DNA of 64,000 nt from Polytrichum commune (taxonomy: Eukaryota; Streptophyta; Polytrichopsida; Polytrichales; Polytrichaceae): positions 20,956,001 to 21,020,000 of the forward strand of contig OX485803.1 in assembly GCA_950295325.1 (NCBI GenBank), given 5' to 3'. The notes under the pieces are model-generated. The model saw only the letters and a program-made list of their open reading frames with translations. It did no database searches and was not told the DNA's origin. The first letter of the stretch is position 1; each line of letters starts with the position of its first letter. Below are positions 1 through 64,000 of this stretch, piece after piece. Position numbers and translations under genes: made by a program.

Positions 1-895
1 GGCGCCGTTGGTGAGAGGGCCCAAGTGATCCTAGTGTGGGTGAGGGCCCCGGGCGTTGGGAACGCCTCCCACCCACAAAGACTAGGAGGCATGAGGGTGA
101 GGCCATGAGCTATGCGTAGCTCATGGCGTGGTGATTCTAGAATGCTCAAGATCACCTCAATCGGAGGTGTGAGCTAGGAGTTATGGCCATTTGAGTGGGG
201 TGCTGTCCCGGGACAGCGCCCTGGTACAGCAGTGCCTGGGAGTGATTCCCGGGACTGCCAAGGTTCAAACAGGCATAACGTCCTCAATACTTGCCCGAAT
301 GGGGCAAGTGAGGAGTCCATTGGCATCTACGTGAAGTGTAGATGAAGATGGAGTGGTTGGTTGTTATGATCAGACATCATACAAGGAAGTTATGATGGTC
401 TGAAGCTGTGGGGGGGTTCTAGGTCCAGGAGCTAAAGGAAAATGTCCACTTGGCCCCAACTCTTGGTAGAGAGACAAGAGGTTGGTTGACGGTGGGGTAG
501 GGGCCCCACGTGAAGTCCTAGAGGCTTATATGGGTGAGGTGGTGTGGCCTCACCCACCCGAGGCCGAACGGCACGGCCTCCATGGGCATTGGCCCATTGT
601 GAGGCCATAGTTGCCTAGTATGCTTCGGGTTGTTGTAGTGTTGCTCCGGCAACGCGATGATCAACATAGGATTGGACTTCCATGGATGGAAGTCCACATT
701 GGGGAAATGGGTTACCGATTAAGGGGTGAGTCCCGAAAGCAAAGTAGGAGGGTTGGTTCCCTCCTATGAACTAATGGTCCGGGGTACGAGGAGCTAACCA
801 TTGGCATGGCGGAATGCGAAGGGTTAGCGACTCGTAACCTTTGCTAGAATTGAAAATTGGCAAGATTATTAAGGGACCTAGCAAGGGTTGCAACA
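1..895 (+). mobile_element. LTR of the TGTCGC Gypsy family (L1), cut by window start
   Basis: This is the same LTR as those of elements A, B, D and G, in the orientation of element B. It ends in GGGTTGCAACA, where other copies end in GGGTTGCGACA. The first ~80 bases of the LTR lie outside the window, so whether it is a solo LTR or the 3' LTR of a larger element cannot be told. It abuts the C-terminal coding region of the MULE transposase at 896, so it truncates that gene. The bases directly after it, GCAAC, would be the target duplication if the other end were visible. Confidence 0.85.
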
Positions 896-2516
896 GCAAC
901 CTTGGAACGGCGTGTGCTGAGGATGTTAGGGCCGAAGGCGATCGCGGGGAGGTGGGCACACGCTGCTGCTCACCATAACGCACGGGCGTCGTGGGAGGGG
1001 TGAAGAACTCGTCGTCGCTTGAACTGTCTTCCAAGGGCCTGATGGCATCGGGACATCTGCAAAGCCACTTCCAAACAGATGCGCTAATCCGTGTGACGTC
1101 AAAACGTGCCATGCTAAGGGAAAACGGGGTATCTGGGCAGCTAAGTGAAGAGGGACTTGTTGGAGACTGCCAGTGCACCTTGAAGCCTAACCATGTGGAC
1201 CTAATGCGGAAGAATGGAACCAGGGTCGCTCAAAGCAAGTCCTCACCTTATATACCCTAAACCACGCTACGTCATCCCGCATGTGGGAAGTGTCGTAACC
1301 TGCAGGCAGTCTTGTAACATGTATCCGTTACAACATGTGGTTGACTGTCAATATTTCTCTACCGGCATTGCTCCAAAAAGTCCTTCCTGCGCTTAAGGGA
1401 CATGTTGCTGCCATCGTCATTTGGCAAGAAATGCAAGTCCGGTTGGGAGGGCTCCACCAACCCATGTTTGATATGAGCTAGCAATGTCTGCTGCTTCCCC
1501 TGGACAACGTGGAAGTCTGCCAATAGGTGTTTTAGCAGGAAAGTGTCACCCGTGGCCACGTCCATGAACTCTGCGGCAAGCTTGCGGACATGTTCTTCGA
1601 TGTCCTCTTCGGAAAGTGTGACCCGTTGGCTGCCACTAGCAGGATTTGGTGTGGCGGTGGGCACTGGTGGTCCGATATCGTAACAATCATCAGGAAAATG
1701 CACAACAGGCTCCAATATGTTTCCACGGCCGCCCTCGGTTGTGCTTGCAAGGGATCCACAGTAACGTGTGATGATTCCCTCTGCAAGGCTAGGATGGAGC
1801 ATCATGAGGACTTTAATCTGATGTTTGCAAATGTTCCCCTTTAGAGCCCACACGCAGATACAGCAACCCCACTCACAGTCTGGGTTATACACAGAGTACA
1901 ATTTAGAGGCGTTGGTCTTGGAGGTACCGATTGCTGGGCCATCATCTGCAATGGGAAGAGTGACACAACTATCAGGAATTTCTCTCCCTTTGAGAACGGC
2001 ATTCATAACGAATTGCTCCTGTTTGAAGTTGGGGACGAACCCGTGTTGTTTCCTCATCGCCTGGTACCAATAATGGGAGAGAATTTCCTCCGTCAACTCG
2101 TATATGATCCAGTCCAAACGACATCCATGCGCTCTTCCTTTTGCGGTACGTAACGTGGCTTTAAGGTTAAGTGGTAGCTTTCAATGGCTGCATTTGTGTC
2201 CTGCCCAGCATACGGCAAGTTACGATGCCCCACAACCCACATATGGGTTTTGTCTGCCCATTGTTTGTTGAAATACGCCCAAAAATTATTCACAATGGGG
2301 AAACTCTCCATAAGTGCGTTGAGTTGGCGAAGAGCCCAAGGCCCCATTTCATCTCCAGGGGGGCATTTGGTATCGTACATAATACGACCCAATCCCTTGA
2401 GCACACCAGCCCGAATAGCATGGTCTTTAATTTTTGCCACCGCTTGTTTCAACCATGCACGACGGACATGCCAAAGACAGAGAAATACTTTCACTCCGGG
2501 CCATACAGACTGCAAC
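896..2516 (-). pseudogene. MULE transposase, C-terminal part (CxxH, catalytic E, SWIM finger)
   Basis: This is the downstream third of a Mutator-like transposase, a nuclear DDE enzyme that cuts and pastes MULE transposons. Read on the minus strand from 2516, it shows the family motif CLWHVRRAW (about 2484-2497), then TNAAIESYH with the presumed catalytic Glu (about 2178), then a SWIM zinc finger with CxC...CKH (about 1835-1855). A one-base frameshift near 2115 moves the reading frame between the Glu motif and the SWIM domain. A possible intron (donor near 1361, acceptor near 1203) leads to an acidic, proline-rich tail (SSSDDEFFTPPTTP). The tail is cut by LTR L1 at 895. The upstream end is cut by element A. 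The middle of the gene is at 25174-25728 and the N-terminus at 34770 upward. It is clearly inactive. Confidence 0.75.
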
Positions 2517-3492
2517 TGTCGCAACCCTTGCTAGCCCCCCCTTGACCATCTTGCCAATTTTCAATTCTAGCAAAGGTTACGAGTGGCTAACCCTTCGCAT
2601 TCCGCCATGCTAATGGTTAGCTCCTCCTACCCCGGACCTTATAGTTCATAGGAGGGAACCAACCCTCCTACTTTGCTTTCGGGACTCACCCCTTAATCGG
2701 TAACTCATTTCTTGGATGTGGACTTCCATCCATGGAAGTCCAATCCTATGTTGATCATCGCGTTGCCGGAGCAACACTACAACAACCCGAACCATACTAG
2801 GCAACTATGGCCTCCCAATGGGCCAATGCCCATGGAGGCCGTGCCGTTCGGCCTCGGGTGGGTGAGGCCACACCACCTCACCCATATAAGCCTCTAGGAC
2901 TTCACGCGGGGCCCCTACCCCACCGTCAACCAACCTCTTGTCTCTCTACCAAGAGTTGGGGCCAAGTGGACATTTTCCTTTAGCTGCTGGGCCTAGAACC
3001 CCCCAGCAGCTTCAGACCATCATAACTTCCTTGTATGGTGTTTGATGCTAACACTTGACCACTCCATCTTCATCTACGCTTCACGTAGATGCCGATGGAC
3101 CCCTCACTTGCCCCATTTGGGCAAGTTATGAGGACGTTATGCCTCTTTGAACCTTGGCAGTCCCGGGAGTCACTCCCAGGCACTGCTGCACCAGGGCGCT
3201 GTCCCGGGACAGCGCCCCACTCAAATGGCCATAACTCCTAGCTCACACCTCCGATTGAGGTGTTCTTGAGCATTCTAGAATCACCACGCCATGAGCTACG
3301 CATAGCTCATGGCCTTACCCTTGTGCTTCCTAGTCTCAGTGGGTGGGAGGCGTTCCCAACGCCCGGGGCCCTCACCCACACTAGGATCACTTGGGCCCTC
3401 TCACCAATGGCGCCACAAGTCCCGGGTGTCACTCCGGGGTCCCCCTTGTGCCCATGGTGTTTCGGGCACTCCTTATGGAGAGGTGCGCGACA
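2517..3492 (-). repeat. Element A 3' LTR (976 bp)
   Basis: Starts TGTCGCAACCC and ends GGTGCGCGACA. The matching 5' LTR is 17373-18072 plus 24898-25173, also 976 bp. The LTR is crowded with inverted repeats: 2719-2742, 2762-2775, 2835-2855, 2982-3011, 3071-3091, 3107-3125, 3195-3216 (perfect 22-bp palindrome), 3247-3261, 3289-3312 and 3349-3363. CATATAAG near 2882 is TATA-like on the plus strand, which is antisense to the element genes. Confidence 0.92.
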
Positions 3493-4307
3493 CTCACCCC
3501 CACCAAACGGAGTCGATGCCCTCATCGACTATACTCTTAGTCGGCACACCAATTCTCAAGTTGCCATCCTCTATGGTGCGGCATTGTGTTTACCTTAGGG
3601 CGCGACCCCCACAATGCATCTTCAAATTTGGCATAGTCCCACCGGTGTCGTTCCTAGGTGGTCCGTTAGCGACCTTGGATCTCTCATCCAAGGACCTAAC
3701 CTATACTAGACCCACCTACTTTGGGACTCACTTGGGTTGCCCCTCCTTTGGGGCCTCCCCCCGTTAGGCTCCACTAGCCTAACGTGACACATCTAGGCGA
3801 GACCTCAACGCTTCCACTAAGTTGTCTCGGTTGCAACTCCGAGATGGCTTTCCATTGTTAAGCCACGCCTCGATCGCACGGGGGTGATGCCAAGTCCCGC
3901 CCGACTCGGTTCCCACTTCGCTCTTTCGAGACATGGGTTCATGACTCCCATTCGCCAACTCTCGTTAGCTCGCGGGTAGCACTTTTATGAGCACGCGCCA
4001 TCACCTTGTCCCCGCCCGGACAAGCCCACAACTAAGAAGTTTCTTGGTTTTATCCAAGGCTCCTCCACGCCATGGCCCCCAATTACTCGGCTTACCCAAC
4101 CTAGTTTGGCATGTCTATTCCCCCTCTTCCATTAACCAAGCACAAGTACAAGACTAGGACCTCATCTCATACTTTTCTCTTTGCACCACTAAAGTTTGGA
4201 CTTTATTCCCTCAAGCCAAAGAACAAGTTAATGTTGTGGAGCAATTAGCCTCGAAGCTAAGTGTGCTACTAGCGTCTCTCCCCCACTAAAGGAGATTGAT
4301 GTCCTCA
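3493..4307 (-). other. Element A 3' untranslated region with polypurine tract
   Basis: Non-coding stretch between the pol stop and the 3' LTR. The minus strand ends in GGTGGGGGTGAG directly against the LTR (3493-3504), which is the expected position for the plus-strand primer tract. The same 815-bp segment is present in B, D, G and, diverged, in E. Open frames here are shared by identity between copies and do not look like genes. Confidence 0.75.
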
Positions 4308-6273
4308 TCAATGCCTACGCTTCATTTTATTGGAATGTCTAGCCTTAATTTCTTCAAAGTGCTTTACCAATTCCTTGCCGTTCATCATGTCTCTTGCCGC
4401 TACCCAAACGGCTTCTTTCTCATGGTATCCTCACCATTTCACCAAGTACTCCTTTGTTCATTTTCTTTTCTTTTTCACTTGGGCTTCCTACACTTGAGGA
4501 TGCCCTCCTACCTCATGTTCCAAATGACGTCCACAAGGTTGGGAGGTGGCCTAATGACTTGCTTGTGATCGGGCCACAAGGTGTTGTCCTAAAATGACTT
4601 TCGTAATGAGACATGAAATGTCGGATGCACTTTGATCTCCGGCGGTAATTCCAACTTATACATGTCCTTGAACACTTGGTCCACAATGGAAAACGAAGCT
4701 CCAATTTTGGACATGAACTTTTGGAGTAAGGCCTTTGGGCAAGGTGAAGTTGTCCACATTCAACAACACCTTATTGGCCCACCTCATACTCCACTTCGCG
4801 TCTTCCGGCATTGACTTGCACTCCGTAGCACCTTCGGGCTTTCTCCACCAACAACTTGGTCATCTCCAAGACTTGTTTACCATCCTTGGCAAGTCCTCAC
4901 CATCTTGGTTGAACTCTAGTGTTGAATGTGCCCCCTCGAGAGCTAGGTTAATAGGTTGGAGCGCATCCACTCCATAAGCCACCACAAAAGACCACCCCTT
5001 GGTAGCCAAGTGCGTGGCTACATTGCAATTACAATCCACTCGACCCACATAGTCCGCCCAATCTCCTTGGTCTGCCCCCACCAAGTTCCTCAAGTATTGC
5101 TTCAAGACTCCATTCACATGCTCCGCTTTCCCATTCATTTGGGAATGCAAGGCCGTGCTAAACCTTAGTTTCATTCCGACCTCCTTAGAGAAATGTATTG
5201 AAAATGCACTTGTGAACTTTGGATCTTGATCCCACACAATCACTCTTGGCAACCCGTGGTGCCTCAACCATCCTTTGAGAAAAGGCTATGCGGTCTCCAA
5301 CGCGGTGGCGGTTCCCACAATCGGCACCATGTGTCCCAACTTGGCAAACCGCTCTACCATCAACAAGATGGCATCATACCCATGTGACTCCGGCAAACTT
5401 GTGATCAAGTCCATGCACATACTATGCCATGGCGCCGACGGGATAGGCAACGGTTGCAAGAAACCGCCTTGCTTTTGGTAAAAGGCTCGGTTCACTTGGC
5501 ACTTTAATTCGAGCCTTCACAAAGTGGGCTATATCTTCCTTTTATGCACCGCCAATGGTATCTCTTTGACACCATTCTATGGTGGTTTTCTTTTTCTCCT
5601 CTATGGCCGGCAATAGGACTATCATATTCCTCCTTCAAAACCGATAGCCTCAACTTGCCTTGTGGCACATACACCCAACTTTGCTTGCACTTGAACAATC
5701 CGTCCACCAACTTAACCTCTTTAAGCACCTTGCTCTTGCGAAGCTCACCTAAAGGTTTTTGTGCCTCGGGGTAGTTAATTTACCCCTCTCGTATCTTGCA
5801 TCACAAGTTTCCTTCACCGGCACACATTAGCCACAAGGTTTGGATGGTTCTCATTGCTTGGAACTCTTCCCGTCTACTTAGCGCATCCGGCACCACATTT
5901 CCATGGTCCGGTTTGTGGACCAACTCCACCTTCATAAGCGCCAAACTATCATGCCACCGCAATGACTTGGTGCTCACTTGCGCTTGTATATGTTAAAATA
6001 CTTTTAGGACACATTGTCCATGTAGACCTTTGCTTTGTGCGACCCCAAATAATGTCGCCACATCTTCAAGCAATGCACTACGGCAAAGAAGTTCTTTGTC
6101 ATCAGTTGGTTGTCTTCTTTGACAACCATCGAGCCTCAAGCCCCCATATGCAAAGGCCATCCATCTTACATTAACAATCCATCATTGGCAAAGTTACTCG
6201 CCCCCGTATGCACCTCAAAAGGTTTGTCAAACTCCATGAACTTGAGCACGGGCGGTGAAGAGAACTTGCTCTT

Positions 6274-7250
6274 TGTCGCGCACCTTTCCATGAGGAGTGG
6301 CCGAAACACCATGGGCACAAGGGGGACCCCGGAGTGACACCCGGGACTTGTGGCGCCGTTGGTGAGAGGGCCCAAGTGATCCTAGTGTGGATGAGGTCCC
6401 CGGGCGTTGGGAACGCCTCCCATCCACGAAGAGTAGGAGGCACAAGGGTAAGGCCATGAGCTATGCGTAGCTCATGGCGTAGTGATTCTAGAATGCTCAA
6501 GAACACCTCAATCGGAGGTGTGAGCTAGGAGTTATGGCCATTTGAGTGGGGCGCTGTCCCGGGACAGCGCCCTGCTACAGCAGTGCCTGGGAGTGATTCC
6601 CGGGACTGCCAAGGTTCAAACAGGCATAACTTCCTCACCACTTGCCCGAATGGGGCAAGTGAGGAGTCCATCGGCATCTACGTGAAGCGTAGATGAAGAT
6701 GGAGTGGTTGGTTGCTGGAGTCAGACATCATACAAGGAAGTTATGATGGTCTGAAGCTGCTGGGGGCTTCTAGGCCCAGCGGCTAAGGGAAAATGTCCAC
6801 TTGGCCCCAACTCTTGGTAGAGAGACAAGAGGTTGGTTGACGGTGGGGTAGGGGCCCCGCGTAGAGTCCTAGAGGCTTATATGGGTGAGGAGGTGTGGCC
6901 TCACCCACCCGAGGCCGAACGGCACGGCCTCCATGGGCTTTGGCCCATTGTGAGGCCATAGTTGCCTAGTATGGTTCGGGTTGTTGTAGTGTTGCTCCGG
7001 CAACGCGATGATCAACATAAGATTGGACTTCCATGGATGGAAGTCCACATCTAAGGAGTGGTTACCGATTAAAGGGGTGAGTCCCGAAATCAAAGTAGGA
7101 GGGTTGGTTCCCCTCCTATGAACTAATGGTCCGGGGTACGAGGAGCTAACCATTGGCATGGCGGTATGCGAAGGGTTAGCGACTCGTAACCTTTGCTAGA
7201 ATTGAAAATTGGCAAGATGGTCAAAGGGGGGGCTAGCAAGGGTTGCGACA
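6274..7250 (+). mobile_element. Solo LTR S1 in element A
   Basis: A complete 977-bp LTR of the same family in the opposite orientation, TGTCGCGCACC to GGGTTGCGACA, with no internal region. It is flanked by the duplication CTCTT (6269-6273 and 7251-7255). The RNase H-coding remnant of A continues on both sides. It most likely formed by recombination between the two LTRs of a former full insertion. Confidence 0.92.
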
Positions 7251-8137
7251 CTCTTAAGCTCCCCAAAGACTTGGTGACAAGGCTAGTCCCATTCTTGGAA
7301 TAGCCATTTCCTCCATAAGTCGAGTAAGGCCCTAGCAACCTTAAAACAAATCTAGAATGAAGTGGTGGTAGTAGTTGGCTAGGCCAACCAATGATCTAAG
7401 CTTTTTTTTTTTGAGTCAAGGACCAATTTTCCTCTTGGATTGCCTTGAAATTCTTCATGTTTGTCCACCGACTTCCTTTGTCACCACATGCCTCAAGAAC
7501 TCAATTTCTTCTTGAGCAAAGTTGCAATTCACTTCTTGGCGGTAACATTTTGAGCAACACATTGGTGAATACATCCTTGTATCTCACCAACATCCCACAA
7601 GTATGGTTTGGGGGAGGCCCATCTTTCCTAGCTTCCCCATGAGTTCCTTGGAGTTGCTTCAATTGAACCACGACCATTATGTTTACCATATTTCATTTGG
7701 TCCATTAAGACCAAATTCAACTTGGGTCCTCCTACCATAGGAGTCCTTGTCAATTTGAACCTTAATTCTTTGCCATTATGACACATCATAATGCACGGCA
7801 AGCACACCGGCTTGCGCCTCACATCTATCATGTGAGTTTCAAAGAAGGCGGCCTTCACAATGACATGCATTTCATTTATTTCACATGGTGTGAAATTTTG
7901 ACAAAATTCCAATGTCCCACATTGAAAGGTTACATGCATCGCGGCCTCCTTTGTCTCATGCGGTTCGCCCTTTCCAAACCGCACCTTGGTGGGGTTCACC
8001 ACTCTACCAATCGGCAAACCCCAACTCCCTTGTGAGCTTTGGGGTCATGAAAGAATGCCTTAACTCTTTGTCAACCCATGAGACAAGCCTCCCATTCATT
8101 TGAGCCTCAAGGTACAAAATACTTGGCCTCGGCTTAA

Positions 8138-8963
8138 CCCCTAAGTGCCCGAGCAACCATATATGGTTGACCAAAAATTTCGGCTCGTTTGTATGTGGGC
8201 AGGTAAATTCCTTTGACCACGTAAATTTTTTTGTCGGGCAGTATGGAAGGGCAATTTTTGGATTGAGGCGTTTTTGACCAAAAAGAGTAAATATTCGATT
8301 TTAGAGAGGGTCGCAAAGGCATATATGTCCGTGATGTAGGGAATGGGTGGACAAAGTGCTTTACTATTTTCTCAATGGTTCAGCTAATTGGACTATTGTA
8401 CTTGTTTTTGACATCCAAAGAGTTCTCATTATTCATTTCTTTTGAAAAGTGTCGTAGTGGAAAGAGTAAAAAAAAATCCGTATTTTCGACCATCGAATAT
8501 TAGTATTCACAATTACCAATGTGAAGTAATTTGCAATATCAAATCATCAAGTGTTAAAATAAAGAAAATGCAGTTCAAGAATTGCAAGGAGGATTGCGAA
8601 ATGATTGGGATAGCTCTATATGCATACATAGGGTCTTTGGAATCACATTTTTGTATTCTTTCACATGTTGGAGTTGTTCGTGTCACCTCAAATTCCTAAA
8701 AATACTTATGAGCAAATCATACCTACATTGTGGGGAGGGGCGGCATACAAAAAAAAGAATGTATACATTTCTCTTGTTTGAATCTCACAACTCTTATGCA
8801 ATCTCGGTCTCAAAATTGGTATGCATACTAATAAACAAGTTCTTTAGACATCTATACGGTTAGATTTTGGATAAAAGACAAATTCCTCCATTGGGGATTG
8901 TATTAAAGCCATGCACATATTTCTTAGGAAAAGTGCATTCCGAAAGGCTTGGGCACTTAGGGG
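8138..8963. mobile_element. TTAA-flanked MITE, piggyBac-like ends
   Basis: An 826-bp AT-rich non-coding insertion in element A. It has terminal inverted repeats of about 17 bp with one mismatch (CCCCTAAGTGCCCGAGC against CCCCTAAGTGCCCAAGC) and duplicated TTAA on both sides (8134-8137, 8964-8967). The same site in B (near 20040), D (near 32255) and G (near 49130) is uninterrupted, with a single TTAA, which proves an insertion. TTAA target plus a terminus beginning CCC is typical of piggyBac. No transposase is encoded, so the superfamily is inferred from the ends only. Confidence 0.82.
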
Positions 8964-8967
8964 TTAA

Positions 8968-9307
8968 GGCTACTAGCCTTGGCCACAAAGCCATCGTCCT
9001 ACATTTGGTCCTCGGCAACTTGGCTTGGCTTGGTCCGCAAAGCCAACTTTAAACATTTCGTCCGCGGGACAAATTGGTTTGGTGCCACAAAACCAATTTC
9101 TAATAATTTGTCCGCAAAACAAACATGTTTTGCCTTGGTAGTACAAAGCCACCTTCCCACACTCCGTCCGCGGCACGAACATGAATTGCCTTGGTAGGAC
9201 AAACCCACCTCCCAACATTCCATCCGCGGCACAAGTATGATTTGCTTTGGAAGCATAAAGCCACCTTTCAACATTCCGTCCGCGGCACCAACATGTTTTG
9301 CCTAAGT
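8968..9307 (-). repeat. 56-bp tandem repeat in element A gag region
   Basis: About six degenerate units of ~56 bp. Each contains a form of CGCGGACGGAATGTT followed by an AAGGTGG...ACCAAGGCAA core (minus-strand reading). The intact element E has only a single related unit (about 14490-14550). It is cut at its far end by insertion of element E. Confidence 0.8.
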
Positions 9308-9312
9308 AAAAT

Positions 9313-10253
9313 TGTCGCGACCCTTGCTAGTTTTTCTCCACTTAGCTCAATCGCTTTCCAACTCTAGCAAGTGTCCCGAGCGCTAACCTGCACATCCCAC
9401 GCACATGCATGGTTAGCTCCCAAAACCGCGGACCTTCAATCCCATATTTGGTCACCAAACCCTCATACACATGCATTCGGGACTCTTTCCCCTTAGTAGG
9501 TAACCCATCGCTAAGGTGGACTTCCATCCATGGAAGTCCACTCCCTACTTGGTCATAGTGTTGCTAGGACAACACTACAACCACCCGGAGCACATTGCCA
9601 AGTATGCTCCGGGGGGGGTCGGTCGGCAAAGCCGCCTCACCCATATAAGCCTCTAGGACTTTTGGCGGGGCCCCTCCCCCACCGTCAACATCCCTTTTGT
9701 CTCTCTACCAAGAGTTGGGGCCAAGTAGACATTTTCCCTTAGCCGCTGGGTCTAGAAGCCTCCCTGCAGCTTCAGACCTTCATAACTTCCACGTGCGGTC
9801 TCTGAATTTAACAACCAACCACTCTATCGTCATCTACATTTCACGTAGATTCCTATGGACACCTCACTTGCCCTATTCGGGCAAGTATTGAGGAAGTTAT
9901 GCCTGTTTAAACCTTTGCAGTCCCGGGAGCCACTCCCAGGCCCCTGCTGTTCCAGGGCGCTGTCCCGGGACAGCATCCCACTCAAAGTGCCATATCTCCT
10001 AGCTCACACCTCAGATTGAGGTGTTCTTTAGCATTCTAGAATCGGGACGCCATAAGCTACTCATAGCTTATGGCTTTACCCTCATGACTCCTAGTCTTTG
10101 TGGGTGGGAGGCGTTCTAAACGCCCGGGGCCCTCACCCACCTTAGGATCACTTGGTCCCTCTCACCAATGGCGTCACAAGTCCCGGGTGTCACTCCGGGG
10201 TCCCCCTTGTGCCCATGGTGTTGCGGGCACTCCTCATGGAGAGGTGCGCGACA
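9313..10253 (-). repeat. Element E 3' LTR (941 bp)
   Basis: TGTCGCGACCC to GGTGCGCGACA. It differs from the other E LTR near 9851, 10103 and 10141. It keeps most of the stem-loops of the family LTR, but with changed sequence: the stem at 10050-10073 is CCATAAGCTA/TAGCTTATGG, where family A has CCATGAGCTA/TAGCTCATGG. Confidence 0.95.
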
Positions 10254-11081
10254 CTCACCCCCACCAAATGGAGTCGATGCCCTCATCGACTATACTTATA
10301 GTCGGGCACACCAATTCTCAAGTTGCCATCCTCTCTTGGTGTGGCATTGTGTTTTCTTTAGGGCGCTACCCCCACAATGCATCTTCAAATTTGGCAAAGT
10401 CTCAAAGGTGTCGATCCTAGGTGGTCCGTTTAGGAAAACCCCGGACATCTTGTCCAAGGACCTAAACTACACTAGACTCACCTACTTTGAGACTTACTTG
10501 GGTGACCCTTCCTTTGGGGCCACCCAAGTTAGGCTCCACTAGCCTAACTCTATCATTTTGACACAACTAGGTTGGACCTCAACGCTTCTACTAAGTTGCC
10601 TCGGTTGCCACTCCGAGATGGCTTTCCTTTGTTAAGCCACGTCTCGATCGCACGGGGGTGATGCCAAGTCCCGCCCGACTTGGCTCCCACTTTGCTCTTT
10701 CGAGACATGGGTTCATGACGCCCATGCGTCAACTCGCATTGGCTCGTGGGTTGCACTTTTATAAGCACGCGCCATCACCTTGCCCCCGCCCGGACAAAAC
10801 CATGGCTAAGAGGTTTTTGGTTTTATCCAAGACCCCTCTAAGCCATGGTCCCCATTACTCGGCCTACCCAACCTAGTTTAGCATATATATTCCTCCCTCT
10901 TCCACTAACCAAGCACAAGTACAAGACTAGGACCTCATCTTATACTTTTCTCTTTGCACCACTAAAGTTGAACTTTATTGCCTTAAGCGAAAATGAACAA
11001 GTACATAATGTGGAGGACATTGCCTCCAAGTTAAGGGTGCTACTAACATCTCTCCCCCACTAAAGGAGATTGATGTCCTCA
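10254..11081 (-). other. Element E polypurine tract and 3' untranslated region
   Basis: 828 bp between the polyprotein stop and the 3' LTR. The minus strand reads TGGTGGGGGTGAG directly at the LTR (10254-10266), the expected plus-strand priming tract. No gene is seen in the remainder. Confidence 0.75.
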
Positions 11082-14000
11082 TCAATGCCTACGTTTCCTT
11101 TTGTTGGACCCTCTAGCCCTAGTTTCTTCAAAGCGCTTCACTATCTCCTTGGCATTCACCATGTCCTTTGCCGCTACCCAAGTGGCTTCTTTCTCATGAA
11201 ACCCCCGCCACTTCACCAAATACTCCTTTCCTTTTCGCTTGTGGTTCCTACACTTGAGGATGCCTTCTACCTCGTACTCCAAATGATCTCCTACAAGGTC
11301 GGGAGGTGGCCTAATCACTTGCTTACGATTAGGCCATAAGGTGTCTTCCTTGAACGGCTTTAATAGTGAGACATGGAATGTCGGATGCACTTTGATCTCG
11401 GGCGGCAACTCCAACTTATAAACATCTTTGAAAACTCGTTCAACAATCGGAAACGGACCCGCAAATTTTGACATGAACTTTGGAGTGAGGCCTTCGGGCA
11501 TTGTGAAGTTTTTCACATTCAACAACACCTTTTGGCCCACCTCATACTCCACTTCGCGTCTTCCGGCATTGACTTGTTTTTCATAGCGTTTTTGGGCTTT
11601 CTCCAACAACAACTTGGTCTTCTCCAAAACTTGTTCACGCTTTTTGGCTAAGTCCTCACCATCTTGGTTGAACTCTAGTGTTGAATGTGCCCCCTCGAGA
11701 GCTAGGTCGGCGGGTTGGAGCGGATCCACTCCATAAGCCACCTTGAATGGCGATTGCTTGGTCGCCGAGTGCGTGGCCGCATTATAACTAAACTCCGCTA
11801 AACCCACATAGTCCGCCCAATCTCGTTGGTCCGCACTCACAAAGTTCCTCAAGTATTGGTTCAAGACTCCATTCACACGCTCGGTTTGGCCATCCGTTTG
11901 GGGATGGAAGGCCGTGCTAAAGGTTAGTTTTGTTCCAACCTTCCTAAAGAAATGCCTCCAAAATGCGATTGTGAACTTCGGATCTCGATCGGATACAATC
12001 ACTCTCGGCAACCCGTGATGCCTCCACCATGCATTGAGAAAGAGCTTTGCGGTCTCCAAAGCGGTTGCCGTTCCCACGGTTGGCACCATATGCGCCAACT
12101 TACTAAACCGGTCCACCATCACCAAGATGGCATCGTAGCCTCGTGACTCCGGCAAACTCGTGATGAAGTCCATGGACACACTATGCCATGGCCCCGGCGG
12201 GATAGGCAACGGTTGCAATAAGCCGGCTTGCTTTTGATAAGAGGCTCGGTTTAATTGGCATTTGACACAAGTCTTCACAAAGTGGGCGATTTCTTCTTTC
12301 ATGCACGGCCAATAATACCTCCTTGACACCGCCGCTATGGTGGCTTTTTCTCCTCTATGGCCGGCGATGGGACTATCATGTTCCTCCTCCAAAACCAATA
12401 GCCTCAACTTGCCTTGTGGCACATACACCCGACTTTGCTTATACTTGAGCAATCCGTCCACCAACTTGATCTCCTTAAGTGCCTTGCCTTTGCGAAGCTC
12501 GCCTAGAAACACTTGTGCTTCGGGATCGTTGACGTACCCCTCCCTTAACTTACGATGCAAGTCACATTCACCTTTGTACATTAGCCACAAGCTTTGACTT
12601 GTGCCCATTTCTTGGAACTCTTCACGTCTACTTAACGCGTCCGGCACCACATTATCACGGCCCGGTTTGTGGATCAACTCCACGTTCATAAGCGCCAAGG
12701 TATCGTGCCACCGCAATTGCTTGGCGCTCACTTGCGTTTGTGTCTCGAAATACTTCAACGACACGTTGTCCGTGTACACCTTGGTCTTGTGCAACCCCAA
12801 ATAATGTTGCCACGTCTTCAAGCAATGTACTACGGCGAAGAGCTCCTTTTCATGAGTTGGCCATCGTCTTTGACAACCATCGAGTTTCTTGCTCTCATAA
12901 GCAATGGGCCGTCCATCTTGCATCAACACTCCGCCAATTGCAAAATCGCTCGCATCCGTATGCACCTCAAAAGGCTTGTCAAACTCCGGGAACTTTAGTA
13001 CGGGCGGCGAAGACAATTTGCTCTTGAGCTCCCAAAAAGCTTGGTGACAAGGTTCGTCCCATTCTTGGGATACCCCTTTCTTCAACAAGTCGGACAAAGG
13101 CCTAGCAACCTTAGAAAAATCTCGAATGAAGCGGCGGTAGTAATTGGCTAGGCCAAGGAACGACCTAAGCCCTTTTTGAGTCGATGGCCGCTTCCATTCT
13201 TGAATCGCCTTTACCTTTTTCATGTCCGGCTTAATTCCATCCTTGGTCACCACATGGCCTAAGAACTCAATTTCATTTTGAGCAAAATCGCTCTTCTCCC
13301 CGTTAGCATACAACTTGTTGTCCCTTAGTTTTCGAAGCACCACCTCAAGGTGCCGTGCATGCTCCTCCGCCGTCTTGGAATACACCAAGATGTCGTCGAT
13401 ATAGATTATTACGAAATCGTCGGTTTCCTCTCGAAAGATGGTATTCATAAGGGTTGTGAATGTCGAGGGCGCATTACACAACCCGAAAGGCATCACCAAA
13501 AACTCGTAAGACCCATACCTTGTGCGGCACGCCGTCTTTTCAACATCTTCATTCGCGATTCGAATTTGATAATACCCGGATTTTAAGTCAATACGACTAA
13601 AATACTTAGCTCCCGCCAATCGGTCGAAAAGATCATCAATCCGAGGTAGCGGGTAGTTGTTTTTGATAGTCACCTTATTCAAGGCCCTATAATCGATGCA
13701 CATGTGTAGCTTGCCATCTTTTTTATCCACAAAGAGCACCGGGGCCCCATATGGTGATTTACTCGGCCTAATGTAACCTCTTGATAGCAAGTCATTGAGT
13801 TGTTTCTTCAATTCTAGCAACTCTTTTTGGTTCAATCGATAAGGTGCCTTGGACGGTGGCTCGGACCCCGGGATCACCTCGATCTTGTGATCGACTTCTC
13901 TCGTTGGCGGTAACTCTTGGGGCAACTCGTCGGTGAGTACATCCTTGTACCTCCCTAATACATCGCGAATGTGCTTTGGAGGAGGCCCATCGGTTTTAGC

Positions 14001-15722
14001 CTCCTCGTGAGTTCTTTGGTGTTGCTCCATTCGGACCACCACAACCATTTGTACTTTGGACATTCGGTCTATTGAGACCAAATTCAACTTGCCTCCTCCC
14101 GCCATAGGAGTCCTCGTCAACTTTAAAGTCATTTCTTTGCCATTACGACAAACTATAAGCCGCACCGGCTTGCGCCTCACATCCACCGTGTGAGTCTCGA
14201 AGAAGGTGTCCCCCAAAATGAGGTCCACCTCATCCATTTCACAAAGTGTGAAATTCTCCTTAAACTCCAACGTCCCACACTTTAAGTTCACGTTCAACGC
14301 TACCTCCTTCGTCTCATGCGGCTCGCCCTTTGCGAACCGCACGTTAATGGGCTTGCCCGCTCTACCCGTTGGCAAGCCCAATTCCTTCGCAAGTTTCGGG
14401 CTCATGAAGGAGTGCGTTGCCCCTGTATCAACCAAGCATGAGACATTCCGACCATTGATTTCGGCTTCAAGGAACAAAAGACTTGGCCTTGGCTTAAGGC
14501 TACTAGCCTTGGCCACAAAGCCACCTTCTAGCATTTGGTCGGCGGTACAACCACGATTTGTCTTGACACTCACCTTGTTGTCGGGGCATGCCGCTTGAAA
14601 ATGACCAAGTTTGCCACATTTGTGGCACCGCTTGTCCTTCATGTCGCCTCCTTTAATTCCTACATTGGGTGGTTTTCCTCCTTGGTAGCCACCCTTGGTG
14701 GAATTTGTCCCGTCGGGTTGTCCTTTGAAATGGTTGGATGGCCCAAATTTCTTGCGCTCTTTGCCTCGAGACATATTTCGATTCGAGCCGCTTTGTTGTG
14801 CGGGGCCGCTTGACTTTCTTTCGGGGCCGTCGGCTTCAATTCTCTCCGCGATCTTAATGATCCCCGCCACGTCCTCGGGAAGCTTTGGAAACTTGAACAA
14901 GGCGTCTACCACCCACTTTTGTAAGCCACCTAAGAAAATGCATCTCTTGGCAAATTCATCCATCTTAGGTGTAGCATTCATTTGGGCGTTAAAATCGCGC
15001 ACATAGGCCTTAAGGGACCCCGTGTGCCTCATTTGCACCAAGTTCATTCCCTCCCGCAATTCTTGGTACTCCGGCGTGAACCTATCAACAAGCAATTCCT
15101 TGAAGCCGACCCAAGTCAAGTTTGCCACCAACTCGGGCTCTTGTTCTTTTTTGCTCGTCCACCATTGGAGCGCATGGTCTTTCAAAAAGGTCACCGCTAT
15201 GGAGACCTTGTCGTCTTCATCGGGCCTTTGGACATCGTAGTAGTTGTCCATTTCCAATAAAAATTCTTTGACCTTTCTTGCCTTACCAAGCCCCGAAAAG
15301 GTACTTGGCATATTTACCTTGGCCAACTTCTTTGTTGAAGAAGAAGGCCTAGCCCCTTGCATCATAAAGAGCTCGATCATTTTGTCTTGGCGAGCTCTCT
15401 CGTCCTTGACACGCTTGAGCTCTTGATTCACGGAGTCCATGAACTCAAGCATTTTGAGTTGGAATTTTAATCCAACATCACCACCTTCCAAGCTTTCGGG
15501 CGCATTTGGAAGTCTAGCCCCCGAATTTTCTTCGAGGTTTTCGGGACCCCTTTCTAGGGACTCCTCCACTTCCTCACCGGTTGCACCATCATCCCCACCA
15601 TTGTTAATAGACTCAATGGCGGGGTCAACATCCTCTTCAACATGATCTTTGTTCCGTTTTGAGCGTCGCAACTTTTTAGAAGTCCCCGCCTCACCATCGT
15701 TACCCGCACGTTTGGTAGCCAT
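11082..15722 (-). CDS. Gag-Pol polyprotein of chromovirus E (1546 aa)
   Basis: A single open frame with all parts needed for retrotransposition, used in cytoplasmic particles and then the nucleus. Order by residue: Gag core about 130-300; CCHC zinc knuckle about 364-377 ([14 protein letters not shown]); aspartic protease DTGA about 431; reverse transcriptase with YIDD about 775; RNase H ([12 protein letters not shown]) about 922; integrase HHCC zinc region about 1116-1157; DDE core with Asp in SMDFITSLP about 1185, Asp in VSDRDPKF about 1246 and Glu in GQTERVNG about 1280; C-terminal chromodomain about 1474-1525 (VEGILKCR...YLVKWRGF). The chromodomain probably steers insertion to heterochromatin, as in other chromoviruses. 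The ATG lies about 30 bp from the primer site. No frameshift or internal stop is present. It may supply proteins to the defective relatives A, B, D and G. Confidence 0.97.
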
Positions 15723-15752
15723 CTCTCCTTCAAAGTGCTAGCTCAAAGACGA

Positions 15753-15770
15753 AACCCTGCTCTGATACCA
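15753..15770 (-). other. Primer binding site of E (tRNA-iMet)
   Basis: The minus strand reads TGGTATCAGAGCAGGGTT, the plant initiator-Met tRNA primer site, two bases from the 5' LTR. It marks the right-hand LTR as 5' and the element as minus-strand. Confidence 0.92.
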
Positions 15771-15772
15771 CG

Positions 15773-16713
15773 TGTCGCGACCCTTGCTAGTTTTTCTCCA
15801 CTTAGCTCAATCGCTTTCCAACTCTAGCAAGTGTCCCGAGCGCTAACCTGCACATCCCACGCACATGCATGGTTAGCTCCCAAAACCGCGGACCTTCAAT
15901 CCCATATTTGGTCACCAAACCCTCATACACATGCATTCGGGACTCTTTCCCCTTAGTAGGTAACCCATCGCTAAGGTGGACTTCCATCCATGGAAGTCCA
16001 CTCCCTACTTGGTCATAGTGTTGCTAGGACAACACTACAACCACCCGGAGCACATTGCCAAGTATGCTCCGGGGGGGGTCGGTCGGCAAAGCCGCCTCAC
16101 CCATATAAGCCTCTAGGACTTTTGGCGGGGCCCCTCCCCCACCGTCAACATCCCTTTTGTCTCTCTACCAAGAGTTGGGGCCAAGTAGACATTTTCCCTT
16201 AGCCGCTGGGTCTAGAAGCCTCCCTGCAGCTTCAGACCTTCATAACTTCCACGTGCGGTCTCTGAATTTAACAACCAACCACTCTATCGTCATCTACATT
16301 TCACGTAGATCCCTATGGACACCTCACTTGCCCTATTCGGGCAAGTATTGAGGAAGTTATGCCTGTTTAAACCTTTGCAGTCCCGGGAGCCACTCCCAGG
16401 CCCCTGCTGTTCCAGGGCGCTGTCCCGGGACAGCATCCCACTCAAAGTGCCATATCTCCTAGCTCACACCTCAGATTGAGGTGTTCTTTAGCATTCTAGA
16501 ATCGGGACGCCATAAGCTACTCATAGCTTATGGCTTTACCCTCATGACTCCTAGTCTTTGTGGTTGGGAGGCGTTCTAAACGCCCGGGGCCCTCACCCAC
16601 ATTAGGATCACTTGGTCCCTCTCACCAATGGCGTCACAAGTCCCGGGTGTCACTCCGGGGTCCCCCTTGTGCCCATGGTGTTGCGGGCACTCCTCATGGA
16701 GAGGTGCGCGACA
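15773..16713 (-). repeat. Element E 5' LTR (941 bp)
   Basis: Same ends and length as the 3' LTR at 9313-10253, with three differences seen. It is followed by the target duplication AAAAT. Confidence 0.95.
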
Positions 16714-17352
16714 AAAATGGACCAAACAATTTGCACTCATTTCTTTGGGACCTACTTTGGCTAAAGCCACTTGTGGTGATGCGCCGTCGAACTTCTCTTT
16801 GGGACCATTGGCTTCAATGCTCTTGCAAACTTGATGGTCCCCACCATGTCCTCAAGAAGCCTTGGGGACTTAAACAAGGCATCCACCACCCGCTTTTGAA
16901 ACCTCACCTAAAAGGATGCATTTCTTAGAAAGCTCGTCCGTTTTAGGTGTATCCTTCATTTGTACGTTTAAATAACGCACATAGGCCTTAAGAGGCCCCG
17001 GGTGCCTCATTAGCACCAAATTCATTCCAACATCAATACCTTCCAAGCACTTCGAATTGGAATTTCAATCCAACATTAATGCCCTCCAAGGTTTTGGGTG
17101 CTTTCGGTTTCTAGACCCCTAATGTTTTTTGAGGTTTGCGGGAGCCCTTTTCAAAGCACTCCTCCATTTTCCTTACCAAATCCACCCTCATGCCCACCAT
17201 TGTCATTTGAACCAATGGTATGGTCAAATTCCACTTGCACATGATCCTTGTTCCAATTTGACCCTCACAACCTTTTGGAAACCCCGGGCTCACCATCATA
17301 ACCCGCATTTTTGATACCCATGTTTCCCTCAAAGTGCGAGCTCAAAACTTGG

Positions 17353-17370
17353 AACCCTGCTCTGATACCA
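17353..17370 (-). other. Primer binding site of element A (tRNA-iMet)
   Basis: The minus strand reads TGGTATCAGAGCAGGGTT, two bases from the A 5' LTR. Identical to the site in E, B, D and G. Confidence 0.9.
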
Positions 17371-17372
17371 AG

Positions 17373-18072
17373 TGTCGCAACCCTTGCTAGCCCCCCCTTG
17401 ACCATCTTGCCAATTTTCAATTCTAGCAAAGGTTACGAGTGGCTAACCCTTCGCATTCCGCCATGCTAATGGTTAGCTCCTCCTACCCCGGACCTTATAG
17501 TTCATAGGAGGGAACCAACCCTCCTACTTTGCTTTCGGGACTCACCCCTTAATCGGTAACTCATTTCTTGGATGTGGACTTCCATCCATGGAAGTCCAAT
17601 CCTATGTTGATCATCGCGTTGCCGGAGCAACACTACAACAACCCGAACCATACTAGGCAACTATGGCCTCCCAATGGGCCAATGCCCATGGAGGCCGTGC
17701 CGTTCGGCCTCGGGTGGGTGAGGCCACACCACCTCACCCATATAAGCCTCTAGGACTTCACGCGGGGCCCCTACCCCACCGTCAACCAACCTCTTGTCTC
17801 TCTACCAAGAGTTGGGGCCAAGTGGACATTTTCCTTTAGCTGCTGGGCCTAGAACCCCCCAGCAGCTTCAGACCATCATAACTTCCTTGTATGGTGTCTG
17901 ATGCTAACACTTGACCACTCCATCTTCATCTACGCTTCACGTAGATGCCGATGGACCCCTCACTTGCCCCATTTGGGCAAGTTATGAGGACGTTATGCCT
18001 CTTTGAACCTTGGCAGTCCCGGGAGTCAATCCCAGGCACTGCTGCACCAGGGCGCTGTCCCGGGACAGCGCC
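17373..18072 (-). repeat. Element A 5' LTR, first part
   Basis: 700 bp of the 5' LTR, broken at 18073 by element B. The rest resumes at 24898 and ends at 25173. The two parts add to 976 bp, the same as the 3' LTR. The break falls at the end of the 22-bp LTR palindrome. Confidence 0.92.
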
Positions 18073-19045
18073 TGTCGCGCACCTCTCCATGAGGAGTGCC
18101 CGAAACACCATGGGCACAAGGGGGACCCCGGAGTGACACCCGGGACTTGTGGCGCCGTTGGTGAGAGGGCCCAAGTGATCCTAGTGTGGGTGAGGGCCCC
18201 GGGCGTTGGGAACGCCTCCCACCCACGAAGACTAGGAGGCACAAGGGTAAGGCCATGAGCTATGCGTAGCTCATGGCGTGGTGATTCTAGAAAGCTCAAG
18301 AACACCTCAATCGGAGGTGTGAGCTAGGAGTTATGGCCATTTGAGTGGGGCGCTGTCCCGGGACAGCGCCCTGGTACAGCAGTGCCTGGGAGTGATTCCC
18401 GGGACTGCCAAGGTTCAAACACGCATAACTTCCTCAAGACTTGCCCGAATGGGGCAAGCGAGGAGTCCATCGGCATCTACGTGAAGCGTAGATGAGGATG
18501 GAGTGGTTGGTTGTTATGATCAGACATCATACAAGGAAGTTATGATGGTCTGAAGCTGCTGGGGGGGTTCTAGGCCCAGCAGCTAAGGGAAAATGTCCAC
18601 TTGGCCCCAACTCTTGGTAGAGAGACAAGAGGTTGGTTGGCGGTGGGGTAGGGGCTCCGTGTAGAGTCCTAGAGGCTTATATGGGTGAGGTGGTGTGGCC
18701 TCACCCACCCGAGGCCGAACGGCAAGGCCTCCATGGGCTTTGGCCTATTGTGAGGCCATAGTTGCCTAGTATGGTTCGGGTTGTTGTAGTGTTGCTCCGG
18801 CAACGCGATGATCAACATAGGATTGGACTTCCATGGATGGAAGTCCACATTGGGGAAATGGGCTACCAATTAAGGGGTGAGTCCCGAAAGCAAAGTAGGA
18901 GGGTTGGTTCCCTCCTATGAACTATTGGTCCGGGGTAAGAGGAGCTATCCATTGGCATGGCGGAATGCGAATGGTTAGCGCTCGTAACCTTTGCTAGAAA
19001 CGAAAATTGGCAAGATTGTTAAGGGACCTAGCAAGGGTTGCGACA
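18073..19045 (+). repeat. Element B 5' LTR (973 bp)
   Basis: TGTCGCGCACC to GGGTTGCGACA. Differs from the 3' LTR near 18432-18435 and 18817. Confidence 0.94.
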
Positions 19046-19047
19046 CG

Positions 19048-19065
19048 TGGTATCAGAGCAGGGTT
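19048..19065 (+). other. Primer binding site of element B (tRNA-iMet)
   Basis: TGGTATCAGAGCAGGGTT, two bases after the LTR end. Fixes B as plus-strand. Confidence 0.92.
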
Positions 19066-19096
19066 CCAAGTTTTGAGCTCGCACTTTGAGGGAAAC

Positions 19097-22000
19097 ATGG
19101 CTATCAAAAATGCGGGTTATGATGGTGAGCCCGGGGTTTCCAAAAGGTTGTGAGGTTCAAATTGGAACAAGGATCATGTGCAAGTGGAATTTGACCATAC
19201 CATTGGTTCTAATGACAATGGTGGGCATGAGGGTGGATTTGGTAAGGAAAATGGAGGAGTGCTTTGAAAAGGGCTCCCGGAAACCTCAAAAAACTTTTGG
19301 GGCCTAGAATACCGAAAGCACCCAAAACCTTGGAGGGCATTAATGTTGGATTGAAATTCCAATTCGAAATGCTTGGAAGGTATTGATGTTGGAATGAATT
19401 TGGTGCTAATGAGGCACCCGGGGCCTCTTAAGGCCTATGTGCGCTATTCAAACGCACAAATGAAGGATACACCTAAAACGGACGAGCTTTCTAAGAAATG
19501 CATCCTTTAGGTGGGGTTTTAAAAGCGGGTGGTGGATGCCTTGTTTAAGTCCCCAAGGCTTCTTGAGGACATGGTGGGGACCATCAAGTTTGCAAGAGCA
19601 TTGAAGCCGATGGTCCCAAAGAGAAGTTTGGCGGCGCATCACCACAAGTGGCTTTAGCCAAAGTAGGTCCCAAAGAAATGAGTGCAAATTGTTTGGTCCA
19701 TTTTACTTAGGCAAAACATGTTGGTGCCGCGGACGGAATGTTGAAAGGTGGTTTTATGCTTCCAAAGCAAATCATACTTGTGCCGCGGACGGAATGTTGG
19801 GAGGTGGGTTTGTCCTACCAAGGCAATTCATGTTCGTGTCGCGGACGGAGTGTGGGAAGGTGGCTTTGTGCTACCAAGGCAAAACATGTTTGTTTTGCGG
19901 ACAAACTATTAGAAATTGGTTTTGTGGCACCAAACCAATTTGTCCCGCGGACGAAATGTTTAAAGTTGGCTTTGCGGACCAAGCCAAGCCAAGTTGCCGA
20001 GGACCAAATGTAAGACGATGGCATTGTGGCCAAGGCTAGTAGCCTTAAGCCAAGGCCAACTATTTTATATCTTGAGGCTCAAATGAATGGGACAAACGTC
20101 TAATGGGTTGACAAAGAGGCAAGCCATGCCTTCTTGAGCCCAAAACTCATAAGGGAGTTGGGGCTTGCCGATTGGTAGAGCGGGCAAGCCCACCAAGGTG
20201 CGGTTTGGAAAGGGCAAACCGCATGAGACAAAGGAGGCCGCGATGCATGTAACCTTTCAATGTGGGACATTGGATTTTTGTCAAAATTTCACACCAAGTG
20301 AAATAGATGAAATGCATGTCATTGTGAAGGCCGCCTACTTTGAAACTCACATGATAGATGTGAGGTGCAAGCCGGTGTGCTTGCGGTGCATTATGATGTG
20401 TCATAATGGCAAAGAATTGAAGTTCAAATTGACAAGGACTCCTATGGTAGGAGGATCTAAGTTGAATTTGGTCTTAATGGACCAAATGAAAAATAGAAAG
20501 CATAATAGTCGTGGTTCAATTGGAGCAACTCGATAGAACTTATGGGGAGGCTAGGAAAGATGGGCCTCCCCTAAACCACTTTGGTGGGATGTTGGGGAGA
20601 TACAATGATGTATTCATCAATGTGTTGCCCAAAAGTTACCGCCAAGAAATGAAAATAACTTTGCTCAACAACATATTGAGTTCTAGAGGTATGTGGTGAC
20701 AAAGGAAGTTGGTGACAAACATGAAGAATATCAAGGCCATCCAAAAGGAGAATTGGTCCTTGACTCAAGAAAATGGCTTAGGTCATTTGTTGGCCTAGCC
20801 AACTACTACCACCACTTCATTCGAGGTTTTTCTAAGGTTGCTAGGACCTTAGTCAATTTGTTGAAAAAATGGCTATCCCAAGAGTGGGATGAGCCTTGTC
20901 ACCAAGCCTTTGGGAAGCTCAAGAGCAAGTTCCCTTCACAAGATGTGGTTAAGTTTCCGGGTTTTCATAAGCATTTTGAGGTGCACATGGAGGTGAATGA
21001 CTTTGCCAATGGCGGATTGTTGATGTAAGATGGATGGCCATTGCATATGGGAGCATGAAGCTCGATGGTTGTCCGACTTGTGAAAGAAATGGCTATCCCA
21101 AGAGTGGGACTAGCCTTGTCACCAAGTCTTTGGGGAGCTTAAGAGCAAGTTCTCTTCGCCGCCCGTGCTCAAGTTCGCGGAGCTTGACATACCTTTTGAG
21201 GTGCATACGGGGGTGAATGACTTTGCCAATGGCGGATTGTTAATGTAAGATGGATGGCCTTTGCATATGGGGGCTTGAGGCTCGATGGTTGTCAAAGAAG
21301 ACAACCAACTCATGACAAAGAACTTCTTTGCCGTAGTGCATTGCTTGAAGATGTGGCGACACTATTTGGGGTCGCACAAATCAAAGGTCTACATGGACAA
21401 TGTGTCCTAAAAGTATTTTAACATATACAAGCGCAAGTGAGCGCCAAGTCATTGCGGTGGCATGATAGTTTGGCGCTTATGAAGGTGGATTTGATCCACA
21501 AACCGGACCATGGAAATGTGGTGCCGGATGCGCTAAGTAGACCGGATGAGTTCCAAGCAATGAGAACCATCCAAACCTTGTGGCTAATGTGTGCCGGCGA
21601 AGGAAACTTGTGATGCAAGATACGGGAGGGGTAAATTAACTACCCCGAGGCACAAAAGCTTTTAGGTGAGCTTCGCAAGAGCAAGGTGCTCAAAGAGGTT
21701 AAGTTGGTGGACGGATTGTTCAAGTGCAAGCAAAGTCGGGTGTATGTGCCTCAAGGCAAGTTGAGGCTATCGGTTTTGAAGGAAAAATGTGATAGTCCTA
21801 TTGCCGGCCATAGAGGAGAAAGAAAAAACCGCCATAGAATGGTGTCATGGAGGTACCATTGGCGGTGCATAAAGGAGGATATAACCCACTTTGTGAAGGC
21901 GTGAATAAAGTGCCAAGTGAACCGAGCCTCTTACCAAAAGCAAGGCGGTTTCTTGCAACCGTTGCTTATCCCGTCGGCGCCATGGCATAGTATGTGCATG

Positions 22001-23104
22001 GACTTGATCACAAGTTTGCCGGAGTCACATGGGTATGATGCCATCTTGTTGATGGTAGAGCGGTTTGCCAAGTTGGCACACATGGTGCTGATTGTGGGAA
22101 CCGCCACCGCGTTGGAGACCGCATAGCCTTTTCTCAAAGGATGGTTGAGGCACCACGGGTTGCCAAGAGTGATTGTGTGGGATCAAGATTCAAAGTTCAC
22201 AAGTGCATTTTCAATGCATTTCTCTAAGGAGGTCGCAATGAAACTAAGGTTTAGCACGGCCTTGCATTCCCAAATATTTGGGAAAACGGAGCGTGTGAAT
22301 GGAGTCTTGAAGCAATACTTGAGGAACTTGGTGGGGGCGGACCAAGGAGATTGGGCGGACTATGTGGGTCGAGCGGAGTGTAATTGCAATGTAGCCACGC
22401 ACTTGGCTACCAAGGGGTGGTCTTTGGTGGTGGCTTATGGAGTGGATGCGCTCCAACCTATTAACCTAGCTCTCGAGGGGGCACATTCAACACTAGAGTT
22501 CAACCAAGATGGTGAGGACTTGGCCAAGGATGGTAAACAAATCTTGGAGATGACCAAGTTGTTGGTGGAGAAAGCCCGAAGGTGCTACGGAGTGCAAATC
22601 AATGCCGGAAGACGCGAAGTGGAGTATGAGGTGGGCCAATAAGGTGTTGTTGAATGTGGACAACTTCACCTTGCCCAAAGGCCTTACTTCAAAAGTTCAT
22701 GTCCAAAATTGGAACTTCGTTTTCCATTGTGCAACAAGTGTTCAAGGACATGTATAAGTTGGAATTACCGCCGGACATCAAAGTGCATCCGACATTTCAT
22801 GTCTCATTACGAAAGTCATTTTAGGACGACACCTTGTGGCCCGATCACAAGCAAGTGATTAGGCCACGTCCCGACCTTGTGGAGGTCACTTGGAACATGA
22901 GGTAGGAGGGCATCCTCAAGTGTAGGAAGCCCAAGTGAAAATGAAAAAAAATGTACAAATGAGTACTTGGTGAAATGGTGAGGATACCATGAGAAAGAAA
23001 CCGCTTGGGTGGCGGCAAGAGACATGGTCAACACCAATGAATTGGTGAAGCACTTTGAAGAAACTAAGGCTAAGGATTCCAATAAAATGAAGCGTAGGCA
23101 TTGA
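19097..23104 (+). pseudogene. Element B gag-pol remnant
   Basis: The remnant runs from the ATG matching the E start to the stop matching the E stop. Gag fragments occupy 19097-19690. The CCHC knuckle is lost and its place is taken by the 56-bp repeat array (about 19710-20040). A protease-flank fragment is at 20165-20536, RT/RNase H pieces at 20693-21400 and integrase at 21917-22642. The RNase H-coding segment is duplicated once (TGGCTATCCCAAGAGTGGGA at about 20870 and 21089). The nonsense codon at 22124-22126 equals the one in A, D and G. The chromodomain is recognisable but frameshifted near 22800-23090. Not functional. Confidence 0.88.
19710..20040 (+). repeat. 56-bp tandem repeat in element B gag
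   Basis: Five to six units of about 56 bp with core CCGCGGACGGAATGTT. Because 56 is not a multiple of three, successive units fall in different frames, yet one frame stays open across the whole array (19689-20039) and is rich in Cys. Confidence 0.82.
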
Positions 23105-23919
23105 TGAGGACATCAATCTCCTTTAGTGGGGGAGAGACGCTAGTAGCACACTTAGCTTCGAGGTTAATTGCTCCACGACATGAACTTGTTCTTTGGCTTG
23201 AGGGAATAAAATCCAAACTTTAGTGGTGCAAAGAGAAAAGTATGAGATGAGGTCCTAGTCTTGTACTTGTGCTTGGTTAATGGAAGAGGGGGAATAGACA
23301 TGCCAAACTAGGTTGGGTAAGCCGAGTAATTGGGGGCCATGGCTTGGAGGGGCCTTGGATAAAACCAAGAAACTTCTTAGCCGTGGGCTTGTCCGGGCGG
23401 GGACAAGGTGATGGCGCGTGCTCATAAAAGTGCTACCCGCGAGCTAACGAGAGTTGGCGCATGGGAGTCATGAACCCATGTCTCGAAAGAGCAAAGTGGG
23501 AACCGAGTCGGGCGGGACTTGGCATCACCCCCGTGCGATCGAGGCGTGGCTTAACAATGGAAAGCCATCTCGGAGTTGCAACCGAGACAACTTAGTGGAA
23601 GCGTTGAGGTCTCGCCTAGATGTGTCACGTTAGGCTAGTGGAGCCTAACGGGGGGAGGCCCCAAAGGAGGGGCAACCCAAGTGAGTCCCAAAGTAGGTGG
23701 GTCTAGTGTAGGTTAGGTCCTTGGAGGAGAGATCCAAGGTCGCTAACGGACCACCTAGGAACGACACCTTTGGGACTATGCCAAATTTGAAGATGCATTG
23801 TGGGGGTCGCGCCCTAAGGTAAACACAATGCCGCACCATAGAGGATGGCAACTTGAGAATTGGTGTGCCGACTACGAGTATAGTCGATGAGGGCATCGAC
23901 TCCGTTTGGTGGGGGTGAG
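23105..23919 (+). other. Element B 3' untranslated region and polypurine tract
   Basis: Non-coding, homologous to 3493-4307. It ends in GGTGGGGGTGAG (23908-23919) directly before the 3' LTR. No gene seen. Confidence 0.75.
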
Positions 23920-24892
23920 TGTCGCGCACCTCTCCATGAGGAGTGCCCGAAACACCATGGGCACAAGGGGGACCCCGGAGTGACACCCGGGACTTGTGGC
24001 GCCGTTGGTGAGAGGGCCCAAGTGATCCTAGTGTGGGTGAGGGCCCCGGGCGTTGGGAACGCCTCCCACCCACGAAGACTAGGAGGCACAAGGGTAAGGC
24101 CATGAGCTATGCGTAGCTCATGGCGTGGTGATTCTAGAAAGCTCAAGAACACCTCAATCGGAGGTGTGAGCTAGGAGTTATGGCCATTTGAGTGGGGCGC
24201 TGTCCCGGGACAGCGCCCTGGTACAGCAGTGCCTGGGAGTGATTCCCGGGACTGCCAAGGTTCAAACACGCATAACTTCGTGAAGACTTGCCCGAATGGG
24301 GCAAGCGAGGAGTCCATCGGCATCTACGTGAAGCGTAGATGAGGATGGAGTGGTTGGTTGTTATGATCAGACATCATACAAGGAAGTTATGATGGTCTGA
24401 AGCTGCTGGGGGGGTTCTAGGCCCAGCAGCTAAGGGAAAATGTCCACTTGGCCCCAACTCTTGGTAGAGAGACAAGAGGTTGGTTGGCGGTGGGGTAGGG
24501 GCTCCGTGTAGAGTCCTAGAGGCTTATATGGGTGAGGTGGTGTGGCCTCACCCACCCGAGGCCGAACGGCAAGGCCTCCATGGGCTTTGGCCTATTGTGA
24601 GGCCATAGTTGCCTAGTATGGTTCGGGTTGTTGTAGTGTTGCTCCGGCAACGCGATGATCAACATGGGATTGGACTTCCATGGATGGAAGTCCACATTGG
24701 GGAAATGGGCTACCAATTAAGGGGTGAGTCCCGAAAGCAAAGTAGGAGGGTTGGTTCCCTCCTATGAACTATTGGTCCGGGGTAAGAGGAGCTATCCATT
24801 GGCATGGCGGAATGCGAATGGTTAGCGCTCGTAACCTTTGCTAGAAACGAAAATTGGCAAGATTGTTAAGGGACCTAGCAAGGGTTGCGACA
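23920..24892 (+). repeat. Element B 3' LTR (973 bp)
   Basis: Same ends and length as 18073-19045. Followed by the duplication GCGCC. Confidence 0.94.
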
Positions 24893-24897
24893 GCGCC

Positions 24898-25173
24898 CCA
24901 CTCAAATGGCCATAACTCCTAGCTCACACCTCCGATTGAGGTGCTCTTGAGCATTCTAGAATCACCACGCCATGAGCTACGCATAGCTCATGGCCTTACC
25001 CTTGTGCTTCCTAGTCTCAGTGGGTGGGAGGCGTTCCCAACGCCCGGGGCCCTCACCCACACTAGGATCACTTGGGCCCTCTCACCAATGGCGCCACAAG
25101 TCCCGGGTGTCACTCCGGGGTCCCCCTTGTGCCCATGGTGTTTCGGGCACTCATTATGGAGAGGTGCGCGACA
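24898..25173 (-). repeat. Element A 5' LTR, second part
   Basis: Resumes the A LTR after element B and ends GGTGCGCGACA. It is followed by GCAAC, the target duplication of A. Confidence 0.92.
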
Positions 25174-25728
25174 GCAACCCTCCGATTTCGGCCTGCGTAC
25201 AATCTGTAATGAAAGCATTCGGCATCCAATCTTCTTGCACTTGGGCCAATTTCGTGGCGAGCGCCCTCATCCATGGCTCAAGATCGGGTTGCTTGGAACT
25301 AGAAGTAATAATGTACGCCACGGGCACTCCGTTTAGCCAATCATCAAAGACCATGAAGGTGTAGAGCGGAATCTGCAACCACAAGGAAAAAAAATTACAT
25401 TACAGGCTCCGGGAACATAGACATTATAGAGAAATATGTTGTAACATGGATTGTGGCAAAACAAGTACATCTTACACTTTGTAACATGACAGTTCATAGA
25501 AAAACATAGCTTCAAACTTTATTCTCATTTTTTGCAAACGTGGAATCAATGGACACAGTTTTTTTATGGCCGTGCTTGAGCATCATATCTTGTTGCCATC
25601 CTGTTTGGATACCTATCGTGAATGGAATGTTGGCACGTGTAATAGAGCCGCGAACATGTACACCGGACTCTTTGTAGTAGAACACGAGCAGGGGATGTTC
25701 TTGCACCCACATGCGAACTGTCGCAACC
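25174..25728 (-). pseudogene. MULE transposase, middle part (two catalytic Asp)
   Basis: This is the central transposase core on the minus strand. The first catalytic Asp is in SIDSTFAKN (about 25535), followed by a 145-bp intron (25517-25373; donor GTTTGA, acceptor TTGCAG). Splicing joins ...NENK to IPLYTFMVFDDW, which matches the usual MULE pattern of a TF.TN..KYPLY run. The second Asp is in FITDCTQAE (about 25195). At 25174 the frame is cut by element A. Removing A and one GCAAC copy carries the frame straight into the WPGVKVF...CLWH part at 2516. At 25728 it is cut by remnant C and continues upstream at 34770. Confidence 0.82.
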
Positions 25729-26692
25729 CTTGCTAGCCCCCCTTGACAATCTTGCCAATTTTCAATTCTAGCAAAGGTTACGAGCGCTAACCATTTGCAT
25801 TCCGCCATGCTAATGGTTAGCTCCTCCTACCCCGGACCTTATAGTTCATAGGAGGGAACCAACCCTCCTACTTTGCTTTCGGGACTCACCCCTTAATCGG
25901 TAACTCATTTCTTGGATGTGGACTTCCATCCATGGAAGTCCAATCCTATGTTGATCATCGCGTTGCCGGAGCAACACTACAACAACCCGAACCATACTAG
26001 GCAACTATGGCCTCACAATGGGCCAATGCCCATGGAGGCCGTGCCGTTCGGCCTCGGGTGGGTGAGGCCACACCACCTCACCCATATAAGCCTCTAGGAC
26101 TTCACGCGGGGCCCCTACCCCACCGTCAACCAACCTCTTGTCTCTCTACCAAGAGTTGGGGCCAAGTGGACATTTTCCTTTAGCTGCTGGGCCTAGAACC
26201 CCCTAGCAGCTTCAGACCATCATAACTTCCTTGTATGATGTCTGATCATAACAACCAACCACTCCATCTTCATCTACGCTTTACGTAGATGCCGATGGAC
26301 TCCTCACTTGCCCCATTCGGACAAGTACTGAGGACGTTATGCCTGTTTGAACCTTGGCAGTCCCGGGAATCACTCCCAGGCACTGCTGTACCAGGGCGCT
26401 GTCCCGGGACAGCGCCCCACTCAAATGGCCATAACTCCTAGCTCACACCTCCGATTGAGGTGTTCTTGAGCTTTCTAGAATCACCACGCCATGAGCTACG
26501 CATAGCTCATGGCCTTACCCTTGTGCCTCCTAGTCTTCGTGGGTGGGAGGCGTTCCCAACGCCCGGGGCCCTCACCCACACTAGGATCACTTGGGCCCTC
26601 TCACCAACGGCGCCACAAGTCCCGGGTGTCACTCCGGGGTCCCCCTTGTGCCCATGGTGTTTCGGGCACTCCTCATGGAGAGGTGCGCGACA
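25729..26692 (-). repeat. Remnant C left LTR (964 bp)
   Basis: TGTCGCAACCC to GGTGCGCGACA, followed by the usual polypurine-tract sequence on the minus strand, so it was a 3' LTR. Confidence 0.9.
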
Positions 26693-26955
26693 CTCACCCC
26701 CACCAAACGGAGTCGATGCCCTCATCGACTATACTCGTAGTCGGCACACCAATTCTCAAGTTGCCATCCTCTATGGTGCGGCATTGTGTTTACCTTAGGG
26801 CGCGACACTTGCTAGGTCCCTTGCTAGGTCCCTTAACAACCCTTGCTAGGTCCCTTAACAATCTTGCCAATTTTCAATTCTAGCAAAGGTTACGAGCGCT
26901 AACCATTCGCATTCCGCCATGCTAATGGATAGCTCCTCTTACCCCGGACCAATAG
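26693..26955 (-). repeat. Remnant C deletion joint and start of right LTR
   Basis: The 3' untranslated sequence stops at GGGCGCGAC and fuses to an LTR start with tandem partial repeats of the CTTGCTAGGTCCC motif. The LTR then runs to AATAG, where element D is inserted. Confidence 0.78.
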
Positions 26956-27930
26956 TGTCGCAACCCTTGCTAGCCCCCCCTTGACCATCTTGCCAATTTT
27001 CAATTCTAGCAAAGGTTACGAGTCGCTAACCCTTCGCATACCGCCATGCCAATGGTTAGCTCCTCTAACCCCGGACCATTAGTTCATAGGAGGGGAACCA
27101 ACCCTCCTACTTTACTTTCGGGACTCGCCCCTTAATCGGTAACCCATTCCTAGATGTGGACTTCCATCCATGGAAGTCCAATCCCATGTTGATCATCGCG
27201 TTGCCGGAGCAACACTACAACAACCCGAAGCATACTAGGCAACTATGGCCTCACATTGGGCCAATGCCCATAGAGGCCGTGCCGTTCGGCCTCGGGTGGG
27301 TGAGGCCACACCACCTCACCCATATAAGCCTCTAGGACTCTACGCGGGGCCCCTACCCCACCGTCAACCAACCTCTTGTCTCTCCACCAAGAGTTGGGGC
27401 CAAGTGGACATTTTCCCTTAGCCGCTGGGCCTAGAAGCCCCCATCAGCTTCAGACCATCATAACTTCCTTGTATGATGTCTGATTCCAACAATTAACCAC
27501 TCCATCCTCATCTACGCTTCAGGTAGATGCCGATGGACTCCTCACTTGCCCCATTCGGGCAGGTATTGAGGACGTTATGCCTATTTGAACCTTGGCAGTC
27601 CCGGGAATCACTCCCAGGCACTGCTGTACCAGGGCGCTGTCCCGGGACAGCGCCCCACTCAAATGGCCATAACTCCTAGCTCACACCTCCGCTTGAGGTG
27701 ATCTTGAGCATTCTAGAATCACCATGCCATGAGCTACGCATAGCTCATGGCTTTACCCTTGTGCCTCCTAGTCTCCGTGGGTGGGAGGCGTTCCCAACGC
27801 CCGGGGCCCTCACCCACACTAGGATCACTTGGGCCCTCTCACCAACGGCGCCACAAGTCCCGGGTGTCACTCCGGGGTCCCCCTTGTGCCCATGGTGTTT
27901 CGGGCACTCCTCATGGAGAGGTGCGCGACA
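26956..27930 (-). repeat. Element D 3' LTR (975 bp)
   Basis: TGTCGCAACCC to GGTGCGCGACA, preceded by AATAG. Confidence 0.94.
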
Positions 27931-28744
27931 CTCACCCCCACCAAACGGAGTCGATGCCCTCATCGACTATACTTGTAGTCGGGACACCAATTCTCAAGTT
28001 GCCATCCTCTATGGTGCGGCATTGTGTTTACCTTAGGGCGCGACCCCCACAATGCATCTTCAAATTTGGCATAGTCCCAAAGGTGTCGTTCCTAGGTGGT
28101 CCATTAGGGACCTTGGATCTCTCCTCCAAGGACCTAACCTACACTAAACCCACCTACTTTGGGACTCATTCGGGTTGCCCCTCCTTTGGGGCCTCCCCCG
28201 TTAGGCTCCACTAGCCTAACGTGACACATCTAGGCGAGACTTCAACGCTTCCACTAAGTTGTCTCGGTTGCAACTCCGAGATGGCTTTCCATTGTTAAGC
28301 CACGCCTCGATCGCACGGGGGTGATGCCAAGTCCCGCCCGACTCGGTTCCCACTTTGCTCTTTCGAGACATGGGTTCATGACTCCCATGCGCCAACTTTC
28401 GTTCGCTCGCGGGTAGCACTTTTATGAGCACGCGCCATCACCTTGTCCCCGCCCGGACAAGCCCACAACTAAGAAGTTTCTTGGTTTTATCCAAGGCCCC
28501 TCCAAGCCATGGCCCCCAATTACTCGGCTTACCCAACCTAGTTTGGCATGTCTATTCCCCCTCTTCCATTAACCAAGCACAAGTACAAGACTAGGACCTC
28601 ATCTCATACTTTTCTCTTTGCACCACTAAAGTTTGGACTTTATTCCCTCAAGCCAAAGAACAAGTTCATGTTGTGGAGCAATTAGCCTCGAAGCTAAGTG
28701 TGCTACTAGCGTCTCTCCCCCACTAAAGGAGATTGATGTCCTCA
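27931..28744 (-). other. Element D 3' untranslated region
   Basis: Non-coding, homologous to 3493-4307, with the polypurine tract at the LTR border (27931-27942). No gene seen. Confidence 0.72.
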
Positions 28745-31700
28745 TCAATGCCTACGCTTCATTTTATTGGAATCCTTAGCCTTAATTTCTTCAAAGTGCT
28801 TTACCAATTCCTTGGCGTTCATCATGTCTCTTGCCGCTACCCAAACGACTTCTTTCTTATGGTATCCTCACCATTTCACCAAGTACTCCTTTGTACATTT
28901 TTCTTTCCTTTTCATTTGGGCTTCCTACACTTGAGGATGCCCTCCTACCTCATGTTCCAAATAACATCCACAAGGTTGGGAGGTGGCCTAATCACTTGCT
29001 TGTGATCGGGCCACAAGGTGTCGTCCATAAATGGCTTTAGGAATGAGACATGAAATGTCGGATGCACTTTGATCTCCGGCGGTAATTCCAACTTATACAT
29101 GTCCTTGAACACTTGTTCCACAATGGAAAACGAAGCTCCAACTTTGGACATGAATTTTGGAGTGAGGCCTTCCGACTAAGTGAAGTTGTTCACATTCAAC
29201 AACACCTTTTGGCCCACCTCATTCTCCACTTCGCGTCTTCCGGCATTGACTTGCACTTCGTAGCACCTTCGGGCTTTCTCCACCAACAACTTGGTCATCT
29301 CCAAGACTTGTTTACCATCCTTGGCCAAGTCCTCACCATCTTGGTTGAACTCTAGTGTTGAATGTGCCCCCTCGAGAGCTAGGTTAATAGGTTGGAGCGC
29401 ATCCACTCCATAAGCCACCACGAAAGACCACCACTTGGTTGCCAAGTGTGTGGCTACATTACAACTAAATTCCGCTCGACCCACATAGTCCGCCCAATCT
29501 CCTTGGTCCGCCCCCACCAAGTTCCTCAAGTATTGCTTCAAGACTCCATTCACACGCTCCGTTTTCCCATCCATTTGGGAATGCAAGGTCGTGCTAAACC
29601 TTAGTTTCATTCCGACCTCCTTAGAGAAATGCATTGAAAATGCATTTGTGACCTTTGGATCTTGATCCCACACAATCACTCTTGGCAACCCGTGGTGTCT
29701 CACCCATCCTTTGAGAAAAGGCTATGCGGTCTCCAACGCGGTGGCGGTTCCCACAATCGGCACCATGTGTGCCAACTTGGCAAACCGCTCTACCATCAAC
29801 AAGATGGCATCACACCCATGTGACTCCGGCAAACTTGTGATCAAGTCCATGCACATACTATGTCATGGCCCCGGTGGGATAGGCAACGGTTGCGAGAAAC
29901 CGCCTTGCTTTTGGTAAGAGGCTTGGTTCACTTGGCACTTTATTCACGCCTTCACAAAGTGGGCTATATCCTCCTTTATGCACCGCCAACGGTACCTCTT
30001 TCACACCATTCTATGGCGGTTGTTTCTTTCTCGTTTATGGCCGGGAATAGGACTATCATATTCCTCCTTCAAAACCGATAGCCTCAACTTGCCTTGTGGC
30101 ACATACACCCAACTTTGCTTGCACTTGAACAATCCGTCCACCAACTTAACCTCTTTGAGCACCTTGCTCTTGCGAAGCTCACCTAAAAGCTTTTGTGCTT
30201 TGGGGTAGTTAATTTACCCCTCCCGTATCTTGCATCACAAGTTTCCTTCGCCGGCACACATTAGCCACAAGGTTTGGATGGTTCTCATTGCTTGGAACTC
30301 TTCCGGTCTACTTCGCTCGTCCGGCACCACATTTCCACGGTCCGGTTTGTGGATCAAATCCACCTTCATAAGCGCCAAACTATCATGCCCACTTACGCTT
30401 GAATGTCAAAATTCTTTTAGGACACCTTGTCCATGTAGACCTTTGCTTTGTGCGACACCAAATAGTGTCGCCACATTTTCAAGCAATGCACTACGGCAAA
30501 GAAGTTCTTTGTCATGAGTTGGTTGTCTTCTTTGACAACCATCGAGCTTAATGCTCCCATATGCAATGGCCATCCAATTACACATAATCCACCATTGGCA
30601 AAGTCATTCACCCCCATATGCACCTCAAAAGGTTTGTCAAGCTCCACGAACTTGAGCACGGGCGTCTAAGAACACTTGTTCTTAAGCTCCCCAAAGACTT
30701 GGTGGCAAGGCTCATCCCACTCTTGGGATAGCCATTTCTTCCACAAGTCGGATAAGGTCGGATAACCATCAAGCTTAACGCTCTCATATGCAATGATCAT
30801 CCATCTTACATTAACCATCCGCCAATGGCAAAGTCACTCGCCCCCCCGTATGCACCTCAAAAGGTTTGTCAAGCTCCGCGAACTTGAACACGGGTGGCAA
30901 AAACAACTTTGTATTAAGCTCCCCAAAGACTTTGGGGCAAGGCTCATCCCACTCTTGAGATAGCCATTTCTTTCACAAGTCGCACAAGGTTTAACAACCT
31001 TTAAGCTTAATGCTCCCATATGCAATGGGCATCCATCTTTGATCAACATCCGCCAATGGTAAAGTTACTCGCCCCCGTATGCACCTCAAAAGGTTTGTCA
31101 AATTTCGCAAACTTGAGCACGGGCGGCGAAGAGAACTTGGTCTTAAGCTCCTTAAAGACTTGGTGGCAAGGCTCATCCCACTTTTGGGATAGCCATTTCT
31201 TGCATAAGTTGGACAAGGTCGGACAACTATCGAGCTTCATGCTCTTATATGCAATGGCCATCCATTTTGCCTCAACATCCGCCAATGCTAAAGTCACTCG
31301 CCCCCGGATGCACCTCAAAAGGTTTGTCAAAGTCCGCGAACTTAAGCACGGGCGGCGAAGAGAACTTGTTTTTGAGCTCCCCAAAGGCTTGGTGACAAGG
31401 CTCATCCCACACTTGGGATAGCCATTTTTCTCAATAAGTTGAATAAGGTCCTAGCAACCTTAGAAAACTCTCGAATGAAGTGGTGGTACTAATTGGCTAG
31501 GCCAACAAATGACCTAAGCCCTTTTTGAATCAAGGGCCAATTCTCCTTTTGGATTGCCTTGACATTCTTCATGTTTGTCCACCAACTTCCTTTGTCACCA
31601 CATACCTAAAGAACTCAATCTCTCGTTGAGCAAAGTTGTTTTTAACTCCTTGGCGGTAATTTTCTTGGGCAACACATTGGTGAATACATCCTTGTATCTT

Positions 31701-32889
31701 ACCAACATCACACCAATGTTGTTTGGGGGAGGCCCATCTTTCCTAGCCTCCCCATACGTTCCTTGGAGTTGCTCCAATTGAACCACGACCATTATGTTTT
31801 CTATTTTTCATTCGGTCCATTAAGACCAAATTCAACTTAGGTCCTCCTACCATAGGAGTCCTTGTCAATTTGAACTTCAATTCTTTGCCATTATGACACA
31901 TCATAATGCACCGCAAGCACACCGGCTTGCACCTCACATCTATCATGTGAGTTTCAAAGAAGGCGGCCTTCACAATGACATGCATTTCATCTATTTCACT
32001 TGGTGTGAAATTTTGACAAAAATCCAATGTCTCACATTGAAAGGTTACATGCATCGCGGCCTCCTTTGTCTCATGCGGTTTGCCCTTTCCAAACCGCACC
32101 TTGGTGGGCTTGCCCGCTCTACCAATCGGCAAGCCCCAACTCCCTTATGAGTTTTGGGCTCAAGAAGGAGTGGTAGCCTCTTTGTCAATACATGAGACAT
32201 TTGTCCCATTCATTTGAGCCTCAAGGTACAATAGACTTGGCCTCGGCTTAAGGCTACTAGCCTTGGCCACAATGTCATCGTCTTACATTCGGTCCGCGGC
32301 ATAAGTATTATTTGGCGTGGTACCTATCTCCCCTCAACGTCCATTGTTGTAAGGCACCGCCAAATTTCTTATTGGGGTCATCGGCTTTAATGCTCGTTGC
32401 AATTTTGATGATCACCGCCACAACCTCAATAAACTTTGGGAAATTAGAACTTGGTATTCACCACCCGCTTTTGAAACCCCATCTAAAACGATGTGTTTCT
32501 TGGCCAACTAGTCAATCTTAGTTGTACCATTCGTTATGGTGGTTAAATCGCAAACATAGGCCTAAAAGCCTTGAGTGCCGTATTTGCACCCATTCCAACT
32601 TCACCACATTCTAAGCAATTTGGATTGGAATTTCAATCCAACATTACCACCGTCCAAGCTTTCGGATGCATTCGGTATTCTAGCCCCCGAATATTTTTCG
32701 AGGTGTGCGGGAGCCCTTTCAAAGCACTCCTCCATTTTCCTCACCGAATCCACCCTCATGCCCACCATTGTCATTAGAATCAATGGTATGGTCAAAATCC
32801 ACTTGCACATAATCCTTGTTCCAATTTGAGCCTCACAACCTTTTGGAAACCCCGGGCTCACCATCATAACCCGCATTTTTGATAGCCAT
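28745..32889 (-). pseudogene. Element D gag-pol remnant
   Basis: It extends from the gag ATG at 32889 to the stop at 28745. Gag pieces are at 32440-32889 and a protease-flank fragment at 31743-32132. RT/RNase H pieces lie at 30417-31560 with the segment near the RNase H start repeated four times. Integrase is at 29176-29900 with motifs LPRVIVWDQDPK, GDWADYVG and NVATHLATK. The chromodomain region at 28745-29151 is frameshifted. The shared lineage nonsense codon is at 29722-29724. Many other stops are present. Not functional. Confidence 0.86.
30541..31445 (-). repeat. Four-copy tandem repeat of RNase H-coding segment in D
   Basis: The marker GATAGCCATTT recurs near 30729, 30959, 31189 and 31420, a period of about 230 bp. 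Each unit runs from the linker after the reverse transcriptase into the start of RNase H (FEVHT...). Intact E and element A have one unit, B two and G three. Confidence 0.85.
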
Positions 32890-32920
32890 GTCTACCTCAA
32901 AGTGCTAGCTCAAAAATTGG

Positions 32921-32938
32921 AACCCTGCTCTGATACCA
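32921..32938 (-). other. Primer binding site of element D (tRNA-iMet)
   Basis: The minus strand reads TGGTATCAGAGCAGGGTT, two bases from the 5' LTR. Confidence 0.9.
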
Positions 32939-32940
32939 CG

Positions 32941-33915
32941 TGTCGCAACCCTTGCTAGCCCCCCCTTGACCATCTTGCCAATTTTCAATTCTAGCAAAGG
33001 TTACGAGTCGCTAACCCTTCGCATACCGCCATGCCAATGGTTAGCTCCTCTAACCCCGGACCATTAGTTCATAGGAGGGGAACCAACCCTCCTACTTTAC
33101 TTTCGGGACTCGCCCCTTAATCGGTAACCCATTCCTAGATGTGGACTTCCATCCATGGAAGTCCAATCCCATGTTGATCATCGCGTTGCCGGAGCAACAC
33201 TACAACAACCCGAAGCATACTAGGCAACTATGGCCTCACATTGGGCCAATGCCCATAGAGGCCGTGCCGTTCGGCCTCGGGTGGGTGAGGCCACACCACC
33301 TCACCCATATAAGCCTCTAGGACTCTACGCGGGGCCCCTACCCCACCGTCAACCAACCTCTTGTCTCTCCACCAAGAGTTGGGGCCAAGTGGACACTTTC
33401 CCTTAGCCGCTGGGCCTAGAAGCCCCCATCAGCTTCAGACCATCATAACTTCCTTGTATGATGTCTGATTCCAACAATTAACCACTCCATCCTCATCTAC
33501 GCTTCAGGTAGATGCCGATGGACTCCTCACTTGCCCCATTCGGGCAGGTATTGAGGACGTTATGCCTATTTGAACCTTGCCAGTCCCGGGAATCACTCCC
33601 AGGCACTGCTGTACCAGGGCGCTGTCCCGGGACAGCGCCCCACTCAAATGGCCATAACTCCTAGCTCACACCTCCGCTTGAGGTGATCTTGAGCATTCTA
33701 GAATCACCATGCCATGAGCTACGCATAGCTCATGGCTTTACCCTTGTGCCTCCTAGTCTCCGTGGGTGGGAGGCGTTCCCAACGCCCGGGGCCCTCACCC
33801 ACACTAGGATCACTTGGGCCCTCTCACCAACGGCGCCACAAGTCCCGGGTGTCACTCCGGGGTCCCCCTTGTGCCCATGGTGTTTCGGGCACTCCTCATG
33901 GAGAGGTGCGCGACA
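32941..33915 (-). repeat. Element D 5' LTR (975 bp)
   Basis: Same ends and length as 26956-27930. Differences seen near 33394 and 33579. Confidence 0.94.
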
Positions 33916-33920
33916 AATAG

Positions 33921-34769
33921 TTCATAGGAGGGAACCAACCCTCCTACTTTGCTTTCGGGACTCACCCCTTAATCGGTAACCCATTTCCCCAATGTGGACT
34001 TCCATCCATGGAAGTCCAATCCTATGTTGATCATCGCGTTGCCGGAGCAACACTACAACAACCCGAAGCATACTAGGCAACTATGGCCTCACAATAGGCC
34101 AAAGCCCATGGAGGCCTTGCCGTTCGGCCTCGGGTGGGTGAGGCCACACCACCTCACCCATATAAGCCTCTAGGACTCTACACGGAGCCCCTACCCCACC
34201 GCCAACCAACCTCTTGTCTCTCTACCAAGAGTTGGGGCCAAGTGGACATTTTCCTTTAGCTGCTGGGCCTAGAACCCCCGCAGCAGCTTCAGACCATCAT
34301 AACTTCCTTGTATGATGTCTGATCATAACAACCAACCACTCCATCCTCATCTACGCTTCACGTAGATGCCGATGGACTCCTCGCTTGCCCCATTCGGGCA
34401 AGTCTTGAGGAAGTTATGCCTGTTTGAACCTTGGCAGTCCCGGGAATCACTCCCAGGCACTGCTGTACCAGGGCGCTGTCCCGGGACAGCACCCCACTCA
34501 AATGGCCATAACTCCTAGCTCACACCTCCGATTGAGGTGATCTTGAGCATTCTAGAATCACCACGCCATGAGCTACGCATAGCTCATGGCCTCACCCTCA
34601 TGCCTCCTAGTATTTGTGGGTGGGAGGCGTTCCCAACGCCCGGGGCCCTCACCCACACTAGGATCACTTGGGCCCTCTCACCAACGGCGCCACAAGTCCC
34701 GGGTGTCACTCCGGGGTCCCCCTTGTGCCCATGGTGTTTCGGCCACTCCTCATGGAGAGGTGCGCGACA
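33921..34769 (-). repeat. Remnant C right LTR, second part
   Basis: Resumes the C LTR after D and its duplication, and ends GGTGCGCGACA against the MULE N-terminal exon. Confidence 0.88.
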
Positions 34770-35896
34770 CCTCCCTTCTTTCGCACACTTCCAAGAAGCG
34801 TTTCCTATCTTTTGCCATTATTTGCGGGATGAACAAACCCAATCGCAGATGAGTCATGATGAAATCCCGAACATGCGGTGACAGGTAGCTAGAGAATCTG
34901 CTCTTATGGCCGGTCTTTGTGGCACCATGGCAGAAGAACTCTTCCAAGTTCACATGTTGCATCTGGTGGTACGTTATTTCTGCGACGGATGGCTCTAGGT
35001 AGAGACGCTTGACAACAAAACCGCATTGGCAACCCCTTCGTTGCCCAAAACTTCGCATCCTGGCGGATGTGCGAGGACCTGTGTGAGCCTTCCCATTTGG
35101 AACATATTTTCCCTTGAAGTCGAGTTTTCGTTTCTTCTAGTACATATCCTTTATAACAACTGGTATGTGCGAGGCATTGTCATTTGGACCATACTGGCAG
35201 TGATACCTGAGGCAGACAAAAAGTGATGGAAAGGATAGTCAGGTATGAGATGTCACATTGAAGTTTTAGTGTTGTAACATTGCAACATGCAGAATGGAAT
35301 TTGAATTGCAGGTTACGAACACACCTGATGACAGCCGAGTAGCTGTTCCAACGGGGGAATGCTAGTTTCCCTTGCTCGTTCGATGATGTGCCTTGGCAAA
35401 CAAATTTGCAGGGAGCATCAAAGCGGGCATCCTCACCTTTAACAAAATCGTGGACTCGTGCCCAATGTATGTACGCAACTGAAACTGCTGTATGAGTCCT
35501 GGGGTCACTCCTCCTCCTCCCTTTCACCCGGATCTGCCTTGCCCACGATAGGTCAGTGTGCATGAAGTTTCCTGTATGAGGTCTCTGAACCAAACTGCTC
35601 AGCCGCTGAAACTCCCCTTTGTGCGCTTCCCGGTATGTAGACTCATACGAGGGATGCACGGGCAAGGGCATGCAAAGTGTTTGTTCAGTACCATGGTCTC
35701 CATCTCGGAGAACCTCAGTTGGCATTTCGACACAAGATCCCATTGGCGATCTGTTGTGGAACACTCGGAGGACCTCCACATGCTCGTGCATGCAATGACG
35801 TCCTAAACCCTGCAAGCAATGATGAGCATAATGGACATAATGCACCAAGCACAAGGTGGGGAGTGGCAATATGTGTAACATGAGCCATGATTGCAA
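34770..35896 (-). pseudogene. MULE transposase, N-terminal part
   Basis: The upstream portion of the same transposase gene. On the minus strand an exon ending at 35325 holds RFDAPCKFVCQGTS and PRWNSYSAV. A 118-bp intron follows (35324-35207; donor GTGTGT, acceptor CCTCAG). The next exon (35206-34770) has CQCGFVVKRLYL, a His/Cys-containing stretch and a run of hydrophobic helices ending EVCERREV. The frame then meets remnant C. It continues in frame at 25728 (RMWVQEHP) if C is removed with one shared base. The true start codon is not resolved; the frame is open to about 35896. No Mutator terminal repeat could be identified. Confidence 0.7.
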
Positions 35897-37061
35897 AACT
35901 CAAGAAACCCTAACATTCATAGGGCGCCAATACTTACTAGAAGATCTTGAGCGCCTCCTGTTAGAACATGGGTGTTGCAGTCGCATCAGTTTCAGAAGAG
36001 AGCGTGGAGTCCGGCCTAAAAGAGTATTGACCAGGTAACTCGTTGGTTACAGACAATCAGGCGCAAGGGTGGAGTGTAGATCTAATAAGATCTATGGAAA
36101 AAACAGTGAGTTGAGGCGATTGTGACCACCGCATACAAATCAGGTTGGTCGGCTTAATGGCAGTACACCATTGTTGGCTTCGCATCAGTACATGCAAGAC
36201 AGTAGCAATGGTACAAAGCATATCTGATCAAAAAAATGGAAAGCACAATGGGTGACGGTGATAGTGACGGCTGTGTGCGATGTGGGCGCTCTACTTAAAG
36301 GATTGCTGGACATGTACCTTGAGTACCTCATTGGAGAGGTCGCACCACTACATGCAAGAGACTCTAAAACCCCAAAAATGCAGATTGTTTGCATCTTACG
36401 ATCAATGAGAAGCATGAAACCAAATGAATCCTGCAAAGAGTTACTCAATGAGGTGATCTTGTCCATGGCGCTTATCCGCATGTTTGCTCAAATCGCATCA
36501 CTTCGTGTAGCACTCTCCATTGCAGCAAAAATTTGCAGTCTCTACTGAATGAGCAGGTTACAGACAATCCTCAGGGGTGGTGGCTGTGTTTGAAAATACA
36601 CGCTCCCCGAGGGTGGTCATCTGGCATGGATGGGCGGGCGATACCGAGCACCATGGCATGAGGCATGGGCATGGGCCATCCTCGGGGGATGGTCTGGCGG
36701 ACGTGGAGGCGGGCGGCTGACTGGGCATCGGTGGCAACCGCGTGGAGGACTCCAGCATGGCGACGGACAGGCTGGCGACGGACAGGCTGGCGACAGGGGC
36801 TGCCGGGCGGAGCTCCGGCCCAGCGCGGGTCGGGGATTACAAGGATAAAAGGCCTGCCATGCTCTACCATGCCTCGAAGTCCGGGATGACATTACTACCA
36901 TTGGGTTGGGTAATGTTAGGGCATAATTACCGTCTCCTGACAAAGGGGATTGATTGATTGATTTTTTATTTTATTTTATTTTGCCATTTTTCCTTTTTTA
37001 TTTTTCATAGGGAACACAGTTTGGAATCTACTCAAGAGAGAAGTACGCTACAATATCATAT
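35897..37061. other. Non-coding stretch upstream of the MULE gene
   Basis: No convincing gene. GGTTACAGACAATC occurs twice, at about 36046 and 36555. A GC-rich block at 36600-36850 holds a 15-bp tandem GCGACGGACAGGCTG repeat near 36768-36800. AT-rich simple sequence starts at 36950. It may hold the MULE 5' flank and terminus. Confidence 0.5.
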
Positions 37062-37280
37062 GATATTTAGCGTCACTTATTATTTGGAGTTACACAGAGC
37101 TATATCTTTCTTTTTCTTTTTCTTTTTTCGGTATTGGTGTAAATTTTTTTACCAAATAAAGTTGTGTGTTCAATAACATTTGTCCAAACAACCAACTTAG
37201 CATGTGCTACTAAAATGTGAGGTATACAATAAACAAATATAGCATTGTGTAAATCCAAATAGTACATGACGCTAAATACC
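37062..37280. repeat. Fold-back (imperfect inverted repeat)
   Basis: Arms of about 46 bp (37062-37107 and 37235-37280) are inverted copies with several mismatches, both containing TATTTAGCGTCA and TTACACA. The loop is about 127 nt. It could be a small MITE or a hairpin RNA source. No clear target duplication. Confidence 0.65.
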
Positions 37281-38767
37281 ATGTTTAGTGCAGCTATTTG
37301 CATCCGTGATATTGGGTGGAGGATGAAAATGAGGATGAAACATGTTTGTTCATGCATCCAAGTTTAGGTATTTTCATCTAAAAGAGAGTAATGTCTTCCC
37401 AAAATTGGGAAGATCTTAGCAACATCGTTTGTCCAAAAAGAGGAAAATATTATATTCCCTCCCCACAAAAATGGATAGTGTTTTGAGCGATGAATTTAGC
37501 CCCAAAAGATTCACTGCTACTTAGGACCTATGTGGGTGTTTTCCGGTTCATCTTTCATGTTTTCCAACATCTACATGTTAGAGAAATGCAATGAAACTTG
37601 TAGTATGGCCACTAGAAGAAAACTTGTGTATTATGTAATCATCGTCCATGACAACTTGGCCATTGGAACTCATGGCAAAAAAATACATAAATAAATTAGG
37701 GAATTGTTAAAACCACCACGCCTTTTGTTAATGCCACCACGCTCGTGATTTGCAGTCACGTCATTTGGGATTTTACGCGCGATGTCGGAGTATCTTAAAT
37801 TAAACTAATCTCTTGGCGGGCCGGACGAGGGCCGCTATATAAACCATTTATGGCGGAGGAAGATCTTTACTATACGCGGGCCGGTTCTAGGGGGGCGGAC
37901 ATTGGTGGGGCTCACTTATGCCGTTGGCCTCATGTCTTATTTCGGGGAGCCCACCTTTAGGCTCTTGTTGGGCTAGGCGGGCTCGGTGTCTCGGTGGCTA
38001 CGTGGCTACGTGGCTAGGCGGATTAAGCAACTAAGTATAATTCCTTTCTAGGCCTACTTACTACTAAATAACTAGTTGCTTAGGCCTACTTACTACTTAA
38101 TAACTAGTTGCTTAGTCTTACTTGCTTAGTGCCCCCCCCGCCACCTAGGACCATGTAGAGACACCCCCCCACACCAGCAAGAAGCAGCAGGCTGAAAACA
38201 AAGTGTTTGTGAAACCATTACGGAGCTGAGGGACTGGTATCGGAGAATGAAGAGCCGGTGTGGCACCAGCGCAAGGCTTAAGCCAGTGAGGGACTTAAGC
38301 AGAAGCTGAGGGACCAGGGGTGGATGGTAACCAGACAGAGTTTGTGGGCGGCCACCAGGAGCGTAGAAGACAACTGGGAACGGGAACGACCATGGGAACA
38401 TGAACGGCCATTGAGGACGAGGACGGCCATCGGCCTCTGAAGTTAGCAAACCGGTTCGGGACGGCCGAACGGAGGTAGAGACGAACTGGTTTGAGCCTCG
38501 GACAGTAAATGTAAATAGGACCATTTTGAGAAGCGTAGAGGCGCGGTCCTATTGCCGTGTTTAGGAACACATGTGTAATAAAATTAGGATGAATGAAATT
38601 CCAACTAGGGTGATAGGAAAAGTTATGTACGTAGGTAGTACATATTGGACTATTTGGATTCAAACTCTATGAATTAAGACATTTAAACTCTGCTATAATT
38701 AGATTCAGTGCTAAATTTAGCCGAGCTAACATTTACAAAAATCCTAGGAAAACGTAGATTTGTGAGA
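37281..38767. other. Non-coding stretch, probably including U3 of element H
   Basis: No gene recognised. A two-copy repeat of about 43 bp occurs at 38050-38120 (core GGCCTACTTACTACT). The left end of the H LTR probably lies here but cannot be fixed without its 3' partner, which is beyond the window. Confidence 0.4.
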
Positions 38768-38768
38768 C

Positions 38769-38775
38769 TATATAA
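38769..38775 (+). promoter_or_regulatory. TATA box of element H LTR
   Basis: CTATATAAGGAGG lies upstream of the repeat-rich leader, the primer site and the H genes on the same strand. Its position suits the U3/R border of the H LTR. Confidence 0.55.
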
Positions 38776-40353
38776 GGAGGCCACTTGGGGGCCCTAATAC
38801 ACTTCATTTCATCCCGAATATTATACATGAGTGTCCGGACCTCGGACTTTGTTGAGACGTGAGGCACCCGTGGTGCAAATTAACTTGAGAGCTAAAAGAT
38901 TACTTTGAGACGTGAGGCACCCGTGGTGCAAATTAACTTGAGAGCTAGAGAATTACTTTGAGACGTGAGGCACCCGTGGTGCAAATTAATTTGAGAGCTA
39001 GAGAATTACCTTGAGACGTGAGGCACTCGTGGTGCGAACTAACATGAGAACTTGAGACGTGAGGCACCCGTGGTGCAAACTAACATGAGAGCATTCGTGA
39101 ACGCAAGGCAATCGCACTCAACCTCAAGAATTACCTACGGCTTAGGGAATTGAAGAAATTACTTTGCGGCCAAGTTATGGGTTGAAGAAGAAGGGTGTAT
39201 ACGTGCACGTTCATCGGAAACTTGGAGGATTAAGTTTACCACATTAAAAGGCTTTGCATTCACAACCTATACAAAATTATACAAAACTAAAAGTAAAGAT
39301 TGAGGGTAGGAGGATTGGCCAAGTGGCTAGTACCGGCTTACTTGGGCAAGGTGTATCGACTCGGAGATTACACCTAGACCGTGATTACCTCTTTCCAAGT
39401 GAAATCGGATTTGAGGTAATTGTAGGTGTAATCTACTTGAGTGGTACCCCAAGTCATCGAGCGCTAGGAGATGATTCAAAGGGAAGGGCTAAGCCGCCAC
39501 CTCGCCTTCACATCACCTACCTTACCACATATAGCCTAAGGAGAGAATTTCCGGTAGCCAAAGGGGGACACTCGGGAATTAAGCAAAGATTCGTAATGCC
39601 CCTCGGAATGTAGGTAAATATTAATCATACACCTTTGAGTGGTAGCGGATTATTATTCCGTGTGGACAAGAGAATCAACAAGGATTCTTTACCTTCAGGT
39701 GTTATTAGGTGATTTGGATATAGTGAGGAAATACTTATCCCTTGATACCGAACGTTTGACAAAGAATCCGATACTTGGGAACATGAGGGGATGATAAATA
39801 TTCTAAGAGAGTAAAACATTTTAGGAATTAAGTGGCTTTGACTTAGTGAGGGAGAATGCTTGTCTTATGGAGAAATTGGGCAAGATGCTTGAAGACTTGA
39901 ATGGAACGAGAGATATGTTATAAGAACTTGAATGGATAAATAGGATTGTGAATAATTTCAAACCATGAAAGATATTGTATAAGAGCGTTTCCCCTCTTAA
40001 CACTTAACCGTGACATTACACTTCTGGGAAAACATTAGCTTGAGTTCCAAGACACTTACTCAATAGGAATTCGTGAGAGAATTATTAAGAGATATTGAAC
40101 GTGCATTTACGTGTTTCCTGTTAAGGACACTTTAGGGGGACATAAACTTGTAAACTTAGATCAACTATTCCTAGAGAGTTTATAAGTACATTGAAACTAT
40201 ATTACGGGATTGAGACACAGAAGATTGCAAACACCTTCACGAGATACAGGAACTAAAGAAGATCTAATTTTGGTGGGAGTAACTTCCATGTAAACCGGTT
40301 CAGCAGCGGGTTACACCGTCTAAGGCTGGAAGGTTGAAGGTGGCCTCCCAACA
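38776..40353 (+). mobile_element. Element H 5' LTR (R-U5 part) up to the primer site
   Basis: This non-coding region ends CCTCCCAACA, a CA terminus three bases before a primer site. It holds the 53-bp hairpin repeats at 38854-39090. The LTR start is not identified, because the 3' LTR lies beyond 64000. Short open frames here (e.g. 39254-39613) do not resemble proteins. Confidence 0.6.
38854..39090 (+). repeat. Five tandem 53-bp hairpin repeats in the H leader
   Basis: Units start GAGACGTGAGGC at 38854, 38907, 38960, 39013 and 39054 (spacings 53, 53, 53 and 41). Each holds GCACCCGTGGTGC, a perfect 5-bp stem with a CGT loop; the fourth unit reads GCACTCGTGGTGC, which keeps a G-U pair. Confidence 0.9.
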
Positions 40354-40356
40354 TTT

Positions 40357-40375
40357 TGGCGACCATGCTGGGGAA
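40357..40375 (+). other. Primer binding site of element H
   Basis: TGGCGACCATGCTGGGGAA, three bases after the presumed LTR end. It starts TGG as all primer sites do and resembles the TGGCG...GGGGA sites of Athila/Tat elements rather than the iMet site of the chromoviruses. The tRNA was not identified. Confidence 0.65.
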
Positions 40376-40462
40376 ACGCCACATGGACGTTACACTTGCC
40401 TAGATTAGATATAAAAATTACAACATATTGTCTTGGGAGAAAGAGCTGGATGGCAGGAAACA

Positions 40463-41077
40463 ATGGAGAATTTGTATTACTTATACAACAGGAGACGCCA
40501 ACGAGAGGCGAATGAGCAACGTAAGTGGGCAGAAACATTTGGACCGCGGAAACAAGACCGGATAGAAAGAGCTGTGCAACGGAGACTTGAACAATTCAAT
40601 CTACGAGGATTCATTTTGCAAGGACGAGAAGAAGGAATCGAAGAAGAGAACTCGGAACAACAAGGGATTTTGGACATAGGAAAATGGCCATGGGATTACC
40701 CAAAGTATGGTACAAGTAAAAGTGATTTGAGGAAATGGGACGGAACCAAGAAATTTCACGATCTTATGTGGGATATGCAGAAGATCTACGAAGATAAGAT
40801 TTGGCAACTATTTAGAGAAAAGGAGATAGGTTTTACATATCGATCACAATTTGAAAGGAATATTGACGAGTTACCTGAGGAACTGCAAGCAATGATTTTC
40901 TCCAAGGTTTGGAACGACGGAAAGGAAGGTGTCGGCGCCTATGATCTAGGAACAACCAGACATAGAGGTTACCATTACAAGCAAGAAGGGTTGTTATATG
41001 ATTTGTATGTTAAGAAGATATTTTTACCTCTGTATGGTGGTTTGAACGGTAGGGTGGGAAAACAGGAGTCCGACTAG
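40463..41077 (+). CDS. Element H ORF1, unknown protein (204 aa)
   Basis: An open frame between the primer site and gag, on the same strand as the H polyprotein, starting at ATG 40463. The product is highly charged, with an Arg/Gln-rich N-terminal half (NRRRQREANEQRKWAE), probable helices, and a Tyr-rich end (YDLGTTRHRGYHYKQEG). No known domain, membrane segment or signal peptide is seen. Some very large plant Tat-clade elements (Ogre) also carry an extra ORF before gag, so the position fits an accessory retrotransposon protein, but I see no sequence relation. It could also be leader sequence that happens to be open; its clean length argues mildly against that. Confidence 0.55.
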   Translation: MENLYYLYNRRRQREANEQRKWAETFGPRKQDRIERAVQRRLEQFNLRGFILQGREEGIEEENSEQQGILDIGKWPWDYPKYGTSKSDLRKWDGTKKFHDLMWDMQKIYEDKIWQLFREKEIGFTYRSQFERNIDELPEELQAMIFSKVWNDGKEGVGAYDLGTTRHRGYHYKQEGLLYDLYVKKIFLPLYGGLNGRVGKQESD

Positions 41078-41220
41078 AAGCAATACAAAAATAAACAAGG
41101 CAAGGAGAACTTAACTCCAAGTGAATCATCCATAGGCAAACAGGTAAAGTACGGATGCATTGAGGCGTCAGTGCTGGAGGCCGGCCAAGACATGATCCCG
41201 AAACACTCTCAGTAGCGTAC

Positions 41221-41241
41221 ATGGTTGACCATGAGGACATA
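41221..41241 (+). CDS. Element H Gag-Pol, first seven codons
   Basis: ATG at 41221 begins a frame (MVDHEDI) that is cut at 41241 by element G. When G and one ACATA copy are removed, the frame passes directly into the Gag frame at 51109. The nearest upstream in-frame stop is a TGA about 60 bp before, and this is the only ATG after it, so it is the likely native start. Confidence 0.75.
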
Positions 41242-42213
41242 TGTCGCAACCCTTGCTAGCTCCCTTAACAATCTTGCCAATTTTTGTTTCTAGCAAAGGT
41301 TACGAGCGCTAACCATTCGCATTCCGCCATGCTAATGGATAGCTCCTCTTACCCCGGACCAATAGTTCATAGGAGGGAACCAACCCTCCTACTTTGCTTT
41401 CGGGACTCACCCCTTAATCGGTAACCCATTTCCCCAATGTGGACTTCCATCCATGGAAGTCCAATCCTATGTTGATCATTGCGTTGCCGGAGCAACACTA
41501 CAACAACCCGAACCATACTAGGCAACTATGGCCTCACAATAGGCCAAAGCCCATGGAGGCCTTGCCGTTCGGCCTCGGGTGGGTGACGCCACACCACCTC
41601 ACCCATATAAGCCTCTAGGACTTCACGCGGGGCCCCTACCCCACCGTCAACCAACCTCTTGTCTCTCTACCAAGAGTTGGGGCCAAGTGGACATTTTCCT
41701 TTAGCTGCTGGGCCTAGAACCCCCTAGCAGCTTCAGACCATCATAACTTCCTTTTATGATGTCTGATCATAACAACCAACCACTCCATCTTCATCTACGC
41801 TTCACGTAGATGCCGATGGACTCCTCACTTGCCCCATTCGGACAAGTATTGAGGACGTTATGCCTGTTTGAACCTTGGCAGTCCCGGGAATCACTCCCAG
41901 GCACTGCTGTAGCAGGGCGCTGTCCCGGGACAGCGCCCCACTCAAATGGCCATAACTCCTAGCTCACACCTCCGATTGAGGTGTTCTTGAGCTTTCTAGA
42001 ATCACCACGCCATGAGCTACGCATAACTCATGGCCTTACCCTTGTGCCTCCTAGTCTTCGTGGGTGGGAGGCGTTCCCAACGCCTGGGGCCCTCACCCAC
42101 ACTAGGATCACTTGGGCCCTCTCACCAACGGCGCCACAAGTCCCGGGTGTCACTCCGGGGTCCCCCTTGTGCCCATGGTGTTTCGGGCACTCCTCATGGA
42201 GAGGTGCGCGACA
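41242..42213 (-). repeat. Element G 3' LTR (972 bp)
   Basis: TGTCGCAACCC to GGTGCGCGACA, followed by the polypurine-tract sequence. Confidence 0.94.
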
Positions 42214-42566
42214 CTCACCCCCACCAAACGGAGTCGATGCCCTCATCGACTATAGTCGTAGTCGGCACACCAATTCTCAAGTTGCCATCCTCTATGGTGC
42301 GGCATTGTGTTTACCTTAGGGCGTGACCCCCACAATGCATCTTCAAATTTGGCATAGTCCCAAAGGTGTCGTTCCTAGGTGGTCCGTTAGCGACCTTGGA
42401 TCTCTCCTCCAAGGACCTAACCTACACTAGACCCACCTACTTTGGGACTCACTTGGGTTGCCCCTCCTTTGGGGCCTCCCCCATTAGGCTCCACTAGCCT
42501 AACGTGACACATCTAGGCGAGACCTCAACGCTTCCACTAAGTTGTCTCGGTTGCAACTCCGAGATG
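42214..42566 (-). other. Element G 3' untranslated region, first part
   Basis: Homologous to 3493-3850. Interrupted by element I1 after AGATG and resumed at 45408-45868. No gene. Confidence 0.75.
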
Positions 42567-45402
42567 TGTGGTACTTTTGGGCCACCCCCTTTCGAGGGAG
42601 CCTAAAAGTATCACACAAGCCCTTCGGTGAAGGTGGCCTGCATTTGCAGGCGCCCAAGCCGAACCCGGATGATAGGTGTATAACGTGAGTAGTTAGATTT
42701 TTAAGGGAGATTAAATATGCGTCGTAGTACCTCCGGAGGTTAGGCCTTAGTTTTTTACTAGTGTGGCTTTAAACTCCACTAACCAATTTCATATCTAGTT
42801 CTAACCTTAACCTACAACCTATTCTACGCGCAGACGCACCAGCCTTGAAACCAAGGCAATCCTAATTTGTGAATTGGGATGGTTCTGATACACCCAACCG
42901 GGTGTGACTCATACCACCCTAACTCAACGAACGGAATAACGACAATTTGATGGACCATTCAATTCTTCCTATTTCTTTATTTATTTCTATTTAGTTTTCT
43001 AAGCGGGGGAACTTGGCCTAAGTCCCACCCTTCACACAAATTCCTTCTTAATTACTTACTTTTGTTTGCACGTCCTAACTCACTACATTAACATATTAGG
43101 CATCACCCCTTACCTCGGGTCTCTTGCCAACAAGGGTTTACGATTTATTTTGTATGTTTTGATTGTTAAATGTGTTTACACTGGATAGACCACGAAATGC
43201 AACTCAATGGGACCAGGGTGACGGGCGACCTGTAGGTTCAACCTGTTGCGCAATCTTCATAAATTGGGGCCATTACTCCCAATCTATGGGGCCAACAACA
43301 TAATAGTGGATTCGCGGGTCATTAACCCCACCTTTCCACCAACAACATTCAGAGTGGTCGTGTCGGTGATTAATCCGACTTACCACACACGAAACTTGCT
43401 AATAAATGAAGCTACTACCACAAAACATACCAAGGGCCCCGAAAACAATGGAATTGGGTACTCCCTTGGCGGTCAAGTGGTCAAGCCACTTGACCTTACG
43501 GGATAGGTGAGTGGGTTTAGAAATGCGTACCTTAGCCGTGCTCACTCCAATCCTAAATGGAAGGCTTAAGGTTAGTTAATTTACCTCAATTTTCCTCGGT
43601 TGATTTGGGCTTGATGTAGGCCGAGCCGCTACCTCCTTCCTTGCTCCACTTTCCGAGCGTCGACCTTGCCTCCTTCTTTGTAACTAGTTTGGTAGTAAGC
43701 GTACCTTAGTTAACAATTAAAATATAAAGTGTTATTCTGCCCTGTAATTTAATCCTAAGCATAATATTTATACTTAGTGCACCAAATTATCTTTCCAATG
43801 ATCTAAAAATCACTCTAATCGGATAAGAAATGCAAAAGTTATGAGGGTTGGAAGTGTGAGGTCGATTCAACCGACCCTTCCAACCCACCTATCTACCTTC
43901 TAACTTCAAGAATTCATAGCACATTCCTTACTACTTGGATCTAGGCTTTCCTTATACCATTGGAAAGCTATGAACAAGCTCTAACTAGAAAAATTATGAC
44001 ATTAGCAGGTTAAGCTAATAGAAATTCAGCGGACTCCTTGTAACACAGCAGTCAATCAAGAAGGCTTAAACTATGTATCTCGCCTTCAACAATTCATATC
44101 TAATTCAAATCTTAGTCAAATCAAACGTTCTATATGACCCTGCAGAGATATTAAAAATATGTATTTGATAAAAATATGTGATTAGAAAGGTAAGCCGAAG
44201 TGAACCCAGCCGGTCCTCTGTAATGCAGCAGTCAACCAAAAGTTCTCAAACTATGTGTCCCATCTTGCACAATTCATATCTAATTCAAATCATGCTCAAA
44301 TCAAATGTTCTAAGCCATTTTGGAAAGCTACACAAAAGTTCTACTTGGGAAAAATATAATTTCTTGGAATTAAAATTCCTATTGGGCTCGCAGGTCTGAT
44401 CCAGCAGCCGCTACCCACAAGACCACCCAGTTTTTCTACTCCATCTTTGAAAATCCATAACTAATTGTCATCTCAACCAAATCACAAATGGGAAACGGCT
44501 ATGGATAGCTATATGAAATCTCTCTAAGAGAAAAATGATAAGTATCTTGTTCTAGCTTTTGAACTAAGCCTTCAGGGCATTGGCAGATGAGGTCTATAAT
44601 GCCTCTACTCAAAACTCTACCATCCAACCTACCTCTACAAAAGAAGGAATAATTTTGTTGGTGTGTTAATAAACACACAACCTAACTAGGAGAGAGAGTA
44701 GAGGAGGTTCTCAAGCCTTTCTTTTAGACCATTGAGAATACATGCTAAAGGATTTTTCCTAACTACATTGAAGCAGGGCTTCGCCCAAAAACTAGAGAAA
44801 GAGAGAGAGCTACAAGGTGGAAGGAGGGGTTTTTAAACCCTCTCACAAAAGGGTTGGACCCCTCCTCCACCGGATCCATTTTTCAAACCCTTTCCCGAAA
44901 TTTTGGCTCGGGGGTTTTCCCGGTTGAGGTTGCCATCCTCTCGCCGAGGTGGCTCCGACAAAAAACCTTTAGAAATCTTTCTAATTTTTCCGCCATCAAG
45001 TTGGCCAGGGGGCAAGTGGGCAAGTATCCCCCTTGCTCTCTTTCTTTTTTGTCTTCAAAATTCTTCACGCCGATTTTATCTTCTTACGTAAAACACCTCC
45101 AATAGTCTTGTGTGCCTCACACTAACTAATAAACTAACACTTGCTTAGCTAGCATCTACTAACATTTGCTTAATAACTAGCATCTACTAATATTTGCTTA
45201 GCTAGTTGTTTTTACTAGCTAGCACATTTTTTCTACTTTGCTATCTTCTAGCACTACTTAGTTTCATTTTGACCTTCCTTCTTCTAGGCTAAATGCTAAA
45301 TGAACTAATTTTCCCTAAATTCCCTATCAATTCTAACTTTTAATGCTAACATTCTAACTAAAAGTGATCCCGCAGAGTGGTGGACCACTCAAAGGGTTCA
45401 CA
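42567..45402. mobile_element. Element I copy 1 (2836 bp, non-coding, TG...CA)
   Basis: Begins TGTGGTAC, ends GGTTCACA, flanked by the duplication AGATG (42562-42566 and 45403-45407). No protein is encoded. It starts with a 49-nt hairpin (TGTGGTACTTTTGGGC against GCCTAAAAGTATCACA) and holds about four units of a 180-bp repeat (43820-44540). TG/CA ends and a 5-bp duplication fit an LTR retroelement, most simply a solo LTR. The second copy at 57407-60242 has the same length and appears identical. Confidence 0.88.
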
Positions 45403-45407
45403 AGATG

Positions 45408-45868
45408 GCTTTCCATTGTTAAGCCACGCCTCGATCGTACGGGGGTGATGCCAAGTCCCGCCCGACTCGATTCCCACTTTGCTCTTTCGAGACATGGGTT
45501 CATGACTCCCATGCGCCAACTCTCGTTAGCTCGCGGGTAGCACTTTTATGAGCACGCGCCATCACCTTGTCCCCGCCCGGACAAGCCCACAACTAAGAAG
45601 TTTCTTGGTTTTATCCAAGGCCCCTCGAAGCCATGGCCCCCAATTACTCGGCTTACCCAACCTAGTTTGGCATATCTATTTCCCCTCTTCCATTAACCAA
45701 GCACAAGTACAAGACTAGGACCTCATCTCATACTTTTCTCTTTGCACCACTAAAGTTTGGACTTTATTCCCTCAAGCCAAAGAACAAGTTAATGTTGTGG
45801 AGCAATTAGCCTCGAAGCTAAGTGTGCTACTAGCGTCTCTCCCCCACTAAAGGAGATTGATGTCCTCA
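45408..45868 (-). other. Element G 3' untranslated region, second part
   Basis: Continuation after element I1. Non-coding, homologous to 3850-4307. Confidence 0.72.
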
Positions 45869-47639
45869 TCAATGCCTACGCTTCATTTTATTGAAATGTC
45901 TAGCCTTAATTTCTTCAAAGTGCTTTACCAATTCCTTGCCGTTCATCATGTCTCTTGCCGCCACCCAAACGGCTTCTTTCTCATGGTATCCTCACCATTT
46001 CACCAAGTACTCCTTTGTACATTTTCTTTCATTTTCACTTGGGCTTCCTACACTTGAGGATGCCCTCTTACCTCATGTTCCAAATGACCTCCACAAGGTT
46101 GGGACGTGGCCTAATCACTTGCTTGTGATCGGGCCACAAGGTGTCGCCCTAAAATGACTTTCGTAATGAGACATGAAATGTCGGATGCACTTTGATGTCC
46201 GGCGGTAATTCCAACTTATACATGTCCTTGAACACTTGTTCCACAATGGAAAACGAAGCTCCAATTTTGGACATGAACTCTTGGAGCGAGGCCTTCCGGC
46301 TAAGTGAAGTTGTTCACATTCAACAACACCTTTTGGCCCACCTCATTCTCCACTTCGCGTCTTCCGGCATTTACTAGCACTCCGTAGCACCTTCGGGCTT
46401 TCTCCACCAACAACTTGGTCATCTCCAAGACTTGTTTACCATCCTTGGCCAAGTCCTCACCATCTTGGTTGAACTCTAGTGTTGAATGTGCCCCCTCGAG
46501 AGCTAGGTTAATAGGTTGGAGCGCATCCACTCCATAAGCCACCACCAAAGACCACCCCTTGGTAGCCAAGTGCGTGGCTACATTGCAATTACACTCCGCT
46601 CGACCCACATAGTCCGCCCAATCTCCTTGGTCCGCCCCCACCAAGTTCCTCAAGTATTGCTTCAAGTCTCCATTCACATGCTTTGTTTTCCCATCCATTT
46701 GGGAATACACGGCCGTGCTAAACCTTAGTTTCAATACAACCTCCTTAGAGAAATGCATTGAAAATGCACTTGTGAACTTTGGATCTTGATCCCACACAAT
46801 CACTCTTGGCAACCCGTGGTGCCTCAACCATCCTTTGAGAAAAGGCTATGCGGTCTCCAACGCGGTGGCGGTTCCCACAATCGGCACCATGTGTGCCAAC
46901 TTGGCAAACCACTCTACCATCAACAAGATGGCATCATACCCATGTGACTCCGGCAAACTTGTGATCAAGTCCATGCACATACGATGCCATGGCGCCGACG
47001 GGATAGGCAACGGTTGCAAGAAACCGCCTTGCTTTTGGTAAGAGGCTCGGTTCACTTTGCACTTTGATTCAAGCCTTCACAAAGTGGGTTATATCCTCCG
47101 TTATGCACCGCCAATGGTATCTCTTTGACACCATTCTATGGTGGTTTTATTTTTCTCGTCTATGGCCGGCAATAGGACTATCACATTCCTCCTTCAAAAC
47201 CGATAGCCTCAACTTGCCTTGTGGCACATACACCCAACTTTGCTTGCACTTGAACAATCCGTCCACCAACTTAACCTCTTTAAGCTCACCTAAAAGCTTT
47301 TGTGCTTTGGGGTAGTTAATTTACCCCTCCCGTATCTTGCATCACAAGTTTCCTTCGCCGGCACACATTAGCCACAAGGTTTGGATGGTTCTCATTGCTT
47401 GGAACTCTTTCCGTCTACTTAGCGCATCCGGCACCACATTTCCACGGTCCGGTTTGTGGACCAAATCCACCTTCATAAGCGCCAAGCTATCATGCCAACG
47501 CAATGATTTGGCGCTCACTTGCGCTTGTATGTCAAAATACTTTTAGGACACATTGTCCTTGTAGACCTTTACTTTGTGCGACCCCAACTAGTGTCGCCAC
47601 ATCTTCAAGCAATACACTACGCAAAGAAGTTCTTTGTCA

Positions 47640-48310
47640 TGAGTTGGTTGTCTTCTTTGACAACCATCGAGCTACATGCTCGCATATGCAATGGCCATCC
47701 ATCTTACACATAATCCACCATTGGCAAAATCATTCACCCCCATATGCACCTCAAAAGGTTTGTCAAGCTCCGTGAACTTGAGCACGGGCGGTGAAGAGAA
47801 CTTGGTCTTAAGCTCCCCAAAGACTCGTGACAAACATCATCCCACTCTTGGGATAGCCATTTCTTCCACAAGTCGAACCATCGAGCTTCATGCTCTCGTA
47901 TGCAATGGCCATCCATCTTGCATCAACATCCGCCAATGGTAAAGTCCTCGCCCCCCGTATGCACCTCAAAAGGTTTTTCAAGCTCCGCGAACTTGAACAC
48001 GGGTGGTAAAGAGGAACTTGGTCTTAAGCTCCTCAAAGACTTGGTGGCAAGGCTCATCCCACTCTTGGGATAGCCATTTCTTGCACAATTGGACAAGCTT
48101 CTACAACCATGGAGCTTAATGCTCCCATAAGCAATGGTCTTCCATCTTGGATCAACATCCGCCAATGGTAAAGTCCTTTGCCTTCATGTGCACCTCAACA
48201 TGCTCATGAAAACCCGAAACTTAACCACATCTTGTGAAGAGAACTTTTTCTTGAGCTCCCCAAAGCCTTGGTGACAAGGCTCATCCCACTCTTGGGATAG
48301 CCATTTTTTT
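47640..48310 (-). repeat. Three-copy tandem repeat of RNase H-coding segment in G
   Basis: Marker GGATAGCCATTT near 47858, 48069 and 48296, spacings of about 211 and 227 bp. Homologous to the repeats in B and D. Confidence 0.8.
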
Positions 48311-49142
48311 CAACATGTTGACTAAGGTTCTAGCAACCTTAGAAAAACCATGAATGAAGTGGTGGTAGTAGTTGGTTAGGCCAACAAATGACCTAAGCCC
48401 TTTTTTTGAATCAAGGGCCAATTCTCTTCTTGGATTGCCTTGACATTCTTCATGTTTGTCCACCAACTTCCTTTGTCACCACATACCTCAAGAACTCAAT
48501 CTCTCGTTGAGCAAAGTTATTTTTCACTCCTTGGCGGTGACTTTTTGGGCAACACATTGGTGAATACATCCTTGTATCTCACCAACATCCCACCAATGTG
48601 ATTTGGAGGAGGCCCATCTTTCCTAGCCTCTTCATACATTCCTTGGAGTTGCTCCAATGGAACCACGACCATTATGTTTTCTATTTTTCAGTTGGTCCAT
48701 TAAGACCAAATTCACCTTGGGTCCTCCTACCATAGGAGTCCTTGTCAATTTGAACTTCAATTCTTTGCCATTATGACACATCATAATGCACCGCAAGCTC
48801 ACCGGCTTGCACCTCATATCTATCATGTGAGTTTCAAAGTAGGCGGCCTTCACAATGACATGCATTTCATCTATTTCACATGGTGTGAAATTTTGACAAA
48901 AATCCAATGTCCCACATTGAAAGGTTACATGCATCGCGGCCTCCTTTGTCTCATGCGGTTTGCCCTTTCCAAACCGCACCTTGGTGGGCTTGCTTTCTCT
49001 ATCAATCGGCAAGCCCCAACTCCCTTGTGAGTTTTGGGCTCAAGAAGGAGTAATAGCCTCTTTGTCAACACATGAGACATTTCTCCCATTCATTTGAGCC
49101 TCAAGGTACAAAATACTTGGCCTCGGCTTAAGGCTACTAGCC

Positions 49143-49470
49143 TTGGCCACAAAGCCATCGTCCAACATTTGGTCCTCGGCAACTTGGCTTGGCTTGGTCC
49201 GCAAAGCCAACTTTAAACATTTCGTCCGCGGGACAAATTGGTTTGGTGCCACAAAACCAATTTCTCATAATTTGTCCGCAAAACAAACATGTTTTGCCTT
49301 GGTAGCACAAAGCCACCTTCTCACACTCCGTCCATGGCACAAACATGAATTGCCTTGGTAGGACAAACCCACCTCCCAACATTCCCTCCGCGGCACAAGT
49401 ATGATTTGCTTTGGAAGCATAAAGCCACCTTTCAACATTCCGTCTGCGGCACCAATATGTTTTGCCTAAG
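49143..49470 (-). repeat. 56-bp tandem repeat in element G gag
   Basis: Same array as in A and B, uninterrupted. It ends at GCCTAAGTAAAATGG, the unfilled equivalent of the E insertion site. Confidence 0.8.
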
Positions 49471-50111
49471 TAAAATGGACCAAACAATTTGCACTCATTT
49501 CTTTGGGACCTACTTTGGCTAAAGCCACTTGTGGTGATGCGCCGCCAAACTTCTCTTTGGGACCATCGGCTTCAATGCTCTTGCAAACTTGATGGTCCCC
49601 ACCATGTCCTCAAGAAGCCTTAGGGACTTAAACAAGGCATCCACCACCCGCTTTTAAAACCCCACCTAAAACGATGCATTTCTTAGAAAGCTCGTCCGTT
49701 TTAGGTGTATCCTTCATTTGTGCGTTTGAATAGCGCACATAGGCCTTAAGAGGCCCCGGGTGCCTCATTAGCATCAAGTTCATTTCAACATCCGAACCTT
49801 CAAAGCATCTCGAATTGAAATTCCAATCCAACATTAATACCCTCCAAGGTTTTGGGTGCTTTTGGTATTCTAGGCCCCAAATGTTTTTTGAGGTTTGCGG
49901 GAGCCCTTTTCAAAGCACTCCTCCATTTTCCTTACCAAATCCACCCTCATGCCCACCATTGTCATTAGAACCAATGGTATGGTCAAATTCCACTTGCACA
50001 TGATCCTTGTTCCAATTTGAGCCTCACAACCTTTTGGAAACCCCGGGCTCACCATCACAACCCGCATTTTTTATAGCCATGTTTCCCTCAAAGTGCGAGC
50101 TCAAAACTTGG

Positions 50112-50129
50112 AACCCTGCTCTGATACCA
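50112..50129 (-). other. Primer binding site of element G (tRNA-iMet)
   Basis: The minus strand reads TGGTATCAGAGCAGGGTT, two bases from the 5' LTR. Confidence 0.9.
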
Positions 50130-50131
50130 CG

Positions 50132-51103
50132 TGTCGCAACCCTTGCTAGCTCCCTCAACAATCTTGCCAATTTTCGTTTCTAGCAAAGGTTACAAGCGCT
50201 AACCATTCGCATTCCGCCATGCTAATGGATAGCTCCTCTTACCCCGGACCAATAGTTCATAGGAGGGAACCAACCCTCCTACTTTGCTTTCGGGACTCAC
50301 CCCTTAATCGGTAACCCATTTCCCCAATGTGGACTTCCATCCATGGAAGTCCAATCCTATGTTGATCATTGCGTTGCCGGAGCAACACTACAACAACCCG
50401 AAGCATACTAGGCAACTATGGCCTCACAATAGGCCAAAGCCCATGGAGGCCTTGCCGTTCGGCCTCGGGTGGGTGACGCCACACCACCTCACCCATATAA
50501 GCCTCTAGGACTTCACGCGGGGCCCCTACCCCACCGTCAACCAACCTCTTGTCTCTCTACCAAGAGTTGGGGCCAAGTGGACATTTTCCTTTAGCTGCTG
50601 GGCCTAGAACCCCCTAGCAGCTTCAGACCATCATAACTTCCTTTTATGATGTCTGATCATAACAACCAACCACTCCATCTTCATCTACGCTTCACGTAGA
50701 TGCCGATGGACTCCTCCCTTGCCCCATTCGGACAAGTATTGAGGACGTTATGCCTGTTTGAACCTTGGCAGTCCCGGGAATCACTCCCAGGCACTGCTGT
50801 AGCAGGGCGCTGTCCCGGGACAGCGCCCCACTCAAATGGCCATAACTCCTAGCTCACACCTCCGATTGAGGTGTTCTTGAGCTTTCTAGAATCACCACGC
50901 CATGGGCTACGCATAACTCATGGCCTTACCCTTGTGCCTCCTAGTCTTCGTGGGTGGGAGGCGTTCCCAACGCCTGGGGCCCTCACCCACACTAGGATCA
51001 CTTGGGCCCTCTCACCAACGGCGCCACAAGTCCCGGGTGTCACTCCGGGGTCCCCCTTGTGCCCATGGTGTTTCGGGCACTCCTCATGGAGAGGTGCGCG
51101 ACA
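50132..51103 (-). repeat. Element G 5' LTR (972 bp)
   Basis: Same ends and length as 41242-42213. On the plus strand it holds CATATAA at 50493 and an ATG at 50920 whose frame runs into the H Gag frame. Confidence 0.94.
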
Positions 51104-51108
51104 ACATA

Positions 51109-54100
51109 TCTAGCACGAGAAGCACATCACCAACCCCAAGGGAACAAGAAGCAGAGCGGAGGCATGTGGAGCGCATGCACTCTAGAGAGGATTCTGTGAG
51201 ACGGAACGAACAACAGAAGAGAGAAAGAGAAGAGAGGTACGCGAGGCGTACGCGTCAAAGAACTACAGGAGAAGAAGAAACTCGAAATGTTTCTGAGCCA
51301 CCGGCAGTAGGTTCCCACACCACCAAACCTATCCACCAAAGGAGTCAAAGTGAAGGAGGAGGTAAAGATAAAACATACAAAGAAAAAGACACAACGGAGA
51401 ACAACCCAACTCAAGATGAAAGCGAAGACGAAGATGACTTGATAATAGGTACCCCTCTTGGGACCTATGTGTTAAGAACAAAAGGTACAGGTGAAACCAC
51501 CGGGACGAATACCCCAGGGAGTGGGGTGCAGGATAAGGGTAAATACCCTCAAGGTAACACGACCAGGGAAAACCTTTTCACCCAAAGGAATTGGGAGGGA
51601 TTGAAAAGGAATTTTGACGAACAATTCAGTTACGAGGACTCCGGTTTCTCCGGAGGAAGCACGCAAAACAACACGAACAAGGAAGTGAAGAAACCTATCA
51701 GTCAAGAGGAGTTTGACGAATTAAGGAGGAAGTTTGAAGAGAGACTCAGGCAATTCCAAAATCTTGGAAATAACCCCGGAGTCAGCCCACCACCAGCCAA
51801 CAACAACAACGTACCAAGTTTTGGAAACAACCCATCTAACCCGGCCAACATGGCCGCTCAACCACGAAGAACGAAGGTTCCCTTACCGACCTATAAAGGT
51901 AAGACTGATCCTGATACGTACATGCAAGAATTTAACAATGTTTGTCTTGCCAACCAGGAAGACACCGACGCAATCAAGCTACAATTATTTCCAGTTACTT
52001 TGAAGAAGCGAGCACTAGAATGGTATTCTCAATTCGGCCCACATCATTTTCCGGATTGGCCCTCCTTGGGAGCTGCCTTTCTTATGAGATTTAGATCCAA
52101 GAAATCGGAGGGAGAAGTGATTGAGAGTCTAGGATCCCTGAAGCAGAAGAAAGATGAAACAGTTGAAGAATTTTACGAAAGGGTTATGGTGGAATCATCG
52201 AAGATAAATCTCCAACCCAGCAATCAATTCAAGAAGGCATGGTTTCTTAATGGCCTTAAGAAGGAGTATGCCAAACACATTGATCTCATGCCGACCGATG
52301 ACTTAGACGAAGCCAAGGCCTCAGCTCGGAAACTGGAGCTAGGTCAAATGAGGAAAGGAAGATTCCTCGATGAAAGTGACAGTGACGACTCGAGCGATGA
52401 CTCGGAAGAAGAACGCAAGAAGAAGAAGAGAAAGTCAAAGGGTAAGAGAAACGACTCTACCAAAGATGACATAAAGACCCTCAGGGAAGAGATTGAAGGA
52501 CTGGCTCTAGGGAGCAGGAAATTTCGAACAGGCATCATCTGCCGGAGATGCCGTAATGAAGGACACTACGTGCAGGAGTGTCAGATGAAGCAGTGCACCA
52601 ACTGCAACAGCCTAACGCATAACACAAGTGAATGTGTTTATGAACGGCACGAATCTCGGAGACCCCGGGATAGGAGATATGGGGTGAACCAAGTGCAACC
52701 CCAAACTAATCGAAGGCCAGGAGCGATAACTCCTAGGCGGGAAATGAATGAAAGGAGAGTTCGGTTTGAACCAAGAATGGAATATAGAAGAGAAGAGAGA
52801 TCCCCTTATAGGGAAGGCGATTACCGGCGGGAGGCGGGAGGCCCCTACCGGGGAAATGAATATCGCAGAGATGATCGGCCTTATTACAGGCCCAATGATA
52901 GCTACAAGGATGATTTCAGAAAGGAAGGTTATTTCCCTTACAAAACCCAAGATTTCCGGAGGGAAGATGGATACCCCTACCGAGGAGGCCCCAGAGGACC
53001 TATCAACCATGACAGGTATGAATATACCAGAAGCCTGATGGATAATAACAACACCAAGGCAGCGCCGAGAACTGGGTTCACTGGCGGACCACAGCGAGAT
53101 GGCAACCCCGACGAGTGTTTTTATTGTCATCAGAAGGGGCACCGGAAGCCGGATTGTCCGCACTTTATTAAACACCAACAGGAGTTGAGTGGATTTAGAA
53201 ACACGAAACCGGCAGTAGGAGCCAATGTGGTGTCCCCTGCGGTTTGTGTGATGACGAGAGCCCAACGGGCTGCAGCCGGGGAAGGCAAGGAAGATAGTGA
53301 GAGCGACGACAGTGATGATGATGATGATTCGAGCAGTGGCAGCTCTGAGGAGCAGGAAGACCACCAACAAAGAGATGATAACTCTGATGAAGAAAGAGGG
53401 GTGGTGCGCGAGCAGGACGCACACCTTAATGAAGATAAGGATATTAAGGAAAGGCCGATAGGAGCCAACAGTGAAGAATGGAAAGCGGATAGGGAAGTCC
53501 ACCGGGAGGTGAGTAAGACTATCCATGAGATACAGGAGGAAGAGGGCGAAGCTCTACCCACGCCAGAGGAGTTCGCACCTTGGTACCCAGAAAAGGAAGA
53601 GGCAGAGAAGCCCACAGTACGGAGCCCCGAGAAAGGAGGCAACCCAATAGCTACCCAGGCAAGGGTAGATAAGATCTTGGAGAGTGTGATGAATCACACG
53701 AAAGCAAACATATCAATCGGACAGTTACTTGAGATAGCCCCTTATTGCAAGAAGCGAATAATGGCGGCGTTGGCACATGAAGAGAAGTCGAAGGAACCGA
53801 CTCAAACATATCAAGTTACGGCGAAGGCATTTGATGAAGAGATGCCCATGATATCCGTAATTGTAAAGAACAGGCAGGTACCGAATGCCTTAATTGATGG
53901 TGGATCAGGAGTGAACATCATCACGGACACGTTAAGGAAGCAATTGGGACTCAAGAAAATAGAGCCCGCACCATTTACCATAAAAATGGCTGACCAAAGA
54001 AAAGTCATGCCCAAAGGAATTATCCGGGACGTACGCCTTGATGTTGGCGGGATTATAATCCGGACAACACTCACTGTTATAGACATGGTGAGTACTGAAG

Positions 54101-57100
54101 ACAGTTACTCCCTATTATTGGGAAGACCTTGGTTGAAGGAGGCACAAGCTCAACATGACTGGCCCCTTAACAAACTGACCTTGACCCAAGGAGGGAACAA
54201 GGTGGAAGTAAGTACTCGGAGAACACCAGCACTATCACCTGCAAAGAGACCCTTGCATTGGGAGGATTACGACTGGGAGATGGGACTATCGGATGAAGAA
54301 GAAGCCATAGTTTATGAGGCCTTCCCCGAACTACTCCCCATGGGAGATTTCGACTTGAAAAGCTTGAGGAAGCTACAAGAACCAAGTTGCAATACAATGG
54401 AGATTGATACTATCGGAACACCTACACCACAGGGAGGTAAATCCGAGAAACCTCGGTCGAGGAAAGTGACCAAGAAAGAGCAAGAGGCTATGGAGGAAAA
54501 GCCTGTATACCCCTCCCAGTTTTACAAAGCAAAAGAAGGAAATATAATAGTGGACCGTACCCCTGCCACAGAGGCTGTCAAGGGAAAGAAAATAGCCGGA
54601 TGGACGGTTGAAGATGAAGACTTGGTCAAAAACTTGAACTTAGGTACTCCGGAGGATCCTAAGTTGGTCAAGATAGCCAAGGATTTAGGTGACTATGAAG
54701 CACAAGTGAAAGAATTGCTATTGAGATTTAAGGATGTGTTCGCCTTTACATACAAAGACATGAAGGGAATACCTCCATATATATGCGAGCATAAGATTGA
54801 ATTGCAGCCTGAGGCCAAGCCTGTAAGGCAAATGCGTTATCGAATGAATCCCAATTATGCCGCCAAAGTCAAAGAAGAAATCGACAAATACTTGGAGGCA
54901 GGATTCATATACCCCGTCGACAAAACGGAGTGGTTATCACCAATTGTGATTGTGCCCAAAAAGAATGGGAAACTCCGAGTATGCGTGGACTACCGGAAAT
55001 TGAATGCAGTCACCAAGGTAGATCCTTTTCCCCTACCTTTCACGGAATCAATTTTAGAAGCGGTTGCAGGACACGAGATGTACACGTTGATGGACGGGTA
55101 CAGCGGCTACAACCAAATCATGATTGCGCTGGAAGACCAGCTGAAAACCTCTTTCATCACCGAGTATGGAGCATTCGCATACCGAGTGATGCCTTTTGGA
55201 TTGATGTGTGCACCAGCCACCTTCCAAAGGGGTATGATGAAGATCTTTGCCGATTATCTCGACAAATTTATGAAGGTCTTTCTGGACGACTTTACCGTAT
55301 ATGGCACCAAGGAAAACCATATTGAACACTTGGAGAAGTGTCTCATTAAATGCCGCGAAAATGGAGTAAGCTTGAACCCGGAGAAATGTTATTTCTGTGT
55401 AAATTCCGGGAGGCTCCTTGGACATGTAGTATGCAAGGAAGGATTGTTGGTGGACCCTAAGAAGGTGGGAGTCATAAAAGAATTACCCCCACCAACCACA
55501 GTCCGGGGAATCCGGAGTTTCTTGGGACAAGCCACTTACCATCGCAAATTTATATGGATGTATGCGGATATCACTCGACCTTTGTACTTATTGCTCAAGA
55601 AAGGAGAAAAGTACATTTGGACCAAGTCTTGTCAGGAGGCCTTTGAGGAAGTAAAGAAAAGGCTCACGACCACACCCATTCTCATAACTCCCAATTGGAC
55701 TATGGACTTCCACGTACACTGTGATGCGTCCAACATAGCTATTGGAGCCGTCTTGGCCCAAAACATACATGGAGATAGAGATTCTCCAATTCATTATGCA
55801 AGTCGACTGTTGAACAGTGCTGAGAAGAACTACAGCACAACGGAGCGCGAAGCTCTAGCAATGGTCTATTCAGTGGGCAAATTTAGGCACTATTTACTGG
55901 CCAACCATTTTGTCTTCTACGTAGACCATCAAGCGTTGTTATACTTGGTCAATAGACCAATAGTATCCGGGCGTATTGCAAGATGGATGCTTTTGCTTCA
56001 GGAATACGACTTTGAAGTGGTCTACAAGCCCGGTAGAAGTCATGTCATGGCGGACCACTTATCGAGAATTGAAAGTGGAGAAGAACCCTCAGGGGTGCAG
56101 GATCAATTCCCAGATACGAATTTATTCATGGTACATGTGCAACCCTTTGAAGATTGGCGAGCACCGTTTATTGAATACCTTACACACGGAAAACTATTAT
56201 CCGTACTCGCTACTCCTGAGGAACAAATTAAAATTAGACAGCTGAGCGAACCTTTCGTTTTGGACGATGAGAAGCTCATGCGAGTCAGTATCTCCGGCAA
56301 AATACAAGAATGCATAGCCGGAGACATCATCGAAGAAATTATAGGTGAAGCGCACGAACAAGACGGAGTGCATTACAATCTGTCTACTACATGGCAATAT
56401 GTATTACGCGCACCTTATTGGTGGCCTACTCGGCGAAGGGACGTACTGGAGTATTGCGATGAATGCCCAGTATGTAAGGTATTAGACCAAGGGGACGTAA
56501 CTGGAGACCCCACCCCACATGACTCCGAAGACGACGATGACCCCCTTCCTATCAAACCTTTGGAGGCACAAGAGGACCTGAATGGGAAAGCGGAACCAGA
56601 TTGGACAACACCATACGTCCAATATCTAACCTGTCAAACGTACGGAACCCCATGGGTGAGTTCCCTACCCCTGGAAGAAAGGAGATTGCTTGCCTACCGC
56701 AGTCAATTCTTCATACTCAAGGAAGGAGAATTGCATCGCATGTTTCACAATAGCATCATAAAGAAATGTATCCCTGGAAGATATGTGAGGAGTTACATCA
56801 AGACCCTCCATATAAAGGAAAACCGGCATTTCTCGATACCCGCCACCAGGCAACTAGTGCTGCAAGGCCCTTATTGGTGGCCAACCATAGCGGAGGATGT
56901 TTCACTACTCATCACGCTCTGCACTGAATGCAAAGGACCGGGAAAAGAGTTACCAATAGAAGGAAGCTCTTCACAACCTAGTCAGGAGACAGAACTAATA
57001 CCCTACAAAGAAACCTTCAATGATTGGAGAACACCCCTGGTTGAATACATGACACGGGGGAAGTTCAAGATGGATATGGAGACTCAAAGAAGGCAACAAG

Positions 57101-57406
57101 AGCTCATACGTGAGAGTGAGTTTTTCACAGTGGAGAAAGGAAAACTCCCGAAGTTAGAAAAGAATGGAAGGGCAAAAATATGCATTGCGGACTATCAAAT
57201 AAAGCATTATATAGCAAGAATGCATGTTTATCGAAAAGCACACCTAAACGATCAATACACTTGGCTCCGATGTTTACACGGGAACCGGTGGTGGCCCACG
57301 ATGGGGCTAAGTGATGTACAAATATACATTGAGTATGATTGCCGAGCCTGTCGAGAGCGATTTATAGGCCCATACCATAACATAATATGTGGGTCCATTG
57401 TGGCAC
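51109..57406 (+). CDS. Element H Gag-Pol, main part (Gag, protease, RT, RNase H, zinc modules 1-3)
   Basis: A non-chromovirus Ty3/Gypsy polyprotein, closest in RT motifs to Athila/Tat. In order: Arg/Glu-rich N-terminus; Gag core about 51870-52290; three CCHC knuckles (52541-52582, 52592-52640 region, 53110-53160); a Tyr/Arg repeat region between knuckles two and three (52780-53000); an acidic run (53283-53400); protease Asp in LIDGGSGVN (about 53895); RT with FLDDF (about 55280-55293); RNase H (FHVHCDAS, about 55707; YVDHQALL, about 55918). Then come zinc modules 1, 2 and 3 (56152-56476, 56599-56934, 57022-57357). The frame is open throughout. It begins in the LTR of G on paper, but its native ATG is 41221. 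It is cut at 57406 by element I2. Confidence 0.93.
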
Positions 57407-60400
57407 TGTGGTACTTTTGGGCCACCCCCTTTCGAGGGAGCCTAAAAGTATCACACAAGCCCTTCGGTGAAGGTGGCCTGCATTTGCAGGCGCCCAAGCC
57501 GAACCCGGATGATAGGTGTATAACGTGAGTAGTTAGATTTTTAAGGGAGATTAAATATGCGTCGTAGTACCTCCGGAGGTTAGGCCTTAGTTTTTTACTA
57601 GTGTGGCTTTAAACTCCACTAACCAATTTCATATCTAGTTCTAACCTTAACCTACAACCTATTCTACGCGCAGACGCACCAGCCTTGAAACCAAGGCAAT
57701 CCTAATTTGTGAATTGGGATGGTTCTGATACACCCAACCGGGTGTGACTCATACCACCCTAACTCAACGAACGGAATAACGACAATTTGATGGACCATTC
57801 AATTCTTCCTATTTCTTTATTTATTTCTATTTAGTTTTCTAAGCGGGGGAACTTGGCCTAAGTCCCACCCTTCACACAAATTCCTTCTTAATTACTTACT
57901 TTTGTTTGCACGTCCTAACTCACTACATTAACATATTAGGCATCACCCCTTACCTCGGGTCTCTTGCCAACAAGGGTTTACGATTTATTTTGTATGTTTT
58001 GATTGTTAAATGTGTTTACACTGGATAGACCACGAAATGCAACTCAATGGGACCAGGGTGACGGGCGACCTGTAGGTTCAACCTGTTGCGCAATCTTCAT
58101 AAATTGGGGCCATTACTCCCAATCTATGGGGCCAACAACATAATAGTGGATTCGCGGGTCATTAACCCCACCTTTCCACCAACAACATTCAGAGTGGTCG
58201 TGTCGGTGATTAATCCGACTTACCACACACGAAACTTGCTAATAAATGAAGCTACTACCACAAAACATACCAAGGGCCCCGAAAACAATGGAATTGGGTA
58301 CTCCCTTGGCGGTCAAGTGGTCAAGCCACTTGACCTTACGGGATAGGTGAGTGGGTTTAGAAATGCGTACCTTAGCCGTGCTCACTCCAATCCTAAATGG
58401 AAGGCTTAAGGTTAGTTAATTTACCTCAATTTTCCTCGGTTGATTTGGGCTTGATGTAGGCCGAGCCGCTACCTCCTTCCTTGCTCCACTTTCCGAGCGT
58501 CGACCTTGCCTCCTTCTTTGTAACTAGTTTGGTAGTAAGCGTACCTTAGTTAACAATTAAAATATAAAGTGTTATTCTGCCCTGTAATTTAATCCTAAGC
58601 ATAATATTTATACTTAGTGCACCAAATTATCTTTCCAATGATCTAAAAATCACTCTAATCGGATAAGAAATGCAAAAGTTATGAGGGTTGGAAGTGTGAG
58701 GTCGATTCAACCGACCCTTCCAACCCACCTATCTACCTTCTAACTTCAAGAATTCATAGCACATTCCTTACTACTTGGATCTAGGCTTTCCTTATACCAT
58801 TGGAAAGCTATGAACAAGCTCTAACTAGAAAAATTATGACATTAGCAGGTTAAGCTAATAGAAATTCAGCGGACTCCTTGTAACACAGCAGTCAATCAAG
58901 AAGGCTTAAACTATGTATCTCGCCTTCAACAATTCATATCTAATTCAAATCTTAGTCAAATCAAACGTTCTATATGACCCTGCAGAGATATTAAAAATAT
59001 GTATTTGATAAAAATATGTGATTAGAAAGGTAAGCCGAAGTGAACCCAGCCGGTCCTCTGTAATGCAGCAGTCAACCAAAAGTTCTCAAACTATGTGTCC
59101 CATCTTGCACAATTCATATCTAATTCAAATCATGCTCAAATCAAATGTTCTAAGCCATTTTGGAAAGCTACACAAAAGTTCTACTTGGGAAAAATATAAT
59201 TTCTTGGAATTAAAATTCCTATTGGGCTCGCAGGTCTGATCCAGCAGCCGCTACCCACAAGACCACCCAGTTTTTCTACTCCATCTTTGAAAATCCATAA
59301 CTAATTGTCATCTCAACCAAATCACAAATGGGAAACGGCTATGGATAGCTATATGAAATCTCTCTAAGAGAAAAATGATAAGTATCTTGTTCTAGCTTTT
59401 GAACTAAGCCTTCAGGGCATTGGCAGATGAGGTCTATAATGCCTCTACTCAAAACTCTACCATCCAACCTACCTCTACAAAAGAAGGAATAATTTTGTTG
59501 GTGTGTTAATAAACACACAACCTAACTAGGAGAGAGAGTAGAGGAGGTTCTCAAGCCTTTCTTTTAGACCATTGAGAATACATGCTAAAGGATTTTTCCT
59601 AACTACATTGAAGCAGGGCTTCGCCCAAAAACTAGAGAAAGAGAGAGAGCTACAAGGTGGAAGGAGGGGTTTTTAAACCCTCTCACAAAAGGGTTGGACC
59701 CCTCCTCCACCGGATCCATTTTTCAAACCCTTTCCCGAAATTTTGGCTCGGGGGTTTTCCCGGTTGAGGTTGCCATCCTCTCGCCGAGGTGGCTCCGACA
59801 AAAAACCTTTAGAAATCTTTCTAATTTTTCCGCCATCAAGTTGGCCAGGGGGCAAGTGGGCAAGTATCCCCCTTGCTCTCTTTCTTTTTTGTCTTCAAAA
59901 TTCTTCACGCCGATTTTATCTTCTTACGTAAAACACCTCCAATAGTCTTGTGTGCCTCACACTAACTAATAAACTAACACTTGCTTAGCTAGCATCTACT
60001 AACATTTGCTTAATAACTAGCATCTACTAATATTTGCTTAGCTAGTTGTTTTTACTAGCTAGCACATTTTTTCTACTTTGCTATCTTCTAGCACTACTTA
60101 GTTTCATTTTGACCTTCCTTCTTCTAGGCTAAATGCTAAATGAACTAATTTTCCCTAAATTCCCTATCAATTCTAACTTTTAATGCTAACATTCTAACTA
60201 AAAGTGATCCCGCAGAGTGGTGGACCACTCAAAGGGTTCACAGGCACAGCCACAGAAAACCAAGGATTGGAGGAAATTATTGATTGAGTACCTCACCTAC
60301 GGGTACCTTAAGGGGCCCCACATTTCGAAAGGACAACAGAAGAGGATTGCCCGCCAGAGCCGGGAATACTTTATCGAAGAAGGCAAATTGAAAAGAATAC

Positions 60401-62184
60401 TATCAACCGGGGAAGTCAAGATATGCATTGCCGGTCATGAGGTAAACAAATACCTACAAGAATTACATATCACGGACACAAAAGAGCATCTTAGCATGGA
60501 GACCACATGGCACTTGTCCATGTTTGGGCCATATTGGTGGCCCACGTGCGGGTCCGACATCAAGAACTTATGCAATGGGAAATGCCCGGTATGCAGCTAC
60601 CAAGTCGGGCTTGCAACAGAAAAGGAAACACAAACACTTCTAGGTGAGAAGAGCCTAGATTGGAGACGTCCATATTTGGAGTACCTAACATGCGGAAAAA
60701 TCTTCGACCAAGCCCTACCACAAGAGGTAAGAGAAGCGGTGGAGCAAAGCCATAAGCATTTCGTGTTCACCAACGGTACTTTGCAACGGATACGCAGAGG
60801 AGGAAAGAGTAACCAGATGTGTATACCAGAGACTCAAGTACCCGCGTACTTAGCTAAGATTCATGGGCAAAGCATGCCCCATTTGGCAGCCATAGAAACC
60901 TGGAAGGCCGTAGCCACCGGGGCATATTGGTGGCCAACGTGGGGACATGACGTGTGCAACTACCTAAAGCATTGCGAAAGTTGTACAGGAACAGAGACCC
61001 TAGAAAACCACACTGAAGGGAGTCAAAGCGCGACGCTCCCAGAAACAACATCCAAGCAGGATTGGAGGCGCTCAGTTATACAACGACTAGAGAGTTTTGA
61101 AGATTGGAACTTTGTTGACACCCCGGAGAATACGGGATTACTTGACCCGAATGCTGAGATGTATTTCAAAACCAAGGACGGGTTGAAGTATCAATTGCCC
61201 GGTGGAGAGGTGAAAATGTGTATCACAAAAGGAGACGCCATCGATTGGGTAAGACGGGTACACGAATATCAAATACCACACTTGACTACAGAAGAAACAA
61301 CCACTCAAGTGCACGAAGGCCCGTATTGGTGGCCAACTATCTCTCTGGACGTGAAACATTTAGTTGACGAATGCCGGACATGTCAACTCGGGACAACATT
61401 AAGCCTCCAAAAGGCGAAGTATGGAACCATCCCGTTCAGAAGAGGTGAGGCTCAGGATTGGCGAGAACCAATTATACAACACCTCAAACACCCGATGGAA
61501 TTAAGCGAATTGGCATTCCAAGAAGAGTTAGGAATATTGAAGGAAGAAATATCCGATTATTTCTTGGAAGAGGATATATTGAACCGAAGGTTAAATGGAG
61601 ACATCAAATTATGTATCTCCCAAGATGAGGGAATCGAGTGGCTAACAACCATTCATAAACAAAGATCCCCACATCTCTCGATGGATGAGATGATCTCGCG
61701 GGTCGCTTCAGGACCTTACTGGTGGCCCACAATACCACCAGACGTCGATCATCTCTGTAAGAACTGCGTGCAGTGTCAGCCTCGAGAAACCCCAAAACAT
61801 GTGATCGACTGCCGAACGGTCACAAGCAAAGACAAGGAGGAACTCGATTGGAGAGCTCCTTTCATCGACTACTTGAGGCATGGTCGATTGACCACGGAGG
61901 CATCGACCACCCAACGACAACAAATAGCAATACGCAGTAGGCCGTATTGGTTAACCCACGATGGGACCTTGATCAAAGAAGGCCCTGATGGCTTACGGAG
62001 AATATGTGTAAATGGGCCAATAACTACTGCCATTATTGCTGAGGCCCATGAGGGAATTGCCGGAGGGCATTTTTCAGCCAACATTACTCTACACAAGGTA
62101 TTGACCGCCTTGTATTGGTGGCCCACCATGAAAAGAGATGTGTATTTATATTGCACCCAATGCGATATATGTCAAAGAGTTGGT
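56152..62184 (+). other. Array of eight integrase-type HHCC zinc modules in H
   Basis: Each module has a DW(R/T)xP..(E/D)YL-like start, a (I/L/M)CI-type strand, H-x5/6-H, (Y/R)WWPT and C-x2-C. Starts: 56152, 56599, 57022, 60265, 60658, 61060, 61456 and 61846. After removing I2, spacings are 447, 423, 402, 393, 402, 396 and 390 bp, all multiples of three. His pairs include HEQDGVH, HIKENRH, HVYRKAH, HITDTKEH, HGQSMPH, HEYQIPH, HKQRSPH and HEGIAGGH. Cys pairs include CPVC, CTEC, CRAC, CPVC, CESC, CRTC, CVQC and CTQC. Only the last, joined to the DDE core, has the classical HxGxxGH form. Linkers differ in length and sequence. Confidence 0.93.
57407..60242. mobile_element. Element I copy 2 (2836 bp) inside H pol
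   Basis: Same ends and length as 42567-45402 and apparently identical. Flanked by its own duplication GGCAC (57402-57406 and 60243-60247). Removing it and one GGCAC restores the H frame between zinc modules 3 and 4. The starting hairpin is at 57407-57455. No gene within. Confidence 0.9.
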
Positions 62185-63192
62185 CCCAAGATTTCAACCA
62201 ACCTCCAACCCTTACATCCCACAATGCCCACTGAGGTATTTCAGAAATGGGGCTTGGATTTCATTGGACCAGTCAATCCGCCAGCTAAAGGTACCAAAAA
62301 TCGGTACATTATTACAGCAACTGACTACACCACCAAGTGGGTGGAAGCAAGAGCCCTAAAAGACAACACGGCTAAATCAACAGCCAAATTCCTCTTTGAG
62401 GAAATAATCACAAAATTTGGATGCCCATTGGAGTTTGTAAGCGATCAAGGAAGTCATTTTATTAACGATACCATCAAAGCGCTCACTCAAGAATTTATGA
62501 TTTTACATCGAAAGTCAACAACCTATTACCCACAAGCTAATGGGCAAGTGGAGAGCACCAACAAAGTGATCAAGATCGCCTTAACCAAAATGGTTAACGC
62601 CAATCGAACAGATTGGGACACCAAGTTGCATGCAGCACTTTGGGCATATAGGACAGCCTATAAGGTGACGACAAAGCACACCCCATTCTCTTTAGTATTC
62701 GGGACAGAAGCTTTGTTACCTATGGCCTACCTACATCCTGATATTCACCAACGGAGGAGCCAGGATATACATCCCATTCTTAAGAAAAGGATGGAACAAC
62801 TCCAAATCATTGACTTAACTCGACATGAAGCAGAAGAAAACATGAGGCATATGCAATTATTGCGCAAGGGAAGGCATGACCAACCTCGGAAACGGACACA
62901 TGGCAAGCAGTGTCACCACGAAACAAGCAAAACTTCCCAAAAGAAAGCCAAACGGCATGATACTTTGGAGGAAGGAATTATGCAAGCCACGGAGGAATTC
63001 AAGCACTCCCCAAGGAGTGAAGAGCCCGAGCTACCGGCCATACCCAAAATACGATTTTACCCCGGCCAAAGAATCTTGTGGCACTTACGCCATAAAATAC
63101 CCGGGCCGGGCAAGTTCAAGATAAGATGGGCAGGACCTTACCTTATTAAGCAAGTTTATGACAACGGATCAGTTGATGTCACCACCCTGTAG
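60248..63192 (+). CDS. Element H Gag-Pol, second part (zinc modules 4-8, integrase)
   Basis: Continues the frame of 51109-57406. Zinc modules 4-8 start at 60265, 60658, 61060, 61456 and 61846. The integrase core follows with Asp in GLDFIGPV (62257), Asp in VSDQGSHF (62443) and Glu in GQVESTNK (62551), giving the DD35E spacing. The C-terminal region has a basic stretch and a GPYLI motif (about 63139), with no chromodomain. A TAG at 63190-63192 ends the frame within the usual VDVTTL.GE...G.VN.SKLKPY tail. The same frame continues to 63711, so TAG is either a recent CAG-to-TAG change or a readthrough point. The joined coding length 41221-41241 + 51109-57406 + 60248-63192 is 9264 bp, exactly 3088 codons including the stop. 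Confidence 0.92.
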
Positions 63193-63711
63193 GGAGAGGA
63201 CTTGGGGCGAGTCAACATGAGCAAACTCAAGCCTTATCAAGAGCCGGAATCCACTCAGGCCTATGCCTTACAAATTTTGGCATGCCACATCCTCGAGGCG
63301 GAGATTCGAGCAAAACACAACCATGTACATGAAAGGAACAAACCAACCCCACCCCTAAACGCCGCATTCTCTCACCATGATGGTGGAACCACCTTCGCTG
63401 TTAAATCTACCCCTTACCCGGATCAAGCAACCTTGGACGCAGAAGATTTAGAAATACATCAAGTCATGTTAGAAGGATATTGGGCACAACCCTCCCCACT
63501 AGGGAATGACATATCTCAACCCCAAGTATATGACGCCATCCACTCACAAAAAGGGAGTAATGCCACCCTAGGGAGTCAACCTACCTGCGGACCACTAGGG
63601 ACAATGAAACAAATACCTAAAAGGAGTGTTAAAGTAAAGACTTTTCGAGGGAAGGTGTACCCCACCCCACTACCACTAGAAAGGGGAAGGGTGGTGCGAC
63701 CCACTAAGTAA
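63193..63711 (+). CDS. Element H Gag-Pol tail after in-frame TAG
   Basis: Same frame as the polyprotein. It begins GEDLGRVNMSKLKPY, the normal end of a Gypsy integrase C-terminal domain, and adds about 155 Pro/Thr-rich residues without a known domain. It stops at TAA 63709-63711. Confidence 0.7.
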   Translation, partial: GEDLGRVNMSKLKPYQEPESTQAYALQILACHILEAEIRAKHNHVHERNKPTPPLNAAFSHHDGGTTFAVKSTPYPDQATLDAEDLEIHQVMLEGYWAQPSPLGNDISQPQVYDAIHSQKGSNATLGSQPTCGPLGTMKQIPKRSVKVKTFRGKVYPTPLPLERGRVVRPTK

Positions 63712-64000
63712 AAGATCTAGATGAGAGGCCTAGGTGAGAGTAACCTAGGACGTACCACTGGGCTAGTGAACCAGTGGAAGTAGACCACCCGACTTTAGAC
63801 ATAGATAGGAAGTTATGAATTTGAGAGGAAGATAATTGAACCAAAGATTACCCGCTACCCATTTAAAAGTTATGGATCAAAAGAGAGAATGATAAGGATG
63901 ACCTTATGAAGGTGCCACTTAGGACATAACCACTCAAGATGGATCACATATTAGAAATGACATTAGGATGAGCAAAGGGTCATAGCCTTAGAAAGGGGAC
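63712..64000 (+). other. Element H 3' flank, non-coding
   Basis: No gene. Purine-rich stretches such as GATGAGAGGCC and GGAAGATAATTGAACC are present, but no LTR start is recognised before the window ends. Confidence 0.5.

Follow-up and report, generated by a model that had tools for sequence, protein, structure and literature searches.

The window, by which we mean the whole stretch of 64,000 nucleotides analysed here (C1:20956001-21020000), comes from the 408-Mb genome of the moss Polytrichum commune (seven large contigs). It contains a Gypsy retrotransposon whose 5' LTR and coding regions are listed in Table 1 and whose 3' LTR (C1:21024275-21026475) lies past the window end, about 5 kb beyond the integrase. 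Because both LTRs are identical over 2201 bp the element is young, and it moved recently. From LTR to LTR it spans 32.3 kb, of which about 12.7 kb are insertions, leaving about 20 kb for the element itself. The two insertions are a different LTR retrotransposon in its 5' part, which is no part of the system described here, and a solo LTR of another element. The solo LTR is duplicated exactly at 42567-45402, there with the TSD AGATG; these two identical 2836-bp copies, 12 kb apart and each with its own 5-bp TSD, represent a further, very young element. Positions 1-34770 of the window are densely packed with nested members of one LTR-element family (at least 10 LTR-like sequences, each about 1 kb long, in both orientations and 80-99% alike), and at 47659-48340, in the nested element, a unit of about 220 bp stands three times in tandem, the copies being 64-89% alike.

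The coding part of the window copy was analysed as two open stretches (50917-57406 and 60250-63192), apart and not joined. The first has matches to gag, protease-like, reverse transcriptase (RT) and RNase H domains in this order, followed by three modules, with zinc-knuckle-like motifs present in gag; in the second, five modules lead up to the integrase core, behind which lies a C-terminal region of GPY type. Both sides of the solo LTR are open, yet the copy is interrupted; uninterrupted copies occur at other loci.

Table 1. Features of the Gypsy element and its insertions (positions in the window)
Feature	Position	Strand	Evidence and remarks
5' LTR of Gypsy element	38153..40353	+	2201 bp; matches C1:21024275-21026475 without difference
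Other LTR retrotransposon, nested in 5' part	41242..51103		972-bp terminal repeats, 99.4% alike; 5-bp TSD ACATA
gag-pol, first open stretch	51104..57406	+	open frame starts at 50917, within nested element
Retrotrans_gag match	51982..52260	+	Pfam E 1.4e-07
Reverse transcriptase	54952..55428	+	Pfam RVT_1 E 3e-26
RNase H	55618..56007	+	Pfam RT_RNaseH_2 and RT_RNaseH
M1, acidic	56152..56481	+	Pfam, own profile, alignment, charge
M2	56599..56937	+	own profile, alignment
M3	57022..57357	+	own profile, alignment
Solo LTR of another element, in linker behind M3	57407..60242		2836 bp; TG...CA ends; 5-bp TSD GGCAC
M4	60265..60597	+	Pfam, profile, alignment; structure model pLDDT 93
M5	60658..60990	+	Pfam, profile, alignment
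M6, acidic	61060..61386	+	profile, alignment, charge; one clade of copies without zinc ligands
M7, acidic; sister of M6	61456..61782	+	profile, module tree, charge
M8, adjoins core	61846..62178	+	Pfam, profile, module tree; by position the counterpart of the relatives' single module
Integrase core (rve match)	62230..62532	+	Pfam rve E 5.8e-11; alignment shows D, D-x35-E
Integrase C-terminal region, GPY motif (KIRWAGPYLI)	63070..63192	+	read directly in sequence; no Pfam match to a chromodomain

In the original prediction, eight tandem zinc-binding modules separate RNase H from the DDE core. Motifs identify all eight, in an array that is split by the solo LTR into three modules (56152-57405) before it and five (60265-62178) after it. 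Start-to-start spacing, where measurable, is 130-149 residues, with a module core of about 110 residues. The alignment finds DW[RT], CI (CV in the eighth module), H-x5/6-H, WWPT and C-x2-C in 8/8 modules; D1, W2, L42, C54, both histidines, WWPT, D97 and both cysteines of the zinc site are invariant among them, and pairwise identity is 22-38%. Eight matches to Pfam Integrase_H2C2 had been expected and seven were obtained (two before the solo LTR and five after it), the third module being recognised with our own module profile and by its intact motifs. It was also observed that the cysteine at module position 54, which lies outside the HHCC set, is present in 108 of 109 modules of a wider alignment.

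Each module amounts to a full N-terminal region of an integrase (NED plus NTD, about 110 aa). A profile of 109 modules matched residues 30-103 of foamy virus integrase (E 2e-6). In structural alignments the predicted M4 model gave Z 9.7 and rmsd 2.4 over 88 residues against the extension and HHCC domains of foamy virus, Z 8.1 and rmsd 3.7 over 99 residues against Ty3 integrase, and Z 6.0 and rmsd 3.3 over 80 residues against the N-terminal region of MLV integrase taken in isolation. The match to foamy virus integrase runs over the whole module length, and what had been described as a linker plus a zinc domain thus corresponds to one complete N-terminal region. Structure prediction of five modules together with the core (12 sequences) was poor (pLDDT 48); no contacts are therefore predicted for the array.

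The usual Ty3/Gypsy integrase has one H2C2 domain, a trait that is not strictly defining. In other respects the window element is a Ty3/Gypsy element, with gag, RT, RNase H and integrase in order between LTRs, a DDE core (D, D-x35-E) and a GPY/F-type C-terminal domain; it departs from the usual trait in having eight such domains, its sisters having 5 and 11. No chromodomain was found among the Pfam matches to the stretch through 63192; this domain is also missing from some known chromoviruses (PMC6317226). An archaeal-type RNase H (RVT_3-type) gave no match at E up to 1 in the two open stretches, so that the feature defining Tat was not seen in the window element. Phygy elements are short, and their polyprotein takes up almost all of the internal region (PMC6317226); the 32.3-kb span of the window element, insertions included, and the roughly 5 kb between its integrase and 3' LTR do not agree with this. 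Athila and Tat (OTA) are non-chromovirus Gypsy lineages (PMC6317226) in which RT, RNase H, the N-terminal region, the DDE core and the GPY domain follow each other in the same order as here, and motif order, taken alone, gives a lead towards possible Athila membership. An integrase motif of about 40 aa ('YPYY') precedes the H2C2 finger in Athila/Tat and Ginger1 (PMC2836005); a short conserved segment right before the H2C2 finger of the moss modules is likened to it by position, not by alignment. Unlike the window lineage, which has five, eight or eleven N-terminal regions, Athila/Tat elements have one. Spumavirus, gammaretrovirus and Ty3 integrases share the fold over the whole module and the HHCC ligands, but have one such region per chain. 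In the lentiviral hexadecameric intasome (PMC9065133) many N-terminal domains act in one integration complex; this analogy concerns the way of working only, since multiplicity there comes from many chains, whereas in the moss element it lies within one chain. As the original prediction had supposed, no description of multiplied or tandem integrase zinc domains or N-terminal regions in LTR elements was found in the open-access literature. A single protein searched against a viral contig collection had no match; plant elements are not expected in that collection.

Modules are designated M in the eight-module layout and F in the five-module layout, N denoting the extra block of the eleven-module layout. 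Module number was determined with our own profile on fetched loci and from match coordinates, and classes of 1, 5, 8 and 11 modules occur in the genome. The number is therefore not fixed at eight. The expectation that the array would not be confined to the window copy was borne out, dozens of other copies keeping the modules. About 30 loci match the entire five-module stretch, many without stops, in frames of up to 3716 aa. Eight modules are found at about 20 further loci (for example L010, L011, L017, L018 and L034), several with uninterrupted frames; eleven in at least seven elements for which both sides were checked (L020+L039, L012+L044, L013+L045, L028+L042, L030+L043, L031+L041 and L032+L040); and five, in a sister subfamily, at the majority of loci L046-L057. 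The gap from RNase H to the core measures about 2.0 kb in elements with five modules (75-77% RT-RNase H identity), about 3.2 kb in those with eight and about 4.5 kb in those with eleven. In single-module Gypsy relatives of the same genome (53-59% RT-RNase H identity), which were assessed from match coordinates, it is 364-385 bp. These relatives have an equal domain order and a homologous full-length module, but the short gap of those checked holds exactly one, 37-43% identical to M8. Since the relatives have a single module, the ancestral number was most likely one. These observations define a Gypsy lineage with five, eight or eleven tandem integrase N-terminal regions instead of one.

Further loci were recorded in the course of this survey. 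L034 and L035 (C5:27.13 and 27.15 Mb, 17 kb apart) are identical in protein from M5 through the integrase core, as are L032 and L033 (C3:53.51 and 53.54 Mb, 27 kb apart); both pairs are perhaps local tandem duplications. A decayed element at C3:39245934-39250804 (RT 72% and core 70% identity, gap of about 3 kb) possibly belongs to an older multi-module lineage.

The module alignment and tree indicate that the modules are homologous and old and fall into position-specific clades. M1, N1 and F1 form one clade, and M8 with F5 a separate one; M6 is sister to M7, and F4 corresponds to this pair; N2 falls beside M2, and N3 beside M3. In eleven-module elements the additional block, N1-N3, has diverged from M1-M3, of which it is a copy (62-65% identity to those of the window), and in L021 and L022 the N block replaces the M block. 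In a phylogeny built on the part from M5 through the core, at least four changes of the eleven-module state fall on well-supported branches; the three-module block was thus gained or lost repeatedly, most simply by unequal recombination. Stepwise growth by three (5 to 8 to 11) was also considered. The step from 8 to 11 fits a three-module block, with N1-N3 beside M1-M3; a plain block duplication from 5 to 8 was rejected, as M6 and M7 form a pair of their own whose relative is F4.

Median pairwise dN/dS across copies, a counting estimate from related copies to be read as ranks, was 0.08, 0.14, 0.14, 0.13, 0.16, 0.18, 0.11 and 0.06 for M1 to M8, 0.05 for the RNase H tail, 0.02 for the integrase core, and 0.15, 0.18, 0.42, 0.47, 0.65, 0.55 and 0.59 for linkers 1 to 7. 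By this measure all eight modules are under purifying selection, strongest in M8, which adjoins the core, and the looser linkers fit folded beads with flexible joints. The proposal that the unit was amplified and then kept by selection agrees with these values, with the single module of the RT relatives and with the position-specific clades. A further claim, that all eight modules keep the HHCC ligands, holds for the window copy but not for the family: zinc ligands are lost from M6 in the L027-L035 clade and from F3 in all five-module copies examined, the DW and WWP parts being kept in both cases, and the canonical fold support is thus not needed by every module. M1, M6 and M7 are acidic, and M2-M5 and M8 basic; in the five-module layout F1 is acidic, F2 and F3 basic, F4 acidic and F5 basic, so that the order of signs is equal in five- and eight-module elements. 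The occurrence of acidic and basic modules, and of zinc-less yet conserved ones, suggests a division of labour among modules.

The reading that we consider best, and to which we give an even chance, is that the array is a specialised multivalent scaffold of the integrase. The core-proximal M8 would perform the usual job of an integrase N-terminal region, and the modules upstream of it would act as a multivalent scaffold that is part of the integrase itself, or of its precursor inside the particle, and may gather integrase chains, cDNA and perhaps a host partner within the pre-integration complex. In favour of this reading are the module fold, the discrete classes of module number, the position-specific clades with repeated block exchange, the lower dN/dS of modules than of linkers, the shared order of charge signs and the recent movement of the element; the zinc ligands lost from M6 and F3 count against it. 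N-terminal regions swap between chains in intasomes and touch viral DNA (PMC9065133), and known ones make integrase-integrase and DNA contacts (PMC9065133, PMC8632968); modules with specialised roles could therefore keep integrase chains, cDNA and host factors together. The acidity of three modules makes a uniform array for nucleic-acid binding less likely, and position-specific conservation does the same for 'spare' modules. A fuller version, which we put forward tentatively as a possibility, is that five to eleven N-terminal regions with distinct functions are united in one chain. Few chains would then replace the many-chain assembly of some retroviruses; the modules would be specialised for contacts with cDNA, between integrases and with the host, and blocks would be gained and lost between lineages.

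Other explanations account for part of these observations. The upstream modules might mainly attach to chromatin or transcription factors of the host and determine the insertion site, leaving assembly to M8 and the core; the diversity and partial acidity of the modules are as expected for protein contacts, but distance to chromosome ends, a coarse measure of targeting, was no different between multi-module elements and single-module relatives (p 0.39), and we consider this tethering role rather unlikely. That the modules serve as an extra nucleocapsid, binding RNA or cDNA of the element within the particle, is improbable: M2-M5 and M8 are basic and the element, at about 20 kb without its insertions, is long, but the acidity of M1, M6, M7 and their counterparts F1 and F4, the zinc-knuckle-like motifs already present in gag and the modules without zinc ligands all argue against it.

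It is improbable that tandem duplication served no new purpose and that the chain merely became dependent on the modules for folding or spacing. The ready change in module number and the losable zinc ligands would agree with such a neutral process, whereas each module position is more constrained than its linkers, and the M1/F1 and M8/F5 positions are recognisably common to five- and eight-module elements. Finally, the interruption of the window copy by a solo LTR and a nested element could have pointed to mis-assembly or to a chance fusion of fragments of different elements. This explanation, including the assembly error raised as a caveat in the original prediction, is refuted by dozens of loci that have the same layout, several with long open frames, and that are spread over all seven large contigs (7/7); nor can assembly stutter make the array, because the modules differ by 62-78% from one another.

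Integrase domain number is commonly treated as near-constant across retroviruses and LTR retrotransposons. Here one clade of recently moving elements multiplied and diversified the N-terminal region and kept it under selection; the multi-module integrase is a natural case of repeat-module evolution within a catalytic polyprotein. Natural variants with 1, 5, 8 and 11 modules in one genome make the role of the N-terminal region in multimerisation, DNA binding and target choice directly testable.

A separate observation in the same genome concerns LEAFY, of which one or two copies are expected in a plant. The LEAFY SAM domain was matched at at least four loci (L060-L063). A LEAFY locus reads YINKPKMRDYVHC, with D at the site that has H in most other land plants; D at this site marks the moss form, in agreement with a moss as the source of the DNA.
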